Below are positions 1-59,507 of a stretch of DNA of 59,507 nucleotides, one piece after another. The notes under the pieces were generated by a model. It searched no databases, was not told where the DNA came from, and was given only the letters and a program-made list of their open reading frames with translations. A program made the translations under genes and the position numbers. Source of the stretch: a candidate division BRC1 bacterium HGW-BRC1-1 (GTDB taxonomy: Bacteria; Sumerlaeota; Sumerlaeia; Sumerlaeales; Sumerlaeaceae); the NCBI GenBank assembly GCA_002842095.1, contig PHCB01000021.1, positions 1-59,507 of the forward strand. The letters run 5' to 3'. The stretch's first letter is position 1; each line of letters opens with the position of its first letter.

Positions 1-71
1 ATGAGGTGGTGGGTGCAATGCAAGGGCAACGATGGGGGCGGAGTGGATGTGGGCGGAAGGCGACCCGGACC

Positions 72-1079
72 TTACTCTCCCAGTATGATGGGCAGGGCGT
101 CGAGCAGTCCCCGGGTTTCGGCCATCAGCAGTGGACGGGTGCCACCGGAGGCGATGTTGCCGCCGGCCACGCCGATGCAGGCGAATCCGGCGAGGCGCAC
201 CGAGACGACCCCGGCGGAGGAGTCTTCCATGCCGATAACGCGATGGCGTTGGGCGGGGGCGATGTCGAGCCCCACGCGGGCGGTTTCTGCGTAAAGCCAT
301 GGGTGGGGTTTGGGCGAAAGCTCGCCGAGGGTTCCGGCCTGCCCTTTGCGCAGCGCGAATCCCGCGCTGATGATGGCGTCATAAAAGTCGAGAGGATCGC
401 CCATGTCGAGGTCGCGGAAGGCTGAGACGATTTCGGGCCAGGCTTTTTCGTGGAGGCCGGAGGTGACGAGGCCGATGCGCACGCCGCGGCCTTTGAGCGT
501 GAGGAGAAACTCGCGCAGGTCGGGGCTGGGGCGAAATGCGCCGGGGCGACCGCGTCCCGCCATGATCTCGGCCATTTCGTAGTGGACGATGTCGAAGTAA
601 TGCGTGCGGGCGGCTTCGAGGGAGGCACCGGGGGCGTATTTGTCGATGCAATGCTGGAGGTGTTCGCTCACGGAATGGCCGGAGACGAAGGGCGCGTCGG
701 CCTGTTCGAGTTCGAAGCGCGGTTTCTTCAGCAGGCGGGCTGTGCTTTGCTCGATGGCCCACACCCAGAACTCCTCGCTGTGGACGCTGGTGCCGTCGAG
801 GTCCATGAGCACGGCGTCGGCGGGGGCCTCGAAGGATGCCGGGGGGAGCGGGTAAAGGGCGGGGTGCCCCATGGCGGATGCCACGTAGGTGAGGGTGTGG
901 TTGGCAAAGACGATGAACTCGACCTTGCGATCGAGGGGCGTGAGGATGCGCTGCACGCCGTTTTCGCCGGCGTGAAACAGGCCGCCAGCGCCGGTTTGCA
1001 GGTCGATGAAATCGCGCATGGCTTCGGCGGAAACTTCGCCCATGCCGGGGATAAACTGGGAAGAGGTGTCGGGGGTCAT
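72..1079 (-). CDS. HAD-superfamily hydrolase with N-terminal extension
   Basis: A 335-residue HAD phosphatase of the beta-phosphoglucomutase-like type. Motif I, DLDGT, has the nucleophile Asp93 and acid/base Asp95; later come a Thr-Ser motif II (LVTSG), a conserved Lys before a Pro-His stretch, and the acidic motif GMEDS. Family members usually begin with motif I within the first 10-15 residues; here about 90 residues precede it, with no recognisable domain. The frame stays open further upstream, but the ATG chosen gives the first protein-like sequence and avoids overlap with the divergent mutase gene. It is likely a cytosolic sugar-phosphate or nucleotide phosphatase; the substrate cannot be read from sequence. 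The 159 bp to the next gene should hold divergent promoters. Confidence 0.82.
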   Translation of the reverse strand: MTPDTSSQFIPGMGEVSAEAMRDFIDLQTGAGGLFHAGENGVQRILTPLDRKVEFIVFANHTLTYVASAMGHPALYPLPPASFEAPADAVLMDLDGTSVHSEEFWVWAIEQSTARLLKKPRFELEQADAPFVSGHSVSEHLQHCIDKYAPGASLEAARTHYFDIVHYEMAEIMAGRGRPGAFRPSPDLREFLLTLKGRGVRIGLVTSGLHEKAWPEIVSAFRDLDMGDPLDFYDAIISAGFALRKGQAGTLGELSPKPHPWLYAETARVGLDIAPAQRHRVIGMEDSSAGVVSVRLAGFACIGVAGGNIASGGTRPLLMAETRGLLDALPIILGE

Positions 1080-1237
1080 GGCTGTCTCGTTGCCGTGGTT
1101 GAGGCCCGTGTGGCAAGGGAATTCCTGACAGAACCACCGGCGATTGAGGGTGGTTGATTTTTTCTGCTGGATATGGCGGCGTGGTCGGGTTTTGTTTCGT
1201 GGGAAACGAAGATTGTTCCGAGGATTGGTTTGAAAAA

Positions 1238-2575
1238 ATGTCAAAGCCCATGATCAGCGTTGCGGGCATCCGTGGTATCGTTGGTGGCTCACTGGTGGTG
1301 GAGGAATTTCTCAAGTATGTTCTGGCCTTCGCCACCATCATGGAGGGCGGTCCGGTGGTGCTTGGTTGCGATTCGCGGGTGTCGCGCCACATGATGCGGC
1401 ATCTGGCGTTCGCGGGTCTGGAGAGCGCCGGTTGCACGATTTACGACATCGGTCTGGCGCCGACGCCCACGGTGGGGATGATGATCACGCGCCTGGGTGC
1501 GCGGGGGGGCATTGCCGTCACGGCCAGCCACAATCCGGCGGAGTGGAACGCTTACAAATTTTTCGATCGCCACGGGTCATTCCTCAATCACGAGCAAAAC
1601 AAAACATTGTTGGAGATTGCCGAAAACAGTGCGTTTCGCCGTGAGGAATTCAATGCGCTGGGCCACGTGAAAAAGGTCGATGATGCCATCGCCTATCACG
1701 TGGAGCTGGTGACGACCAACATCGATACATCGATGGTTGCCGCGAAGGGTTATCGCGCGGTGGTGGATTGCGTGAACGGTGTGGGCGGGATTATCATGAA
1801 GCCGCTGCTGGATCGCATGGGGGTGGCGGCGGAGTTTCTGCATGTGGATGTCGACTCGCCTTTCCCGCGCAACCCGGAGCCGCTGCCGGAGAATCTGACG
1901 GAACTGGGAGCGAAGGTGCGGGCGTCGGGTGCGGACATTGGTTTCGCGCTGGATCCCGATGCGGACCGCCTGGCCATCGTGGACGAAACGGGCCGCCCCA
2001 TTGGCGAGGAGCGCACGATGGTGCTGGCGGCAACGGCGGCGCTGGAGACGCGGCGCGGCCCGATCGTGGCGAACCTGAGCACGACGCGCGCGCTGGACGA
2101 CGTGGCGGCGAAGTTCGACGTGCCGCTATATCGCACGCCCATCGGCGAGGCGAACGTTGTGGCGCGCATCCGCGAGGCAGAGGCGCTCATTGGCGGCGAG
2201 GGCAACGGCGGTGTGATTTATCCGGCGGTGCACACGGGCCGCGATGCCGCCACGGGAGTTGCACTGGTGCTCTCGGCCATGGCGGCCAAGGGGATGAAGC
2301 TTTCGGAACTGAACGCGGAGACGCCTGACTATGCCATGGTGAAAACGAAGTTCCCGCTCGGCAAAGTCAAATTTGCCGATGCGGCCAAGCGGGTGCAGAA
2401 GGCGCTGTCGGATGCCGTGAAGATCAATCTGGAGGACGGCGTGAAGGCATCGTTCCCCAACAGTTGGGTGCATGTGCGGCCATCGGGCACCGAGCCGGTG
2501 GTGCGCATTTTTGCAGAGGCTGCAACCGAAGCCGAGGCTCGCGCCTTGGTGGAACGGGTGAACTCGGCTATCTGA
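1238..2575 (+). CDS. glmM: Phosphohexomutase (phosphoglucosamine/phosphomannomutase family)
   Basis: A 445-residue alpha-D-phosphohexomutase that interconverts hexose 6- and 1-phosphates. It carries the catalytic phosphoserine loop TASHNP with Ser97, the metal-binding DPDADR loop, a sugar-binding GEGNGG loop and the C-terminal phosphate-binding RPSGTEP. Length matches GlmM, but the N-terminus (SVAGIRGIVG) is closer to the archaeal-type GlmM/phosphomannomutase branch than to the usual bacterial GlmM start. The role is probably glucosamine-1-phosphate supply for peptidoglycan or sugar-nucleotide synthesis. The ATG used begins the conserved domain; upstream in-frame codons add unrelated residues. 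It ends 22 bp from the convergent gatB. Confidence 0.85.
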   Translation: MSKPMISVAGIRGIVGGSLVVEEFLKYVLAFATIMEGGPVVLGCDSRVSRHMMRHLAFAGLESAGCTIYDIGLAPTPTVGMMITRLGARGGIAVTASHNPAEWNAYKFFDRHGSFLNHEQNKTLLEIAENSAFRREEFNALGHVKKVDDAIAYHVELVTTNIDTSMVAAKGYRAVVDCVNGVGGIIMKPLLDRMGVAAEFLHVDVDSPFPRNPEPLPENLTELGAKVRASGADIGFALDPDADRLAIVDETGRPIGEERTMVLAATAALETRRGPIVANLSTTRALDDVAAKFDVPLYRTPIGEANVVARIREAEALIGGEGNGGVIYPAVHTGRDAATGVALVLSAMAAKGMKLSELNAETPDYAMVKTKFPLGKVKFADAAKRVQKALSDAVKINLEDGVKASFPNSWVHVRPSGTEPVVRIFAEAATEAEARALVERVNSAI

Positions 2576-2597
2576 GGTCGGTGGCGGTGGCGGGCGC

Positions 2598-4034
2598 TCA
2601 GCCCAGCTTTTTCGCCAGTATTTCGTTCACCATGCGGGGGTTGGCTTTGCCGCGGCTCTTCTTCATCACCTGACCCACGAGGGCCTGCATGGCTTTGGTT
2701 TGCCCTGCTTGAATTTTGGCAACGGCGTCGGCATTTTCGGCCAGGGTTTCATCAACCCACTTTTCCACTTCGCTGGAATCGTCAATCTGCACGAGGCCTT
2801 CCTGCTCGACGATTTGCGTGGGGGCGGCACCGGTTTCCAGAGTGCGGGCGAAGACGTGTTTGGCGGTCTTGCTGTTGATCTTGCCGGAGTCGATGAGGCC
2901 GACCAACTCGGCCAGTCCGGCGGGCTTCAGCGGGAATTCTGACGCGGTCATTTCGCGTTCGTTCAGTTCGCGCAAAACTTCCGTCATCATCCAATTGCTC
3001 ACGGCCTTGGGGGCACCGCCGGCGGCCACGGCGCTTTCAAAATATTTGGCAACGCCCTGCGAGTTCGTGAGCTGCTTGGCGTCGTATTCGGGCAATGCGT
3101 ATTGCTCCACGAAGCGCCGACGCTTGGCCTCCTGCAACTCGGGCAGGGAGGCGCGCACTTCCTCGCGCCATTCGGCGGGGATGTGGATGTCCACCAGATC
3201 GGGATCGGGGAAGTAGCGGTAGTCGTGGGCGACTTCCTTGCTGCGCATGGCGCGGGTCATGGCGGCGGCTTCGTCCCACAGGCGTGTTTCCTGCAACACG
3301 CGTCCGCCCGCGTTGAGCAGTTCGCTCTGGCGGCGGGTCTCGTGGTCGAGGCACTTGAGCACGGTTTTCATGGAGTTGAGATTTTTAATCTCGACCTTCG
3401 TGCCCAGCTTTTCGGTGCCCACCTCGCGCACGCTGATGTTCAGTTCGAAACGCAGGCGTCCCTCGTGCATGTTGCAATCGCTCACGTCGATGTACTCGAG
3501 GATGTTCTTCAGCGTGTTCATGTAGGCCACGGCGTCGTCTGCGGTGCCCATGTCGGGCTCGCTCACGATTTCGATGAGGGGGGTGCCGGCGCGATTGAGG
3601 TCCACGAGGGAACTCTCATCGCCGGGGATGTTGGAGTGGACCAGCTTGCCGGCGTCCTCTTCGAGGTGCACGTTGTTGATGCGCACGCGTTTGGTTTCGC
3701 CCGCGACTTCGATGTCGAGCCAGCCGGCGAGGCCGGTGATGGCGTAGTTCTGCGACACCTGATAGCTCTTGGGGAGGTCGGGATAGTAGTAGTTTTTACG
3801 ATCGAAATTAGAGTGCTCGGGGATGGTGCAGTTGAGCGCGATGGCAGTGCGGATGGTGTGCTCAATGGCCTGTCGGTTCACGACCGGCAGGGTGCCGGGC
3901 ATGCCGAGGCAGATGGGGCAGACCTGGGTGTTGGGCGGTGCACCGAAGCGCGTGGAGCAGCCGCAGAAAATTTTCGTTTGTGTATTCAGCTCGACGTGAA
4001 CTTCGAAGCCGATGACGGATTCATACTGGGTCAT
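2598..4034 (-). CDS. gatB: Asp-tRNA(Asn)/Glu-tRNA(Gln) amidotransferase subunit B
   Basis: GatB, 478 residues, the kinase/tRNA-binding subunit of the GatCAB amidotransferase that converts misacylated Glu-tRNA(Gln) and Asp-tRNA(Asn). The N-terminus VIGFEVHVELNT, the CxC...CPxCLGMPG zinc-type motif, LNRAGTPLIEIVSEPD and the C-terminal YqeY-like domain with GQVMKKSRGKANP are all classic. The ATG chosen matches the start seen in other GatB proteins; a GTG four codons upstream is also possible. gatA and gatC are not in the window, so the complex is encoded at separate loci. Presence implies the indirect route to Gln-tRNA and/or Asn-tRNA. Confidence 0.96.
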   Translation of the reverse strand: MTQYESVIGFEVHVELNTQTKIFCGCSTRFGAPPNTQVCPICLGMPGTLPVVNRQAIEHTIRTAIALNCTIPEHSNFDRKNYYYPDLPKSYQVSQNYAITGLAGWLDIEVAGETKRVRINNVHLEEDAGKLVHSNIPGDESSLVDLNRAGTPLIEIVSEPDMGTADDAVAYMNTLKNILEYIDVSDCNMHEGRLRFELNISVREVGTEKLGTKVEIKNLNSMKTVLKCLDHETRRQSELLNAGGRVLQETRLWDEAAAMTRAMRSKEVAHDYRYFPDPDLVDIHIPAEWREEVRASLPELQEAKRRRFVEQYALPEYDAKQLTNSQGVAKYFESAVAAGGAPKAVSNWMMTEVLRELNEREMTASEFPLKPAGLAELVGLIDSGKINSKTAKHVFARTLETGAAPTQIVEQEGLVQIDDSSEVEKWVDETLAENADAVAKIQAGQTKAMQALVGQVMKKSRGKANPRMVNEILAKKLG

Positions 4035-4124
4035 GGTGATTGCCACGATGGCGTGCGCTGCGCGCTTCGCAAAAGAAAAATCGCAGGGGCGCAGCTATTA
4101 ACGGTCCGTCGAGCGGTGTGGCTT

Positions 4125-4340
4125 TCAGGTTTCCGGTGTGGGGTCGATCATGGTTTCCCATTGGGTTATGCGGCCGGTGCGGTCATGTACGAGGAGGTCG
4201 GTGCCCTGGTTGCGGGCAATTCTGCGGGCGGCGGCCACGGCTTCGCGTTGCAGGCCGTGGATGCTGGTCAGGCGGTTGTTGCCGTCTCCCATGACAGCCC
4301 ATCCCCGTTCGTGTGGAACAACATGCTGGTTCTTGCCCAT
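4125..4340 (-). CDS. DUF2188-type small protein
   Basis: A 71-residue soluble protein resembling the DUF2188 family: an N-terminal HVVPHERGWAV strand pair, an alanine/arginine helix ending in a RIARNQ stretch, then LLVHDRTGRI. The start is set by a good ribosome site (AGGGGA about 8 bases upstream of ATG). The open frame continues upstream, but there it runs through the GCGCAAAG inverted repeat and is not coding. Function is unknown in the family. It lies between gatB and the repeat locus and appears monocistronic. Confidence 0.7.
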   Translation of the reverse strand: MGKNQHVVPHERGWAVMGDGNNRLTSIHGLQREAVAAARRIARNQGTDLLVHDRTGRITQWETMIDPTPET

Positions 4341-4422
4341 AGCAGTCCCCTTTCTCGCATTCGTGTTCCTGCTGCCACCACTGTACAAGTGACACGGGCG
4401 AAGGGGGGAAAGTTCCCGGGGA

Positions 4423-4644
4423 GGAAACTTAGACGCAAAGACGCAAAGGGCGCAAAGAAAGACAGGATGAAATCTTTGACACACAGATGGGGTCACCCAA
4501 GGAGGATGAGATTAAATCAAGCAACTTAATTATTAGTAATCTTATTAGCAACTAGATGCGTGACATTGTTTGGTTGGGGAACACCAGTCTTTTAAAGAAG
4601 GGTGCTTTTCTTTGCGCCCTTTGCGCCTTTGCGTCAAAGTTTCC
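4423..4644. repeat. Inverted pair of GCGCAAAG arrays, locus A
   Basis: Two 39-base arms (4423-4461 and 4606-4644) are inverted copies with 36 of 39 matches. Each arm is itself a short tandem array of GACGCAAAG/GCGCAAAG units. The 144-base spacer is AT-rich and has no gene. The structure could fold into a long hairpin. It lies between the DUF2188 gene and the 3' end of the phenylacetate-CoA ligase gene, both on the minus strand. A second copy lies near 55.2 kb. Translation through an arm gives an artefactual LCALCVFA-like peptide. Confidence 0.85.
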
Positions 4645-4646
4645 AA

Positions 4647-5969
4647 TCAGGATGTTTTGTCCCGGTTGTCGATGACCCGCTTGGCTTTGCCGATGGAGCG
4701 TTCGAGGGTTTGGGGTTCGATCAGTTCGACGTTTATACTGATGCCCGTGGCCGAGTGGAGGACCGTGGCGATGCGGTCGCGCAGGGCCTGCATCTGGCTC
4801 ATTTTGTCGCTGAAATCCTGCGGCCGGATCTCCACGCGGACGGTCATTTCGTCCAGTGCGCCGGGGCGGTTCACCTCGATGACGTATTGCGGGGCGGTGC
4901 CTTCGATGCGCAGGAGAGCTTCCTCGATTTGTGAGGGGAAGATGTTCGCTCCACGCACGATGAGCATGTCGTCGGTGCGTCCCACCACGCGGCTCATGCG
5001 GGCGCCGGTGCGGCCGCAGGGGCAGGGCGAGTGGTCGACGGTGGCAAGGTCGCGCGTGCGGTAACGCAGGATGGGCATCGCTTCCTTGGTGAGGGATGTC
5101 AGCACCAGTTCGCCGCGTTCGCCATCCGGCATGGGCTCCAGCGTGTCGGGGTCGATGCATTCCACGATGAAGTGATCTTCCTGAAAGTGCATGCCGTTGT
5201 GATACATACATTCGCCACTCACGCCGGGGCCGATGATTTCGCTGAGGCCGTAGTTGTTAAAGGCGTGGATGTCGAGATCGCGCTCGATGGCCTGCCGCAT
5301 GTCCTCGGTCCAGGGCTCGCCGCCGAAATGGCCGTACTTGAGCGAGAGGTCTTCGGGCATGTAACCTTCGGCGCGGGCCACCTCAGCTATGTTAAGGGCA
5401 TAGCTGGGGGTGCAGATAATGACGTCTGGTTTAAGATCATTGATGAGCATGATCTGTCGCAGGGTGCCGCCCGCGGCTGCGGGGATGATGGCCGCTCCAA
5501 CTTTTTCGATGCCGTAGTGAAGCCCGAAGCCGCCGGTGAAAAGGCCGTAGCCGAAAGCGACTTGAACCATGTGATCCGGGCGCAGGCCACCGGCCACGAG
5601 GAAGCGCGCGCAGAGACCGGCCCAGGTGTCGAGATCCTTGTGAGTGTAGCCGACAAAGGTGGGTTTGCCGGTGGTGCCCGACGAGCCATGGATGCGTGCC
5701 ATCTCGGAGCGCGGAACGGCGGCGAGACCCAGCGGGTAGTTGTGGCGCATGTCATCTTTGGTGGTGAAGGGGAGGCGGCGAACGTCGTCGAGGGACTTGA
5801 TGTCGTCGGGCGTTATGCGGCCGCGGGTGAAGGCGTATTTGTAGAAGGGAACCTCGGCGAGGCGACCCATGGTGTCGCGCAGGCGTTCGAGCTGCAGCGC
5901 GGTCAGTTCTTCGCGCGGCATGAGTTCCGCGGGGTCAAATACGTTGTTTACCAGTTCCACCAAGGCCAT
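4647..5969 (-). CDS. paaK: Phenylacetate-CoA ligase family enzyme
   Basis: A 440-residue AMP-forming acyl-CoA ligase of the PaaK type, activating phenylacetate or a related aromatic acid to its CoA thioester. The nucleotide loop SSGTTGKPT is at residues 96-104, followed by the YGLSEIIGPGV adenine-binding motif, the RTRDL hinge and the C-terminal Lys in the SIGKAKRV segment. A CPCGRTG stretch is typical of this family. GGAGA lies 10 bases before the ATG. No other paa genes are near, so it may serve aromatic amino-acid fermentation, or indolepyruvate/phenylpyruvate ferredoxin oxidoreductase products, rather than aerobic phenylacetate breakdown; this is inference. Confidence 0.93.
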   Translation of the reverse strand: MALVELVNNVFDPAELMPREELTALQLERLRDTMGRLAEVPFYKYAFTRGRITPDDIKSLDDVRRLPFTTKDDMRHNYPLGLAAVPRSEMARIHGSSGTTGKPTFVGYTHKDLDTWAGLCARFLVAGGLRPDHMVQVAFGYGLFTGGFGLHYGIEKVGAAIIPAAAGGTLRQIMLINDLKPDVIICTPSYALNIAEVARAEGYMPEDLSLKYGHFGGEPWTEDMRQAIERDLDIHAFNNYGLSEIIGPGVSGECMYHNGMHFQEDHFIVECIDPDTLEPMPDGERGELVLTSLTKEAMPILRYRTRDLATVDHSPCPCGRTGARMSRVVGRTDDMLIVRGANIFPSQIEEALLRIEGTAPQYVIEVNRPGALDEMTVRVEIRPQDFSDKMSQMQALRDRIATVLHSATGISINVELIEPQTLERSIGKAKRVIDNRDKTS

Positions 5970-6092
5970 GGCTTTCGTCTCCGTTGCGTGGGAAGGTCGT
6001 CGTTCAGGGCACCTTTGGAAAGCAGCCTTGTGAATGTGTTGGTTGCAAGCAGAGTTGAGTGGGGTGGGAACGATTATGTGGGGGGGAGGGGG

Positions 6093-6270
6093 ATGGACTT
6101 TATGGACGATATGGACACTATGGACACTATGGACGAGATGGACGTTGTGTTGCGAAAAAGAAAGTTGCTCCCTCTAGGGAAAACGCTTGGTGGGAGCGCT
6201 GCGGCTGGTGGAGACCGGCCGCCCGTTAGTCCATAGTGTCCATATCGTCCATTCCGTCCATCTCGTCCAT
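6093..6270. repeat. Inverted arrays of ATGGACnnn 9-mers
   Basis: The left arm (6093-6146) has six head-to-tail 9-base units ATGGACnnn. The right arm (6229-6270) has five GTCCATnnn units, the reverse complement, again spaced exactly nine bases. About 80 bases of ordinary GC-rich DNA separate them. The arms could pair into a long hairpin. The right arm touches the TGA of the Nudix gene, so it may act in transcription termination between the two minus-strand genes. Third positions vary while the ATGGAC core is constant. Confidence 0.88.
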
Positions 6271-6764
6271 CAAAGCACGCTAAACGTCCACCCCACCGGA
6301 TGCCCGTTTTCGTAGGGCATCACGCCGTGAAATTGCCCCACGCTGTTGTCGAACACGAGGGGCAGGAAATGGCGGTCACCTTCCCACATGGGCAGGTCCA
6401 TGATCTGGTCGACTTCGACCCACGACAACGTTCCCTCGGGATTGGAAGTGAGGGGCGTCCCGACGAAGGAGTCGATGCGGAAGATGAAACCGAGCCAGTC
6501 TTCGCCATCGGGTCCGAAGCCGGGCCAACTGATGGTGCCACGCAGGTGAAGGCTGATGGCCTCAATGTCAGCCTCCTCGCGCAGTTCACGCCTCATGCAG
6601 GCGATCACGTCTTCGCCGGGTTCCATCTTGCCGCCGAGGCCGTTGTATTTGCCGAGGTGCTGGTCATCGGGGCGTGCGTTGCGGTGGATGAGGAGCGTGC
6701 GTTTGCCGTCGGGTGACATGACGTAGCCGAGGGTACCGACGATGGGTGTGTAGGGGATGGTCAT
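6270..6764 (-). CDS. Nudix hydrolase, MutT/MTH1-like
   Basis: A 164-residue Nudix pyrophosphohydrolase, probably cleaning oxidised nucleoside triphosphates. The Nudix box spans residues 45-67 (GGKMEPGE to REEADI); all catalytic Glu/Arg positions are present, but the usual Gly before the last hydrophobic residue is Asp66. The YNGLGGK lead-in resembles MTH1-type oxidised purine triphosphatases. It starts 8 bp after the aldo/keto reductase stop on the same strand, so the two are probably co-transcribed. The substrate is inferred from the box context only. Confidence 0.88.
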   Translation of the reverse strand: MTIPYTPIVGTLGYVMSPDGKRTLLIHRNARPDDQHLGKYNGLGGKMEPGEDVIACMRRELREEADIEAISLHLRGTISWPGFGPDGEDWLGFIFRIDSFVGTPLTSNPEGTLSWVEVDQIMDLPMWEGDRHFLPLVFDNSVGQFHGVMPYENGHPVGWTFSVL

Positions 6765-6772
6765 GGGCGGAT

Positions 6773-7939
6773 TCAGTCGTTCTCGTTTTCGGGTTCTTTG
6801 TCGTCGTTGCCAACAGCGTTTTGAAAAATGGCGGCATATTCGTAGATGGTGAGAGGCGAACGCAGGGCCAGCTCGAGGTTCTGTCTTACATGGGTGGGCT
6901 TGCTCATGCCCACCAGAGTGACGGCGAGGCCGGGGGCGGAGCGGGCGAACTGAATGGCTCGGGCGGCGTCGGTTTTCAAGCCGGGAATGGAAGATTTGAT
7001 GCGACCAGGGATGCCGGTGGTCAGATGGCCTTGCATCAATGGTGCGCTGCCAACTGTCGTGATGCCCAGTTCGAGCGCCGCCTGCATCAGGGGCACCGGG
7101 TGCCCGTTCAGCATTTGGGTGGCCAATACGGATGCTTCGGGCATGGCGAGATTGAGGGGCGCCTGCACGAAACGGAAATGATGGTTGTCGCCCCCCACTT
7201 CCGCGGCCAGAGCAGCAATCTCCTGCAGGGGAAGGTGGCTGGGGGTGTCGGGAGGCGTGCGCAGGCCCGACCAGGTGGCGATGCCGTAGTGGCGCAACTG
7301 GCCTTCGGCCACGGCGGCTTCGAGGGCTTCGAAGGCGCTGCGAAGGCGAGCCATGAACTCGGGGCGGGGCAGGGGCTCGCCCGACTCAAGCTGCGACTCG
7401 GGGTTGTGAATGTAGAGCACGTCGATGCAATCGAGACCAAGATTGGCGCGGCTCAGGTTCAACATATGACGCAGGCAGCGGGGAGCCATGCAGTGCTGGC
7501 CAGCGACAATGTCTTCGGGCGCGGCCAGGCCCGGGGCGATGATCTCGCGCTGCAGCCATTGGTCGGGGGAGGTGAGATATTCGGGGTCGAGGGTCAGGAA
7601 ACCAGCCTTGGTGCAGACGACTATTTCCTCGCGGGAAACTCCATTTGCAAACGCCTCGCGCAGGGCCGCAGCGATGTTGCGCTCGCTGTGCTGGAGCCGA
7701 TAACTGATGGCCGTGTCGACCACGTTCACGCCTTGCTTGACGGCGAGGGCCACGCTTTCGCGATAACCCGCGTCACGCTCTTCCGAGAGATCGCCGAGGT
7801 AAGTCCCCAACCCGATGCTGCCGAGGGTGAGCCCCTGGGTGACACCGAAATGTCGCTCCGCGGCGGGATGCCGGGCGGCGTAGGCGGCGGTGCCATCGGC
7901 GGTGGCAAAGCCGGGCGTGAGTTTGGAATTGTCAGTCAT
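6773..7939 (-). CDS. Aldo/keto reductase family protein
   Basis: A 388-residue TIM-barrel NAD(P)H-dependent oxidoreductase. The catalytic tetrad is visible: Asp75 (VVDTA), Tyr80, Lys111 (CTKAGF) and His178 (YIHNPE). It is longer than the usual 300-330 residues because of inserts around the active site and an acidic C-terminal tail. The closest type is the galactose-dehydrogenase-like AKR branch. The substrate cannot be assigned. It precedes the Nudix gene by 8 bp, suggesting a two-gene unit; upstream lies the L25 terminator. Confidence 0.9.
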   Translation of the reverse strand: MTDNSKLTPGFATADGTAAYAARHPAAERHFGVTQGLTLGSIGLGTYLGDLSEERDAGYRESVALAVKQGVNVVDTAISYRLQHSERNIAAALREAFANGVSREEIVVCTKAGFLTLDPEYLTSPDQWLQREIIAPGLAAPEDIVAGQHCMAPRCLRHMLNLSRANLGLDCIDVLYIHNPESQLESGEPLPRPEFMARLRSAFEALEAAVAEGQLRHYGIATWSGLRTPPDTPSHLPLQEIAALAAEVGGDNHHFRFVQAPLNLAMPEASVLATQMLNGHPVPLMQAALELGITTVGSAPLMQGHLTTGIPGRIKSSIPGLKTDAARAIQFARSAPGLAVTLVGMSKPTHVRQNLELALRSPLTIYEYAAIFQNAVGNDDKEPENEND

Positions 7940-8032
7940 GGCGGGGATGTCTCCTTGGCCGGGGTTATTTTGTAAGTATCATGGTGTCGATGGTCGCGGG
8001 GTGCAATGGTCGAATTGGGATCAGGCATGGGG

Positions 8033-8068
8033 AAAAAAGAAAAGCGCCAATCCGGAGACTGGCGCTTT
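8033..8068 (-). terminator. Rho-independent terminator downstream of rplY
   Basis: A perfect 9-bp stem (8041-8049 with 8060-8068, AAAGCGCCA and complement) with a 10-base loop is followed on the minus strand by a T-rich tract. It lies about 30 bases past the rplY stop. Confidence 0.9.
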
Positions 8069-8100
8069 CAGAGATGCGAGATTTGGGAGTGAAGGAAGTT

Positions 8101-8754
8101 CTACTCTTCGTCTTCCTTCTTCTTGCCGATAACTTCCGGCTGGGCTGCTTCGGCGCCTTCCTCGACTACGGCCGCAACGGCTTCGGTCTTGGGCGGTGCG
8201 ACGGTGAAGAGCACGGTGTCGGGGTCGTCCATCAGGCGTACGCCTTCGGGCAACTGGAGCTCGTGGGCGTAAATGGCGTGGTTGATTTTGAGGGCGGAGA
8301 TGTCGATGGTGATCGTTCCCGGGAAGGCTGTGGGCAGGCAGCGCACGGTGATGTTGTGGCGCTGGGTTTCGAGAATGCCGCCTTCTTTGACGCCATCGGG
8401 CAGGCCGCTGTGGTGAATCGTAACTTCGAATTCAGCCTCGGTGTCCATGCGAATGGAGTTCAGGTCGACGTGGAGAATGCGGCGGGACAAGGGATCGCGC
8501 TGGATTTCGCGGACGACGGCCACGACTTCATCGGAGCCTTTGGCGCCGGCGGCGCGGGTGAGGTTGATGAGGGCGTTGCCAACGCGGCCGGTTTCCACGA
8601 GACGGGTGAAGGTATGGGCGTCGAGGGAAACTTTGGCGGGGTTAAGGTCGTTGCCATAAACCACGGCGGGGATGCGGCCTTGCATACGCAGGCGGCGGTT
8701 GGGGCCTTTGCCGGTTTCGGTGCGTGGCGTTACTTCAAGCTGGATGCGTTCCAT
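8101..8754 (-). CDS. rplY: 50S ribosomal protein L25 (CTC/TL5 form)
   Basis: The long, two-domain form of L25 (217 residues), which binds 5S rRNA. The N-terminal beta-barrel has GRIPAVVYG and a DPLSRRILHVDL segment; the C-terminal TL5/CTC domain carries ILETQRHNITVRCLP and ends in a Lys/Glu-rich tail. It is not followed by pth as in many bacteria. A strong terminator follows. The pdhC homologue lies upstream on the same strand, separated by 182 bp. Confidence 0.96.
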   Translation of the reverse strand: MERIQLEVTPRTETGKGPNRRLRMQGRIPAVVYGNDLNPAKVSLDAHTFTRLVETGRVGNALINLTRAAGAKGSDEVVAVVREIQRDPLSRRILHVDLNSIRMDTEAEFEVTIHHSGLPDGVKEGGILETQRHNITVRCLPTAFPGTITIDISALKINHAIYAHELQLPEGVRLMDDPDTVLFTVAPPKTEAVAAVVEEGAEAAQPEVIGKKKEDEE

Positions 8755-8893
8755 GTGGTTTGCTGCCTTTCAATATTCGAGAGTTGCCTGGAACGCCACC
8801 GGCCGGCCCGATAAACGGGCTGCCCAAGTGGAATACAGGCACAAAGAAAAGAAAACAAGGGTGCGCGGGTGATATTCGCGCGCCCATTCAGGG

Positions 8894-8917
8894 GTGTCTG
8901 TCCCGGAGACCAGACAC
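8894..8917. other. Intergenic hairpin downstream of aceF
   Basis: A 7-bp perfect stem GTGTCTG/CAGACAC with a 10-base loop lies 20 bases after the aceF stop. It could be a terminator or RNA-stability hairpin for the aceEF transcript, but no clear T-run follows it on the minus strand. Confidence 0.4.
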
Positions 8918-8936
8918 TTTGCGTCTATATTTTTAA

Positions 8937-10295
8937 TCAGAACCCGAGGAATGTGGCTTCGAAGTTCTGCAGCACATCGGCCAGGCGGACGATGAAGCGG
9001 GCTCCGTCGGCGCCGTCAATGACGCGGTGATCGTAACCGATGGTGATGGGGAGCATATCGCGGGGGGTGAACCCTTCGCCATTCCAGACGGGCTTTTTGG
9101 TGGCGCGCCCCACGCCCAGGATGGCGACCTCGGGGGTGTTGATGATGGGGTTGAAGTGGCCGCCACCGATGCCGCCCAGGTTGCTGAGGGTGAACGTGCC
9201 GCCGCGCAGTTCGTCGAGGCCAACCTTGCGATCGCGGGTGCGGTCGGCGAGTTCGTTCAGTTCCACGGCGAGTTGCACGATGGGCTTTTTATCCACGTCG
9301 CGCAGCACGGGGACGATGAGCCCGCCGGGGGTATCCACCGCCACGCCGAGGTGGTAATACTCTTTGAAGATGATCTGGCCGTTGCGCGAGTCGAAGGATG
9401 CGTTGAAGTTGGGGAACTCGCGCAGGCAGATGACCAGCGCCTTGAGGATGAAGGGTGTGATGGTGAGTGCTCCGCCCAACTCCTTCACGCGCGCCTTGTG
9501 GCGTTTTTGCAGCGCGAGGAGGTCGGTGATGTCGACTTCGTGGTTGTGGTGCACGTGGGGCACGAGGCTCCAGGCCTGGGTCATCTTTTCGGAAATCTTG
9601 CGGCGGATGCCGTCGATTTTCTCGGTGCGGATCGATCCCCATTTTGAGAAGTCGGGCAGGTCGATGGGTGCCACGCCTCCGGCGGCGGAAACGCCACCGC
9701 GCTTGGCAATGTAGCCTTCGATGTACGGATCGAGGTCTTCGACCGCGATCCGGCCATTCTTGCCCGAGCCGCGCACGTTGCGCAGATCCACTCCCAACTC
9801 GCGGGCCATGCGGCGCACGGTGGGTCCGGCCGGCAGCACCTCATCGTAGTCGGGCGAAGGGGGAGCGATCAACTGGCCGGGCTTCGCGGGGGGCTGGTGG
9901 TCGTCCAGTTCGTAATCATCCGAGGGGGTATTCTGGGGTTTGGTTTCGGGCGTGTCTGCCGGTTTGATTTCCTTTTTCGATCCGCCCTTTTTGGCAGCAG
10001 GTTTTTCTGCGGGTTGGGGATCAGCGGTCTTTTTCTCGGTGGTGGGTTCCTCGGCCTCGTCGCCTTCCAGTTCCATGAACACCTGCCCGACCTTTACGGT
10101 CTGGCCTGCTTCCACGAGAATCTTCGCGACCTTCCCCTTGGCGGGGGAGGGAACGGCCAGCGTGGCCTTTTCCGATTCGAGCTCGATGAGCGGGCTTTCC
10201 ACATCCACCATATCGCCCACCTTGACGACCACGTTCAGCACGTCGCCCTTTTCCACACCATCTGCCAGCTTGGGCAGTTTAACCTCGATAGCCAT
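8937..10295 (-). CDS. aceF: Pyruvate dehydrogenase E2, dihydrolipoamide acetyltransferase
   Basis: E2 core of the pyruvate dehydrogenase complex, 452 residues. It has one lipoyl domain with the lipoylated Lys43 in ESEKAT, an Ala/Pro/Lys-rich linker, a peripheral-subunit binding domain (near residues 150-185, VRRMARELGVDL...GRIAVEDL) and the catalytic domain with the His423/Asp427 pair of DHRVIDG. Gammaproteobacterial E2 often has two or three lipoyl domains; here only one. It is 83 bp downstream of aceE on the same strand, so one operon. Lipoylation probably involves the lipoate ligase homologue near 26 kb. Confidence 0.97.
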   Translation of the reverse strand: MAIEVKLPKLADGVEKGDVLNVVVKVGDMVDVESPLIELESEKATLAVPSPAKGKVAKILVEAGQTVKVGQVFMELEGDEAEEPTTEKKTADPQPAEKPAAKKGGSKKEIKPADTPETKPQNTPSDDYELDDHQPPAKPGQLIAPPSPDYDEVLPAGPTVRRMARELGVDLRNVRGSGKNGRIAVEDLDPYIEGYIAKRGGVSAAGGVAPIDLPDFSKWGSIRTEKIDGIRRKISEKMTQAWSLVPHVHHNHEVDITDLLALQKRHKARVKELGGALTITPFILKALVICLREFPNFNASFDSRNGQIIFKEYYHLGVAVDTPGGLIVPVLRDVDKKPIVQLAVELNELADRTRDRKVGLDELRGGTFTLSNLGGIGGGHFNPIINTPEVAILGVGRATKKPVWNGEGFTPRDMLPITIGYDHRVIDGADGARFIVRLADVLQNFEATFLGF

Positions 10296-10378
10296 TTGTC
10301 TTTGTTCCCGTAGTTTCCGTCGTCTTAAATTACTTGTTGAGATGCAGGGTTGTGGCGCACGGAGCGCCGCGGTTTAAC

Positions 10379-13096
10379 TCAGCGATGCAGTGAGAATTCC
10401 TGTTCGGCATCCACGCCGAGTTTTTCCATGGCCTTCTTCACCACGGCATGTTTCACCTCGCCGGCCTCGCAGAGGCGCGAGAGCACGGCCACCACCACGT
10501 GGGCGGCATCGGTCTCGAAGAACCGGCGCAGGGCTTCGCGGCTTTCGCTGCGTCCGTAACCGTCGGTTCCAAGTGTCGTCAGGCCGCCGGGCACCCATTT
10601 GGTTATCTGGTCGGGAACCGAGCGCATCCAGTCGCTTACAGCGATGAATGGGCCGCTCTCGCCTTCCAGAAGGGTTTCGAGGTAGCTCTGGCGTTTCTTC
10701 TTGGCACCGGGGTGGAGCAGGTTCCAGCGGTCGGCTTCCATGGCTCCATAGCGCAGGCGCTTGTAGCTGGTGGCACTCCACAGGTCGACGCTTACGCCGT
10801 AATCGCGCTCGAGAATTTCCTGAGCTTCCATGCCGGCGCGAATGGCGCAGAAGTCGCCGATGATGTGGGCCTTGGGCTTCTTTCCTTCGGCACCCGGGCG
10901 AAGCTTGTACATGCCTTCCAGCACACCCTCTTCCACGCCCTCGGGCATAGGTGGTTGCTCGTAGTTCTCGTTGCCGAGGGTCATGTAGTAGAAGATGTCT
11001 TCCTGCTTCTCGTACATGCGCTTCATGCCGTCCTGCACGATGAGCGCAATTTCGTATGCGAAGGCGGGGTGGTAGACTTCGAGGTTGGGGATGGTGGATG
11101 CAAGCAGGGGGCTGTGGCCGTCCTGATGTTGCAGTCCCTCGCCGTTCAGGGCGGTGCGACCGGCAGTGGCACCCAGAAGGAAACCGCGGGCACGCATGTC
11201 GCCGGCCAGCCACATGAGGTCGCCCACGCGCTGGAAGCCGAACATCGAGTAGTAGATGAAGAATGGCATCATGGTGGTGCCGTGGGTGGCATAGGAGGTG
11301 CCGGCGGCGATGAAGCTGGCCATGCTGCCCGCCTCGGTGATGCCTTCTTCGAGAATCTGTCCGCTCTTCATCTCCTTATAGTAGAGAAGTTGCTCGCGGT
11401 CGACGGGCTCGTAGAGTTGACCCACGTGGCTGTAGATGCCCACTTCGCGGAAGAGCGCTTCGAGGCCGAAGGTGCGGGCTTCGTCGGGGATGATGGGGAC
11501 GATGAACTTGCCGAAGGTTTTATCTTTGAGCAACTTCGCAAACATGGAGACAAAGCCCATGGTGGTGGAAAGCTCGCGGCCGGAACTGCCTTCGTAGTAA
11601 TTGGCGTAGTAATCCCGCTCGGGCATGCGCAGCGCCCGCGCTTTGACGATGCGGGCGGGCACGTTGCCGCCCAGCTTCTCGCGGTGGGCGGCGATGTATT
11701 TCGCCTCGGGACTGTCTTGCGGTGGGCGATAGAAGGGCAGGTCGTCAATCTTGGCGTCGTCGACGGGAATGTCGAAACGGTCGCGGAAGATGCGCAGTTG
11801 GTCCTCGGTGATTTTTTTCTGCTGGTGCGAGACATTTTTGCCCTCGCCGGCTTCGCCCAGTCCGTAACCTTTCACGGTTTTGGCAAGGATGACGGTCGGC
11901 TGGCCGGGGTGGTTCACGGCCGAATGGAAGGCCGCATACATTTTCTGGGGATCCAGGCCACCGCGGCGCAGGTTGGCGATTTCTTCATCGCTCATGTGCT
12001 CCACCATTTTCAGCAGTTGCGGATACTTGCCGAAGAAGTGGGCGCGATTGTAAGCACCGCTCTCCACCGAGAACTTCTGGTATTCGCCGTCGACGGCTTC
12101 CATCATGCGGCGTTTCAGCCAGCCTTCGTGGTCGCGGGCGAGGAGATCGTCCCAGTTGCAACCCCAGACAACCTTGATCACATTCCATCCGGCACCCCGG
12201 AACATGGCTTCCAGTTCCTGGATGATCTTGCCGTTGCCGCGCACGGGTCCATCGAGGCGCTGGAGGTTGCAGTTTACGAGCCAGGTAAGATTGTCGAGCT
12301 GCTCGCGGGCACCGAGGGTAATGGCGCCGAGGGTCTCGGGCTCGTCAATCTCGCCGTCGCCGAGGAAGGCCCACACGCGGCTGTTGCTCGTGTCGACGAT
12401 GCTGCGGTCGTGAAGGTAGCGATTGAACCGCGCCTGATAGATGGAGTTGATGGGGCCGAGGCCCATGCTGACCGTGGGGAACTGCCAGAAGTTGGGCATG
12501 AGCCACGGGTGGGGATAACTGGACAGGCCGCCGCCCTCGGCCAGTTCGCGGCGGAAGTTGTGGAGTTGGCGCTCGGTGAGACGCCCTTCGAGGAAGGCGC
12601 GGGCATACATGCCGGGAGCCGCATGACCTTGGAAGAAAATCTGGTCGCCCATTTGTGTGTCGGTGCGCCCCTTGAAGAAGTGGTTGTAGGCTACTTCATA
12701 AAAGGTGGCGGCGCTGGCGTAGGTGGCGATGTGGCCGCCGGGGGCGGCCTTGCTGCGGTTGGCTTTAACCACCATGGCCATGGCGTTCCAGCGCACGATA
12801 CTTTTGATGCGGCGTTCAATTTCGCGGTCGCCGGGGTATTCCGGTTCGGCTTCCACGGGGATCGTATTGATGTACGGCGTGTTGGCCGTATACGGCATGC
12901 GGATGCCGGCCTTCTGGGCGGCGTCGGTGAGGGTTTGCAGGAGTTGCTTGACGCGGCCGGGGCCTTGTTCATCCAGAACGTAGTCGAGGGCTTCGAGCCA
13001 TTCGCGGGTTTCGTGGATGAGAGCTTCCTGTTCGGATGTTTCAACGGAGATGCCGGTGTACTTCTCGTTAGCGATATTGGTTGTGGTTAATGTCAT
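10379..13096 (-). CDS. aceE: Pyruvate dehydrogenase E1, homodimeric
   Basis: Thiamine-diphosphate dependent E1 of the PDH complex, 905 residues, the homodimeric type usual in proteobacteria. It oxidatively decarboxylates pyruvate and passes acetyl to lipoyl-E2. Visible marks are the thiamine-diphosphate motif GDGEIDEPETLG...NCNLQRLDGPVRGN, the RGGLDP stretch, and GITEAGS in the second half. It uses ATG right after the large divergent control region shared with the hydrogenase operon. E3 (lpd) is encoded separately near 29 kb. Confidence 0.98.
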   Translation of the reverse strand: MTLTTTNIANEKYTGISVETSEQEALIHETREWLEALDYVLDEQGPGRVKQLLQTLTDAAQKAGIRMPYTANTPYINTIPVEAEPEYPGDREIERRIKSIVRWNAMAMVVKANRSKAAPGGHIATYASAATFYEVAYNHFFKGRTDTQMGDQIFFQGHAAPGMYARAFLEGRLTERQLHNFRRELAEGGGLSSYPHPWLMPNFWQFPTVSMGLGPINSIYQARFNRYLHDRSIVDTSNSRVWAFLGDGEIDEPETLGAITLGAREQLDNLTWLVNCNLQRLDGPVRGNGKIIQELEAMFRGAGWNVIKVVWGCNWDDLLARDHEGWLKRRMMEAVDGEYQKFSVESGAYNRAHFFGKYPQLLKMVEHMSDEEIANLRRGGLDPQKMYAAFHSAVNHPGQPTVILAKTVKGYGLGEAGEGKNVSHQQKKITEDQLRIFRDRFDIPVDDAKIDDLPFYRPPQDSPEAKYIAAHREKLGGNVPARIVKARALRMPERDYYANYYEGSSGRELSTTMGFVSMFAKLLKDKTFGKFIVPIIPDEARTFGLEALFREVGIYSHVGQLYEPVDREQLLYYKEMKSGQILEEGITEAGSMASFIAAGTSYATHGTTMMPFFIYYSMFGFQRVGDLMWLAGDMRARGFLLGATAGRTALNGEGLQHQDGHSPLLASTIPNLEVYHPAFAYEIALIVQDGMKRMYEKQEDIFYYMTLGNENYEQPPMPEGVEEGVLEGMYKLRPGAEGKKPKAHIIGDFCAIRAGMEAQEILERDYGVSVDLWSATSYKRLRYGAMEADRWNLLHPGAKKKRQSYLETLLEGESGPFIAVSDWMRSVPDQITKWVPGGLTTLGTDGYGRSESREALRRFFETDAAHVVVAVLSRLCEAGEVKHAVVKKAMEKLGVDAEQEFSLHR

Positions 13097-13516
13097 AATT
13101 GGGTGCCTTCAGAATTGCTTAACCTTCTGACCCGCAAATCTTTTGAGGGCAATGCAATTATTTCGCCTTGGGGTGGGGTCGCGGGGCGTGAATTGATTGG
13201 GTTTAGGAAATCCAGACCACGCTTTGGTCCTGTTTTAGTATATCGTTGACCACGCCCCTTCCGCTCCTTTGACATGGTTCGCAATGAGATAAGAGATCGG
13301 GGAAAACCGCTTTTCTCGCCTGGTTTGAATGGCTTGTGGCTTGCCACGACAAACCTTGTCGACCTCGTGGTCTTCTTACTCAGGATGGCACGACGTACCC
13401 CATGTCATTTCTGCGCGGCTTTCTGTGACGGATGGCTCTGATTTCGGAGCGCATTGCGGTAACATGGAAAGGGGCAACCGGGCGGGAGGGGCGTGGATAT
13501 CAGGAAAGGGGTCTCC
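13097..13516. promoter_or_regulatory. Divergent control region between aceE and hoxE
   Basis: The 420 bases hold no convincing gene and must carry the promoters of two large opposing operons, pyruvate dehydrogenase (minus) and hydrogenase (plus). A perfect -35-like TTGACA is at 13269-13274 on the plus strand, but no convincing -10 follows at normal spacing. A TATACT box reads on the minus strand at 13237-13242. A dyad lies at 13344-13370 (CGACAA, 3-base gap, TTGTCG, with outer CCAC/GTGG pairing) that could be an operator. The assignments are tentative. Confidence 0.45.
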
Positions 13517-14035
13517 ATGCAGACCGAAGCAAACAAACCCGCGGGTGCTCCACCGAACGATCCCCGTTGGAAACTTCTCGATGCGGCCATGCGCCGCAAC
13601 GGGCGCAAGCAAAACGCCCTGATTGAATCCCTCCACGCGGCTCAGGAGGCGTTTGGTTTCCTCGATGAGGATTCCATGCGTTATGTAGCGGCAAACTTGC
13701 GGGTGCCGCTGAGCAAGGTTTACGGCGTGGCCACGTTTTATCATTTTTTTACATTGAAGCCCCAGGGCGAGCATTCGTGCGTGGTTTGCACGGGCACGGC
13801 CTGTTATATTAAGGGCGCCCCGAATCTTCTGGCTTCGCTGGAAGAGCATTTCGGAGTGACAGCCGGCGAGACTTCGAAGGATGGCAAGCTGTCGGTTCTC
13901 ACGGCGCGCTGCTTTGGCTGCTGCGGCCTGGCGCCGGCGGTGGTCATCGATGGCGATGTGTCGGGCAAGCTTACGTCGGCCGGTCTGGTGGAGAAAATCC
14001 ATGAGTGCATGAAGGGCGAGGTGGCTGTACCATGA
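13517..14035 (+). CDS. hoxE: Bidirectional hydrogenase diaphorase subunit HoxE
   Basis: A 172-residue NuoE/HoxE-type thioredoxin-fold protein carrying one [2Fe-2S] cluster ligated by Cys91-x4-Cys96 and Cys132-x3-Cys136. It is the diaphorase accessory subunit that, with HoxF and HoxU, passes electrons between NAD(P)H and the hydrogenase dimer. The ATG has a strong purine-rich site (AGGAAAGGGG) just upstream; an earlier in-frame codon adds only eight residues. It is the first gene of the hox-hyp operon, overlapping hoxF by ATGA, which implies translational coupling. Confidence 0.95.
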
Positions 14036-15690
14036 ACCCCGAAGAACTAAGAAAAATAGCGATAACCCAGAAAGAATCCAACGCGCAATATAAGCATCAG
14101 ATTTGCGTGTGTACCGCTGCCGGTTGTGTGTCGTCTGGCGCGGACAAGGTGAAGGACGCCCTGAACGCCGGCGTGAAGAAGCTGGGACTTGAGAGCACCG
14201 TGCAGGTGAAGGGTGTGGGCTGTATGGGCCCCTGCTCGGCAGGGCCTCTGGTGCGTGTGAAGGTCCGCGTGGAAAGCGAAGGAGAGATTCTTTACAAAGA
14301 AGTCACTCCGGAGAACGCGACTGAAATCCTCGCCAGCCTCGATACGGGCAAAAAGATAGACAAGCTGGAGTATAACACTGACGTCCCATTTTTCACGCGC
14401 CAGAAGAAGGTCGTGTTGGAGAATGCGGGTTACGTGGACCCCGACAGCTTCGTGGATTACATTGGTCACGATGGCTATGAGGCCATGATCAAGGCGTACA
14501 CAGAAATGGCGCCCCAGGATGTGATCGAAGAGGTTATCAAGAGCGGGCTTCGTGGTCGTGGTGGTGGTGGATACCCCACCGGCCTGAAGTGGAGCACGGT
14601 GGCCAAGGCCCGTGGCACGCGCAAATTTGTCATCTGTAACGCTGATGAAGGCGATCCGGGTGCGTTCATGGATCGCGCTGTGGCGGAGAGTGATCCGTAT
14701 CGTCTGCTTGAGGGCATGGCCATTGCGGCGTATGCCATCGGCGCAGACACAGGTTACATCTATCTGCGGGCTGAGTATCCGCTGGCCGTCAAGCGGCTGC
14801 GGGCGGCAATTCGCCAGGCAGAGCGTCACCAAACGCTGGGCAACGGCATCTGCGGCACGACGTTTAATTTCCGCGTGGAGATTCGTCTGGGTGCAGGCGC
14901 GTTCGTGTGCGGTGAAGAAACCGCGCTGATCGCCAGCATCGAGGGTAACCGTGGTCAGCCGCGTCCGCGTCCGCCTTATCCGGCCGCGTCGGGCCTGTGG
15001 GGTTTCCCCACGCTGATCAACAATGTGGAAACGTTGGCGAACATCCCTTACATCGTTCGCGAAGGTGGTGACGCGTATGGGTCCATCGGCACCGAGAAGA
15101 GCAAAGGGACGAAGGTCTTCGCGCTGGCGGGCAAGGTGGAAAACACCGGCCTGATCGAGGTTCCCATGGGAACGCTTCTCAAAGAGATCATCTTTGACAT
15201 CGGTGGCGGCATCCCGGACGGCGGCAAGTTCAAAGCCGTGCAAACGGGTGGCCCCAGCGGCGGATGTATTCCCGACCAGTTCCTTGACATGCCTGTCGAT
15301 TATGAATCGCTGGCGAAGGCCGGATCGATCATGGGCTCAGGCGGCATGATCGTCATGGATGACACGTCGTCCATGGTCGATATTGCCAAGTTCTTCATGG
15401 AGTTCTGCATGACGGAATCTTGCGGCAAGTGCGTGCCCTGTCGTGTGGGAACGGTGCAGATGCATAATCTGCTGGAAAAAATCGCCAATAATGAAGCGAC
15501 CGAGGACGATCTCGCGCTGCTTCAGGAACTGTGTGATATGGTGAAGAACACCAGCCTTTGCGGCCTGGGGCAAACCGCTCCGAACCCGGTGGTGAGCACG
15601 TTGCGTTATTTCCGGGATGAATACGAGTCGCGACTGGTTCGCAAGGGTGACAATGGCAGCAAACCGCAACCCGAGGAGGTGAAGGCATGA
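14032..15690 (+). CDS. hoxF: Bidirectional hydrogenase diaphorase subunit HoxF
   Basis: A 552-residue NADH-binding flavoprotein, homologous to NuoF with an extra N-terminal thioredoxin-like [2Fe-2S] domain (Cys27-x4-Cys32, Cys64-x3-Cys68). The FMN/NADH Rossmann-like domain has the Gly-rich [13 protein letters not shown] at 175-187 and [15 protein letters not shown]-terminal [4Fe-4S] site follows in [13 protein letters not shown] with a later Cys in SLCGLG. It oxidises or reduces NAD(H) for the Hox complex in the cytosol. Overlaps with both neighbours point to equimolar synthesis. Confidence 0.96.
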
Positions 15691-16409
15691 GCCCGATGAC
15701 GGCGCAGGTTGTAACGCTGAAAATCGATGGGCAGGATGTTAGTGCTCATGAGAATGATTCTATCCTCACGGCTGCTCGTGAGCACGGAGTGTTTATTCCT
15801 ACACTCTGTAATCTCGATGGATTGACAACCCTGGGCGCCTGCCGTTTGTGTCTGGTTGAGATGGCGGGTTCGCCCAAGTTATTACCGGCGTGCACCACCA
15901 AGGTGTCCGAGGGTATGGAGGTTGTTACCTCCAGCGAGCGGATCGCCAAGTACCGTCGCATGGTCATCGAATTGCTCTTCGCGGAGGGCAATCACATCTG
16001 TGCGGTTTGTGTGAGCAACGGCCACTGTGAACTGCAGAGCATGGCGCAGACTGTGGGCATGACCCACGTCAGCGTGCCTTATCTGTATCCCAAGCGCACG
16101 GTGGATGCGAGTCATGAGCGGTTCACTGTGGATCACAACCGATGCATTCTGTGCATGCGATGCGTTCGTGTGTGCGATGAGATTGAAGGCGCGCATACAT
16201 GGGACGTGATGGGGCGTGGCACGGCGGCAAAGGTGATTACCGACATGAACCAGCCCTGGGGCACGAGCGATACCTGCACCAGTTGCGGGAAGTGCGTGCA
16301 TGTCTGCCCGACTGGATCGTTGTTTGAAAAGACGGCTTCGGTGAGTGAAATGCTCAAGCGACGGCACTTCCTGCCGTATCTGACCATGATGAGGGAGGAA
16401 GTTGAATGA
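15687..16409 (+). CDS. hoxU: Bidirectional hydrogenase diaphorase subunit HoxU
   Basis: A 240-residue homologue of the NuoG N-terminus. A plant-type [2Fe-2S] domain (Cys41, Cys52, Cys55, Cys69) is followed by the His/Cys-ligated [4Fe-4S] region (residues 103-114) and two ferredoxin-type [4Fe-4S] motifs ([11 protein letters not shown] and [11 protein letters not shown]). It wires HoxF to HoxY. It overlaps hoxF and hoxY by ATGA at each end. Confidence 0.96.
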
Positions 16410-16939
16410 GTAAGGTTAAAGTAGCCACCGTGTGGCTGGATGGTTGCTCGGGTTGTCATATGTCGTTTCTGGACATGGACGAGCGACTCGTGGAACTGGC
16501 CACCAAGGTGGACATCGTTTACAGCCCGTTGGTTGACCCCAAGAACTTCCCCGATATGGTGGATGTGACGCTGGTTGAGGGAGCAGTGAGCAGCACGGAT
16601 GATTTTAACAAGATTCTGAAAATCCGTGAGCACACGAAGATTCTGGTGTCGCTGGGCGACTGCGCGGTAACGAGCAACGTGCCGTGTATGCGCAACGTTT
16701 ACTCGGTGGAAGAAGTGCTGGACAGAGCCTATGTTCAGAACGCCGCCGTGGGAAAAAAACCTCCGACGAAGATCGTTCCGAAGCTGTTCGACAAAGTCCG
16801 GCCGGTGCATGAAGTGGTTAAGGTGGATGTATTTGTTCCCGGGTGTCCACCCTCGGCTGATACCATCCATTTTGTATTAACGGAACTCATTGCAGGCCGC
16901 ATTCCGGACACGAACGCCATCACCCGGTTCGGGGCATAG
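16406..16939 (+). CDS. hoxY: NiFe hydrogenase small subunit HoxY
   Basis: A short (177-residue) group 3 [NiFe] hydrogenase small subunit that holds only the proximal [4Fe-4S] cluster, with Cys14-x2-Cys17, Cys86 and Cys147 ([11 protein letters not shown]) as likely ligands. It lacks the twin-arginine signal and the medial and distal clusters of uptake enzymes, so it is cytosolic. It contacts HoxH and receives electrons via HoxU. It is followed 12 bp later by hoxH. Confidence 0.96.
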
Positions 16940-16951
16940 GAGCTTTATCTC

Positions 16952-18376
16952 ATGGCAAAAACAATCACCATCGATCCCGTGACCCGCATCGAGGGTCACG
17001 CTAAAATTACCATCCATGTGGATGACAAGGGCGAAGTTGAAGATGCCCGGTTCCACATCACACAATTCCGTGGCTTTGAAAAACTGAGCGAGGGTCGCCC
17101 CTTTGCCGAGATGCCCAGCCTTATGGCGCGCATCTGCGGTATTTGTCCGGTGAGCCACCTGGTTGCCTCAGCCAAGGCTTGTGATGATCTGCTGGCCGTC
17201 GACATTCCGCAAACGGGTGCAAACCTGCGCGCGATTATGAACCTTGCCCAGCTCGTTCAGAGCCACGCGCTCAGCTTTTTTCACCTCTCCTCGCCCGATC
17301 TTCTGATGGGCATGGATGCCGCTCCGGCCAGCCGCAACATTCTCGGCGTGGCGGAGCAGAATCCCCAACTGGCGCTGGACGGTGTTCGTCTGCGTAAGTT
17401 CGGACAGGAGATCATCGCAACACTGGGCGGCAAGCGCATTCACCCTGCGTGGATCGTGCCCGGTGGCGTGAATGCGCCTCTGACCGAAGCGCATCGTACG
17501 GAGATTCTCTCGGGGATTCCCGCGGCCCTGGAAATGGCTCAGCGTGCCATCGATTGGTACAAATCCATCGCCGATCGCTACCGCGAGGAGCAGACGACGT
17601 TTGGCAATTTCCCGTCGCTGTTCATGGGCATGGTATCGCCCGACGGCGGGTTGGACCATTACGACGGCAAGCTGCGTATCGTGGATGCGGCCGGCAATAT
17701 CATCGCCGATCAGTTGGACCCGAAGAAGTATGCGGACTACATGGCCGAGGCCACGGAAGACGATACGTACCTGAAGAGCGTGTACTACAAGCCCATTGGA
17801 TATCCCGAGGGAAGCTACCGCGTGGGACCGTTGGCGCGGTTGAACGTGGCATCATACGCCGGCACGCCGAGGGCCGATGCAGAAATGCGTCTGTTCAAGA
17901 AAATCCAGCGGGGCGCAGTGCTCAGCTCGTTCTTCTATCACTATGCACGGCTCATCGAGATCATGTACGGCATTGAGAGGATCGAGGAACTGCTCAACGA
18001 TCCCGACATTCTCAGCACCCATGTTCGCGCCCATGCATCACCCAACCGGCTGGAGGGCATCGGCATGGCCGAGGCTCCCCGCGGCATGTTGATGCACCAT
18101 TACAAGATCGACGAAAACGGCATTATGGAATGGGCCAATCTCATCATCGCAACGGGCCACAACAACATGGCCATGAACCGCAGCGTGCTGCAGGTCGCGA
18201 AGCATTTCGTGGACGGAAACAAGCTGGAGGAGGGGATGCTGAATCGCGTGGAGGCTGTTATCCGCACGTACGATCCCTGCCTGAGCTGTTCAACCCACGC
18301 CGCCGGCAAGATGCCGCTGCATGTTCGTCTGGTTGGACCGGACGGCGCATTGCTTGACGAGAAACGCCGCGACTGA
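16952..18376 (+). CDS. hoxH: NiFe hydrogenase large subunit HoxH
   Basis: The 474-residue catalytic subunit of a group 3d bidirectional NAD-linked hydrogenase. The Ni-Fe(CN)2CO site is ligated by Cys62/Cys65 in RICGICP and Cys443/Cys446 in DPCLSCSTH. After His449 is a 25-residue tail, the peptide expected to be cut off by HoxW once nickel is inserted. AGGAG lies 9 bases upstream of ATG. Tight linkage with hoxEFUY shows it works with NAD(H): H2 evolution when NADH is in excess, or H2 uptake. Group assignment rests on operon content plus the motif forms. Confidence 0.97.
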   Translation: MAKTITIDPVTRIEGHAKITIHVDDKGEVEDARFHITQFRGFEKLSEGRPFAEMPSLMARICGICPVSHLVASAKACDDLLAVDIPQTGANLRAIMNLAQLVQSHALSFFHLSSPDLLMGMDAAPASRNILGVAEQNPQLALDGVRLRKFGQEIIATLGGKRIHPAWIVPGGVNAPLTEAHRTEILSGIPAALEMAQRAIDWYKSIADRYREEQTTFGNFPSLFMGMVSPDGGLDHYDGKLRIVDAAGNIIADQLDPKKYADYMAEATEDDTYLKSVYYKPIGYPEGSYRVGPLARLNVASYAGTPRADAEMRLFKKIQRGAVLSSFFYHYARLIEIMYGIERIEELLNDPDILSTHVRAHASPNRLEGIGMAEAPRGMLMHHYKIDENGIMEWANLIIATGHNNMAMNRSVLQVAKHFVDGNKLEEGMLNRVEAVIRTYDPCLSCSTHAAGKMPLHVRLVGPDGALLDEKRRD

Positions 18377-18384
18377 CGCGTCTC

Positions 18385-18852
18385 GTGGAGCGTGTGCTTG
18401 TAATTGGTTACGGAAATACCCTGCGCGGCGACGACGGCCTTGGGCCCCGGGCCGCGGAGGAACTGGAATCGAGGTGGGCGGGCCGAGGGCTTGCCCACCT
18501 CTTCTGTTTGCAGCTCACGCCGGAACTGGCGATGGACCTGGCCGAGGTGGATGCCGTGTTGTTTCTCGACGCATCGTGCGATTTGCCTCCGGGAGAAGTG
18601 GATTGTCGCGAGGTGACGCCACCGGTGGCGGATGGAATGGCGCGCTCTTTTACCCATCACATGAAACCCGATACGCTGCTGGGTTTGTGTCGCGATCTTT
18701 TCGGGCATTCGCCACAGGCTTGGCTGGTGACGGCGGGGGCGGCTGATTTTGATGGGGGAGAAAAGTTGACGCCCACGGCCGAGGCGGCGTTGCCACGGAT
18801 GGTGGAACGGGCGGAGGAAATCCTTCGGACGCTTCTGCCCGCGCAGGAGTAG
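18385..18852 (+). CDS. hoxW: Hydrogenase maturation protease HoxW
   Basis: A 155-residue HyaD/HoxW-type endopeptidase that removes the C-terminal tail of HoxH. It begins VLVIGYGNTLRGDDGLG, the family signature with the nickel-sensing Asp, then FLDAS and a His-His before MKPD. The start is GTG, only 8 bp after the hoxH stop. The pairing with a HoxH that still bears its tail is consistent. Confidence 0.93.
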   Translation: MERVLVIGYGNTLRGDDGLGPRAAEELESRWAGRGLAHLFCLQLTPELAMDLAEVDAVLFLDASCDLPPGEVDCREVTPPVADGMARSFTHHMKPDTLLGLCRDLFGHSPQAWLVTAGAADFDGGEKLTPTAEAALPRMVERAEEILRTLLPAQE

Positions 18853-18865
18853 TTTGTTTCACCTT

Positions 18866-20437
18866 ATGTCCCCGTCCCCCCCTTTCGATCCGCCAGAGCC
18901 TGCGCCGCACAGTGATGCCCGTCGCGATGAGGTGCGCCTGCGTCTGTTGGTGCGGGGCGTGGTTCAGGGGGTCGGGTTTCGCCCGGCGATGTATCGGCTG
19001 GCCCGTGAGCTGGAATTGTGCGGATGGGTGCGTAACACCGGAGATGGCGTGACGATCGAGGTGGAGGGGCGGCGGGCGGCGGCGGAGGCGATGAGTCTGC
19101 GTCTGGCCGGTGAGTTGCCGCCGCGAGCGGTGTTACACGGGTTGGAGTCAACCTGGTTGGAACCGGTGGGACTGGGAGAATTCGAAATTCTGCCCAGTGA
19201 TGGAACAGGGGGAGCGCAGTCTGCAGTAGTGCCGCCGGACATGGCGACGTGCGCGGATTGTCTGAACGAAATTTTTTCTGAGACGGACCGTCGGCACGGT
19301 TACGCTTTCACGAACTGTACGAATTGCGGCCCGCGCTTCAGCATCATCAGCGGGCTGCCGTATGATCGTCCCGCGACGACGATGCGGGATTTTATAATGT
19401 GCGCCGATTGCGCGGCGGAATACGCCGACCCGACCAACCGTCGGTTTCACGCACAACCGAATGCGTGTCCGGTGTGTGGACCCCGGTTGTGGGCGCAGGG
19501 CAGCGGAAGCGGTCCGGAGATTCATGGAGACCCCGTGGAGGCGGCAGCGGATGTGCTGGAGGCCGGCGGCATTGTGGCTCTGCGGGGCGTGGGCGGTTTT
19601 CATCTGATGTGCGATGCGCGCAACGCGAAGGCGGTGGCGCGGTTGAGGGCGCGCAAGCATCGCGAAGAGAAGCCCTTTGCGGTGATGTTTCCCGATTTGG
19701 ATGCCGTGATGAAGGATTGTGAATTGTCGCCGGTGGAGGCGCGGGCGTTGCAATCGCCGGAGGCGCCCATCGTGTTGCTCATGCGGCGCACGGATGCGGC
19801 GCGGGTCGTAAAAAAGGGAGACGCCCTGGCGGAGGGAATTGCGCCCGGCAATCCGCAGGTGGGCGCATTGTTGCCCTATTCACCCCTGCACCACTTGCTT
19901 ATGCGGCGGTTGGGTTTTCCGCTGGTGGCGACCAGTGGCAACTTGAGCGATGAACCCATCTGCACCGACAACGACGAAGCGCTGGAGCGTCTGGCTGGAA
20001 TCGTCGATCTGTTTTTGCTGCACGACCGCCCCATCGAACGGCCCGTGGATGACAGTGTGGTTCGCGTGGCTGCGGGGCGCGAGGTGGTGTTTCGCCGCGC
20101 CCGGGGACTGGCGCCGCTTCCGCTGCCGTTGGAGCGCGAGATGCCCACGGTGCTGGCACTCGGCGCGCACATGAAAAACACGATTGCCCTCACGCGTGGT
20201 GCCGCGATTTTCACCAGTCAGCATTTGGGCGATCTCGATTCGCCACCATCGCGCGCGGCCTTTCTTGCGGCGGTGGATGACATGCCACGATTGCTGGCGG
20301 CCCCCCCGCCACCCGGTGGCGGTGGCGTGCGACATGCACCCCGACTATGCGTCCACCCAACACGCTGCCGAGATGGGTTTGCTGGTCATTGCCGTGCAGC
20401 ATCACCATGCGCACGTGGTCTCGTGCATGGCGGATAA
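18866..20437 (+). CDS. hypF: HypF carbamoyltransferase, N-terminal part (frameshifted gene)
   Basis: This is the 5' portion of hypF, whose product makes the cyanide ligands precursor by transferring carbamoyl to HypE. Domains seen: acylphosphatase-like (RGVVQGVGFRPAMYR), two zinc-finger-like Cx2Cx18Cx2C motifs, and a YrdC/Sua5 domain (KHREEKPFAVM, LVATSGNLSDEPI). The homology stops around 20300, after which this frame gives an unrelated Pro/Gly-rich tail. The rest of HypF continues in the +1 frame. Removing one C from the C7 run at 20301-20307 restores one protein of about 804 residues. The start may instead be a TTG at 18854, nearer an AGGAG. Confidence 0.9.
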   Translation: MSPSPPFDPPEPAPHSDARRDEVRLRLLVRGVVQGVGFRPAMYRLARELELCGWVRNTGDGVTIEVEGRRAAAEAMSLRLAGELPPRAVLHGLESTWLEPVGLGEFEILPSDGTGGAQSAVVPPDMATCADCLNEIFSETDRRHGYAFTNCTNCGPRFSIISGLPYDRPATTMRDFIMCADCAAEYADPTNRRFHAQPNACPVCGPRLWAQGSGSGPEIHGDPVEAAADVLEAGGIVALRGVGGFHLMCDARNAKAVARLRARKHREEKPFAVMFPDLDAVMKDCELSPVEARALQSPEAPIVLLMRRTDAARVVKKGDALAEGIAPGNPQVGALLPYSPLHHLLMRRLGFPLVATSGNLSDEPICTDNDEALERLAGIVDLFLLHDRPIERPVDDSVVRVAAGREVVFRRARGLAPLPLPLEREMPTVLALGAHMKNTIALTRGAAIFTSQHLGDLDSPPSRAAFLAAVDDMPRLLAAPPPPGGGGVRHAPRLCVHPTRCRDGFAGHCRAASPCARGLVHGG

Positions 20438-21281
20438 TGAACTGCATGGCGAGGTGCTGGGCGTGGCGTGGGACGGCACGGGGCTGGGGCTCGATCGCAC
20501 CATCTGGGGCGGAGAATTTCTGCTGGCCACCACCACGGGATTTCGTCGCGTGGCGGCGTTGCGGAGCTTCCGTTTGCCGGGCGGTGAGGCGGCGGCGCGC
20601 ACACCCTGGCGCTCGGCGTTGGGCGCTTTTCACGAGGTGTTTGGCGATGCGGTTTTCGAACAACCAGATCTGGCCTGCATCCGTGATCGCAGTGCGCAGG
20701 AAATCGGTTTGCTGCGTCGGCAATTTGAGGCGGGATTGAATGTGCCGGTGACGACGAGCGCGGGCCGACTGTTCGATGCGGCTGCGTCGCTGTCCGGGTT
20801 GCGCCAGACCACGGCCTTTGAGGGGCAAAGCGCCATGGCGTTTGAGTTCGCTTTTGGGTCACCCAATTCTCCGTTGCCCCGCCCGTATCCGTTTGATCTG
20901 CGGGAGACCCAACTATCCGCTGACGCGGTCCTTTGGAACACGCAGGGTGCAGACACCGTTCCTTTTATCGAGATTGATTGGCGTCCGGCCCTCAATGCCC
21001 TCGTGATTGATGCACGGCGGGGCGAGGATGTGCGCACTATTTCGGGGCGCTTCCATGCGGGACTTGCCGAGGCCATCGTTGGCGTGGCGCGAAAATGTCA
21101 GGTGGAGCGGGTTGTACTTTCCGGAGGATGTTTCCAGAATCGCCTGCTGCTTGAATCTACAGTAGACCGATTGACGGCGGCCGGTTATGCTCCCTTTCAG
21201 CATCAACGGGTCCCGCCCAATGATGGCGGCATCGCAACCGGACAGGCGCTTGTGGCGGCTGCCACTCTCTTGGAGGTATGA
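20184..21281 (+). CDS. hypF: HypF carbamoyltransferase, C-terminal part (frameshifted gene)
   Basis: The 3' portion of hypF. True homology begins near 20308 with AVACDMHPDY, continues through the QHHHAHVVSCM metal-binding histidines, GVAWDGTGLG, TTSAGRLFDA and the FQNRLLLE/NDGGIATGQ motifs of the Kae1-like carbamoyltransferase domain. The residues before 20308 in this frame are not HypF-like. All motifs are intact downstream, so either a sequencing slip or a very recent mutation is likely. It ends 4 bp before hypC. Confidence 0.9.
   Translation: MPSRVVPRFSPVSIWAISIRHHRARPFLRRWMTCHDCWRPPRHPVAVACDMHPDYASTQHAAEMGLLVIAVQHHHAHVVSCMADNELHGEVLGVAWDGTGLGLDRTIWGGEFLLATTTGFRRVAALRSFRLPGGEAAARTPWRSALGAFHEVFGDAVFEQPDLACIRDRSAQEIGLLRRQFEAGLNVPVTTSAGRLFDAAASLSGLRQTTAFEGQSAMAFEFAFGSPNSPLPRPYPFDLRETQLSADAVLWNTQGADTVPFIEIDWRPALNALVIDARRGEDVRTISGRFHAGLAEAIVGVARKCQVERVVLSGGCFQNRLLLESTVDRLTAAGYAPFQHQRVPPNDGGIATGQALVAAATLLEV
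20301..20307 (+). other. hypF: Frameshift site in hypF (C7 homopolymer)
   Basis: Seven consecutive C residues mark the exact point where HypF similarity passes from one frame to the next. A C6 run would read LLAAPRHPVAVACDMHP in one frame, which joins both halves seamlessly. Confidence 0.85.
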
Positions 21282-21285
21282 AATT

Positions 21286-21549
21286 ATGTGTCTCGCAATT
21301 CCCGGACAACTCATGAGCATTTCGGAAAGCGACGATCCAATGGCGCGCACAGGCCGGGTCAGCTTCGGCGGCATTATCCGCGAGACGAATCTGAGCTTCG
21401 TGCCCGAGGCGAAGATTGGCGATTACCTCATCGTCCATGTGGGGCTGGCCATCAGCATCCTCGATGAAGAGGAAGCGGCGAAGACGCTCGATTATCTGCG
21501 CCAGATCGGCGAACTGGACGAAGCAAAGCGCGAGGCGGGAGACGCATGA
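21286..21549 (+). CDS. hypC: Hydrogenase maturation chaperone HypC
   Basis: An 87-residue HypC/HybG chaperone. It starts MCLAIPGQL; Cys2, exposed after Met removal, binds the Fe(CN)2CO moiety and the HoxH precursor. It works with HypD in ligand assembly. TGGAGG overlaps the hypF stop and sits 9 bases before the ATG. The stop overlaps the hypD ATG. Confidence 0.96.
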
Positions 21550-22652
21550 AGCATCTCGACGAGTATCGCGACGCCGAGGGTGCGCAGAAACTGGCGGCAA
21601 TGATTGCGGAAGTTGTCACGCGGCCATGGACGATCATGGAAGTTTGTGGCGGCCAGACCCATGGTATTGTGCGCCACGGGGTGGATGAATTGCTGCCGGA
21701 TCTCATCACGCTGGTGCACGGACCGGGGTGTCCGGTGTGCGTTACGCCGCTGGAGATGATCGAAAAAGCCCTCGTCATCGCGGCGCGCCCCGAGGTGATT
21801 TTCTGTTCGTTTGGCGACATGCTTCGCGTGCCCGGCAACGATCTCGATTTGCTTGGCGTGAAGGCGCTGGGGGGCGATGTGCGCATCGTTTTCTCGCCGC
21901 TGGATGCGGTGAAGATCGCGCGGGAAAATCCCGATCGGGAAGTGGTCTTTTTTGCGGTCGGTTTCGAAACCACGGCGCCGGCCAACGCCATGGCGGTGCA
22001 TCAGGCCGCGACCGCTGGTTTGAAAAATTTCTCGTTGTTAGTGTCCCACGTGCTGGTGCCGCCCGCCATGGAGGCAATTCTTTCGTCGCCCGATAATCGT
22101 GTGAACGGATTCCTGGCGGCGGGTCACGTCTGCACCGTCATGGGCATGGCTCAGTATGGGCCCATCGCCGAGAAGTACCATACGCCCATCGTGGTGACTG
22201 GTTTCGAACCCTTCGACATTCTGCACGGCATTCATCGTTGCGTGGTGCAGTTGGAGGAGGGGCGCGCCGAGGTGGAGAACGCCTACGCCCGGGCGGTGCC
22301 GGATGACGGTAACGCGCTGGCGCGGCAACTGCTCCAGCGCGTGTTCCGCGTGGTGGACCGCAAGTGGCGCGGCATCGGGGAAATTCCTGTGAGCGGCTGG
22401 GCACTCACGCCGGAGTACGAAAAGTTCGATGCGGAGACGCGTTTCGGTGTGGCCGGCATGCATGCCGAGGAAAGTGGCGAGTGCATCAGCGGGTTGATCC
22501 TGCAGGGCATCCGCAAACCAAAGGAATGTCCCGCGTTCGGCACGCGTTGCACACCGGAGCATCCCCTGGGGGCCACGATGGTTTCCCATGAAGGCGCCTG
22601 CGCGGCGTATCATCAATATCGGCGCTTTTCATCTGCCGAGGAGAAATCATGA
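21546..22652 (+). CDS. hypD: Hydrogenase maturation protein HypD
   Basis: A 368-residue iron-sulfur scaffold where the Fe(CN)2CO unit is built. Conserved motifs are [36 protein letters not shown] and the C-terminal cysteines of the [4Fe-4S] site ([29 protein letters not shown]). It overlaps both hypC and hypE by ATGA, matching the physical HypC-HypD-HypE complex. Confidence 0.97.
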
Positions 22653-23722
22653 GCAAACCCGACGAGCGCCCCGCAAGTATCGCCCTGTCCTGCCCCACGC
22701 CCATCAGTCGATACGACCATGTGTTGCTGGCCCACGGTGGCGGGGGGCGCATGACGCAGCAGTTGATCGACTCGATGTTCGGGCCGGCCTTCGCGAACCC
22801 GGCGCTGGATGCACGCCACGATGGCGCCGTGTTGGAGGCCGGGGGAACGCGGTTCGCTTTCACCACGGATGGTTATGTGGTGAAGCCGATATTTTTCCCC
22901 GGCGGCGACATCGGCACGCTGGCGGTGAACGGCACGGTGAACGATCTGGCCATGTGCGGCGCGCGTCCGTTGGTTATCAGCGCGGGGTTTATTATTGAGG
23001 AAGGTTTCCCCATGGAGTCCCTCGCGCGGGTGGTGGAGTCGATGGCGGGGGCGGTGCGCGAAGCGGGCGTACAACTCGTGACCGGCGACACGAAGGTGGT
23101 GGAGCGCGGCGGGGCGGATAAGCTTTTTATTACCACGGCGGGAGTCGGAATTGTTGAGCGCCAGGGCCCGAACATTGGTCCGGCGGCGTTGCGGGCGGGC
23201 GACGTGCTGCTACTGAGCGGTGACGTGGGTCGGCACGGCATGACCATCATGGCACAGCGCGAGGGACTGGCGTTTGAAAGCCCCATCACCAGCGATTGCG
23301 CACCGGTGGCGGCTCCGGTGTTGGCGATGTTGGACGAGGGGATCGAAGTGCATTGTCTGCGCGATCTGACTCGAGGGGGGCTGGCCACGGCGCTGTGCGA
23401 GTTGGCGTCGTCGTCGCGGTTGTCCATCGAGCTGGATGAAGTCAGCGTGGCCGTGGATGAGGCCGTAAAGGGCGCCTGCGAGCTTCTGGGGTTCGATCCG
23501 CTGTACGTGGCCAATGAGGGGCGCTTCATCGCGTTCGTGCCCGAGAGCGACGCTGAGAGGGCGTTGGAGATCATGAAGCGGTTTGACGTTGCGGCGGGTG
23601 CCACACGGGCCGGACGCGTGAAGGCAGATGGCCTGCCGGGCGCGGCCGTATTGCGCAGCCGGATCGGCGCGGGGCGCGTGCTGGATTTGCTCAGTGGTGA
23701 GCAGTTGCCCCGAATTTGCTGA
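22649..23722 (+). CDS. hypE: Hydrogenase maturation protein HypE
   Basis: A 357-residue AIR-synthetase-like enzyme that dehydrates the thiocarboxamide on its own C-terminal Cys to thiocyanate, the cyanide source. The protein ends PRIC as required. N-terminal HGGGGRM and [18 protein letters not shown] bind ATP. It is the last gene of the operon and ends 6 bp from the convergent flavin-family gene. hypA and hypB, needed for nickel delivery, are not adjacent. Confidence 0.97.
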
Positions 23723-23728
23723 GAGAGA

Positions 23729-24100
23729 TTACCAGGTTTGTACCGCAGAAATAACGGTAACCGCCAGTGTGGCGCGGACCCATTCAAAGCGCTCGGCGAC
23801 GATTTTAAAATCGGGGCCGGAGGTAACAAACTTCGCGGTGCCCTTGATCAGGAACCCGGCGCCGGGTCCGTGGTTTCCCTCCACACTGCCGCTGTTGATG
23901 GTCAGTAAAACCTGATTGTTGAAGGTGACGTTGGCCTCGGTTTGGTGCATGGTCCCGACGGGAATAAGCAGGCGGTTTCCTTCAGCAATGGTTACGTATT
24001 TGTTCCATGAATTAACGAGATGAGGGCCATCCGGCCCCAACGTGGCGATGGCCACCACGCCTTCGTTGGCCAAAACTTCTTTCAGTTTTTCAGGGATCAT
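23729..24100 (-). CDS. FMN-binding split-barrel (pyridoxamine 5'-phosphate oxidase-like) protein
   Basis: A 123-residue single-domain protein of the PNPOx-like split-barrel fold, with IATLGPDGPHLVNSWNKYV at the start and a GFLIKGTAKFV strand. Such short proteins bind flavin, F420 or heme; the cofactor cannot be told. AAAGGAG sits 5 bases before the chosen ATG. It follows the YgfK-like gene by 57 bp on the same strand and could share its transcript. Confidence 0.8.
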   Translation of the reverse strand: MIPEKLKEVLANEGVVAIATLGPDGPHLVNSWNKYVTIAEGNRLLIPVGTMHQTEANVTFNNQVLLTINSGSVEGNHGPGAGFLIKGTAKFVTSGPDFKIVAERFEWVRATLAVTVISAVQTW

Positions 24101-24157
24101 GGTGTTCTCCTTTAACTGCATACTGGTTGATCAGTCCGGATTGTACAAGAGCTCAAT

Positions 24158-26191
24158 TCAAGGTACAGTGCTGTTTATGTAATTTGCTCGAGGGCTGTGA
24201 AGTACACCCCGGAGCAACAATTGCAGGGTCAGCATGATGTTCACCTCAATGAGGCCGCCGTCGCTTTCGCGCTGTTCGATCAGGCGGGGTTCTTCGGGCT
24301 TTGTGGGATCGATCTCAAGGATGGCAGCGGGGCAGTTGAAGGAGAGGGTGGGTTGAGCGCCATTGGTCCGGATGCGCAGCGTGTAGTCTTTGCCCTGAAT
24401 GCGGCCGCAAATCATTTCGGTTTGAGGTTCGACCCCGCCGGCCCAGAAACCATCGCGGGGGGCGGCTTCACGCCATTGCTCCTCGGTGGCGTAGAAGGTC
24501 GGTTTCTCGATGAACGGGCCACCGTACTCCGGGCAGAAGGTGTCGCAGTTTCCGCACTCGTTGCAGAAGGGCGCGAAGTTGGCAATCTGGTGGAGACGCG
24601 TGATGCGCAGGACGCCTCCATCGGTGGGTACGAGGGTTCCGTCCTTCAGGCTTAAGTTGTGATATGGAATATCACCGCGCGGAACTTCGAAGGTGAAGTT
24701 GGCGTGGTTGGGACAGACCGGGATGCATTTGTCGCAGGTGATGCAATCGAACAGCCACAGGTGGGAGTCGATGCGGGGAGGCACCACGGCGTTGCGGGCG
24801 CGGGAGTAGCGGGAATCGGCGATGGCCTCGGCGGCAGTTTGAGCGAGATTGATTGCAGCGGCGTTGGGTTGGCCGTCTGCGCGGTGGGCGATGAACTCGT
24901 TGATGGTTTGCGCGCCAGTGCCGATCATGGCGGTTTCCAACGACGCGAGATAATCCAGCGCGCGACCGTAGCCGCCGGGCTTCAACAGGTCGGTGCAGAC
25001 CGTTACGGGCACGAACCCGCAAGCGACGCAATCGGTGAAGTTGTGTTTGTCGATGCCTGCGGAGAAACTCAGGGTGGGTGGGGCCTGATCAGCGCCGGTG
25101 CCGAGTTGATGCTTGGCGAACGCTTCGTTGAAACGCCATGCGAGTTCCATCGCGATGGGATGGAGCGGCGCGCCGCTGAGATACATGACCTGTTCGGTCG
25201 CCGGGAAAAAGCTGCGGTGGTTAACAACTTCCAGCGTGTTGGTGAACTTCGCGCCGGTGTGCAGTCCGAGTTCGTGTCCGGCGGCGGTCACACGCGCCAT
25301 CATCGAAACGGCGTCATCGAATTGCAGGCCCGCATCGAATGCCTCGTCGTGCACGGTGACATCTGTGTAGCCGAGGTTTTCGCGAAGCAGTTCGTTGAGC
25401 CGTCCGCGACCCAGCATCGTGGGATTCATCTTCACGACCACATGCAGGCCATGCTCGCGCATGAGGTGCAGCGCCATGCCCTCGATCTCTGAGGGCGGAC
25501 AGTTGTGGAAAGTCGAGAGAGTGACCGAGCGCGAAACGCAGGGGTCGAAATCGAGATCGCGCAGCGCGCCAAATTCGTCGGGAAGTTCGCTGCGCAACTT
25601 CTCGATGACGGGCGTGGCGTCCAGAAGGCCGCCGATGAAATCTCGCATGACCGGCGTTTGCAAACCGGCCAGATCGTAGCCGCAGGAGAGGTCGAAAACT
25701 ACGTCGTGGAAGTGCGGCGCACGCAGGCCATCGTCGGTACGCTGGTCGGCGGAGCGTGCGGGCACGCTGAGAATTTCCGCGTGTTCCAACATGCGCAGCA
25801 GCATCCACGCTTTCACGTATTCTTCCAGCGATTGCTGCACGCGCAGTTCCTGCGAGAACTCGACATTGTAGCCGACATTCGTCATGTCGATGCACGGGCG
25901 GGGGATGACGAGGCGGTCATTCACCTGCACGGTTTTCAGTTCGAAAATGCGGCATCCGCCCAGCCAGCCAAGCACGATGTTCTGCGCCATTTGTGTGTGG
26001 GGGCCGGCGGCGGGGCCGAGGGGGGATCCGGCGGGGTGGCTGCAACAGCGCACACCGAGATTGCGCGACGGGTCGGCGGCACCGCGCCAAAATCGCGCGG
26101 TGGGCAGGTCCAGCACGGGGCCACCCGCGGCTGCATCACGCAGGATGCGTCGCAACAAAGTGGCGATAGGAAGTGGGATCAGTTCGCGCAT
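24158..26191 (-). CDS. YgfK-like iron-sulfur oxidoreductase lacking the flavin/NADPH domain
   Basis: A 677-residue homologue of the N-terminal region of E. coli YgfK (putative selenate reductase). A dihydroorotate-dehydrogenase-like barrel includes GPAAGPHTQMAQNI, FELKTVQVNDRL and MNPTMLGRGRLNELL. It is followed by two [4Fe-4S] motifs (CITCDKCIPVCP and CNECGNCDTFCP). YgfK itself is about 1030 residues, with a GltD-like FAD/NADPH domain between barrel and ferredoxin; that domain is missing. The ATG matches YgfK's start, though TTG codons upstream lie nearer a GGAGG. The partner could be the GltD-like NfnB at 53.7 kb (speculative). The substrate is unknown; YgfK relatives occur with purine/xanthine catabolism genes. 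Confidence 0.82.
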   Translation of the reverse strand: MRELIPLPIATLLRRILRDAAAGGPVLDLPTARFWRGAADPSRNLGVRCCSHPAGSPLGPAAGPHTQMAQNIVLGWLGGCRIFELKTVQVNDRLVIPRPCIDMTNVGYNVEFSQELRVQQSLEEYVKAWMLLRMLEHAEILSVPARSADQRTDDGLRAPHFHDVVFDLSCGYDLAGLQTPVMRDFIGGLLDATPVIEKLRSELPDEFGALRDLDFDPCVSRSVTLSTFHNCPPSEIEGMALHLMREHGLHVVVKMNPTMLGRGRLNELLRENLGYTDVTVHDEAFDAGLQFDDAVSMMARVTAAGHELGLHTGAKFTNTLEVVNHRSFFPATEQVMYLSGAPLHPIAMELAWRFNEAFAKHQLGTGADQAPPTLSFSAGIDKHNFTDCVACGFVPVTVCTDLLKPGGYGRALDYLASLETAMIGTGAQTINEFIAHRADGQPNAAAINLAQTAAEAIADSRYSRARNAVVPPRIDSHLWLFDCITCDKCIPVCPNHANFTFEVPRGDIPYHNLSLKDGTLVPTDGGVLRITRLHQIANFAPFCNECGNCDTFCPEYGGPFIEKPTFYATEEQWREAAPRDGFWAGGVEPQTEMICGRIQGKDYTLRIRTNGAQPTLSFNCPAAILEIDPTKPEEPRLIEQRESDGGLIEVNIMLTLQLLLRGVLHSPRANYINSTVP

Positions 26192-26240
26192 GGGAGGGGA
26201 ACTTGTGATCAAGTTGCCTCCCACTGTCAATGGGCGCTGT

Positions 26241-26957
26241 TCAGAACCGGGTGTGCCAATCGGGCAGGGTGTAGCGGGTGGCCATCAGGTTCGACGTAAT
26301 TGCGCGAGGCCAGTCGATGGTGGCAGGTTGCGCGTCCCATTCCCGCGCGATGGCGTGGCGCGCCTGCTCGGGATCGAGGGCGAGGTTGCGCACGAAGGCG
26401 GCATGGGCGCGGCGGTCGCGGTAGTCGGGTTGCCGGGGAGGCTCGCGAAGGTATCGGGTGATGGTGTCCTGGGCAAAATTATGCAGGATGGTGCCGTGGA
26501 ACAGGATGTGGGTTTTCTTGCGGCGTTGCGCGTTGCCGGAGAATTTGAAATCTCCCGCAGTGAGGTCGCTTGTGCCGCGCATTTCCACCTCGTGGCCGAG
26601 GGTGCGCAGCGCGGCGGCGATGCGACCGAGGACGGCGGTGTTGGTCGATTCGATCCCGTGCATTTCCGGGCGGGCGTCCTTGTCCAGCACGAGCGTAAAG
26701 TTGAGACATCCGGGGCCCTGCATCACGGTGCCGCCACCGCTGCATCGGCGTAACACGGGGATTGAGTCGTCGGCGCAGCGGTCAGTGTGAACTTCCTCGT
26801 CGATGCGCCCGCCAGCCCCCAGCACCACGAACGGGACGCTGCTCTCCCAGAATCGCAGCGCCTCACCGCCGGGTTGCGGTTCCAGCCATTCCAGCAGGGC
26901 TTCGTCCAGGGCGAGGTTCTCTTCCGGGCGGGGTAGCGTCATATCGAACAGATTCAC
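26241..26957 (-). CDS. Lipoate-protein ligase A family (BPL/LPL domain)
   Basis: A 238-residue BPL/LplA/LipB-fold enzyme. Marks are ENLALDEALL, the RRCSGGGTV loop, GCLNFT, and KFSGNAQRR with the catalytic Lys. It probably attaches lipoate or octanoate to E2 proteins such as AceF; it could instead be a LipM-type octanoyltransferase, and sequence alone does not settle that. It uses GTG (an internal ATG five codons later would drop the first strand). It starts 8 bp after the CNNM gene, in a run that also includes lpd. Confidence 0.88.
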   Translation of the reverse strand: MNLFDMTLPRPEENLALDEALLEWLEPQPGGEALRFWESSVPFVVLGAGGRIDEEVHTDRCADDSIPVLRRCSGGGTVMQGPGCLNFTLVLDKDARPEMHGIESTNTAVLGRIAAALRTLGHEVEMRGTSDLTAGDFKFSGNAQRRKKTHILFHGTILHNFAQDTITRYLREPPRQPDYRDRRAHAAFVRNLALDPEQARHAIAREWDAQPATIDWPRAITSNLMATRYTLPDWHTRF

Positions 26958-26965
26958 GGGACGCG

Positions 26966-28306
26966 TCAGAATTCGTCTTCGTCGAGGGGGGCAAGGTCCA
27001 CAGCGCGGGAAGTTGGATTGACCGGCGAAACGAGAATCTTGTCGACGCGGTTGCCATCCATATCCACCACCTCGAAGAGGAATGAGGCGAACGTGAACTT
27101 CTCGCCGGTGGCCGGCAGGTGACCAAGCTGCACCATGACGAATCCGGCCAGGGTGCGGTAGTGGCCATCGGTTTCTCCGGGCAGGGTGTCGAGGTGCAGC
27201 AGGTCGCGGGTTTCATCGATGGGCATGGAGCCGCAGATGAGCCACGACCCGTCGTCGCGCTGCACGTAATTGGGTTGGGCGGAGCGTGCATCGGTCCCGT
27301 GGCCGGTGTCGCCGACGATGCTCTGAAGCACATCGTCGGAAGTGACGGCCCCGAGAATCGCGCCAAATTCATCGGCCACCAGAGCGAAGGCGTTCGCGTG
27401 GGTGCGAAACTCGGCGAGGAGGTTGAGGGCGGGCATGCTTTCGGGCACGACGAGGGGTTTGCTCAGGAGTGATTCGATGTCCAGGGGTTCTTGATCACCA
27501 AGGGGACGCACCATATTTTTTGCTTCCAACACGCCGATGAGGTTGTCGATGTTTCCGCGTCCCACGGGGAATCGCGTGAAGGCGCTCTCACGCACACGGG
27601 TGTGGAGTTCCTCGGCGGGGTGGTTGAGATCAAGCCAGAGTATTTCGGTGCGGGGCGTCATCACGTCGCCCACGGTGCGATTGCCCAGCCGCATGACGTT
27701 GCGCATCATGTCGGTTTCCTGTTTTTCGAACACGCCGGAACGGCGGCTTTCCTCAATCAGGCCGACGAATTCCTCCTCGGTGAGGGCGTGCTCGGTGGAG
27801 GTGCTCAGGCGCAGAAGCCGGAGAACACTGTCGGTGGAGAAAGAGAGCAGGTGCACAAACGGGGCGGCTACCACGCTGAGAGCCTGCATGGGAAGGGCCA
27901 GAAAAGTGGCGGTGCGTTCGGGGCTGACGAGGGCGATGCGCTTCGGGATCAACTCGCCCAGCACGAGCGTCAGGTAGCCGATTACAATGACCATGATGAA
28001 GAAAGAAATTGGTTCTGCCCAGTGGGCCAGCAAGGGGAAATGCTCGAGCCAACGCTGAACAGAGCGTGCGATGGTTGCTTCACCAAAAGCGCCCGCGATA
28101 ATGCCCACGAGGGTGATGCCGATTTGCACGGTGGAGAGAAACCTCGTGGGTGAGGCGGATAGGGCCAGCGCCGCTTTCGCACCGGTGCTGCCTTTGCGCG
28201 CGAGGGATTTCAGCCGCAGCTTGCGCGAGGACAGGATCGCAAGCTCCGACATGGCGAAAAATCCGTTGATCAGGATGAGGGCAAATATGATGGCGAAAGC
28301 GGTCAT
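26966..28306 (-). CDS. CNNM/CorC (HlyC-type) membrane protein with CBS pair
   Basis: A 446-residue hemolysin-family transporter-like protein. The N-terminal DUF21/CNNM region (1-190) has about four hydrophobic segments and LSASPTRFLSTVQIGIT; next come two CBS domains (about 205-330; VMTPRTEI...) and a C-terminal CorC_HlyC domain with the WLICGSM and FVMVQLG blocks. Relatives act in Mg2+ or Co2+ efflux. The hemolysin name is historical. It lies 43 bp after lpd. Confidence 0.93.
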   Translation of the reverse strand: MTAFAIIFALILINGFFAMSELAILSSRKLRLKSLARKGSTGAKAALALSASPTRFLSTVQIGITLVGIIAGAFGEATIARSVQRWLEHFPLLAHWAEPISFFIMVIVIGYLTLVLGELIPKRIALVSPERTATFLALPMQALSVVAAPFVHLLSFSTDSVLRLLRLSTSTEHALTEEEFVGLIEESRRSGVFEKQETDMMRNVMRLGNRTVGDVMTPRTEILWLDLNHPAEELHTRVRESAFTRFPVGRGNIDNLIGVLEAKNMVRPLGDQEPLDIESLLSKPLVVPESMPALNLLAEFRTHANAFALVADEFGAILGAVTSDDVLQSIVGDTGHGTDARSAQPNYVQRDDGSWLICGSMPIDETRDLLHLDTLPGETDGHYRTLAGFVMVQLGHLPATGEKFTFASFLFEVVDMDGNRVDKILVSPVNPTSRAVDLAPLDEDEF

Positions 28307-28349
28307 GGAGATTTCGCTGGGTGTTTGGCGTTGGGCCGGGCGTCAGGAT

Positions 28350-29762
28350 TCAGGAATGAATGACCCTTCCATCAACTGCCAGGGCGGCTTCTTTCAAGGC
28401 TTCGCTGAGGGTCGGGTGCGCATGGCAGGTGCGTGCGATGTCCTCGGCGGTGCCACCGTATTCGAGCACGATGGTCGCCTCGGCAATCATGTCGGAAGCG
28501 CGGGGGCCAAAGATGTGAACGCCGAGGAGAATGTCGCGGGGACCGGCGATAACCTTCACGAAACCATCGCGTTCGCCCATGGCTTTGGCGCGTCCGTTGG
28601 CGACGAAGGTGAACTTGCCCACGCGCACGTCGTCGCCGTGCTTCTCGCGGGCTTCGGACTCAGTCAGGCCCACGCTGCTCGCCTCGGGCCAGGTGTACAC
28701 CACGCTGGGGATGGCGTCGTAGTTCACGTGGCCCGCTTTACCGGCCAGTAGCTCGGCCCAGGCCACGCCTTCTTCCTCGGCCTTGTGGGCGAGCATCGGG
28801 CCGCGGATGATGTCGCCGATGGCGCTGATGCCGGGGGCGGTGGTGTTGAAATGTTCGTCGACCTTCACGCGGCGGCGCTCGTCCAGTTCCACGCCGGCGG
28901 TTTCGAGACCCAAGCCGTCGGTGAAGGGGCTGCGTCCGATGCTGATCAGCACCTTGTCGCAGTCGATGGTCTGCTCGGTGTTGTCCGGCAGGATAATTTT
29001 CACATGCGCTTTTTCGGCGGACACGTCGATGCCCGCCACCTTGGTGTTCATGTGGAAGGTCATGCCCTGCTTCTTCAGGTTGCGGAAGAGGGCCTCGGCG
29101 ATGTCATCGTCCATGAAGGGGACGATGCGCGGCAGCATTTCCACGAAGATCACTTCGCTGCCCAGCCGGTTCCAGACGCTGCCCAGTTCGAGGCCGATGT
29201 ACCCCGCGCCGACGATCACGAGGCGTTCGGGCACGGCTTCCAGGTCCAGCGCTTCGGTGCTGCTGATGATTTTGTCGCCATCAACCTTGGCGAAGGGTAA
29301 CTGCGTTGAAACGCTGCCGGTGGCCAGCAGGATGTTTCGCTTGGCGGTGAGCTGCTGGGTTTCGCCGCCCTCAAGTTCGACGGTCACGTTCATGCCGCCC
29401 GCCAGTTTGCCGGTGCCCTGAAAGGTTTGTACTTTGTTCTTCTTCATCAGCCCGGCGATGCCGCGCGTCAGTTCATCCACGATTTTGTTTTTGCGGCCGA
29501 CCATGGTTGGCACGTCGATGGTGAGATCTTTCAGGCCGATGCCGTGGGCGGAAAAAGAGTGGGCTGCGAGGGAGTAATGTTCGCTGGAGTCGAGCAGCGC
29601 CTTGCTGGGGATGCACCCCACGTTAAGGCAGGTGCCGCCGAGACGGGCGCGCTTATCTATGATAGCGGTGGAAAAGCCCAGCTGCGCCGCGCGTATTGCC
29701 GCCACATAGCCGCCGGGGCCGCCGCCGATGATGATCACGTCGAATTGATGGGTTTCTGTCAT
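28350..29762 (-). CDS. lpd: Dihydrolipoamide dehydrogenase (E3)
   Basis: A 470-residue flavoprotein that reoxidises dihydrolipoamide of PDH (and other 2-oxoacid complexes) with NAD+. It has the FAD motif IIGGGPGGYVAA, the redox disulfide Cys45/Cys50 in GGTCLNVGC, the NAD motif VIVGAGYIGLELGS and the His449-Glu454 pair (HPTLSEA). Its ATG is the first one giving the conserved start; a long in-frame extension upstream is not conserved. It is unlinked to aceEF. Confidence 0.97.
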   Translation of the reverse strand: MTETHQFDVIIIGGGPGGYVAAIRAAQLGFSTAIIDKRARLGGTCLNVGCIPSKALLDSSEHYSLAAHSFSAHGIGLKDLTIDVPTMVGRKNKIVDELTRGIAGLMKKNKVQTFQGTGKLAGGMNVTVELEGGETQQLTAKRNILLATGSVSTQLPFAKVDGDKIISSTEALDLEAVPERLVIVGAGYIGLELGSVWNRLGSEVIFVEMLPRIVPFMDDDIAEALFRNLKKQGMTFHMNTKVAGIDVSAEKAHVKIILPDNTEQTIDCDKVLISIGRSPFTDGLGLETAGVELDERRRVKVDEHFNTTAPGISAIGDIIRGPMLAHKAEEEGVAWAELLAGKAGHVNYDAIPSVVYTWPEASSVGLTESEAREKHGDDVRVGKFTFVANGRAKAMGERDGFVKVIAGPRDILLGVHIFGPRASDMIAEATIVLEYGGTAEDIARTCHAHPTLSEALKEAALAVDGRVIHS

Positions 29763-29871
29763 GGTCGATTTTCCCGAAGTTGATGTTCTGCTGCTGATGA
29801 AGTACTCCCGTGAGGGAATTGTGAAGGATGAAACGTCATCACGCCACCATCCGCCGGGGAGCGGTGGGAGG

Positions 29872-31122
29872 TCAACTGTACCAGTTGAGTATCCGCGAGA
29901 AAAGATCGGTGACCTTGTGGAAGACGTTTCCATTGGTGTTGATGTGGGTCGTGCCGAGATCGTTTTCGTAACCGCTGAGCACAAGTCCGATGCCCGTGGA
30001 ATAGATCGGCGAACTGACGCCACTGCTCATGCCTTTGAGGTTCTGGGGAACGCCGACCTTCACCGGCAACTCGAAGACGCGCTCGGCCAGGTGGACGATG
30101 TCTTCCATGAGGGCGGTGCCGCCGGTGAGAACCACGCCGGCGCAGGAGGTGTATTTGACGGGCGAGCCTTCGATCATCTGGCGCGCCATCAAGAAAATTT
30201 CTTCCAGCCGCGACTCGACGATCTCGCAGAGCATCCGGCGGCTGGCGGTTTCGGGTGTGCTTTTCAGCAGCGAGGTGAGCTCGATTTCTTCGTCCGCATC
30301 CACGCGGGTGCTTTCGGCATTGGCGTACTTCTTCTTAACGTTTTCGGCGTCGTAGCGCGAGATTTTCATGCACTTGGCGATGTCGTTCGTAATGGTGTCG
30401 CCGCCGTAGGGGATGACGCCGCTGAAGCGCACCGAGCCATCGGTGAACACGGCCACGTCGCTGGTGCCACCGCCCACATCAATGAGAATCACGCCCACTT
30501 CTTTTTCGTGGTCGCTGAGCAGCGCCAGGGAAGAGGCGAGGGATTCAAGCATGAGGTCGCGGGGGCGAAGGCCGGCCATGGTAACGCACCGCAGGATGTT
30601 GGATGCGCTGGTGACGGCAGCGTAAATGAGATGAACCCGCGCCTCAAGACGCGAGCAACTCATGCCCACCGGATTGGTAATCCCTCCGTGGCCGTCGAGC
30701 AGAAATTCCTGCGGGATGCTGTGGATCAGTTCCAGATGCTCGCCCGCCCGGATGGATTCCTGTGCCCGTTTCAAAACGCGCTGGCGGTCGCCCTCGGTCA
30801 CGCCGCGGCTGGGGTTTTGCACTTCGATGTAGCCGCGGGCGTTGTCGCTTTCGATGTGCCCGCCGGCGATGCCGACATAGGCCTCGCGCACGTCGATCTT
30901 GGACATCTCCTCGGACTTGTTCACGGCCTTGCGGATGGAATCGACGGTGGCATCGATGTCAACCACCATGCCCTTTTTCAATCCCAGCGAGGGGGTGCTG
31001 CCGACACCGAGAATGGTGAGAGCCTGATCGGGATCGTCGGGAGCCATCTGGGCCGTGATCGCCACGATTTTGGTCGTGCCGATGTCGAGACCGGTTACGA
31101 TTTTTGAGCGTTTGCGCCTCAT
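29872..31122 (-). CDS. ftsA: Cell division protein FtsA
   Basis: A 416-residue actin-like ATPase that anchors FtsZ to the membrane. It begins IVTGLDIGTTKIVAI, has the IDVGGGTSDVAVF and VVLTGGTALM phosphate motifs and the SHS2 insertion, and ends with an amphipathic helix (KVTDLFSRILNWYS) that fits membrane targeting. It lies 21 bp after ftsQ. The usual ftsZ is not next; 109 bp of noncoding sequence then lpd follow. Confidence 0.96.
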   Translation of the reverse strand: MRRKRSKIVTGLDIGTTKIVAITAQMAPDDPDQALTILGVGSTPSLGLKKGMVVDIDATVDSIRKAVNKSEEMSKIDVREAYVGIAGGHIESDNARGYIEVQNPSRGVTEGDRQRVLKRAQESIRAGEHLELIHSIPQEFLLDGHGGITNPVGMSCSRLEARVHLIYAAVTSASNILRCVTMAGLRPRDLMLESLASSLALLSDHEKEVGVILIDVGGGTSDVAVFTDGSVRFSGVIPYGGDTITNDIAKCMKISRYDAENVKKKYANAESTRVDADEEIELTSLLKSTPETASRRMLCEIVESRLEEIFLMARQMIEGSPVKYTSCAGVVLTGGTALMEDIVHLAERVFELPVKVGVPQNLKGMSSGVSSPIYSTGIGLVLSGYENDLGTTHINTNGNVFHKVTDLFSRILNWYS

Positions 31123-31143
31123 GTGTTGGATTCCCCCATAGCC

Positions 31144-32370
31144 CTAACGCTCTTTATCGCGACGAAAAATATTTGCGGCGCGTCCCAGAAGCCCCCGGCG
31201 CGGTTGCTCCTGGATCGTGGCGGTGTTGGTTGCGGCAGGAACGTAAGAGGGCGGTTGTGCGATCTCCCGGGGGGTGGCCGGATTGGAGCCTGTCTCGGCA
31301 GCACGGGAGGGGCGCCTGGTCTCATCGTACGCTGAAGCAGTCGATGCGCCCGACGAGCGGGGGCTATCGCTGGTGTCGTCCGATGAAGCGCTGTCACTCG
31401 AGCCGCTGCTTTTCGACGCGCTGTCTTTGCGTCCCGAAGTGGCCGGAGGTGCCGTCAGTTGATCCAGAATGCCGGCTTCCTTGGCCAGACCATGGTTATA
31501 GTCCATGAAGACGATCTGGTTTTTGAACCGCAGATCCACGTAGGTCATGGAGAACGGATCAATCTCTTTTTCGCGCTGCATGCGGATGAACAATTCCAAC
31601 GCGGGCAATTTCTCCACGGGGTTGGTGTCGCCGAAGCGCACTTCCATGCCGCCGTCTTTCATGTTCACCACAAGATTATCCATCTTCGACACGGAGTCCT
31701 TGCTCACGTTCACTTCGGAGATGCGTTCGTATAGCTCGGGGTTGCGGTCTTTCACGACAAGCAGCAACTCCAGGGCGCGTTCGATGACCTTGCCCTTGAT
31801 CTTGTTGTTTGGCTCGGCCTCCTGCGTGGGGACGCCCGAGATATAGGGAAGATTGTAGGCGCGCAATTGGGAGCCTTTGACCTCCTCCATCACGTAGCCG
31901 GCGGGGTCGAGCAGATAAAATTTCCCGGCCATGAGCACGGCGCAAGGGGTGCGCTCATTGGCGCGAATGACAAGTTTGTCGGGCCACACTTTTTGAAGGT
32001 GCACGTTTTTCACGCGGGGATGGGCGCTCACGGTGCGCTGGAGAGTGGGGAGGTTCAGGCTGAAAAGACTCGGGTGGGTGGCGGCGTAGTCGGCCACCAG
32101 GGCGCGCAACTCTTTCGAGACCGGTTCCGACAGGCCCGTCACCTCGACCTTGCTGATGCGTAAATGAGGCGAGGTGAGCAGATAACCATAGGCGGCCTGG
32201 CCGATGGTGGCGAGCACGAAGAAGAGCCCCACGGTGTAGAAAAACCGCAGGAACACCGTTCCGCCGCTGGTGCGACGGTACGGACGGGCGTGCGCGCCGG
32301 AGCGTAGCTGTCTCCGCGGTCGGCGTCCTGCTCCGGACAGTTGCCGTCCGCCCTTCTTGTAGTCGTGCAT
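31144..32370 (-). CDS. ftsQ: Cell division protein FtsQ/DivIB with long Ser-rich tail
   Basis: A 408-residue bitopic divisome protein. It has a basic cytoplasmic start (about 35 residues), a single membrane span (FLRFFYTVGLFFVLATIG), a POTRA domain (ISKVEVTGL...) and the FtsQ beta domain ending near VDLRFKNQIVFMD. Some 110 further residues form a Ser/Ala/Thr-rich low-complexity tail, longer than usual, ending in a basic patch. It precedes ftsA; no murB, murC or ddl is upstream. Confidence 0.92.
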   Translation of the reverse strand: MHDYKKGGRQLSGAGRRPRRQLRSGAHARPYRRTSGGTVFLRFFYTVGLFFVLATIGQAAYGYLLTSPHLRISKVEVTGLSEPVSKELRALVADYAATHPSLFSLNLPTLQRTVSAHPRVKNVHLQKVWPDKLVIRANERTPCAVLMAGKFYLLDPAGYVMEEVKGSQLRAYNLPYISGVPTQEAEPNNKIKGKVIERALELLLVVKDRNPELYERISEVNVSKDSVSKMDNLVVNMKDGGMEVRFGDTNPVEKLPALELFIRMQREKEIDPFSMTYVDLRFKNQIVFMDYNHGLAKEAGILDQLTAPPATSGRKDSASKSSGSSDSASSDDTSDSPRSSGASTASAYDETRRPSRAAETGSNPATPREIAQPPSYVPAATNTATIQEQPRRGLLGRAANIFRRDKER

Positions 32371-32664
32371 GACCTTGCCGTCTATAGTGCCGCTGTGCGT
32401 CTTTGAATGATTCTGCCAAAGCAGAGTGGCGAGTTGTGATGCCCTCCCCGTATGCCTTGAAACACGCGGAAGAGGGAGGAAAAGGCAGGGTTTTCAATTC
32501 GCCCTGCAACCACTTCGCTTTACCAGAGCTTTCATCTCCAATTCGTTGCAATTTCCGCTTGGAGCTTTCAATCTGATTCGAGAGCATTTTTTCAAGCTTG
32601 GTACGAATTTGGTCTGGCCGGAACCTTCAATAATTCCCGCCAAGACAAGCACTGTGAATTGACG
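32371..32664. promoter_or_regulatory. Divergent intergenic region ftsQ / aminotransferase
   Basis: This 294-base stretch separates divergent operons and must carry both promoters. No hairpin, riboswitch or convincing short gene was seen. Open frames through it on either strand lack conserved sequence. Confidence 0.4.
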
Positions 32665-33876
32665 ATGAAAGGCGAGCCCGTGGCACTCAAGGATAGTTTT
32701 TTGAAGCATGTAGCCCAAACGTCGCCGTTCTCGCATGCTTTTCCGGTGGCCCGTGCCGAGGGATGCCGGCTGTGGGATACGGATGGGAAGCAATATCTCG
32801 ATTTCGTGGCGGGCATTGCCGTGACCAATGTGGGGCATTGTCATCCCGAGGTGGTCGAGGCTGTGTGCAGGCAGGCGCATCTGTATGCCCACACGATGGT
32901 GTATGGCGAACACGTGCAGGAGCCCCAGGTGCAACTGGCCGAGGCGATTGCGCGGGTGGCTCCGGAGGGGATGGACTGCACGTATTTCCTCACCACGGGG
33001 GCCGAGGCTAACGATGCGGCGTTGAAACTGGCCGTGAAGTTGACGGGTCGAAGCTGGATTGTGGCATTTCACAAAGCCTATCACGGAGACACCCTCGGGG
33101 CGTTGGCGTGCTTTGGCGAGGAACGGTTTCGCCATTCTTTCGAGGCATTGTTGAAGCCCGTGGATTTTCTGCCGTTTGGCGATTTCGACGCACTGGAGCG
33201 CATCACCGCCGAACACGCGGCGGTCCTCGTGGAACCGGTGCAGGGCGAGGCGGGCATCCGGTTGCCTCCGCCGAACTGGCTGGTGGCGTTGCGCGAGCGA
33301 TGCGACCAGACCGGTGCGATGCTTATTTTTGATGAGGTGCAGACGGGCTTTGGCCGGTTGGGCGAGTGGTTTGCTGCGGGCGAGTGGGCCGGGGCAACCC
33401 CCGATGTGATGACGGTGGCCAAGGGGATGGGCGCGGGGATGCCGCTGGCGGGAGTCATCGCCCCGCGCGATATGTTGTGGCGTTTTGCGGCGGATCCGCC
33501 CTTCTCGCACATCACCACTTTCGGCGGACATCCCGTGAGCTGCGCCGCCGGTCTGGCGGCCATGAAGGTTATTGAACGCGAGGGACTTCTGGCGCGGGCG
33601 CGGGAGTGTGGCGATTACCTGCGGGACCACCTGCGGGATATCGCGGCAGCGGATGACCAGCTTGTCGATGTGCGTGGCGCGGGGCAGATGACGGGGGTTG
33701 AGTTTGCCTCGGAGAAAAGGGCCCGTGAAGTCGTAACCGCAGCCATGGCAGAGGGATTGTTGTTGGAAACGAACCTCATGGCGGAGGACGTGGTAAGGTT
33801 CAGTCCGCCGCTGACAGCCACGCGGGCGGAGTGCGATGAAGCGATTGAGAAATTTGCGAAAGCATTGAAGTCATGA
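32665..33876 (+). CDS. argD: Class III aminotransferase, acetylornithine aminotransferase-like
   Basis: A 403-residue PLP-dependent aminotransferase, probably N-acetylornithine aminotransferase (also serving as succinyl-diaminopimelate aminotransferase in lysine synthesis in some species). It has [43 protein letters not shown] and the PLP-Lys in [12 protein letters not shown]. Ornithine or other omega-amino acids are possible alternatives. The ATG was preferred to a nearby TTG. It overlaps purE by ATGA. Confidence 0.8.
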
Positions 33877-34430
33877 CGGACAGGAAGAACGATATGGGCG
33901 ATCAGACGAAGGCAAAAGCAGACACAGGGGCCAGTCCTCTGGTTGGAATTATCATGGGTTCGCGCAGTGATTGGGAAACGATGAAGGGTGCTTCCGACAC
34001 TCTCGCGCAATTGGGCGTGCCGCATGAGGTGCGCGTGGTATCAGCTCATCGCACGCCGGACGCCATGATGGTATACGCTGCGGAAGCCGAGGGACGCGGG
34101 CTGCAGGTGATCATCGCCGGGGCCGGCGGGGCGGCTCATCTGCCGGGGATGACGGCGTCGAAAACCGTGCTTCCGGTGTTGGGAGTGCCGGTCCAGAGTC
34201 GCGCCCTCAATGGTCTCGATTCGCTGCTTTCCATCGTGCAGATGCCCGCTGGAATTCCGGTGGGAACAATGGCCATCGGGCGGGCCGGGGCTGTGAATGC
34301 CGCGCTGTTGGCGGCGGCCATGCTCGGTTGCCAACACCCGCAAATCCGCGAGGCGCTGCGAAAATATCGCAAGGATCAGACAAAGACCGTGGCCGACCAC
34401 GACGATCCGCGCGAGGAGTTGCCGCGTTGA
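33873..34430 (+). CDS. purE: N5-carboxyaminoimidazole ribonucleotide mutase
   Basis: A 185-residue class I PurE, moving the carboxyl from N5-CAIR to CAIR in purine synthesis. Motifs are [32 protein letters not shown] and [17 protein letters not shown]. About 20 extra residues precede the domain. Presence of purK directly downstream fits the two-step bacterial route. Coupled on both sides by stop/start overlaps. Confidence 0.97.
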
Positions 34431-35539
34431 TTATTGGCGTGCTTGGCGCAGGCCAGCTCGGGCGAATGTTGGCACTGGCGGGTTACCCGCTGGGGTTGCG
34501 GCTGCGATTTTTTGATCCGACGCCGGATGCAGCAGCGGGCGAAATTGCGCCTCTCATGACGGGAAGTTACAACGACCACGCGGCCCTTCAGGAATTTGCC
34601 AAAGGGCTCGATGCGGTGACGTATGAATTCGAAAATGTTCCCGTGGAAGCTGCGCGTGCGCTGGGCCAATGGGTGCCGGTGTTGCCGGGTCCCCGTGCGC
34701 TGGAGGTGGCGCAGGATCGCCTGGTGGAAAAGGATTTTTTTCGAAGCGTTGGCGTCGAACCCGCCCCCTACAGGCAGGTGGATTCCCCCTCCGATGCGCA
34801 AGCAGCGGTCGAGGAACTGGGGCTGCCCTGTATCCTGAAAACGCGTCGCGGTGGTTATGATGGTAAAGGTCAGGTTGTTTTGCGCGCGGACTTTTACGCT
34901 GCGGACGCCTGGCAAGAAATCGGCGGGGTGCCGGCGGTGATGGAGGGCTTCGTTCCTTTCCGCCGCGAGTTGTCGTTGTTGTCGGTGCGTTCGGCAACCG
35001 GCGAGGTGCGCTGCTGGCCGCTGGTGGAGAACGAGCATCGCGATGGAATCCTGCATCTGTCGCGCTGCCCTGCGCGGGAGAGCACGGACGGACTTCAAGA
35101 GCAGGCAAACGCCCATGCCCGCGCAGTGCTCGAGGGGCTGGATTATGTGGGCGTGCTGGCTCTGGAATTTTTCGAACTGGAGGGTCGCCTGCTTGTCAAC
35201 GAAATGGCTCCTCGCGTTCACAACTCGGGCCACTGGACCATCGAAGGGGCGCAGTGCAGTCAGTTTGAAAACCACCTGCGGGCGGTGGCGGGTCTGCCGT
35301 TGGGAAGCACCGAACTGCGCGGCTACTCTGCCATGCTGAACCTGGTGGGCGACACACCTCCCACGGCGGAATTGGCTGCGTGCGAGGGGCTTCACGTGCA
35401 CCTGTATGGCAAAGAGCCGCGGCCCGGCCGCAAGTTGGGCCATATGGGAATCTGCTCGTCCACAGCGGCAGAGCGTGAGGCCGTCATCGAGCGGGCTGAA
35501 TCGCTGTTAAGAAAATCATCTGCGAGTGTTTCTGGCTGA
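34427..35539 (+). CDS. purK: N5-carboxyaminoimidazole ribonucleotide synthase
   Basis: A 370-residue ATP-grasp enzyme that makes N5-CAIR from AIR, bicarbonate and ATP. It begins [14 protein letters not shown] and carries [38 protein letters not shown]. The start is TTG, overlapping the purE stop as TTGA, with GAGGAG upstream; a longer in-frame reading through purE is not conserved. Confidence 0.96.
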
Positions 35540-35600
35540 ATGGAAATGCTAATTGGCGATTGCGTTTTGCAGGGCATCTGCCCACGAGGTTGAACCCATT

Positions 35601-36392
35601 ATGAGCGACTTGAAAAAACGCATCTGGACCGCGCTGCGCAAAGAAGTTCAGGAGGACGCTGATTCCGAGCCCATCCTGGCGAGCTTTCTTTATGCAGCGG
35701 TGTTGAATCATCGCACCTTCGAAGAGGCGCTGAGTTTTCATCTGGCCGCGAAACTGGCCAGTTCCACAATCCATCCCATCACGCTGCGTGATGTGATGGT
35801 GCAGGCCCACGCGGAGGACTCCTGGTTAGCGGAAGCCGCCATTGCCGATCTGAAAGCGGTGCGGGAGCGCGATGCGGCCTGCACGCGCTACTCGCTGCCG
35901 TTCTTGTATTTCAAGGGCTACCAAAGTTTGCAGGTCCATCGCATCGCACATCATTTGTGGCAGCGGGGGCGGCGGGCTCTGGCGCTGGAATTGCAGAGCC
36001 GCACCAGCGAGGTGTATGCCGTGGACATCCATCCGGCGGCGCGGATGGGCAAGGGGATCATGCTCGACCACGCCACGGGCATCGTCATCGGAGAGACGGC
36101 GCTGGTCGAGGACGATGTGTCGATCCTGCACGAAGTGACGTTGGGTGGCACGGGCAAGGAGCATGGCGATCGTCATCCGAAGGTGCGACGCGGTGTGCTC
36201 ATCAGCGCGGGCGCGAAGATTTTCGGAAACATCGAAATCGGCGAGGGCGCCAAGGTTGGCGGTGGCAGCGTGGTGGTGCATTCGGTGGCGCCTCACACCA
36301 CGGTGGCCGGCGTGCCCGCGCATCCGGTGGGGCGAAACAGCGGCATGGCGCCCAGCAAAATTATGGATCAAACCCTCGACGACGAGGAGTAA
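35601..36392 (+). CDS. cysE: Serine O-acetyltransferase
   Basis: A 263-residue CysE of the enterobacterial-length type. An all-helical N-terminal domain leads to a left-handed beta-helix of hexapeptide repeats with the catalytic AVDIHPAARMGKGIMLDHATG (His and Asp) and the GGTGKEHGDRHP loop. It makes O-acetylserine for cysteine synthesis. It follows purK by 61 bp and its C-terminus is short and acidic. It is convergent with the MBL hydrolase. Confidence 0.96.
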   Translation: MSDLKKRIWTALRKEVQEDADSEPILASFLYAAVLNHRTFEEALSFHLAAKLASSTIHPITLRDVMVQAHAEDSWLAEAAIADLKAVRERDAACTRYSLPFLYFKGYQSLQVHRIAHHLWQRGRRALALELQSRTSEVYAVDIHPAARMGKGIMLDHATGIVIGETALVEDDVSILHEVTLGGTGKEHGDRHPKVRRGVLISAGAKIFGNIEIGEGAKVGGGSVVVHSVAPHTTVAGVPAHPVGRNSGMAPSKIMDQTLDDEE

Positions 36393-36401
36393 CCGGGCGG
36401 G

Positions 36402-37049
36402 TTACTGCCAGGGAGCGTCGCTTTGCAGGAATGGGTTGGTGCGGGCTTCATCGCCCACGGTGGTGGCATCGCCGTGTCCCGCATGTATGCGATAATTTTC
36501 GGGCAGGGTCAGCAGTTGATCATGGAGTGATTTTTGCAGAGTGGAACCATCGCCCCCGGGGAGATCCCAGCGGCCCACGGCACCCTTGAAAATCAGGTCG
36601 CCCGAAAAAATGTTCGCACCTTCATGATCAACGAAAATACACGAACCGGGGGAATGACCGGGCGTGTGGCGAACTTCCAGTTCAATGGCACCGAACGAAA
36701 CCGACTTGCCATGCTCCAGCATGAAATCGGGTTCCATGGGTTCAAAATCCATTTCCAACCATTGGGCTCCGCACAACAGAGCGCTGGCCATCATGGGGGC
36801 ATCGTCGGGGTGGATGGCGACTTGCGCGCCGGTGGCTTTTTTCACCGCCTTGGCGGCGCAGATGTGGTCGGCGTGGCCGTGGGTGTTGAGGATCAGGCCG
36901 ACCTTCAGCCGGTTCTGTTCGATGAACTGAATGATGCGGTCGACTTCGCCGCCCGGATCCACCACAATGGCGTCGTTGTTGGGGTCGAAAAGAATGTAGC
37001 AGTTCTCACTCAAATCCGTCACGATCAGGCGGGTGATTTCAAAGGTCAT
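36402..37049 (-). CDS. Metallo-beta-lactamase fold hydrolase, glyoxalase II-like
   Basis: A 215-residue MBL-fold enzyme. The metal site THGHADH gives His57, His59, Asp61 and His62; later are HTPGHSPGS and FSGDLIF, and a C-terminal GHGDATT His. The layout resembles YcbL-type hydroxyacylglutathione hydrolases or other small thioesterases. It begins 2 bp beyond the permease stop, so it belongs to the transcript with the glycosyltransferase. Confidence 0.88.
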   Translation of the reverse strand: MTFEITRLIVTDLSENCYILFDPNNDAIVVDPGGEVDRIIQFIEQNRLKVGLILNTHGHADHICAAKAVKKATGAQVAIHPDDAPMMASALLCGAQWLEMDFEPMEPDFMLEHGKSVSFGAIELEVRHTPGHSPGSCIFVDHEGANIFSGDLIFKGAVGRWDLPGGDGSTLQKSLHDQLLTLPENYRIHAGHGDATTVGDEARTNPFLQSDAPWQ

Positions 37050-37051
37050 GA

Positions 37052-37888
37052 TTATAGCTCATCCACAAACCGCCTGCTGAGGCGGCGAAATATGATCCAA
37101 CCCGTCACTGTGAGAAACAGCGACACGGCCCCTGCCGCGCCGAGATAGAGAAACAGATCGTTTCGTCCCACTTCTCCAACTCCACGCCCGAACAAAACCA
37201 CCTTTCGCACCGCCACCACGATGGGGGCGGCAGGATTCAGCATGTAGAGGTGAAAAACGAAAGCGCCCCTTTCCGGCCCGAAGATTTCCTGAATCCGTTG
37301 CCACGTTAGTTCGGCCGGATAGATGACCGGCGTGATGTAAAACCATGCCAGGGAGGCCAGTTCCAGCGCGCTTCCCACGTCTCTGTAAAATACATTCAGC
37401 GCTGACAGATAAAATGCAAGCCCCAGAATGAAGAGGGTTTCCAGCGCCACGATGACAGGCAGGAAAATTACGAGCTTCGAAACCCCCACACCGGACAGAA
37501 CCAGCAGCACCAGCACGACCGCCAGGGCGAGCAGGAAGTGCACGGCATTGGCCAGAATGGCTGCAATGGGAAAGACTTCCGCATCGAGCTTTACCTTTTT
37601 CAAAAGCGAGGCGTTGGCGATGACAGAGTGGCTGGCGTCCATGAGCGACCCGATGAGAAAATTCCACGCGAGGAGCGAGACCAGCACGTAAGTCCAGTAG
37701 GGCAAAACCCCGTGGGGAAATTCCAACTGGAGGATTTTTGAGAAAACGACCCAGATGATGACGGTGAGAAAGGCGGGCCGAAGCAGTGACCAGAAGAAAC
37801 CTAAAATGGAATCTTTATAGCGAGCCTTGAGGTCACGCTTGGCCAGACTTACGACCAACTCAAATTGCTGGCGCAGGGAACGGGTCAT
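37052..37888 (-). CDS. ABC-2 type permease of a polysaccharide exporter
   Basis: A 278-residue membrane protein with about six spans, of the TagG/KpsM/Wzm group that exports O-antigen, teichoic or capsular polymers. The N-terminal interfacial helix LVVSLAKRDLKARYKDSILGFFWSLLRP is diagnostic. The ATPase partner (TagH/KpsT/Wzt) is not in the window. It overlaps the glycosyltransferase by ATGA, so the exported material is a glycan. Confidence 0.9.
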   Translation of the reverse strand: MTRSLRQQFELVVSLAKRDLKARYKDSILGFFWSLLRPAFLTVIIWVVFSKILQLEFPHGVLPYWTYVLVSLLAWNFLIGSLMDASHSVIANASLLKKVKLDAEVFPIAAILANAVHFLLALAVVLVLLVLSGVGVSKLVIFLPVIVALETLFILGLAFYLSALNVFYRDVGSALELASLAWFYITPVIYPAELTWQRIQEIFGPERGAFVFHLYMLNPAAPIVVAVRKVVLFGRGVGEVGRNDLFLYLGAAGAVSLFLTVTGWIIFRRLSRRFVDEL

Positions 37889-39135
37889 GGGGCGGGTCCG
37901 TCTTCCTGCAGGTAGGCTGGAGGCACAGGGTCAATGTGGGCCTCAGCTGGTGGTACCTCCGTGTTCGTTGCACCGAGGGCCCGGTAGAGTTTCATAATAG
38001 TCTCCACGCTGCGGGCCGACGTGTAGTGTTTCATAATGTGTCGGCGCGAAGCCCGACCGATTCGTCGCGCGAGGGGAGCGTCGTCGAGCACGCTTTCAAT
38101 GGCGCGCACCATGTCGGCGGCGTTGCCTCGCTCGAAGAGCACGCCGGTTTGTTCAGATGTCCCAAAGACTTCCTCAACGGCCGGCGAGCGAGCTGCCACC
38201 ACAGGTTTTTGCATGGCGGCGAATTCGAAAAATTTGGTGGGACTGCTCCAGTCCTGGGTGTCGGGAATGAGACAGACGTCAACCGCGGCCAGCAGCGCGG
38301 GCACTTGCGAATGGGGGATGCTGCCCAGGAAAAGGAGGTGGGAGTCCACGCCCTCCTCGCGGGCACGTATGCGCAGGCGGGCGACCCGATCGTCCTCGCC
38401 GCCCACGGCCATGATGACGGTGGGGCGGTCGGAATCGCGCAGGATGCGCGCGGCCTCAAAGAAAAGATCCACGCCGTGCCAGGCTGTCATCGTGCCGATG
38501 TATGCGACCACCTCGCGGTTTTCTGCACCCAGCATGTTCAAGTCGGCCGGTGCTGTGGCGGGGCTGAAGCAAGCCGGATTGACTGCCACGGGACAGATAA
38601 CGAATCCCGTCATGGAGCCTGTGTCGAGCCCCGCAGAGTCGACCATGAGACGCTTGAGCATGGTGCTTACGGCGATGATGGCTTTTTCGCGACGCCAGAG
38701 GCGACGTTCAACCCACAATGCCAGACGTGGGAAGCGCAACCGGTCGCTTTGCTCGTGCGCCAGAAGGGTGTTCACTTCGAGGATGCGGGGAAGGCCCCGG
38801 CGGCGACAGGCCGCCTCACCAGCGGTTTGGTACAGCGAGTAGCGCTCGTACACCGCATCGGGTTGGAAGTCGATGATGGCGTCTTCCAGCACCTTTTTCA
38901 TGAGGTGATTGAGCAGAAGGTAGCGCCCGTCTGCCCCCAGCATTTTGCTGCGGGGGGTCTTAACTCCCAGAACCGGAAAATTGATTTCTGAGGTGTCACC
39001 CACGTTGGGCGTTACCAATAGCACCTCATGTCCGAAAGCGGTGAGGGCATCGCAAGTGGCACGGATGTGGGTGGCGGCGCCTTTGCGGCCCCCGGCTTCG
39101 ACACCGAGGTCGCCACTGATGTATAAGATTCTCAT
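37885..39135 (-). CDS. Glycosyltransferase family 4
   Basis: A 416-residue GT-B glycosyltransferase. The N-terminal domain starts MRILYISGDLGVEAGG; the C-terminal half has the GT4-type nucleotide-sugar block IPDTQDWSSPTKFFEFAAMQKPVVA, with the conserved Glu in FFEF. Donor and acceptor are unknown. GGCGGGA is 6 bases before ATG; a longer in-frame start 14 codons upstream is less likely. Translationally coupled to the export permease. Confidence 0.9.
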   Translation of the reverse strand: MRILYISGDLGVEAGGRKGAATHIRATCDALTAFGHEVLLVTPNVGDTSEINFPVLGVKTPRSKMLGADGRYLLLNHLMKKVLEDAIIDFQPDAVYERYSLYQTAGEAACRRRGLPRILEVNTLLAHEQSDRLRFPRLALWVERRLWRREKAIIAVSTMLKRLMVDSAGLDTGSMTGFVICPVAVNPACFSPATAPADLNMLGAENREVVAYIGTMTAWHGVDLFFEAARILRDSDRPTVIMAVGGEDDRVARLRIRAREEGVDSHLLFLGSIPHSQVPALLAAVDVCLIPDTQDWSSPTKFFEFAAMQKPVVAARSPAVEEVFGTSEQTGVLFERGNAADMVRAIESVLDDAPLARRIGRASRRHIMKHYTSARSVETIMKLYRALGATNTEVPPAEAHIDPVPPAYLQEDGPAP

Positions 39136-39225
39136 AATGTCCCGCCTTTTCGTGAGGCGGTTGATGGATAAACGCAACCCCGAAGGCGATGCGAAAGTAC
39201 CAAAGGCATATTCAGAGCGAGGACG

Positions 39226-39648
39226 TTATGAGAGAACGATGGCTACGGCGGCCAGGCCCGCAGGAACCGCCACGCCACTGCCGAAAAATCCCATCAGCCA
39301 CATCAGGGCGAGGGCGATGAGTAATATCCCCAGTGCTACGGCGGCAATGCCGGCCCGCAGCAAGGGCGAATCGGTTGCGTGGATGCTGTCGCGCAAAGTG
39401 CGGTAGCGCTCGCGCCATGAACGATTGTCGAGCGGGCGGATCATCTCGGATTTCAACGCCTCATCGAGGGAGTGCCAGCGCGGGGCAGGAAGGGGAGGGG
39501 TGGACTCGGCGAGGTCAATGAAGACGTCGTGAATCTGCGCCAGTTCCATTTCACTTGCGCGATAGTTCGATGCGTCGAGTTTGACCCGTTGGGTTTCCCC
39601 TTCGGTGTCCTGACGCTGGATATGATCATTACGGGTTTCGTGGTTCAT
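39226..39648 (-). CDS. Putative membrane anti-sigma partner
   Basis: A 140-residue protein with a hydrophilic N-terminal 95 residues and two closely spaced hydrophobic segments at the C-terminus (about 97-117 and 122-139). Its ATG overlaps the stop of the ECF sigma gene (ATGA). Placement and topology suggest an anti-sigma factor with cytosolic N-terminus. It has no Cys, so no zinc-binding HxxxCxxC anti-sigma motif. No domain was recognised, so the role is inferred from context. Confidence 0.65.
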   Translation of the reverse strand: MNHETRNDHIQRQDTEGETQRVKLDASNYRASEMELAQIHDVFIDLAESTPPLPAPRWHSLDEALKSEMIRPLDNRSWRERYRTLRDSIHATDSPLLRAGIAAVALGILLIALALMWLMGFFGSGVAVPAGLAAVAIVLS

Positions 39649-40286
39649 CAGGGTCGCAGATCCTTCAATATATCCTTTAGACGCTCATGGGCACGAAAAA
39701 GATGACGTTTAATTGTGCCTTGCGTGGATCGCATCACCTCAGCTACTTCGAGGAGGCTGAGATCATGGTAATAACGCAATATAAAAACCTGCCGTTGCTT
39801 GGATGATAATTTGCGCAAAGCCTCGCGGACGCACTGCTGGAGCTGCTGCGCATCGGCCGCCTTGCGTTGGGGCGGAGGGGTGGAGGCGGACACCCGGTGG
39901 ATCATTCCAGGCGGGTCGGTGGCCTCGTTGCTGTCGTCGTCCATCTCCAATTTGCCGGACCGATGGCGCTTCTCGTGGCGCAAATGATCCATTGCACAGT
40001 TGAGAACAACCCGGTGCATCCAGGTTGCGAAGCGGGCCTTTCCTTTGAACGAGGGCAATGCGCGAAACAGTCGTATAAAAACGTCCTGAGTCACATCCAT
40101 GGCGTCGTCGGCGTTACGCGTCATCTGATAGGCTATCGCGTATACCTGGTCCCGATGAAGAAAAACGAGCTGTTCGAAGGCGGTGGTGTCGCCCTTCTGG
40201 GCATCGGCCACAAGACGCAGCATGGCCTGTTCGCTGGCATCAGTTGAATGTGGAGGGGGTGGATCAGTGGGGTGTACTCCGAACAT
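39648..40286 (-). CDS. ECF RNA polymerase sigma factor
   Basis: A 212-residue sigma-70 family ECF factor. Region 2 (about 35-105) shows FEQLVFLHRDQVYAIAYQ, DAMDVTQDVFIRLF and FATWMHRVVLNCAMD; a Pro/Ser linker of about 45 residues follows; region 4 (about 155-205) has LSSKQRQVFILRYYHDLS and STQGTIKRHLFRAHERL. It directs transcription of an unknown regulon. The membrane protein coupled downstream is its likely regulator. Confidence 0.94.
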   Translation of the reverse strand: MFGVHPTDPPPPHSTDASEQAMLRLVADAQKGDTTAFEQLVFLHRDQVYAIAYQMTRNADDAMDVTQDVFIRLFRALPSFKGKARFATWMHRVVLNCAMDHLRHEKRHRSGKLEMDDDSNEATDPPGMIHRVSASTPPPQRKAADAQQLQQCVREALRKLSSKQRQVFILRYYHDLSLLEVAEVMRSTQGTIKRHLFRAHERLKDILKDLRP

Positions 40287-40319
40287 GAGGAAGCTTCTGC
40301 CTTGTTCCGCCGGGGAATT

Positions 40320-40820
40320 CTACAACCGTTTTGCAGACTGCAGAAACCACGACCGGGCGGGATAGGCAAGGGTCAGCATGAGATAGGAGGCGATTCCTCC
40401 CAGTAGAAGAAAATCCATGTTTGCCGTGAGCAGGAAAAGAACCAAACCGGAACATGCAACGAGGTCTGCCAATGCCATCATGGCGAAAACCCGGCGCCGA
40501 AAAAATGGGAGAAGGGCGGCGGAAGACTTTTGGTCCGATGGGAGGTTGGTTACCCGGAAAGGTTTTGCGCGCCAATAGACCAGCCACAGCCCCAGTGCCA
40601 GAGCGACGGTGGCAAAGATTTTCAGCATGATGCCCCCGTGGATGGCTGACAGGGTGCTGAACCCGCCGGAGTAACCGGGGCGGTCGAACCAGACGACCTG
40701 CACCCCATGGGCAATGAGCAGATAAATGAGGGGTGTTGTGCATCCGAAATACCAGAGCAGTTTCAGACGCAGCAGTTCCTCATCAGGGGAGCGCATGGGG
40801 GTGTTTGATTCAGGGGGCAT
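40320..40820 (-). CDS. Hypothetical membrane protein with four predicted spans
   Basis: A 166-residue protein with about four hydrophobic segments (near 25-45, 60-80, 105-125 and 130-150) and no recognised domain. It lies 33 bp before the sigma gene on the same strand and may be part of that unit. Start is uncertain: GTG, or ATGs 4 and 12 codons later; no clear ribosome site. Codon use is like its neighbours. Confidence 0.6.
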   Translation of the reverse strand: MPPESNTPMRSPDEELLRLKLLWYFGCTTPLIYLLIAHGVQVVWFDRPGYSGGFSTLSAIHGGIMLKIFATVALALGLWLVYWRAKPFRVTNLPSDQKSSAALLPFFRRRVFAMMALADLVACSGLVLFLLTANMDFLLLGGIASYLMLTLAYPARSWFLQSAKRL

Positions 40821-40850
40821 GGAGGGGGTCACCGGAAAGACATGAAATAG

Positions 40851-40891
40851 AAAAAGCCGGAGTTCGCCTCAAAGGCGGCGTCCGGCTTTTT
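40851..40891. terminator. Bidirectional terminator after rpmA
   Basis: A stem of about 11 bp (AAAAAGCCGGA and complement, nested with GCC-rich inner pairs) is flanked by A- and T-runs on both sides. It is 35 bases past the rpmA stop on the minus strand. Confidence 0.85.
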
Positions 40892-40925
40892 CAAAAAAGT
40901 TGCTGTCGGTTGTCGACTGCGGGGA

Positions 40926-41186
40926 TTACTCCGCGCTTTGGATGATGATGTTGACCAGCTTGCGTCCGCGGCGCTGGGCGAATTCCACCACGCCATCCAC
41001 CTTCGCAAACAGGGTGTCGTCTTTGCCGATGCCGACGTTATTGCCGGGATGAAATTTGGTGCCGCGCTGGCGCACGATGATGCTGCCGCCCGTGACGAAC
41101 TGGCCACCGTATGCTTTGGTGCCAAGCCGTTGCGAGTTGCTGTCGCGACCGTTTCTGGAGCTACCTACGCCTTTTTTATGTGCCAT
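40926..41186 (-). CDS. rpmA: 50S ribosomal protein L27
   Basis: An 86-residue L27. It starts [16 protein letters not shown] without the Firmicute-type cleaved N-terminal leader and includes [16 protein letters not shown]. The N-terminus reaches the peptidyl-transferase centre. It is 75 bp after rplU; the two form the usual rplU-rpmA operon. The obg gene that often follows is absent; a terminator follows instead. Confidence 0.98.
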
Positions 41187-41261
41187 CTGACCGGAATCCT
41201 TTTAGTATTCGAGGAGGTTTTGGAAGTTTGCCTGCGGACATGGTCCACAGTCAGCGGAAAA

Positions 41262-41573
41262 TCAGCCTTCGATTTTCTCGATGCGAACTTCGGTGAAATC
41301 CTGGCGGTGTCCACGACGCTTCTCATAGCCCTTGCGGCGCTTGAACGTGTAGACGAGAATTTTCTTTTCCTTGCCGTGGCGAAGGATCTTTGCCGTGACC
41401 TTGGCTCCTGCGATGAGAGGAGTTCCCAGCTTCGGGCCGTTGTCGTCGGTGAGTTGCAGCACGTCGTTCATCTCGACTTCGCTGCCTACCTCGGCATCCA
41501 TCAGCGGCATCCGAACTACATCGCCGTTATTTACGCGGAACTGTCGTCCGCCCGCACGAAAAATTGCATACAT
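41262..41573 (-). CDS. rplU: 50S ribosomal protein L21
   Basis: A 103-residue L21, beginning MYAIFRAGGRQFRV and ending with the KRRKGYEKRRGHRQ basic block that binds 23S rRNA. The 159-base upstream region to the parvulin gene may hold the promoter and leader, but no defined L21 leader structure could be assigned by eye. Confidence 0.98.
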   Translation of the reverse strand: MYAIFRAGGRQFRVNNGDVVRMPLMDAEVGSEVEMNDVLQLTDDNGPKLGTPLIAGAKVTAKILRHGKEKKILVYTFKRRKGYEKRRGHRQDFTEVRIEKIEG

Positions 41574-41732
41574 GAGTCTATGGGACCCCTAAACGAATGG
41601 TTTTTGGGCGCAAAAACAGCAGCAAGGCCCAAAGCAAGGACTTCCTACCCCGCACCTGTCGTGCTATTCGCATTTGCGTTTGGTTTTCGCGGCGGGGGTG
41701 GTAATGATAATCAGAAACGCGGGGGAGCGTTG

Positions 41733-42899
41733 TTACAGATAGCGTTCGATCTCGGCATGGGTCTTCAGGTCGGTCTTATATTTCTCCAATGCCTGATCAC
41801 GCTTCACCTGCTGGGTACGGGTGTGGAGGCGTCCCTGATGCTGCGGGCCGCCCTGAATGATGTGGAAACCCACAGGGGTGCGGACAACGGAACTGATCTC
41901 GCCATCGGCCAGGGCAAAGGCCGCGTCGTCAAAGGCCGGGTAATTCGTACCCTTGGTGAACCACCCGAGGTTGCCCCCGTTGGCAGCGGTTTTACCGTCC
42001 TGAGAATACAGGCGCGCTGCCTTGGAGAAATCGAATCCGGAATTAAGAAGACCGAGGACGGTTTCTGCTTTCTCTCGGGCTTGTTTCTCGGCGGAGGACG
42101 TGGCACCATCCAGACAGCGTAATACAATGTGCGCCGCGCGCATTTCCTGCACATATTGATCCTCGGTGAGGATGCGGGCCAGTTGGGCCGAGGTGACCTG
42201 ATCGCGGGAGACGGTCGCAGTGGGGTTCAACTCGTCGGCGGACAAGCCCGCCGTGGTGGGGATATCTTCTTCAAGCACGACGACTGTCGACGTGGCAATG
42301 TCCCGCACTTTATCCAGCAGGAGAGAGACGCGGGTTTGCTGATGCATTTCGGCGATGGTCATGCCGGCGGCCAACGCCATATCCTGCATCTTTCGGCCGG
42401 CGGGCATGTTCGCATTGTTGGCGGCAATGGTGCGGGTGACTTCTGAATCATCCACCCGGATGCCCGCTTGACGGGCTGCCTGCTCCATCAGGCGGGTTGT
42501 TATCATGGTGTCGAGCACGTGGGTGGAGAGAACGTTCGCCACGGCGAGCTTTTGTTGGTTATCGGCGTTGCGGGGCTGCGGCGTGGTCAGGCGGAGCTGG
42601 GTTGTGAACTCATCCAGCAATATCGCTTCGCCATTCACTTTGGCCACGATGGGGCGGCCGGCGGAATCGCGGGGCAGTTTGGAATAATCCGGAGCGGGGA
42701 TGTCGGAAACATTAACATTGGGCAAGCCGCCCACGATGGGGGCCGTCGTGTTGCGGGCGGCGTTGGACAAGGGGATGCGCGATGGCGTGGGCACAGGGGT
42801 TCCTGTGACGGCGGATAGCGGTCGGGGTGAAATGCACAGGGTGCATAGAGTCAGGGCGACCATGGCTATAAGGGGACTGATGGTTGGGATCGGTTTCAC
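41733..42899 (-). CDS. Periplasmic peptidyl-prolyl isomerase, SurA/PpiC-like
   Basis: A 388-residue exported parvulin-type foldase. A Sec signal (KPIPTISPLIAMVALTLCTLC...) precedes a SurA_N-like helical region (about 85-240) and a rotamase domain (about 255-350; AAHIVLR, NGGNLGWF, VGFHIIQ). It probably assists outer-membrane or secreted proteins. A GTG that places a Lys before the hydrophobic core was chosen; an upstream TTG is possible. Confidence 0.87.
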   Translation of the reverse strand: MKPIPTISPLIAMVALTLCTLCISPRPLSAVTGTPVPTPSRIPLSNAARNTTAPIVGGLPNVNVSDIPAPDYSKLPRDSAGRPIVAKVNGEAILLDEFTTQLRLTTPQPRNADNQQKLAVANVLSTHVLDTMITTRLMEQAARQAGIRVDDSEVTRTIAANNANMPAGRKMQDMALAAGMTIAEMHQQTRVSLLLDKVRDIATSTVVVLEEDIPTTAGLSADELNPTATVSRDQVTSAQLARILTEDQYVQEMRAAHIVLRCLDGATSSAEKQAREKAETVLGLLNSGFDFSKAARLYSQDGKTAANGGNLGWFTKGTNYPAFDDAAFALADGEISSVVRTPVGFHIIQGGPQHQGRLHTRTQQVKRDQALEKYKTDLKTHAEIERYL

Positions 42900-43025
42900 A
42901 AAAGAACCAATACCCCCCCGGTGAACAAACGAATCAACTTGGGTTGTGAGCCATAACAACAGAGATCAAGTTAAACCGATGACACCCGACTTTCGCCCTG
43001 CGCTAAAAGCGCAGCAAAATATCTC

Positions 43026-44933
43026 ATGAGCCCCGAAGCATTCCACGAAGAAGATCGCGTGGCTCATGCCGGAGATATGCGCCACGCGGCGCGATTACTG
43101 AAATATATCCGACCCCGCTGGAAGCTGGTGGTTTTGTCCAGTGTGGTCAGCAGCCTCATTGCCGCGCTCTCGCTGGCCGGTCCGTACATCGTGAAGGTGA
43201 CGATCGACAACCACATCGCCAAGGGCGACTACGCCGGTGTAGCGAGGCTGAGCGGACTTTTTATTGGTACCATCGCGGGGTTGTTCGTTCTGGAATATGT
43301 GCAGGCTTTTTTGATCGCGTGGGTGGGGCAGCAGGGGATGTTCGATCTGCGGCGCGAGCTGTTTGCCCATGTGCAAAAAATGTCTCTGGCGTTTTTCGAC
43401 CGCAACCCCGTGGGGCGGCTCATGACCCGCGTAACCAGCGACGTGGCCACGCTCAACGAGTTGTTCGCGCAGGGCGTGATGACCCTCGCGGGAGACATTT
43501 TCCTGCTGGCGGGCATTACGATCCTGATGCTGAAGACCGACGTGCGCCTGACGCTGCTCGTCTTCATCACGGTCCCTATCATGCTGGTGGCCGGCAAATG
43601 GTTCCGCACGGCGGTGCGCGAAAGCAGCCGCGACGCCCGCACGCGGCTGTCGCGCATGAACGCGTACATCCAGGAGAACCTGGGCGGCATCCGAACCGTG
43701 CAGGCGTATAACCGCGAACGGCGCAACCGGCGTAGGTTTGTGGAACTGAACTCGGATTTCCGTGAAGCCAACATGCGCACCGTGGCCGCGTATGCGTTCT
43801 TCGTGCCAGCCATCGAGGTGATCGGCGCGTTGGCGCTGGCCCTTATCATCTGGTACGGTGGCGTGCGGGCCCTTTCGGGCGGCCTGACGGTGGGCGTCAT
43901 CTATCTCTTCATTCAATACATCCAGCGCTTCTTCCAGCCGATCAAAGACCTCAGCGACAAGTTCAACATTTTCCAGACGGCCCTCGCCTCGGCCGAGCGC
44001 ATCTTCAACCTTCTGGATACTCCGGCAGAGATCAGCTCGCCGGAGAAACCGGAGCCATTCACAGGGCTTAAAGACGAGATCCGCTTCGAGAACGTCAGCT
44101 TCGCATACAAGGACGAGGACTGGGTTCTGCGGGACGTGAGCTTCACCGTGCGGCGGGGTGAATCCGTGGCGCTGGTGGGCAGCACGGGGAGTGGCAAGAC
44201 AACGGTTACCAGCCTGCTCACGCGGTTTTACGATGTGCAGAAGGGCGCCATCAAGGTGGACGGGACGGACATCCGTCGCCTCGACCTGAGCGATTGGCGT
44301 CGTCAGTTCGCCGTGGTGTTGCAGGATGTGTTCCTGTTCTCGGGCGACATCGCATCGAACATCCGCCTGGGCAACGAGGCCGTGACGGATGAGGTGGTGG
44401 AACGGGCCGGTCGCAACGTGAATGCCAACGAGTTCATCGCAGCATTACCGGGTGGTTACAAACAGGAAGTGCTGGAGCGCGGCGCCACGTTGAGCGTGGG
44501 TCAGAAGCAATTGCTGGCCTTCGCGCGGGCGCTGGCGTTTGATCCGGCCATCCTCATTCTCGATGAAGCAACGGCCAGCATCGACACGGAAACCGAGCAC
44601 CTCATTCAGGATGCGTTGCAGAAGCTGCTGAAGGGGCGCACGAGCATTGTGATCGCGCACCGCCTGTCGACCATCCAAAATGCCGACCGGATCATCGTCA
44701 TGCACCACGGCAAAATTCGCGAGGTGGGCACGCACCAGGAACTTCTGCGGCGCGACGGGATTTATCGCAAGTTGTACGAGTTGCAATATCGCGACGTGCG
44801 GGTGGGGAAATATGATGAGGGGAAAGACGCGCCCCCTGCGGAGGATGATGAGATTGTGCAACAATCTCCACTGGAAGCGGTGGAGGGCGGGGAACCCACC
44901 GATCCGGCGATGCGCACGTTGCAGTCGGATTAG
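43026..44933 (+). CDS. ABC exporter, fused permease and ATPase (MsbA/LmrA-like)
   Basis: A 635-residue half-transporter. Residues 1-320 form the six-helix type I exporter domain; the ATPase follows with Walker A GSTGSGKT, Q-loop VVLQDVFLFSG, signature LSVGQKQ, Walker B ILILDEATAS and the switch His in IVIAHRLSTIQNADRI. The LSVGQ form is common in BmrC/YheI-like exporters. An acidic tail of about 45 residues is added. Substrate could be lipid or drug. It forms a homodimer or pairs with a partner not in the window. Confidence 0.94.
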   Translation: MSPEAFHEEDRVAHAGDMRHAARLLKYIRPRWKLVVLSSVVSSLIAALSLAGPYIVKVTIDNHIAKGDYAGVARLSGLFIGTIAGLFVLEYVQAFLIAWVGQQGMFDLRRELFAHVQKMSLAFFDRNPVGRLMTRVTSDVATLNELFAQGVMTLAGDIFLLAGITILMLKTDVRLTLLVFITVPIMLVAGKWFRTAVRESSRDARTRLSRMNAYIQENLGGIRTVQAYNRERRNRRRFVELNSDFREANMRTVAAYAFFVPAIEVIGALALALIIWYGGVRALSGGLTVGVIYLFIQYIQRFFQPIKDLSDKFNIFQTALASAERIFNLLDTPAEISSPEKPEPFTGLKDEIRFENVSFAYKDEDWVLRDVSFTVRRGESVALVGSTGSGKTTVTSLLTRFYDVQKGAIKVDGTDIRRLDLSDWRRQFAVVLQDVFLFSGDIASNIRLGNEAVTDEVVERAGRNVNANEFIAALPGGYKQEVLERGATLSVGQKQLLAFARALAFDPAILILDEATASIDTETEHLIQDALQKLLKGRTSIVIAHRLSTIQNADRIIVMHHGKIREVGTHQELLRRDGIYRKLYELQYRDVRVGKYDEGKDAPPAEDDEIVQQSPLEAVEGGEPTDPAMRTLQSD

Positions 44934-45054
44934 CGGGCGTTGAGTCCTGCCCATGCTTTCTGTTGACTCCCAGCGGGTTTCGTCCGCCAAGATGCTCGGG
45001 AATCGTTTGTGTCCGCCGGGCACGGGCGTGATTGATCTGGGAGAGTTTTTCTGC

Positions 45055-45705
45055 ATGAAGTTGAGAATCGCACGAGTGATCTTCGCAGCGGCAGCAACCG
45101 TGGCTCTGGGTGTTTTCGCGCCCATGGAAGCCGTCGCCGCCGACGCCGTTACCACAACGTCCGTCATCAAAATGGTTGAGTGCATCGCCCTTCCCACGGG
45201 CGAGGTCAGCGACGAAGAACTGGCGCGTCTGGTGCCGGACGACCTGCCCGGGCGTGTGTTCATTCGCTGGCGGACCGAGACCCAGGAAGACAATTACGGG
45301 TTCAACATTTATCGCGCGGACAAAGAGAATGGCGACTACGTGCGTGCGAACGATAAGATTATCGCGGGCGAGGGATCGACCAATGTGCCCCACGAATATT
45401 GTTTCATGGATACCGGCCTTGAGCGCGGGTCGGTTTGGTTTTATTACATCGAATCGGTGAGTTTGCAGGGCAAGCGCGAGGTGTTGGAAAACACCATGAA
45501 CACGAAGGTGAAGGTGAAATCCGTGGCTGAGGAACGCGCCTGGATTCGCCGCAAGGCGATGCCGCCCCCGGACGCCGAAGCACCCGCCACCACAGCACCG
45601 GCCTCCGCCGTGGCTCCCGCACCCGAGGCGACACCAGCGCCGGTGGGTCCGCCATCTGCCGTTGTGAAGGAGACTCCGGGCAGGCCCGCCAATCCGCTGA
45701 TGTAA
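45055..45705 (+). CDS. Secreted fibronectin III-like protein with Pro/Ala-rich tail
   Basis: A 216-residue exported protein. A signal peptide (about residues 1-28, ending VAA) is followed by one FN3-like beta domain (VFIRWRTETQEDNYGFNIYRA...WFYYIESV) and a Pro/Ala/Thr-rich C-terminal 50 residues that is probably disordered or wall-spanning. GGGAGAG is 9 bases before the ATG. The function is unknown; the fold suggests protein or glycan binding at the cell surface. Confidence 0.78.
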   Translation: MKLRIARVIFAAAATVALGVFAPMEAVAADAVTTTSVIKMVECIALPTGEVSDEELARLVPDDLPGRVFIRWRTETQEDNYGFNIYRADKENGDYVRANDKIIAGEGSTNVPHEYCFMDTGLERGSVWFYYIESVSLQGKREVLENTMNTKVKVKSVAEERAWIRRKAMPPPDAEAPATTAPASAVAPAPEATPAPVGPPSAVVKETPGRPANPLM

Positions 45706-45774
45706 CGCGAAGGTGCAGCGCGGCCACTTCGGTCATGCGACGCGCCTCCGGCGACCCACCCCGAACCCACAAGT

Positions 45775-46731
45775 ATGCATACCCCAACCACACTCATCAC
45801 CGGCGGTGCCGGTTTTATCGGTTCTCATTTGTGCGAGCGCATGCTTGCCGAGGGACACCGCGTCATCTGCATGGATAATCTGCTCACGGGTTCCGTGGAC
45901 AACATCGACCACATCCGCGACCCGAAGTTTCATTTCGTACATCACGATGTGACCGAGTTCATTTACGTGAAGGGACGGGTGGACTACATCCTCCATTTCG
46001 CCTCGCCCGCGAGCCCCATCGATTATTTGCGCATGCCCATCCAGACCATGAAGGTCGGGTCGCTGGGAACACACAAGGCACTGGGGCTGGCGCGTGAGAA
46101 AAGCTCGCGTTTCCTGCTGGCCTCCACCAGCGAGGTGTATGGCGATCCGCTGGTACATCCACAGCCCGAGACCTATTGGGGCAACGTAAACCCGGTGGGG
46201 CCGCGCGGCGTGTACGACGAAGCGAAGCGCTTCGCCGAGGCGCTCACGGGGGCATATCACCGGTTCCACGGCGTCGACACACGCACGGTGCGCATCTTCA
46301 ACACGTATGGTCCGCGGATGCGGCTCGACGACGGACGCGTGGTGCCGAGCTTCATCGGCAGCGTGCTGCGTAATGAGCCACTGACGGTGTTTGGCACGGG
46401 CGATCAGACCCGCAGCTTCTGCTACGTGACGGACCTGGTGGAGGGAATTTTCCGGCTGCTGATGTCGGACGAAACCACGCCGGTGAATCTGGGCACGGAG
46501 TTCGAACTGAGCATTTCGGATTTCGCCAAATTGATCCTGAAACTGGCGGGGAGCGAACTGCCGATTGAACATCGCGAGCTTCCCGTGGACGACCCGACCA
46601 TGCGCCGCCCCGACCTGACGAAGGCCCGCGCCTTGCTGGGTTACGAGCCGATCGTGCCGTTGGAAACGGGTTTGCGCAACACCATCGATTATTTTCGCTC
46701 GCGTCACATCGCGGCGGAGTCTAACGCATAG
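45775..46731 (+). CDS. UDP-glucuronate decarboxylase (UDP-xylose synthase)
   Basis: A 318-residue extended short-chain dehydrogenase. It has the NAD motif [33 protein letters not shown], and the [13 protein letters not shown] block with catalytic Tyr/Lys, which is typical of Uxs. It converts UDP-glucuronate to UDP-xylose for surface glycans. A UDP-glucose 4-epimerase-type role is less likely given the ASPASP and [11 protein letters not shown] signatures. Confidence 0.9.
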
Positions 46732-46788
46732 GTCGCGGTCAGATCCGGCGACGCCATTCAACCATCGCAAGGACGAGGAGAGAACATC

Positions 46789-48096
46789 ATGACGAAGCAA
46801 GCAGAGAAGAATCCGGCGGAAAACCTTCAACTTCTGGAAGAAGTGGCGGGCCTCGTGGGCACTCCCTATTGGCTTGTGGATGCGGCCACGCTGCGCGGAC
46901 GCATTGCCGACATCAAGCGCGTCGCCGAGGCGGCGGACGTGAAGGTGCGGTTCGCGGTGAAGAGCTGCCCCGCCACCATGGTGCTGGCCGAGATGCACCG
47001 CAATGGCATCTGGATTGATGCGGTTTCGGGAAACGAAGTTTTGCGCGCCATGCATGCCGGTTATCCCGGCGGCCATAACCCGCCCAAGATCATGTTCACC
47101 GCGGACGTGTTCCGCGACAATGCCATGCACGTTGTGATGGAAAACAATGTGCTGCCCAACATCGGCAGCCCTGGTCAGGTTCAGGATCTGGCGCAGGCCG
47201 GCTACGCCGACGAAATCGCCGTGCGCATTAATCCCGGTTTCGGACACGGTCACGTGAACGCCTGCGACACCGGCGGGCCGAGTTCCAAGCATGGCGTGTG
47301 GATGAGCCAGGCGGCCGAGGTCGGGAAGGCGGCTGCTCAGGCGGGGATGAGGATTACCATGCTTCACGCCCACATCGGTAGCGGTCCTCGCATGGAAGAG
47401 TTGCTGGCGAACCTTGAGCGGCTGGCGAAGGAATTCGCATTGCTGGCGCCCCATTTCCCGAGCGTGAACGCCGTGAGTTTGGGCGGCGGTATTCCGCACA
47501 CCTATCGTGAAGATCTTCCGGCGGTCGACATCGCTCCGCTGGCCGGTTTGTTTGTGGAAGCGCGGCGCATTTTGCAGGAAGCCATGGGGCGCGAAATTCG
47601 TCTTGAGATCGAGCCCGGCCGCCACTTCGTCGCGCCTGCGGCCACGCTGGTTGGGCGCGTTTCAGATGTGAAAAAAACCGAGAAGAACGAAAAGGGCGAG
47701 GGACGCACCTTCGTGATGGTGGACGCCGGCTTCGTGGATCTGGCCCGCCCCGCCATGTACGGTTCTTATCACCGCATCAGCGTGCCGGGACGCGCAGGCG
47801 AGGCTACCGAGTCCGTGGTGGTGGCTGGACCGTTGTGCGAGTCGGGCGACGTGTTCACCCGCGACGCCGGCGAATTGCTCACCCCCCGGGATTTGCCCAT
47901 GCCCCAGCGCGGCGACCTGCTCTGCCTGCACGATGGTGGCGCATACGGCTACGCGATGGCTTCCAACTACAACAGCATCGGACGCGCGCCGCAGGTGTGG
48001 CTGGAGGAAGACGGCTCGAAGCGATTGATGAGCCGCCGCGAAACGGTTGAGGAAATTCTCAGCCTCGAAGAAGGCCCCGAAGGCAGCGCCTTGTAA
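46789..48096 (+). CDS. lysA: Diaminopimelate decarboxylase family enzyme
   Basis: A 435-residue fold-type III PLP decarboxylase. PLP would bind Lys58 (FAVKSCP); HIGSG, SLGGGIP, EIEPGR, CESGD and GAYGYAMASNYNS follow in order. The best fit is LysA, last step of lysine synthesis, though Lys58 sits in FAVKSC rather than the usual YAxKAN, so a carboxynorspermidine or other amino-acid decarboxylase is possible. GAGGAGA lies upstream. It follows the UDP-xylose synthase by 57 bp. Confidence 0.85.
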   Translation: MTKQAEKNPAENLQLLEEVAGLVGTPYWLVDAATLRGRIADIKRVAEAADVKVRFAVKSCPATMVLAEMHRNGIWIDAVSGNEVLRAMHAGYPGGHNPPKIMFTADVFRDNAMHVVMENNVLPNIGSPGQVQDLAQAGYADEIAVRINPGFGHGHVNACDTGGPSSKHGVWMSQAAEVGKAAAQAGMRITMLHAHIGSGPRMEELLANLERLAKEFALLAPHFPSVNAVSLGGGIPHTYREDLPAVDIAPLAGLFVEARRILQEAMGREIRLEIEPGRHFVAPAATLVGRVSDVKKTEKNEKGEGRTFVMVDAGFVDLARPAMYGSYHRISVPGRAGEATESVVVAGPLCESGDVFTRDAGELLTPRDLPMPQRGDLLCLHDGGAYGYAMASNYNSIGRAPQVWLEEDGSKRLMSRRETVEEILSLEEGPEGSAL

Positions 48097-48172
48097 GCGG
48101 CGCAGGAACTATAAGGGATAACCGTATGTCTGGTTGCCGGATGAGGCTCGATGAAATAATGGTGAATTGCCA

Positions 48173-49486
48173 ATGATGAGCAAGTACCCGCAGCCTCGCA
48201 AGCGGCCCAGACACAGACACAAGTACCACCGTTATGGGTCCAGCCGACTGGAGACCACCCTGCGCTCACGTTCGGATGCGCACGAAACTTCTGTGCGCAT
48301 GATGGGTTACAACGAGGTTGGCGTGGAGGAGCGCGAGGATCCCTCGATAGAAGACATTCGCGAGTTTCTTGGCAAGTATACTGTCACCTGGATCGACGTG
48401 GCCGGTCTCGCCGACGTGGACCGCTTGCAGAAATTTGTCGACTTGTTCAAACTGCACCGTCTGGCCATGGAAGACGTGCTCTGGTCACAGCAGTACGCCA
48501 AGACGGAGGAGTTTGACGATCATCTTTTCGTGGTGATGCGCATGCCACCTGACGTTGAGAACGATAACATGGATACAGACCAACTGAGTCTGTTCTGCGG
48601 CGACAAGTGGGTGCTGTCGTTTCAGGAAATCCAGGGTGATTGTCTCGACGATCTGCGCCTGCAAATCCGCGGAGGGCGAGGGCGCATGCGCCATCTGGGG
48701 CCGGATTTTCTCATGTACTCGCTGTTGGATTCCACCCTCGATGCGTACTTCCCGCTGTTGGAAAGTTACGGCGAACAGATGGAAGTGCTGGAGGACCGGG
48801 CGTTGCTGTATCCCACGCCTCAGCTTGTGACGCAGTTATATGATCAGCGCCACAAATTGCTGGCCGTGCGGCGAGCGCTGTGGCCCGTGCGCGATGCGGT
48901 GAACCGACTCGTGCGCCTGCCCGATGATCGGATTTCGCGCGAGACTTCCTTTTTTCTGCGCGATCTTTACGACCACGCGGTGCAGATAATCGACCTTGTT
49001 GAGTCGTACCGGGACCTCGCGGGAAACCTGACCGATGCGTACCTGTCCAGTGTAAGCAATCGCATGAATTCCATCATGAAAGTCCTCACGATCATCTCGA
49101 CGATTTTCATGCCGCTGGCCTTTATCACGGGACTGTATGGGATGAATTTTAACACCAGTGTGTCGAGCTGGAACATGCCCGAACTGAACTGGCGCTATGG
49201 CTATTTGGCCGTGCTGGCCCTGATGGTTGGCATCACCGCTTTGCAATTATATATGTTCTGGCGTCGGGGTTGGATCGGCAGACAATCCAATCTTTTCGAA
49301 GGGGTAACGCCCGTTGCGGACAAGGATTTGGGGAAGGTGATGGAAGCGGCAAAAGAGAAAGGTGTGGCGCTACCGGCGGTGCCCACGATTCATGATGCCC
49401 TGCCGCCGCCACCGCAGGGGATGCACAAGGAAGTGCTGGCAGCATCGGGCGGGAAAACAGACGCGGAGAAAGCCGTCAAGAAGTAG
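48173..49486 (+). CDS. corA: CorA magnesium/cobalt transporter
   Basis: A 437-residue CorA-type channel. A large cytosolic N-terminal domain is followed by two C-terminal spans, the first ending in the selectivity motif YGMNF. The basic N-terminus is rich in Arg/His/Lys, which may interact with phosphate or metals. A charged C-terminal tail of about 70 residues follows TM2, longer than usual (CorA normally ends just after TM2). One of two adjacent ATGs is used. Confidence 0.94.
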   Translation: MMSKYPQPRKRPRHRHKYHRYGSSRLETTLRSRSDAHETSVRMMGYNEVGVEEREDPSIEDIREFLGKYTVTWIDVAGLADVDRLQKFVDLFKLHRLAMEDVLWSQQYAKTEEFDDHLFVVMRMPPDVENDNMDTDQLSLFCGDKWVLSFQEIQGDCLDDLRLQIRGGRGRMRHLGPDFLMYSLLDSTLDAYFPLLESYGEQMEVLEDRALLYPTPQLVTQLYDQRHKLLAVRRALWPVRDAVNRLVRLPDDRISRETSFFLRDLYDHAVQIIDLVESYRDLAGNLTDAYLSSVSNRMNSIMKVLTIISTIFMPLAFITGLYGMNFNTSVSSWNMPELNWRYGYLAVLALMVGITALQLYMFWRRGWIGRQSNLFEGVTPVADKDLGKVMEAAKEKGVALPAVPTIHDALPPPPQGMHKEVLAASGGKTDAEKAVKK

Positions 49487-49522
49487 CTGGAAGGCTCACT
49501 TCGTGGGCGGGTGCGGCTGGCG

Positions 49523-49891
49523 TCAGGCTGCTTTGCGAGCTGCCATAAAGCTGCGAATGCACAGGGCGAGGAAAATGATCGATAGCACCGCCATGATGCA
49601 CTGCGCTGCAACAGCGGCGGGGCGATCCATGGGTGCGCCCTGGAGCAGGGCGGGCAGTTTTGTGAGAGCCTTGGCCGTGCCGAGCAATCCCAGAAGTGCA
49701 ATGGTCGCGGCCGCATGCATGGCATGTTTGCGAGCTGCCGGTTTAACATAGGCCACGAGGCCCAGCCCCTCGAGGGGAATTCCAAACAGCAGAGGAATCA
49801 GGGCCGTGGGGCTCTCGGCCCCCGAACCAAAATAACCAGCCAGGCCCAGCAGGACGAGCAGTGATCCGTATACAATCGTGATAATAGGCAT
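49523..49891 (-). CDS. Hypothetical small membrane protein
   Basis: A 122-residue protein with four hydrophobic segments (about 1-22, 27-48, 58-80 and 93-115) and a basic C-terminus. It looks like a small integral inner-membrane protein; the fold resembles TMEM14-like or DUF4-span families, but this is not firm. It is a single gene, convergent with corA. Confidence 0.65.
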   Translation of the reverse strand: MPIITIVYGSLLVLLGLAGYFGSGAESPTALIPLLFGIPLEGLGLVAYVKPAARKHAMHAAATIALLGLLGTAKALTKLPALLQGAPMDRPAAVAAQCIMAVLSIIFLALCIRSFMAARKAA

Positions 49892-50018
49892 GGCGCGACA
49901 ATACGCGGACAGCGGCGGTTCGCAATGAGAAAAGAGCTTCTAAATCCCGGGCACCATCTTCGTTGCGCAACTTTTCCGCGCTTGCGTGCGAGGGATGTGA
50001 GGGGCACCATCCTCGCCC

Positions 50019-51143
50019 ATGACCTCTGAATCTTTTTCCGACTCTTCATCCTCTGGCGCGGTGCATGTGGCGCTGGGGGATCGCAGTTACGACATCCAAT
50101 TTTTCAATGACGACCTTGACGGCGTGGCCCGGGCCATTCGCCCCCACGCTCCCGAGCGGGCCTTCGTCGTGTCGAACGATACCATCTGGAAGCTACACGG
50201 AGAACGCTTCGCTGCGGCCCTGCGTGCGGCCGACATCGATTTCGAACTGGGCATGATGCCCGATGGTGAACGCTACAAAACCCTCGCCACCACTTCGACC
50301 ATGCTTGACCGTATGGTGGAGAGTCGCTTCGCCCGCAAGAGCTGCGTTATCGCGTTTGGTGGCGGCGTGGTGGGAGATCTCGCCGGCTTCACCGCCGCCA
50401 CATTTCTGCGCGGCGTATCCTTCGTTCAGGTGCCCACCACCGTGGTGGCCATGGTAGACAGTTCCGTGGGTGGCAAAACCGGTGTGGATCATCCGCTGGG
50501 CAAAAATCTCATCGGCGCGTTTTACCAGCCAAAGCTGGTCGCCGTCGATTCATCGCTGCTGCATACGCTGGATCTTCACAACGTGCAGGGCGGGTTCGCC
50601 GAGGTTATCAAGTACGGTGTTATCCGCGACGCCGATTTCTTCGCCTATCTGGAGGAGAACCTTGAGCGGGCGATGGCCCTCGAAACCGAACCTCTTCACC
50701 ATGTGATTCGTCGGTCCTGCGAGTTAAAGGCCGAGGTGGTGAGCGAGGACGAGTTGGAGGGGGGCGTGCGCGCCATTCTGAATTATGGTCACACGTTCGG
50801 CCACGCCATCGAAAATGTGGGCGAGTACGGCGAAAAACAATTTCACGGACAGGCCGTGGCCATCGGCATGATCGCCGCCGCGCGCGTAGGCGAAGAATTG
50901 GGATTGTTTCCCGCAGAAGCGACCCTGCGCATTCGCAAGTTGACCGAGCGCGCCGGACTGCCCTCGCGGATTCCAGCGGGCATGAAGGCCGAGACGCTTA
51001 TGGATCGCATGGCGGGAGATAAAAAGGTGGCAGCGGGCCGTGTGCGTTTCGTAATCCCTGAGGCCATCGGGCGTGTGCGCGTGACGCCGGATGTTCCCCG
51101 CGAGGTGATCGCGAGCGTGTTGAAGGAATTGGGCGCAGAATAA
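50019..51143 (+). CDS. aroB: 3-dehydroquinate synthase
   Basis: A 374-residue AroB, second step of the shikimate pathway. It has MPDGERYKTL, AFGGGVVGDLAGFTAATFLRG, VPTTVVAMVDSSVGGKTGVDHP and NYGHTFGHAIE with metal-binding His. The N-terminus carries a short Ser/Asp-rich extension. No other aro genes adjoin it. Confidence 0.97.
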   Translation: MTSESFSDSSSSGAVHVALGDRSYDIQFFNDDLDGVARAIRPHAPERAFVVSNDTIWKLHGERFAAALRAADIDFELGMMPDGERYKTLATTSTMLDRMVESRFARKSCVIAFGGGVVGDLAGFTAATFLRGVSFVQVPTTVVAMVDSSVGGKTGVDHPLGKNLIGAFYQPKLVAVDSSLLHTLDLHNVQGGFAEVIKYGVIRDADFFAYLEENLERAMALETEPLHHVIRRSCELKAEVVSEDELEGGVRAILNYGHTFGHAIENVGEYGEKQFHGQAVAIGMIAAARVGEELGLFPAEATLRIRKLTERAGLPSRIPAGMKAETLMDRMAGDKKVAAGRVRFVIPEAIGRVRVTPDVPREVIASVLKELGAE

Positions 51144-51304
51144 CCCGAGAAAGCGTTGTCAAAAGCCATGCATTTCCCTGTCATAGTCGCAACTTGGGCT
51201 TGACACGCATTGGTTCTCATGAAGAAAGTGGGGTTCTTCATGGGATGAGGAACGCTTTTACTACTCGTGCCCATTGAGACATTATTGAGGATGGAGGAAT
51301 CACC

Positions 51305-51499
51305 ATGAAGCTTATGCCCGTCGTTATGGCGGCCGTTGCGGCTATGGCCCTGTCGGCCTGCTGCTATCGTCCCTGCCCGCGTCCGTGCGCGCCTGCTCCG
51401 AGCTATTGCGCTCCCTGCGGCGTTGCCCCCGTTGCCCCTGTTGCCGTTAAAGGCCAGATGGTTAAGGGATATTATGCTGAGCCCGCAATCGAGAAGTAA
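51305..51499 (+). CDS. Small Cys-rich lipoprotein, copy 1
   Basis: A 64-residue exported lipoprotein. A short signal with lipobox LSAC gives lipidated Cys19, with Cys20 next to it. The mature part is about 46 residues with Pro-flanked cysteines 24, 28, 35 and 38, then a hydrophobic V/A/P stretch and a C-terminal PAIEK. It shows the same plan as the next gene. GGAGG is upstream. Metal or heme handling at the membrane is possible but unproven. Confidence 0.75.
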   Translation: MKLMPVVMAAVAAMALSACCYRPCPRPCAPAPSYCAPCGVAPVAPVAVKGQMVKGYYAEPAIEK

Positions 51500-51536
51500 C
51501 TCTCTCGAAGCTGCGGTATCCGCTTAAAAAAACAAT

Positions 51537-51571
51537 CCCCGGACGGGCGCAAGCCCACCGGGGTATTTTTT
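51537..51571 (+). terminator. Rho-independent terminator after lipoprotein 1
   Basis: CCCCGG/CCGGGG outer stem with an inner GGGC/GCCC stem and a T-run (51566-51571). About 40 bases after the stop of the first lipoprotein. Confidence 0.9.
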
Positions 51572-51678
51572 CGCATGGTACGTGCAGATTTCTGTTGCGT
51601 AGCGCTTCGACAACAAGCCTGCTCGTATTGTTCCAGAAGGAATAAAGTTTTACCTAAATAGGTTAGGAGGATTTTTCA

Positions 51679-51870
51679 ATGAAGGCTCTGTATATCGGTA
51701 TCGCCGTTCTGGCGAGCTTTGCATTTGTAGGCTGCTGCAATCTCAAGGCGCGTACGTCGCCGGCGATTCCCTGCATGGTGAATCCCTGCCCCACGTCTTG
51801 CAAGCCCTGCCCCCCGGTGAAGGGCAAGGTCGCTGTTGCTCGTCCTGCCATGGAGCAGATCGAGAAGTAA
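51679..51870 (+). CDS. Small Cys-rich lipoprotein, copy 2
   Basis: A 63-residue paralogue of the upstream lipoprotein. Lipobox FVGC with Cys19/Cys20 at the same positions; cysteines 32, 37, 41 and 44 in the Pro-rich mature part, and a C-terminus PAMEQIEK. AGGAGG sits 8 bases before the ATG. It has its own terminator. Sequence identity outside the cysteine pattern and tail is low, so the pair is either an old duplication or shares a fold. Confidence 0.75.
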   Translation: MKALYIGIAVLASFAFVGCCNLKARTSPAIPCMVNPCPTSCKPCPPVKGKVAVARPAMEQIEK

Positions 51871-51893
51871 TTCAAATCTCGTGAAAACGAGCC

Positions 51894-51929
51894 GACCCTC
51901 CGCGCTTTTGCGGGGGGTCATTTTTTTTT
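51894..51929 (+). terminator. Rho-independent terminator after lipoprotein 2
   Basis: A 10-bp stem GACCCTCCGC/GCGGGGGGTC (one G-T pair) with a 6-base loop, followed by nine T. A strong terminator. Confidence 0.92.
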
Positions 51930-51985
51930 GCCCGGAAGGTTTCTTCGCTGAACCTCATCCCCTTGAATTTTTTCCGGTCCACGGC

Positions 51986-52753
51986 ATGAACCCATGCATG
52001 ACCACGCCTCCTGATGATTCCCTCGAACCCGAGCAATCGGTTGGCGGGTCTGTGGCTGCGCGCACGTCTGCATTGGGACGCGCACTCACCGCGTTGACAA
52101 AGACGCGCGTGAGCCTTCGCATCAACCACAACACGCATACACTGGCCACGGTGTCGCCCCCCAAACGCGCGGGTGAGCCGTGGAAGTTCAACCTCCATGC
52201 GATGTTTCTCGATGCCGACGAAATCGTTCTGCAGGCGTTGGTGGCGTGGGGGAAAAACGACGACGCTGCGGGCCGGGCCGTGCGCAAATATATCGACGCC
52301 CACATGCACGCTGTGCGCCCCAAGAAGTCCCGCATGGCGGGTGTGGTGTTGAGTCCGCGCGGAAACACCCATGACTTGCACGCTCTCATGCAGAGCGTGA
52401 ATGAGGAATTCTTTGGTGGTGGCCGCAGCGTGTACATCACCTGGGGGCAGGACGGTCGCCGCGCCACGCCCGCCCGTCGCAGCCGCACCCGCCAAATTCG
52501 TTTCGGCAGTTATGACGAGCACGCGAAGGTCATCCGCATCCACCCCGCTCTCGATCGCCCCGAGGTACCCGAGTTCTTCATCCGGTTCGTGATCTACCAC
52601 GAGATGCTGCACGATCTGCTCGACCTGGAGACAAACGAAGCCACCGGACGCCGCCGCATTCACCCTCCCGAGTTTCGCGAGATGGAACGCCTTTTCCCGC
52701 AGTATCACGAGGCCATCGCGTTCGAGCATCGCTTCCTGAAGGAATTTATGTAG
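51986..52753 (+). CDS. SprT-like/M48-type zinc metalloprotease
   Basis: A 255-residue protein. The zinc motif HEMLH (His205, Glu206, His209) is near the C-terminus and is followed by an RRRIHPPEF segment with a further His, as in YgjP/SprT-like proteins. The N-terminal half has a conserved-looking basic region but no recognised domain. It may act on protein damage or DNA-protein complexes. It may also start at the ATG four codons later. The 115 bases from the previous gene contain the lipoprotein terminator. Confidence 0.78.
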   Translation: MNPCMTTPPDDSLEPEQSVGGSVAARTSALGRALTALTKTRVSLRINHNTHTLATVSPPKRAGEPWKFNLHAMFLDADEIVLQALVAWGKNDDAAGRAVRKYIDAHMHAVRPKKSRMAGVVLSPRGNTHDLHALMQSVNEEFFGGGRSVYITWGQDGRRATPARRSRTRQIRFGSYDEHAKVIRIHPALDRPEVPEFFIRFVIYHEMLHDLLDLETNEATGRRRIHPPEFREMERLFPQYHEAIAFEHRFLKEFM

Positions 52754-52843
52754 TCCGTTGCGGGCCTTTCGTGATTGGTGGGTTTGGTCCCATTTCCAAA
52801 AAAGTGTTGCGCATACAGGGGCTCTCCCGTTGAGAATTTTGAC

Positions 52844-53728
52844 ATGGCCAAAATCCTTGTTAAAGAAACGCTGGCACCCAACACGCATTACTTCCGCATC
52901 GACGCGCCGCTGGTTGCGCGTCACGCCAAAGCAGGACAATTTGTGATCCTGCGCGTGGATGAATTGGGCGAGCGCGTGCCCTTCACCATTGCAGACATCG
53001 ACCCCGTCGAGGGCAGCATCACGCTTGTCATTCAGGAGGTCGGTGAAACCACCCGCCAAATGGGCGCGATGAAATCCGGCGATGACATTCGCGACCTTCT
53101 CGGGCCGCTGGGCATGCCGTCGGAGATTGAGAATTTCGGCACCGTGGTGCTGCTGGGCGGAGGCTTCGGCATTGCCGCCATCCACGTGCTGGCGAAGGCA
53201 CTGCACGAGGCGGGCAACAGGGTGGTGTCCATCATCGGTTCGCGCAACAAGGACCTCCTCATCATGGAGAAGGAAATGCGCGCCGTGAGCGATGAGGTGA
53301 TCGTGATGAGCGACGACGGCTCCATCGGCCGTCAGGGCCTTGTGACGGAACCCCTCAAGGAGATGCTGGACGCGGGCACGGTGGACCGCGTTTGCGCCGT
53401 GGGGCCCATCCCCATGATGCGGGCCGTGGGCGAGGTAACGCGCCCCTATGGCGTGAAAACCATCGTGAGCCTGAACCCCGTGATGGTGGATGGCACGGGC
53501 ATGTGCGGTGGTTGTCGCGTGGAGGTGGGCGGCAAAACGCTCTTCGCCTGCGTGGACGGACCGGAGTTCGACGCCCACGAAACGAATTTCAAAGAATTGA
53601 TCCATCGCACACGCATGTTCCGCCCCATGGAACAGCGCGATCCGGATTCGTGTCGGATGTTGCAACAGGCCGATGTGGTGAGTCAAAAGCCCGCAGCGGG
53701 CGCGGACCACGAGTCGAGGGAGTCGTAA
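52844..53728 (+). CDS. NfnA-type FAD/NAD-binding subunit (ferredoxin:NADP oxidoreductase small chain)
   Basis: A 294-residue flavoprotein of the dihydroorotate-dehydrogenase electron-transfer type. FAD binding RVPFTIAD, NAD motif LLGGGFGIAAIH, and a C-terminal [2Fe-2S] site DGTGMCGGCRV...FACVDGPEFD, where an Asp (as in NfnA) precedes three Cys. With the next gene it fits the electron-bifurcating NADH-dependent reduced ferredoxin:NADP+ oxidoreductase (NfnAB); sulfide dehydrogenase SudB is a homologous option. Confidence 0.85.
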   Translation: MAKILVKETLAPNTHYFRIDAPLVARHAKAGQFVILRVDELGERVPFTIADIDPVEGSITLVIQEVGETTRQMGAMKSGDDIRDLLGPLGMPSEIENFGTVVLLGGGFGIAAIHVLAKALHEAGNRVVSIIGSRNKDLLIMEKEMRAVSDEVIVMSDDGSIGRQGLVTEPLKEMLDAGTVDRVCAVGPIPMMRAVGEVTRPYGVKTIVSLNPVMVDGTGMCGGCRVEVGGKTLFACVDGPEFDAHETNFKELIHRTRMFRPMEQRDPDSCRMLQQADVVSQKPAAGADHESRES

Positions 53729-53736
53729 ATATTACC

Positions 53737-55140
53737 ATGAACGTATCCGAACGCTTGAAGATTCAGCGCCATGAGGTGCCGGCGCTGGACGCCCATCACC
53801 GCGCCCAGTGTTTTGAAGAAGTGGCCGTCGGGTTCGACGAGAAGACGGCCCGGGCCGAGGCGGACCGCTGCATTCAATGCAAGCGCCCGCTGTGCATGGA
53901 AGGCTGCCCTGTTTCCATCGACATCCCCGGGTTCATCCGCAAGATTTCCGAGGGCGATTTCCCCGGCGCCATCGAGCGCATCCGCACGACGAACAGCCTG
54001 CCCAGCATTTGCGGGCGTGTTTGTCCGCAGGAGAACCAGTGCGAACGCGTGTGCGTGGTGGGCAAGAAGGGCGAGCCGGTGGCGATCGGCGCGCTGGAGC
54101 GGTTCGTGGCGGATTTCGAGCGGCGCTATTCGCTGCCCGTTGAAGGCGTGAAGGTGAAGCCGTCCGGACGCAAGGTGGCGGTTGTCGGGTCGGGGCCGGC
54201 GGGTCTCACGGCGGCGGGTCATCTCGCGCAGTTGGGGCATGCGGTTACAGTTTTTGAAGCGTTCCACGAGGCGGGCGGCGTGTTGATTTACGGCATCCCC
54301 GAGTTCCGCCTGCCGAAGGCCATCGTGCAGGAAGAAGTCACGAAACTGCGCACCATGGGCGTGGAGTTTGCCCTGAACACGCTGGTGGGCCGTACCATCA
54401 CCATCGACGAACTTTTGGCCGATAATTACAGCGCCGTCTTCCTGGCACCCGGTGCGGGCACGCCCATGTTCATGAATATCCCCGGTGAGAACCTCAACGG
54501 CGTGTGCAGCGCAAACGAGTTTCTCACCCGCGTAAATCTGATGAAGGCTTTCGACTTCCCGCGCCAGCAAACCCCCGTGTATTTGGGACAACGCATTGCC
54601 GTGGTGGGTGGCGGCAACACGGCCATGGACGCGGCCCGCACGGCGCGGCGCATGGGGCCCGACAAGGTGTACATCGTGTACCGCCGCAGTGAAAACGAAA
54701 TGCCGGCGCGTCGCGAGGAAGTGCACCATGCGCAGGAGGAGGGTGTTGAGTTCCTCACGCTCACTGCTCCCACTCAATACATCGGCACCGAGGACGGGTG
54801 GGTCACCGCCATGGAATGCCAGCGCATGGAATTGAGCGAGCCCGATGCATCCGGACGCAGGCGTCCGGTGCCCGTCGTGGGGAGTGAGTTCACGCTGGAA
54901 GTGGACACGGTGATCGTGGCCATTGGCGCGAAAACCAACGATCTGCTACTGCACACAACCCCCGGTCTGGAAGCCGAGCGTAAGGGCTACCTGACGCTGG
55001 ATAAGGCGACCGGCATGACCAGCCGTCCGGGCGTGTTTGCGGGTGGCGACATCGCCGGTGGCGAAGCCACGGTAATCGCCGCCATGGGCGACGGTCGCCG
55101 GGCGGCAATCTCCATCGATGAGTACGTGAAAGAAAAATAA
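53737..55140 (+). CDS. NfnB-type FAD/NADPH subunit (glutamate synthase small chain-like)
   Basis: A 467-residue GltD-like flavoprotein. The N-terminus carries two [4Fe-4S] motifs (CIQCKRPLCMEGC and CGRVCPQENQCERVC), then FAD motif VAVVGSGPAGLTAA and NADPH motif VVGGGNTAMDAARTARR. It is paired with the NfnA-type gene 8 bp upstream and no large glutamate synthase subunit is present, so NfnB fits better than GltD. The YgfK-like protein at 24 kb lacks just this kind of domain. Confidence 0.85.
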   Translation: MNVSERLKIQRHEVPALDAHHRAQCFEEVAVGFDEKTARAEADRCIQCKRPLCMEGCPVSIDIPGFIRKISEGDFPGAIERIRTTNSLPSICGRVCPQENQCERVCVVGKKGEPVAIGALERFVADFERRYSLPVEGVKVKPSGRKVAVVGSGPAGLTAAGHLAQLGHAVTVFEAFHEAGGVLIYGIPEFRLPKAIVQEEVTKLRTMGVEFALNTLVGRTITIDELLADNYSAVFLAPGAGTPMFMNIPGENLNGVCSANEFLTRVNLMKAFDFPRQQTPVYLGQRIAVVGGGNTAMDAARTARRMGPDKVYIVYRRSENEMPARREEVHHAQEEGVEFLTLTAPTQYIGTEDGWVTAMECQRMELSEPDASGRRRPVPVVGSEFTLEVDTVIVAIGAKTNDLLLHTTPGLEAERKGYLTLDKATGMTSRPGVFAGGDIAGGEATVIAAMGDGRRAAISIDEYVKEK

Positions 55141-55148
55141 AAAAAAAC

Positions 55149-55305
55149 TGAGACGCAAAGGCGCAAAGGCGCAAAGAAAAGCAAATAGAAATAAAGTATT
55201 TAAGACAATTATTATCTTGTTAGCTATTGTTTGTTATTTCTCCCTTCGTGTTAAAGCATTTATATTTCGGCTTTTCTTTGCGCCCTTTGCGTCTTTGCGT
55301 CTAAA
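55149..55305. repeat. Inverted pair of GCGCAAAG arrays, locus B
   Basis: Left arm 55151-55182 and right arm 55270-55302 are inverted copies with one mismatch and one indel, both built of GACGCAAAG/GCGCAAAG units. The AT-rich 87-base spacer has no gene. This matches locus A in unit sequence, arm length and spacer type. It ends 23 bases before the esterase ATG, so it would be in that gene's leader. Confidence 0.85.
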
Positions 55306-55327
55306 GCTTTTATAAGGAACCCACCCC

Positions 55328-56305
55328 ATGGCGTTTGTTGATATTCCGGTTGATCAGCTGCCCACTTACCCGGGCAAGACTCCCCGGCCGGAGGGATTTG
55401 ATGCATTTTGGGATGCGGGCATTTCCGAGATGGCGGCCCTCGATCCTCAACTGGAATTGATCCCGGCTTCGTTCCAGACCCCGTTTGCGGAATGTTTCGA
55501 CATGTGGTGGACGGGTATGCAGGGCGCTCGCATTCATGCGAAGTTGTTGCGTCCGCGCAAGCAGGGTACAGAGATTGCCGCTCCATCTCCCGCGGTTTTA
55601 ATGTTTCATGGGTATTATGGCAGTTCCGGCGACTGGCAGGACAAGCTGGGTTATGTCGCCGCCGGGTTCACGGTGGCCGCCATGGATGTGCGCGGACAGG
55701 GTGGCTTGAGCGAAGACCCCGGTGTCATCACCGGCCCCACCATTCGCGGTCATATGCTACGAGGGATCGAAGGTCCGCCGGAGGGTTTGTTGTTTCGCAA
55801 CGTGTTTCTGGACACCGCCCAGATGGCGCGCATCGTAATGGCCATGCCGGGAGTGGATGAGACCCGTGTGGGTGCGCTGGGCGGAAGCCAGGGGGGCGGT
55901 CTCAGTGTAGCCTGCGCGGCCCTCGAACCCCGTGTGTGCCGTGTCGCGCCTGCGGTTCCGTTTCTTTCCGACTATCAGCAGTCGTGGGAACTGGATCTGT
56001 CGAGCGCGGGTGATGGCTATGGCGAGATCAAACAATACTTCCGCAACTTTGATCCGTTGCACCAGCGCGAAACCGAGATTTTCACGAAGCTCGGACATAT
56101 CGACACGCAGCATCTGGCCCAGCGCATTCGTGCCGAGGTTTTGATGTCTGTCGGTCTGCGCGATGTGACCTGTCCGCCCTCAACGATCTACGCAGTGTTT
56201 AACAAGATCACTTCGAAGAAGGAAATAGTCGTCTATCCCGACTTTGGCCACGAGCCCCAGCCGGGCTTCCTGGATCGCACTTTCCAGTTCATGATGGGGC
56301 TGTAA
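55328..56305 (+). CDS. Acetylxylan esterase / cephalosporin-C deacetylase (CE7)
   Basis: A 325-residue alpha/beta-hydrolase of carbohydrate esterase family 7. Conserved marks are RGQGG in the early half, the nucleophile in GGSQGGG, the acid in GLRDVTCPPST and the catalytic His in FGHEPQPG. It removes acetyl groups from xylo-oligosaccharides inside the cell; it has no signal peptide. Expression may be modulated by the inverted repeat just before it. Confidence 0.93.
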   Translation: MAFVDIPVDQLPTYPGKTPRPEGFDAFWDAGISEMAALDPQLELIPASFQTPFAECFDMWWTGMQGARIHAKLLRPRKQGTEIAAPSPAVLMFHGYYGSSGDWQDKLGYVAAGFTVAAMDVRGQGGLSEDPGVITGPTIRGHMLRGIEGPPEGLLFRNVFLDTAQMARIVMAMPGVDETRVGALGGSQGGGLSVACAALEPRVCRVAPAVPFLSDYQQSWELDLSSAGDGYGEIKQYFRNFDPLHQRETEIFTKLGHIDTQHLAQRIRAEVLMSVGLRDVTCPPSTIYAVFNKITSKKEIVVYPDFGHEPQPGFLDRTFQFMMGL

Positions 56306-56412
56306 TAGAAACTCGTAGGGCCGGGTGGGAAGATAAGATCAGATGGATCAGGCTTGAAAGTGCTCCCTCCTCCCTCCACTTTCCGGGACATTGATTGAAA
56401 GGATGGAAATCA

Positions 56413-57537
56413 ATGAACCTCATGAAAGCAGCAATGATGGTCGCTGTGTCGGCGCTTGTGGCGACGACGGCGTTGGGGAAGGAAACTTCTGCAACGGCAG
56501 CGGGGAACGGGGAGTTTCGCGGGGTATGGTTAACACGCGAGCAACTCATGGAGAGCCGCGAGGCTTTGGGAACACGTCTGGATAAACTGCGCGATGCGGG
56601 TTTCCAGCGCGTGGCAATCGCAACGCAGGTGCGCGGGTACACCGCGTTGCCCGACAGCAAGATCCTGCCCCAGTGGCCGGATCTGAAGGCCCACGATGAA
56701 AAGATTGTGAGTTGGTTGGTGGATGAAACCCAAAAGCGTGGGATGAAAGCAGACTCCTGGACCGAGTATGGGTTCTACGCCTACTGGACCCCCGACAAGG
56801 AGAAGGACCCGAGCCGCGGTGTGATCCTGGATAAGAATCCTGAAATGACGGCGATGACGGCGGATGGGAAACCCTATCACCATGACCCCAAGCTGGGGTA
56901 CTTCTACGCATTCTGCCCGTCGAATCCCAAGACCCACGAAGTGCTGATCTCGCTCTACGACGAGATGATGAATCAGGCGCCCTTCGATGGCTTGAATCTC
57001 GACCGGATCCGTTTCACAAGCGACAGTTTCTGCTATTGCGACCACTGCAAAGAAGCGTTCAAAAAGGAGACGGGCTATGAACTGAAGGCTCAATTCCCCA
57101 AAGGTTCCGGCGAAGCAAAGGCCATGAGTAAATGGCGCAGCGCGCAAACCGGAGAATTCGTACGTAAGTTGAGCGAAAAATTCCGCAAGGATCATCCGGG
57201 TAAAATGCTCTCATCGGCAGTGGTGTCGCCGGACTTGATCGAAGAGAAGGGTCAGGATTGGCCCACGTGGATTGAGAAGGGTTACGTGGACGCCGTAATG
57301 CCCATGCTCTATGGCAACACCATAGATACCTGGGTGGCCTGGATTATCAAACGGCTGGGCAACGATGACAAAGTTTTCTATGGTATCGATGCCGGCCAGG
57401 GAATGCCCACGTTTGCCAGGCAGGTCGATAAATTGCGATCGGTGGGTGCGCCGGGCTTCATGGTTTGGGAGGGCGGCAGCCTTGGCAAGATTCTCGACCA
57501 GTGGACTACTTACGAAAAAGAAAAGAGCGGTAAATGA
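56413..57537 (+). CDS. Exported GHL10-family glycoside hydrolase-like protein
   Basis: A 374-residue protein. The N-terminal signal (MNLMKAAMMVAVSALVATTALG) is followed by a TIM-barrel of the GHL10/DUF187 family: EFRGVWLTREQ, RVAIATQVRGYTALPDS, FDGLNLDRIRF with the acidic residue, and DAVMPMLYG. Relatives act on bacterial surface glycans. A GGA-containing ribosome site precedes the ATG. Its stop overlaps the start of the next gene, an unusual link between an exported and a cytosolic product. Confidence 0.87.
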   Translation: MNLMKAAMMVAVSALVATTALGKETSATAAGNGEFRGVWLTREQLMESREALGTRLDKLRDAGFQRVAIATQVRGYTALPDSKILPQWPDLKAHDEKIVSWLVDETQKRGMKADSWTEYGFYAYWTPDKEKDPSRGVILDKNPEMTAMTADGKPYHHDPKLGYFYAFCPSNPKTHEVLISLYDEMMNQAPFDGLNLDRIRFTSDSFCYCDHCKEAFKKETGYELKAQFPKGSGEAKAMSKWRSAQTGEFVRKLSEKFRKDHPGKMLSSAVVSPDLIEEKGQDWPTWIEKGYVDAVMPMLYGNTIDTWVAWIIKRLGNDDKVFYGIDAGQGMPTFARQVDKLRSVGAPGFMVWEGGSLGKILDQWTTYEKEKSGK

Positions 57538-58421
57538 CGCCTGAAGCCACGCCGAACTTCATTGCGCCGCAGGTGGTTGAATGTGTGCGCAACGAGGAGA
57601 ACCGCGTGACGCCGGGCGATTATGCCCAGGTGTGCGCCGAGGCGGGGCTGATGGCTTGGTTGAGTGCGGCACCGCGTCCCGGGGTTGAGCCTCCGGGGCG
57701 CGGCACGCATCCGATGTCGGGGTTGCCGCTGGGGATTGCGGTGGAGGCGGCCATTGCAGCGGTGGGGGGCAAAGCGAACGGCTTGTGCATCCTGCGCGCC
57801 ATGGACTGCTCCTACGAATCGCCGGCCCCCCTGGATGCGCCCATGTGGTCGCGGGCCACGGTCAAGGAAGTGGGATTGCGTCATGTGAAGGTCGACGTGG
57901 AAGTTCACTGCGGGGCAACATCCGGGGACGAGAAAACGCCCGCTTATGCGCCCCCATTAAACAAGCGCACGGTGCTGCGCGGGACATTGGTTTTGGTGCG
58001 CGTGGGCGATGGGGGAAATGCCACATCGCTGGCCGACCTGACCACGGAGACTCTGGATTTCATCGAAGCGGCGCGGGCAACGGCAGCGGCCGCCGCAGAT
58101 GAAGTGGAAGATGAGTTTGCCGGGCTGAACACGGATTTGGTGCAGGCGGCGTTCGATCTGGACACGGTGGAAATGTCAGGCGGACAGTTACACGAGATGC
58201 TCGCGGCGCGTATTCGTGAGATGCTGACGGACAGTTTTGATCAGTTGCTGGGTATATTGTACCGCGTGGACGTGAGCGAAGAGCGCGCCCGGGAGGCGAT
58301 GCAGCACGGCGATCTGGATGGCGTGGCCGAGGAACTGGCTCACCTTGTGCTGGAGCGCCACGTGGAAAAACTAAGGGCGCGCCGTGGAGGCGCACCGCCG
58401 CCGTCGGCGTCGGAAAGCTAG
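57534..58421 (+). CDS. Thioesterase-like (hot-dog) protein with C-terminal helical domain
   Basis: A 295-residue protein. The N-terminal about 190 residues have a layout suggestive of the hot-dog fold, but no catalytic motif is certain. The C-terminal about 75 residues (QLHEMLAARIREMLTDSFDQLLGILYRVDVSE...LVLERHVEKLRAR) look like a small helical domain otherwise seen as stand-alone proteins in Bacteroidota. Ala-rich middle. It is coupled to the GHL10 gene by ATGA; its stop is one base before the transposon target TA. Confidence 0.6.
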   Translation: MTPEATPNFIAPQVVECVRNEENRVTPGDYAQVCAEAGLMAWLSAAPRPGVEPPGRGTHPMSGLPLGIAVEAAIAAVGGKANGLCILRAMDCSYESPAPLDAPMWSRATVKEVGLRHVKVDVEVHCGATSGDEKTPAYAPPLNKRTVLRGTLVLVRVGDGGNATSLADLTTETLDFIEAARATAAAAADEVEDEFAGLNTDLVQAAFDLDTVEMSGGQLHEMLAARIREMLTDSFDQLLGILYRVDVSEERAREAMQHGDLDGVAEELAHLVLERHVEKLRARRGGAPPPSASES

Positions 58422-58451
58422 TATTCTCTTGCATTCTTGGCCGTAAGTAAC
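58421..58451 (+). repeat. Left terminal inverted repeat of IS630-type element
   Basis: 31 bases that match the right end (59477-59507, inverted) at 23 of 31 positions, including the inner CCGTAAGTA block and the outer GTA. Confidence 0.85.
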
Positions 58452-59504
58452 ATTTGTTATGGGGCATGAGCCGAATAGCCCCCTCCATCACGCTACTCCC
58501 CGAGGAGCGCGCGGTCGTGCGCGACATCTTCCGCGCGCGCATCGTGCTGATGTCCGCCGACGGGCTTCGCAGCGACACGATTGCTGAAAAACTCTCTACG
58601 CGAGAGGCCACCGTCTCCCAGTGGCGATCCCGGTTTGCGCGCGAGGGAATGGCGGGCCTTCTCGACCGTCCCCGCGCTGGCCACAAGCCCCGCTACACCG
58701 AGCAGACGCACCGGCGCATTCTCGCCTTGCTCGACAAGCCGCCTCCCGACGGCTATGCCAAGTGGAACGGGCGTCTGATGGCCGAGGCGCTGGGCGATGT
58801 TTCCGACGACCAGGTCTGGCGCACGCTGCGCAGGCACGGCATCTCGCTCGAGAAACGCCGCTCGTGGTGCATCTCGACCGATCCCGAATTCGCCAAGAAA
58901 GCCGCCGACATCGTCGGACTCTACATGGATCCGCCCGACAACGCCCTGGTGTTGTGCGTGGACGAGAAGCCCAGCATTCAGGCGCTCGAGCGCGCGCAAG
59001 GATACCTGAAACTACCCAACGGCAGGGCCCTGCGCGGCTTCTCGCACGACTACACGCGTCACGGCACGACAACACTCTTTGCAGCCCTGGAGGTGGCGAC
59101 CGGCTTGGTGCAGACGGGTCATTACTCGCGCCGACGCCGGCGCGAGTTCCTCGACTTCATGAACGAAGTTGTGGCCGCCCACCCCCAGCAGGAAATCCAT
59201 GTCGTGCTCGACAACCTCAACACGCACAAGCCCAAGAACGATCGCTGGCTGGCGCGCCACAAGAATGTGCACCTGCACTACACGCCCACCCACGCCAGTT
59301 GGATGAACATGGTCGAGGTGTGGTTTTCGATCCTCACACGCGGCGCCCTGCAGGGAGCCAGCTTCACCTCTCCCCGCCAAGTACGAAACACCATCGACGC
59401 CTTTGCCGCCGCCTACAACAAGAGCGCCGCTCCCTTTGAATGGACAAAGAAAGAGGTCGGACCTAAAATGCTTAAGGATACTTACGGCTGAAAGCGCAAG
59501 GGAG
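58424..59504 (+). mobile_element. IS630-family insertion sequence
   Basis: A complete element of about 1.08 kb: imperfect terminal inverted repeats, an intact DDE transposase, and TA at both edges (58422-58423 and 59505-59506) as expected for the TA target duplication of IS630/Tc1 elements. It inserted right after the stop of the upstream gene. The exact outer limits cannot be fixed because the window ends one base past the right TA. Confidence 0.85.
58466..59491 (+). CDS. IS630-family transposase
   Basis: A 341-residue transposase. An N-terminal helix-turn-helix/homeodomain-like region (about 15-125; TIAEKLSTREATVSQWRSRF) is followed by the DDE catalytic domain: Asp166 (CVDEKPS), Asp249 (VLDNLNTH) and Glu284 (WMNMVEVWFSIL). 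No frameshift or stop breaks it, so it may be active. ATG is the first start that gives a normal N-terminus. Confidence 0.95.
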   Translation: MSRIAPSITLLPEERAVVRDIFRARIVLMSADGLRSDTIAEKLSTREATVSQWRSRFAREGMAGLLDRPRAGHKPRYTEQTHRRILALLDKPPPDGYAKWNGRLMAEALGDVSDDQVWRTLRRHGISLEKRRSWCISTDPEFAKKAADIVGLYMDPPDNALVLCVDEKPSIQALERAQGYLKLPNGRALRGFSHDYTRHGTTTLFAALEVATGLVQTGHYSRRRRREFLDFMNEVVAAHPQQEIHVVLDNLNTHKPKNDRWLARHKNVHLHYTPTHASWMNMVEVWFSILTRGALQGASFTSPRQVRNTIDAFAAAYNKSAAPFEWTKKEVGPKMLKDTYG

Positions 59505-59507
59505 TAC
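59477..59507 (-). repeat. Right terminal inverted repeat of IS630-type element
   Basis: Reverse complement matches 58421-58451 at 23 of 31 positions, ending at the last base of the window. Confidence 0.85.

Follow-up and report, generated by a model that had tools for sequence, protein, structure and literature searches.

A tandem pair of tiny Sumerlaeaceae lipoproteins with fixed ends and a variable linker: possible tethers between outer membrane and cell wall

We report that a 59,507 nucleotide stretch of DNA from an uncultured member of Sumerlaeaceae, referred to here in its whole length as the window, carries two tandem genes for tiny lipoproteins, A and B, that may link outer membrane and cell wall. 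Our tentative proposal, to which we give close to an even chance, is that A and B, abundant lipoproteins of the outer membrane that arose by duplication, work like Braun's lipoprotein (Lpp). We consider such a tether more likely than the metal-binding or redox-sensing role put forward in a preliminary description of the locus. The tether reading is favoured because nothing but the lipid Cys, a single Pro and the Glu-Lys end stays invariant, the linker differing in both length and composition; because codon bias that equals or exceeds that of the highest-scoring ribosomal proteins, the strong, conserved ribosome-binding site of B and a terminator for each gene mark the pair; because a compact protein of the L,D-transpeptidase (YkuD) fold occurs in exactly the pair-bearing genomes; because the family has few OmpA-domain proteins; and because in Dickeya a single C-terminal Lys suffices for linkage within a box that tolerates substitutions.

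Two probably paralogous and probably abundant lipoproteins

The pair is encoded on the + strand between aroB and a SprT-like gene (Table 1). The open reading frames bear out the first description of two tandem tiny lipoproteins of 63-64 aa with Cys19-Cys20, four further Cys and an -EK tail. In the window genome, mature A (46 aa) starts with CCYRPCPRPCAPAPSYCAP and ends in AIEK, and mature B (45 aa) starts with CCNLKARTSP and ends in QIEK, so that IEK forms the last residues of both. Cys occupies positions 19, 20, 24, 28, 35 and 38 of A and positions 19, 20, 32, 37, 41 and 44 of B, and the mature chains hold nine and eight Pro, respectively.

Table 1. Features of the lipoprotein locus and related genes (window positions unless a locus is named)
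Feature	Position	Strand	Remarks
aroB	50019-51143		Flanks the pair on the A side; precedes it in 1/6 other genomes
Lipoprotein A gene	51305..51499	+	64 aa, lipobox LSAC; homologues in six other Sumerlaeaceae genomes
C-terminal Glu-Lys codons of A	51491..51496	+	GAG AAG, or GAA AAA in G001 and G007
Terminator-like hairpin and T run after A	51537..51570	+	-20.7 kcal/mol, z -3.5
Ribosome-binding segment of B, GGTTAGGAGGA	51662..51672	+	Identical in 7/7 genomes (A-B intergenic alignment)
Lipoprotein B gene	51679..51870	+	63 aa, lipobox FVGC; homologues in the same six genomes, directly downstream of A
C-terminal Glu-Lys codons of B	51862..51867	+	Glu-Lys invariant in 7/7
Intrinsic terminator after B	51894..51928	+	Hairpin 51894-51919, -21.5 kcal/mol, z -4.4, then T run
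SprT-like protein gene	51986..52753	+	Downstream neighbour in 5/6 other genomes; synteny marker, no functional link claimed
Sumerlaeaceae TPR-LysM-YkuD gene without catalytic Cys	L084 1545-2795 (G000 C5)		Also L089, L091, L096 and L099

Each gene is followed by its own hairpin and T run, as had been noted. The hairpin after A was absent from the pattern-scan list of terminators and was seen by folding energy, and downstream of B 7/7 genomes have a G-run and then a T-rich run. The sequence upstream of A was not conserved in an alignment of the relatives, and we therefore claim no promoter; a scan for sigma-70-like sites found none. A further hairpin lies upstream of A at 51215-51270 (-17 kcal/mol, z -2.5).

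A genome search recovered the ordered A-B pair in six other Sumerlaeaceae genomes, giving seven pair-bearing genomes (G000, G001, G002, G003, G004, G005 and G007). The pair was not found in the 33 other Sumerlaeota genomes searched, which comprise 32 of other families and G006, a Sumerlaeaceae member whose genome is only 66% complete. A and B are real genes: besides the recurrence of the ordered pair, close relatives differ mainly at third codon positions, the differences between G001 and G007 at positions 1/2/3 being 11/7/39 for A and 2/0/15 for B. The two are probably paralogues, since profile-profile comparison of their families gave a probability of 96% over 53 columns, a score to which the shared signal peptide contributes. 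The earlier remark that A and B have little else in common beyond their Cys plan and tail was, thus, slightly understated.

Neither protein matched Pfam at E values up to 10 or PHROGs, and no NCBIfam match exceeded the cut-off, in agreement with the failure to recognize a known family in the preliminary description. The sole profile to score B was the PG1828 family lipoprotein (NF050142), at 15.8 bits over residues 1-25, well short of the curated cut-off (50) and confined to the signal peptide region. A plasmid search gave no match. When a contig database was scanned, the single B protein found nothing and the A alignment matched two Sumerlaeaceae contigs; a 12-residue Sphingomonadaceae match to the A alignment was treated as chance. 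Weak genome matches in G000 C8, G000 C33, G006 C10 and G014 C195 were rejected, as none was an A or B orthologue with a Glu-Lys end. The locus at G000 C33:38410 (L066 1501-1713) encodes a different tiny Cys-rich lipoprotein of 70 aa, whose lipobox carries GCCTSVPTC and whose last residues are SYL rather than Glu-Lys.

The reference set for codon bias comprised 20 genes from the ribosomal-protein/EF-Tu region of the window genome, with 38 window genes as background. A scored 0.131 and B 0.108, compared with -0.020 to 0.098 for the ribosomal genes (leave-one-out) and a maximum of 0.021 among the 38 other window genes. Of 20,000 synonymous sequences simulated under background usage, one scored as high as A and none as high as B. 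It is likely that A and B are highly expressed, because this ribosomal-like bias, read from the codons of two genes of ~60 codons, accompanies a ribosome-binding segment of B that is identical in seven genomes.

Conserved ends and variable cysteines

In a joint alignment of the 14 A and B proteins, invariance was limited to the lipid Cys, a single Pro column and Glu-Lys at the C-terminus. The lipobox Cys, and with it predicted lipidation, was present in 14/14 proteins, as was the Glu-Lys end. Among the other window genes, the products of 3/38 end in Lys and of 1/38 in Glu-Lys. The Glu-Lys codons vary synonymously, as GAG AAG or GAA AAA, and therefore the constraint acts on the protein. Mature chain length ranges from 39 to 46 residues in A and from 27 to 45 in B (27-46 over all 14). 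That both proteins hold the lipid Cys and the Glu-Lys end invariant suggests that it is the ends that carry the function, and fixed ends with an elastic middle are what one expects of a tether.

The shared six-Cys plan is a trait of the window genome and not of the family, because the non-lipid Cys of B range from one to five in number and the Cys positions of A change. In B, five non-lipid Cys were counted in G000 and G005, four in G002 and G003, and one in G001, G004 and G007; in G001 and G007 the mature chain is only 27 residues long. In A, C24 is replaced by Thr and C35 by Val in G001, G004 and G007. It should be noted that the Cys content of the two proteins goes together, being low in both in G001, G004 and G007 and high in both in G000, G002, G003 and G005, and a small tree built from SprT fits the view that this state follows phylogeny.

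These counts bear on the suggestion that A and B bind metal or sense redox state through their non-lipid Cys, a role that we regard as improbable. In its favour, A keeps four to seven non-lipid Cys in all seven genomes, with Cys20 and Cys28 invariant besides the lipid Cys. However, B retains a single non-lipid Cys in three genomes with its ends still fixed, Cys positions shift in both proteins, and no known Cys-motif family was matched. Conserved Cys positions, the mark of a Cys-based metal or redox lipoprotein, were not found in B and in A are limited to Cys20 and Cys28. The preliminary description had named homologues without Cys conservation as evidence against its own proposal; this is what the B orthologues display, and the A orthologues in part, so the proposal is weakened for B and retains some ground in A.

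The structure model of A contains one helix (residues 4-21), and the remainder has a pLDDT of about 40-50. Mature A is, thus, predicted to be disordered, and may form a flexible, extended linker. The segment CCYRPxPxPCxP..APSY of A, which adjoins the lipid, is strongly conserved.

Two tandem tiny lipoprotein genes with separate terminators are also the layout of ecnAB, which encodes the entericidins EcnA and EcnB. The same layout in A and B could indicate a toxin/antidote pair of this kind, but we consider this very improbable. No Pfam entericidin profile matched at E values up to 10, and the Pro-rich chain is predicted to be disordered rather than an amphipathic helix. Moreover, both copies are always present with ribosomal-like codon bias, which fits a structural protein better than a toxin.

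Cell envelope and L,D-transpeptidases of Sumerlaeaceae

Omp85 and LolA were found in 8/8 Sumerlaeaceae genomes, and therefore diderm cells with a lipoprotein transport route are to be expected; the Sumerlaeota paper PMC8092238 mentions neither an outer membrane nor lipoproteins. The genomes encode three to four YkuD domains each where the pair is present, two in G006 and zero to two elsewhere. A compact YkuD family with a catalytic Cys in an SHGC-like motif, to which the protein of G000 C3 belongs, was present in 7/7 pair-bearing genomes and 0/33 others, G006 (66% complete) lacking both the pair and the compact YkuD. The model of the compact protein has the L,D-transpeptidase fold (mean pLDDT 85), and its best PDB matches are L,D-transpeptidases. 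Short YkuD matches in G009 and G011 were rejected as members of the compact type, being LysM-YkuD-type genes cut by contig ends.

Proteins with an OmpA domain are the usual non-covalent tethers, and they number zero to two per genome in Sumerlaeaceae and two to nine in the other genomes. MotB also bears an OmpA domain and is absent from Sumerlaeaceae. Its absence does not explain the low count, because MotB-free genomes of other families still have two to six OmpA-domain proteins. The differences in the pair, the compact YkuD and the OmpA count sit on one branch and, thus, amount to one observation for statistics; their co-occurrence may be a single historical coincidence. In G005 (94% complete) no OmpA-domain protein was found, and this genome may be without even Pal.

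A second YkuD protein, with TPR and LysM domains, keeps its catalytic Cys, within SxGCxG, in 11 genomes from outside Sumerlaeaceae. The Cys is lost in the five genomes of Sumerlaeaceae that were read, the corresponding motifs being NGTIGM, VGWIMM, RGTIAL, RGSVGM and VGWITM, which suggests that the protein is a pseudo-enzyme in this family.

A possible covalent tether and its relation to known systems

In the mechanism that we propose, the lipid Cys of A and B would anchor in the outer membrane, a sorting suggested by the lack of Asp at position +2 and by the presence of LolA and Omp85. The flexible, Pro-rich linker of 27-46 residues, computed to span some 8-14 nm as an extended polyproline II chain, would cross the space to the cell wall. 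There, an L,D-transpeptidase, plausibly the compact YkuD confined to the same genomes, would bond the epsilon-amine of the invariant C-terminal Lys to a stem peptide of the peptidoglycan. We speculate that, in some species, disulfides between non-lipid Cys may link adjacent tethers to one another. The most elaborate version of this proposal, in which Sumerlaeaceae evolved a covalent tether of their own, unrelated to Lpp and served by a family-specific compact L,D-transpeptidase, that replaced most OmpA-type tethers and is disulfide-cross-linked in Cys-rich species, strikes us as unlikely when taken as a whole.

The closest named system is Lpp of Enterobacterales with its transpeptidases LdtA/B/C (ErfK, YbiS, YcfS). 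Like Lpp, A and B are tiny and predicted to be highly expressed, with a lipid Cys at one end and Lys at the other, and like the hosts of Lpp the pair-bearing genomes encode L,D-transpeptidases. A and B are not members of the Lpp family, because they have neither a match to the Pfam LPP profile nor a heptad coiled coil. They also differ in being rich in Pro and Cys, predicted to be disordered, with a penultimate Glu and from a different phylum, and the linkage itself would be a matter of analogy; they may nevertheless work like Lpp.

The importance of the C-terminal Lys has a precedent in OutB of Dickeya dadantii, whose Lys box is joined to peptidoglycan: a single C-terminal Lys in the Lpp box is both required and enough, and substitutions in the box are tolerated (PMC12274547). 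In contrast to A and B, OutB is an inner-membrane protein with a folded domain and the box VRTTKK. Against a tether, A and B end in Glu-Lys where known boxes have Arg-Lys or Lys-Lys, and Lys is the last residue of >20% of the periplasmic proteins and lipoproteins of Escherichia coli (PMC12274547). Also against it, HP0135 of Helicobacter pylori has a conserved C-terminal Lys and was not found on the sacculus (PMC11768039).

HP0135 is the precedent for another explanation, that A and B are generic abundant outer-membrane lipoproteins acting non-covalently, for example in membrane stabilization or in support of an assembly machine, and that their Glu-Lys end docks on a periplasmic partner. We judge this to be possible, if rather unlikely. 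Like A and B, HP0135 is tiny (a 28-residue mature outer-membrane lipoprotein) with a conserved C-terminal Lys and a disordered tail, and it is required for membrane stability without being linked to the sacculus (PMC11768039); the conserved lipid-proximal segment of A could likewise bind a partner. However, H. pylori lacks ErfK/YcfS/YbiS (PMC11768039), whereas pair-bearing Sumerlaeaceae encode three to four YkuD proteins. Non-covalent action also leaves unexplained why divergent paralogues share only the lipid Cys and terminal Glu-Lys, and why an extra L,D-transpeptidase and a low count of OmpA tethers occur in parallel.

The Lpp tether is described as confined to a subclade of Pseudomonadota in PMC10260701, which cites Witwinowski 2022. 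If the covalent tether proposed for A and B is confirmed, an unrelated, disordered tether in Sumerlaeota would mean that covalent tethering had more than one origin and can do without a coiled coil, given two fixed ends joined by a linker. It would also supply a search rule for other phyla, namely a tiny abundant lipoprotein with a variable linker, an invariant C-terminal Lys and a matching transpeptidase. The A/B pair is testable in E. coli.

The nearest published idea outside Proteobacteria that we found concerns WP_009060351 of Methylacidiphilum fumariolicum, an abundant lipoprotein proposed as an Lpp analogue (PMC10260701). Compared by description, it shares with A and B a conserved lipid Cys and a C-terminal Lys, and differs in its length of 139 aa, in its 53-residue conserved C-terminal domain and in having been detected in the peptidoglycan fraction.
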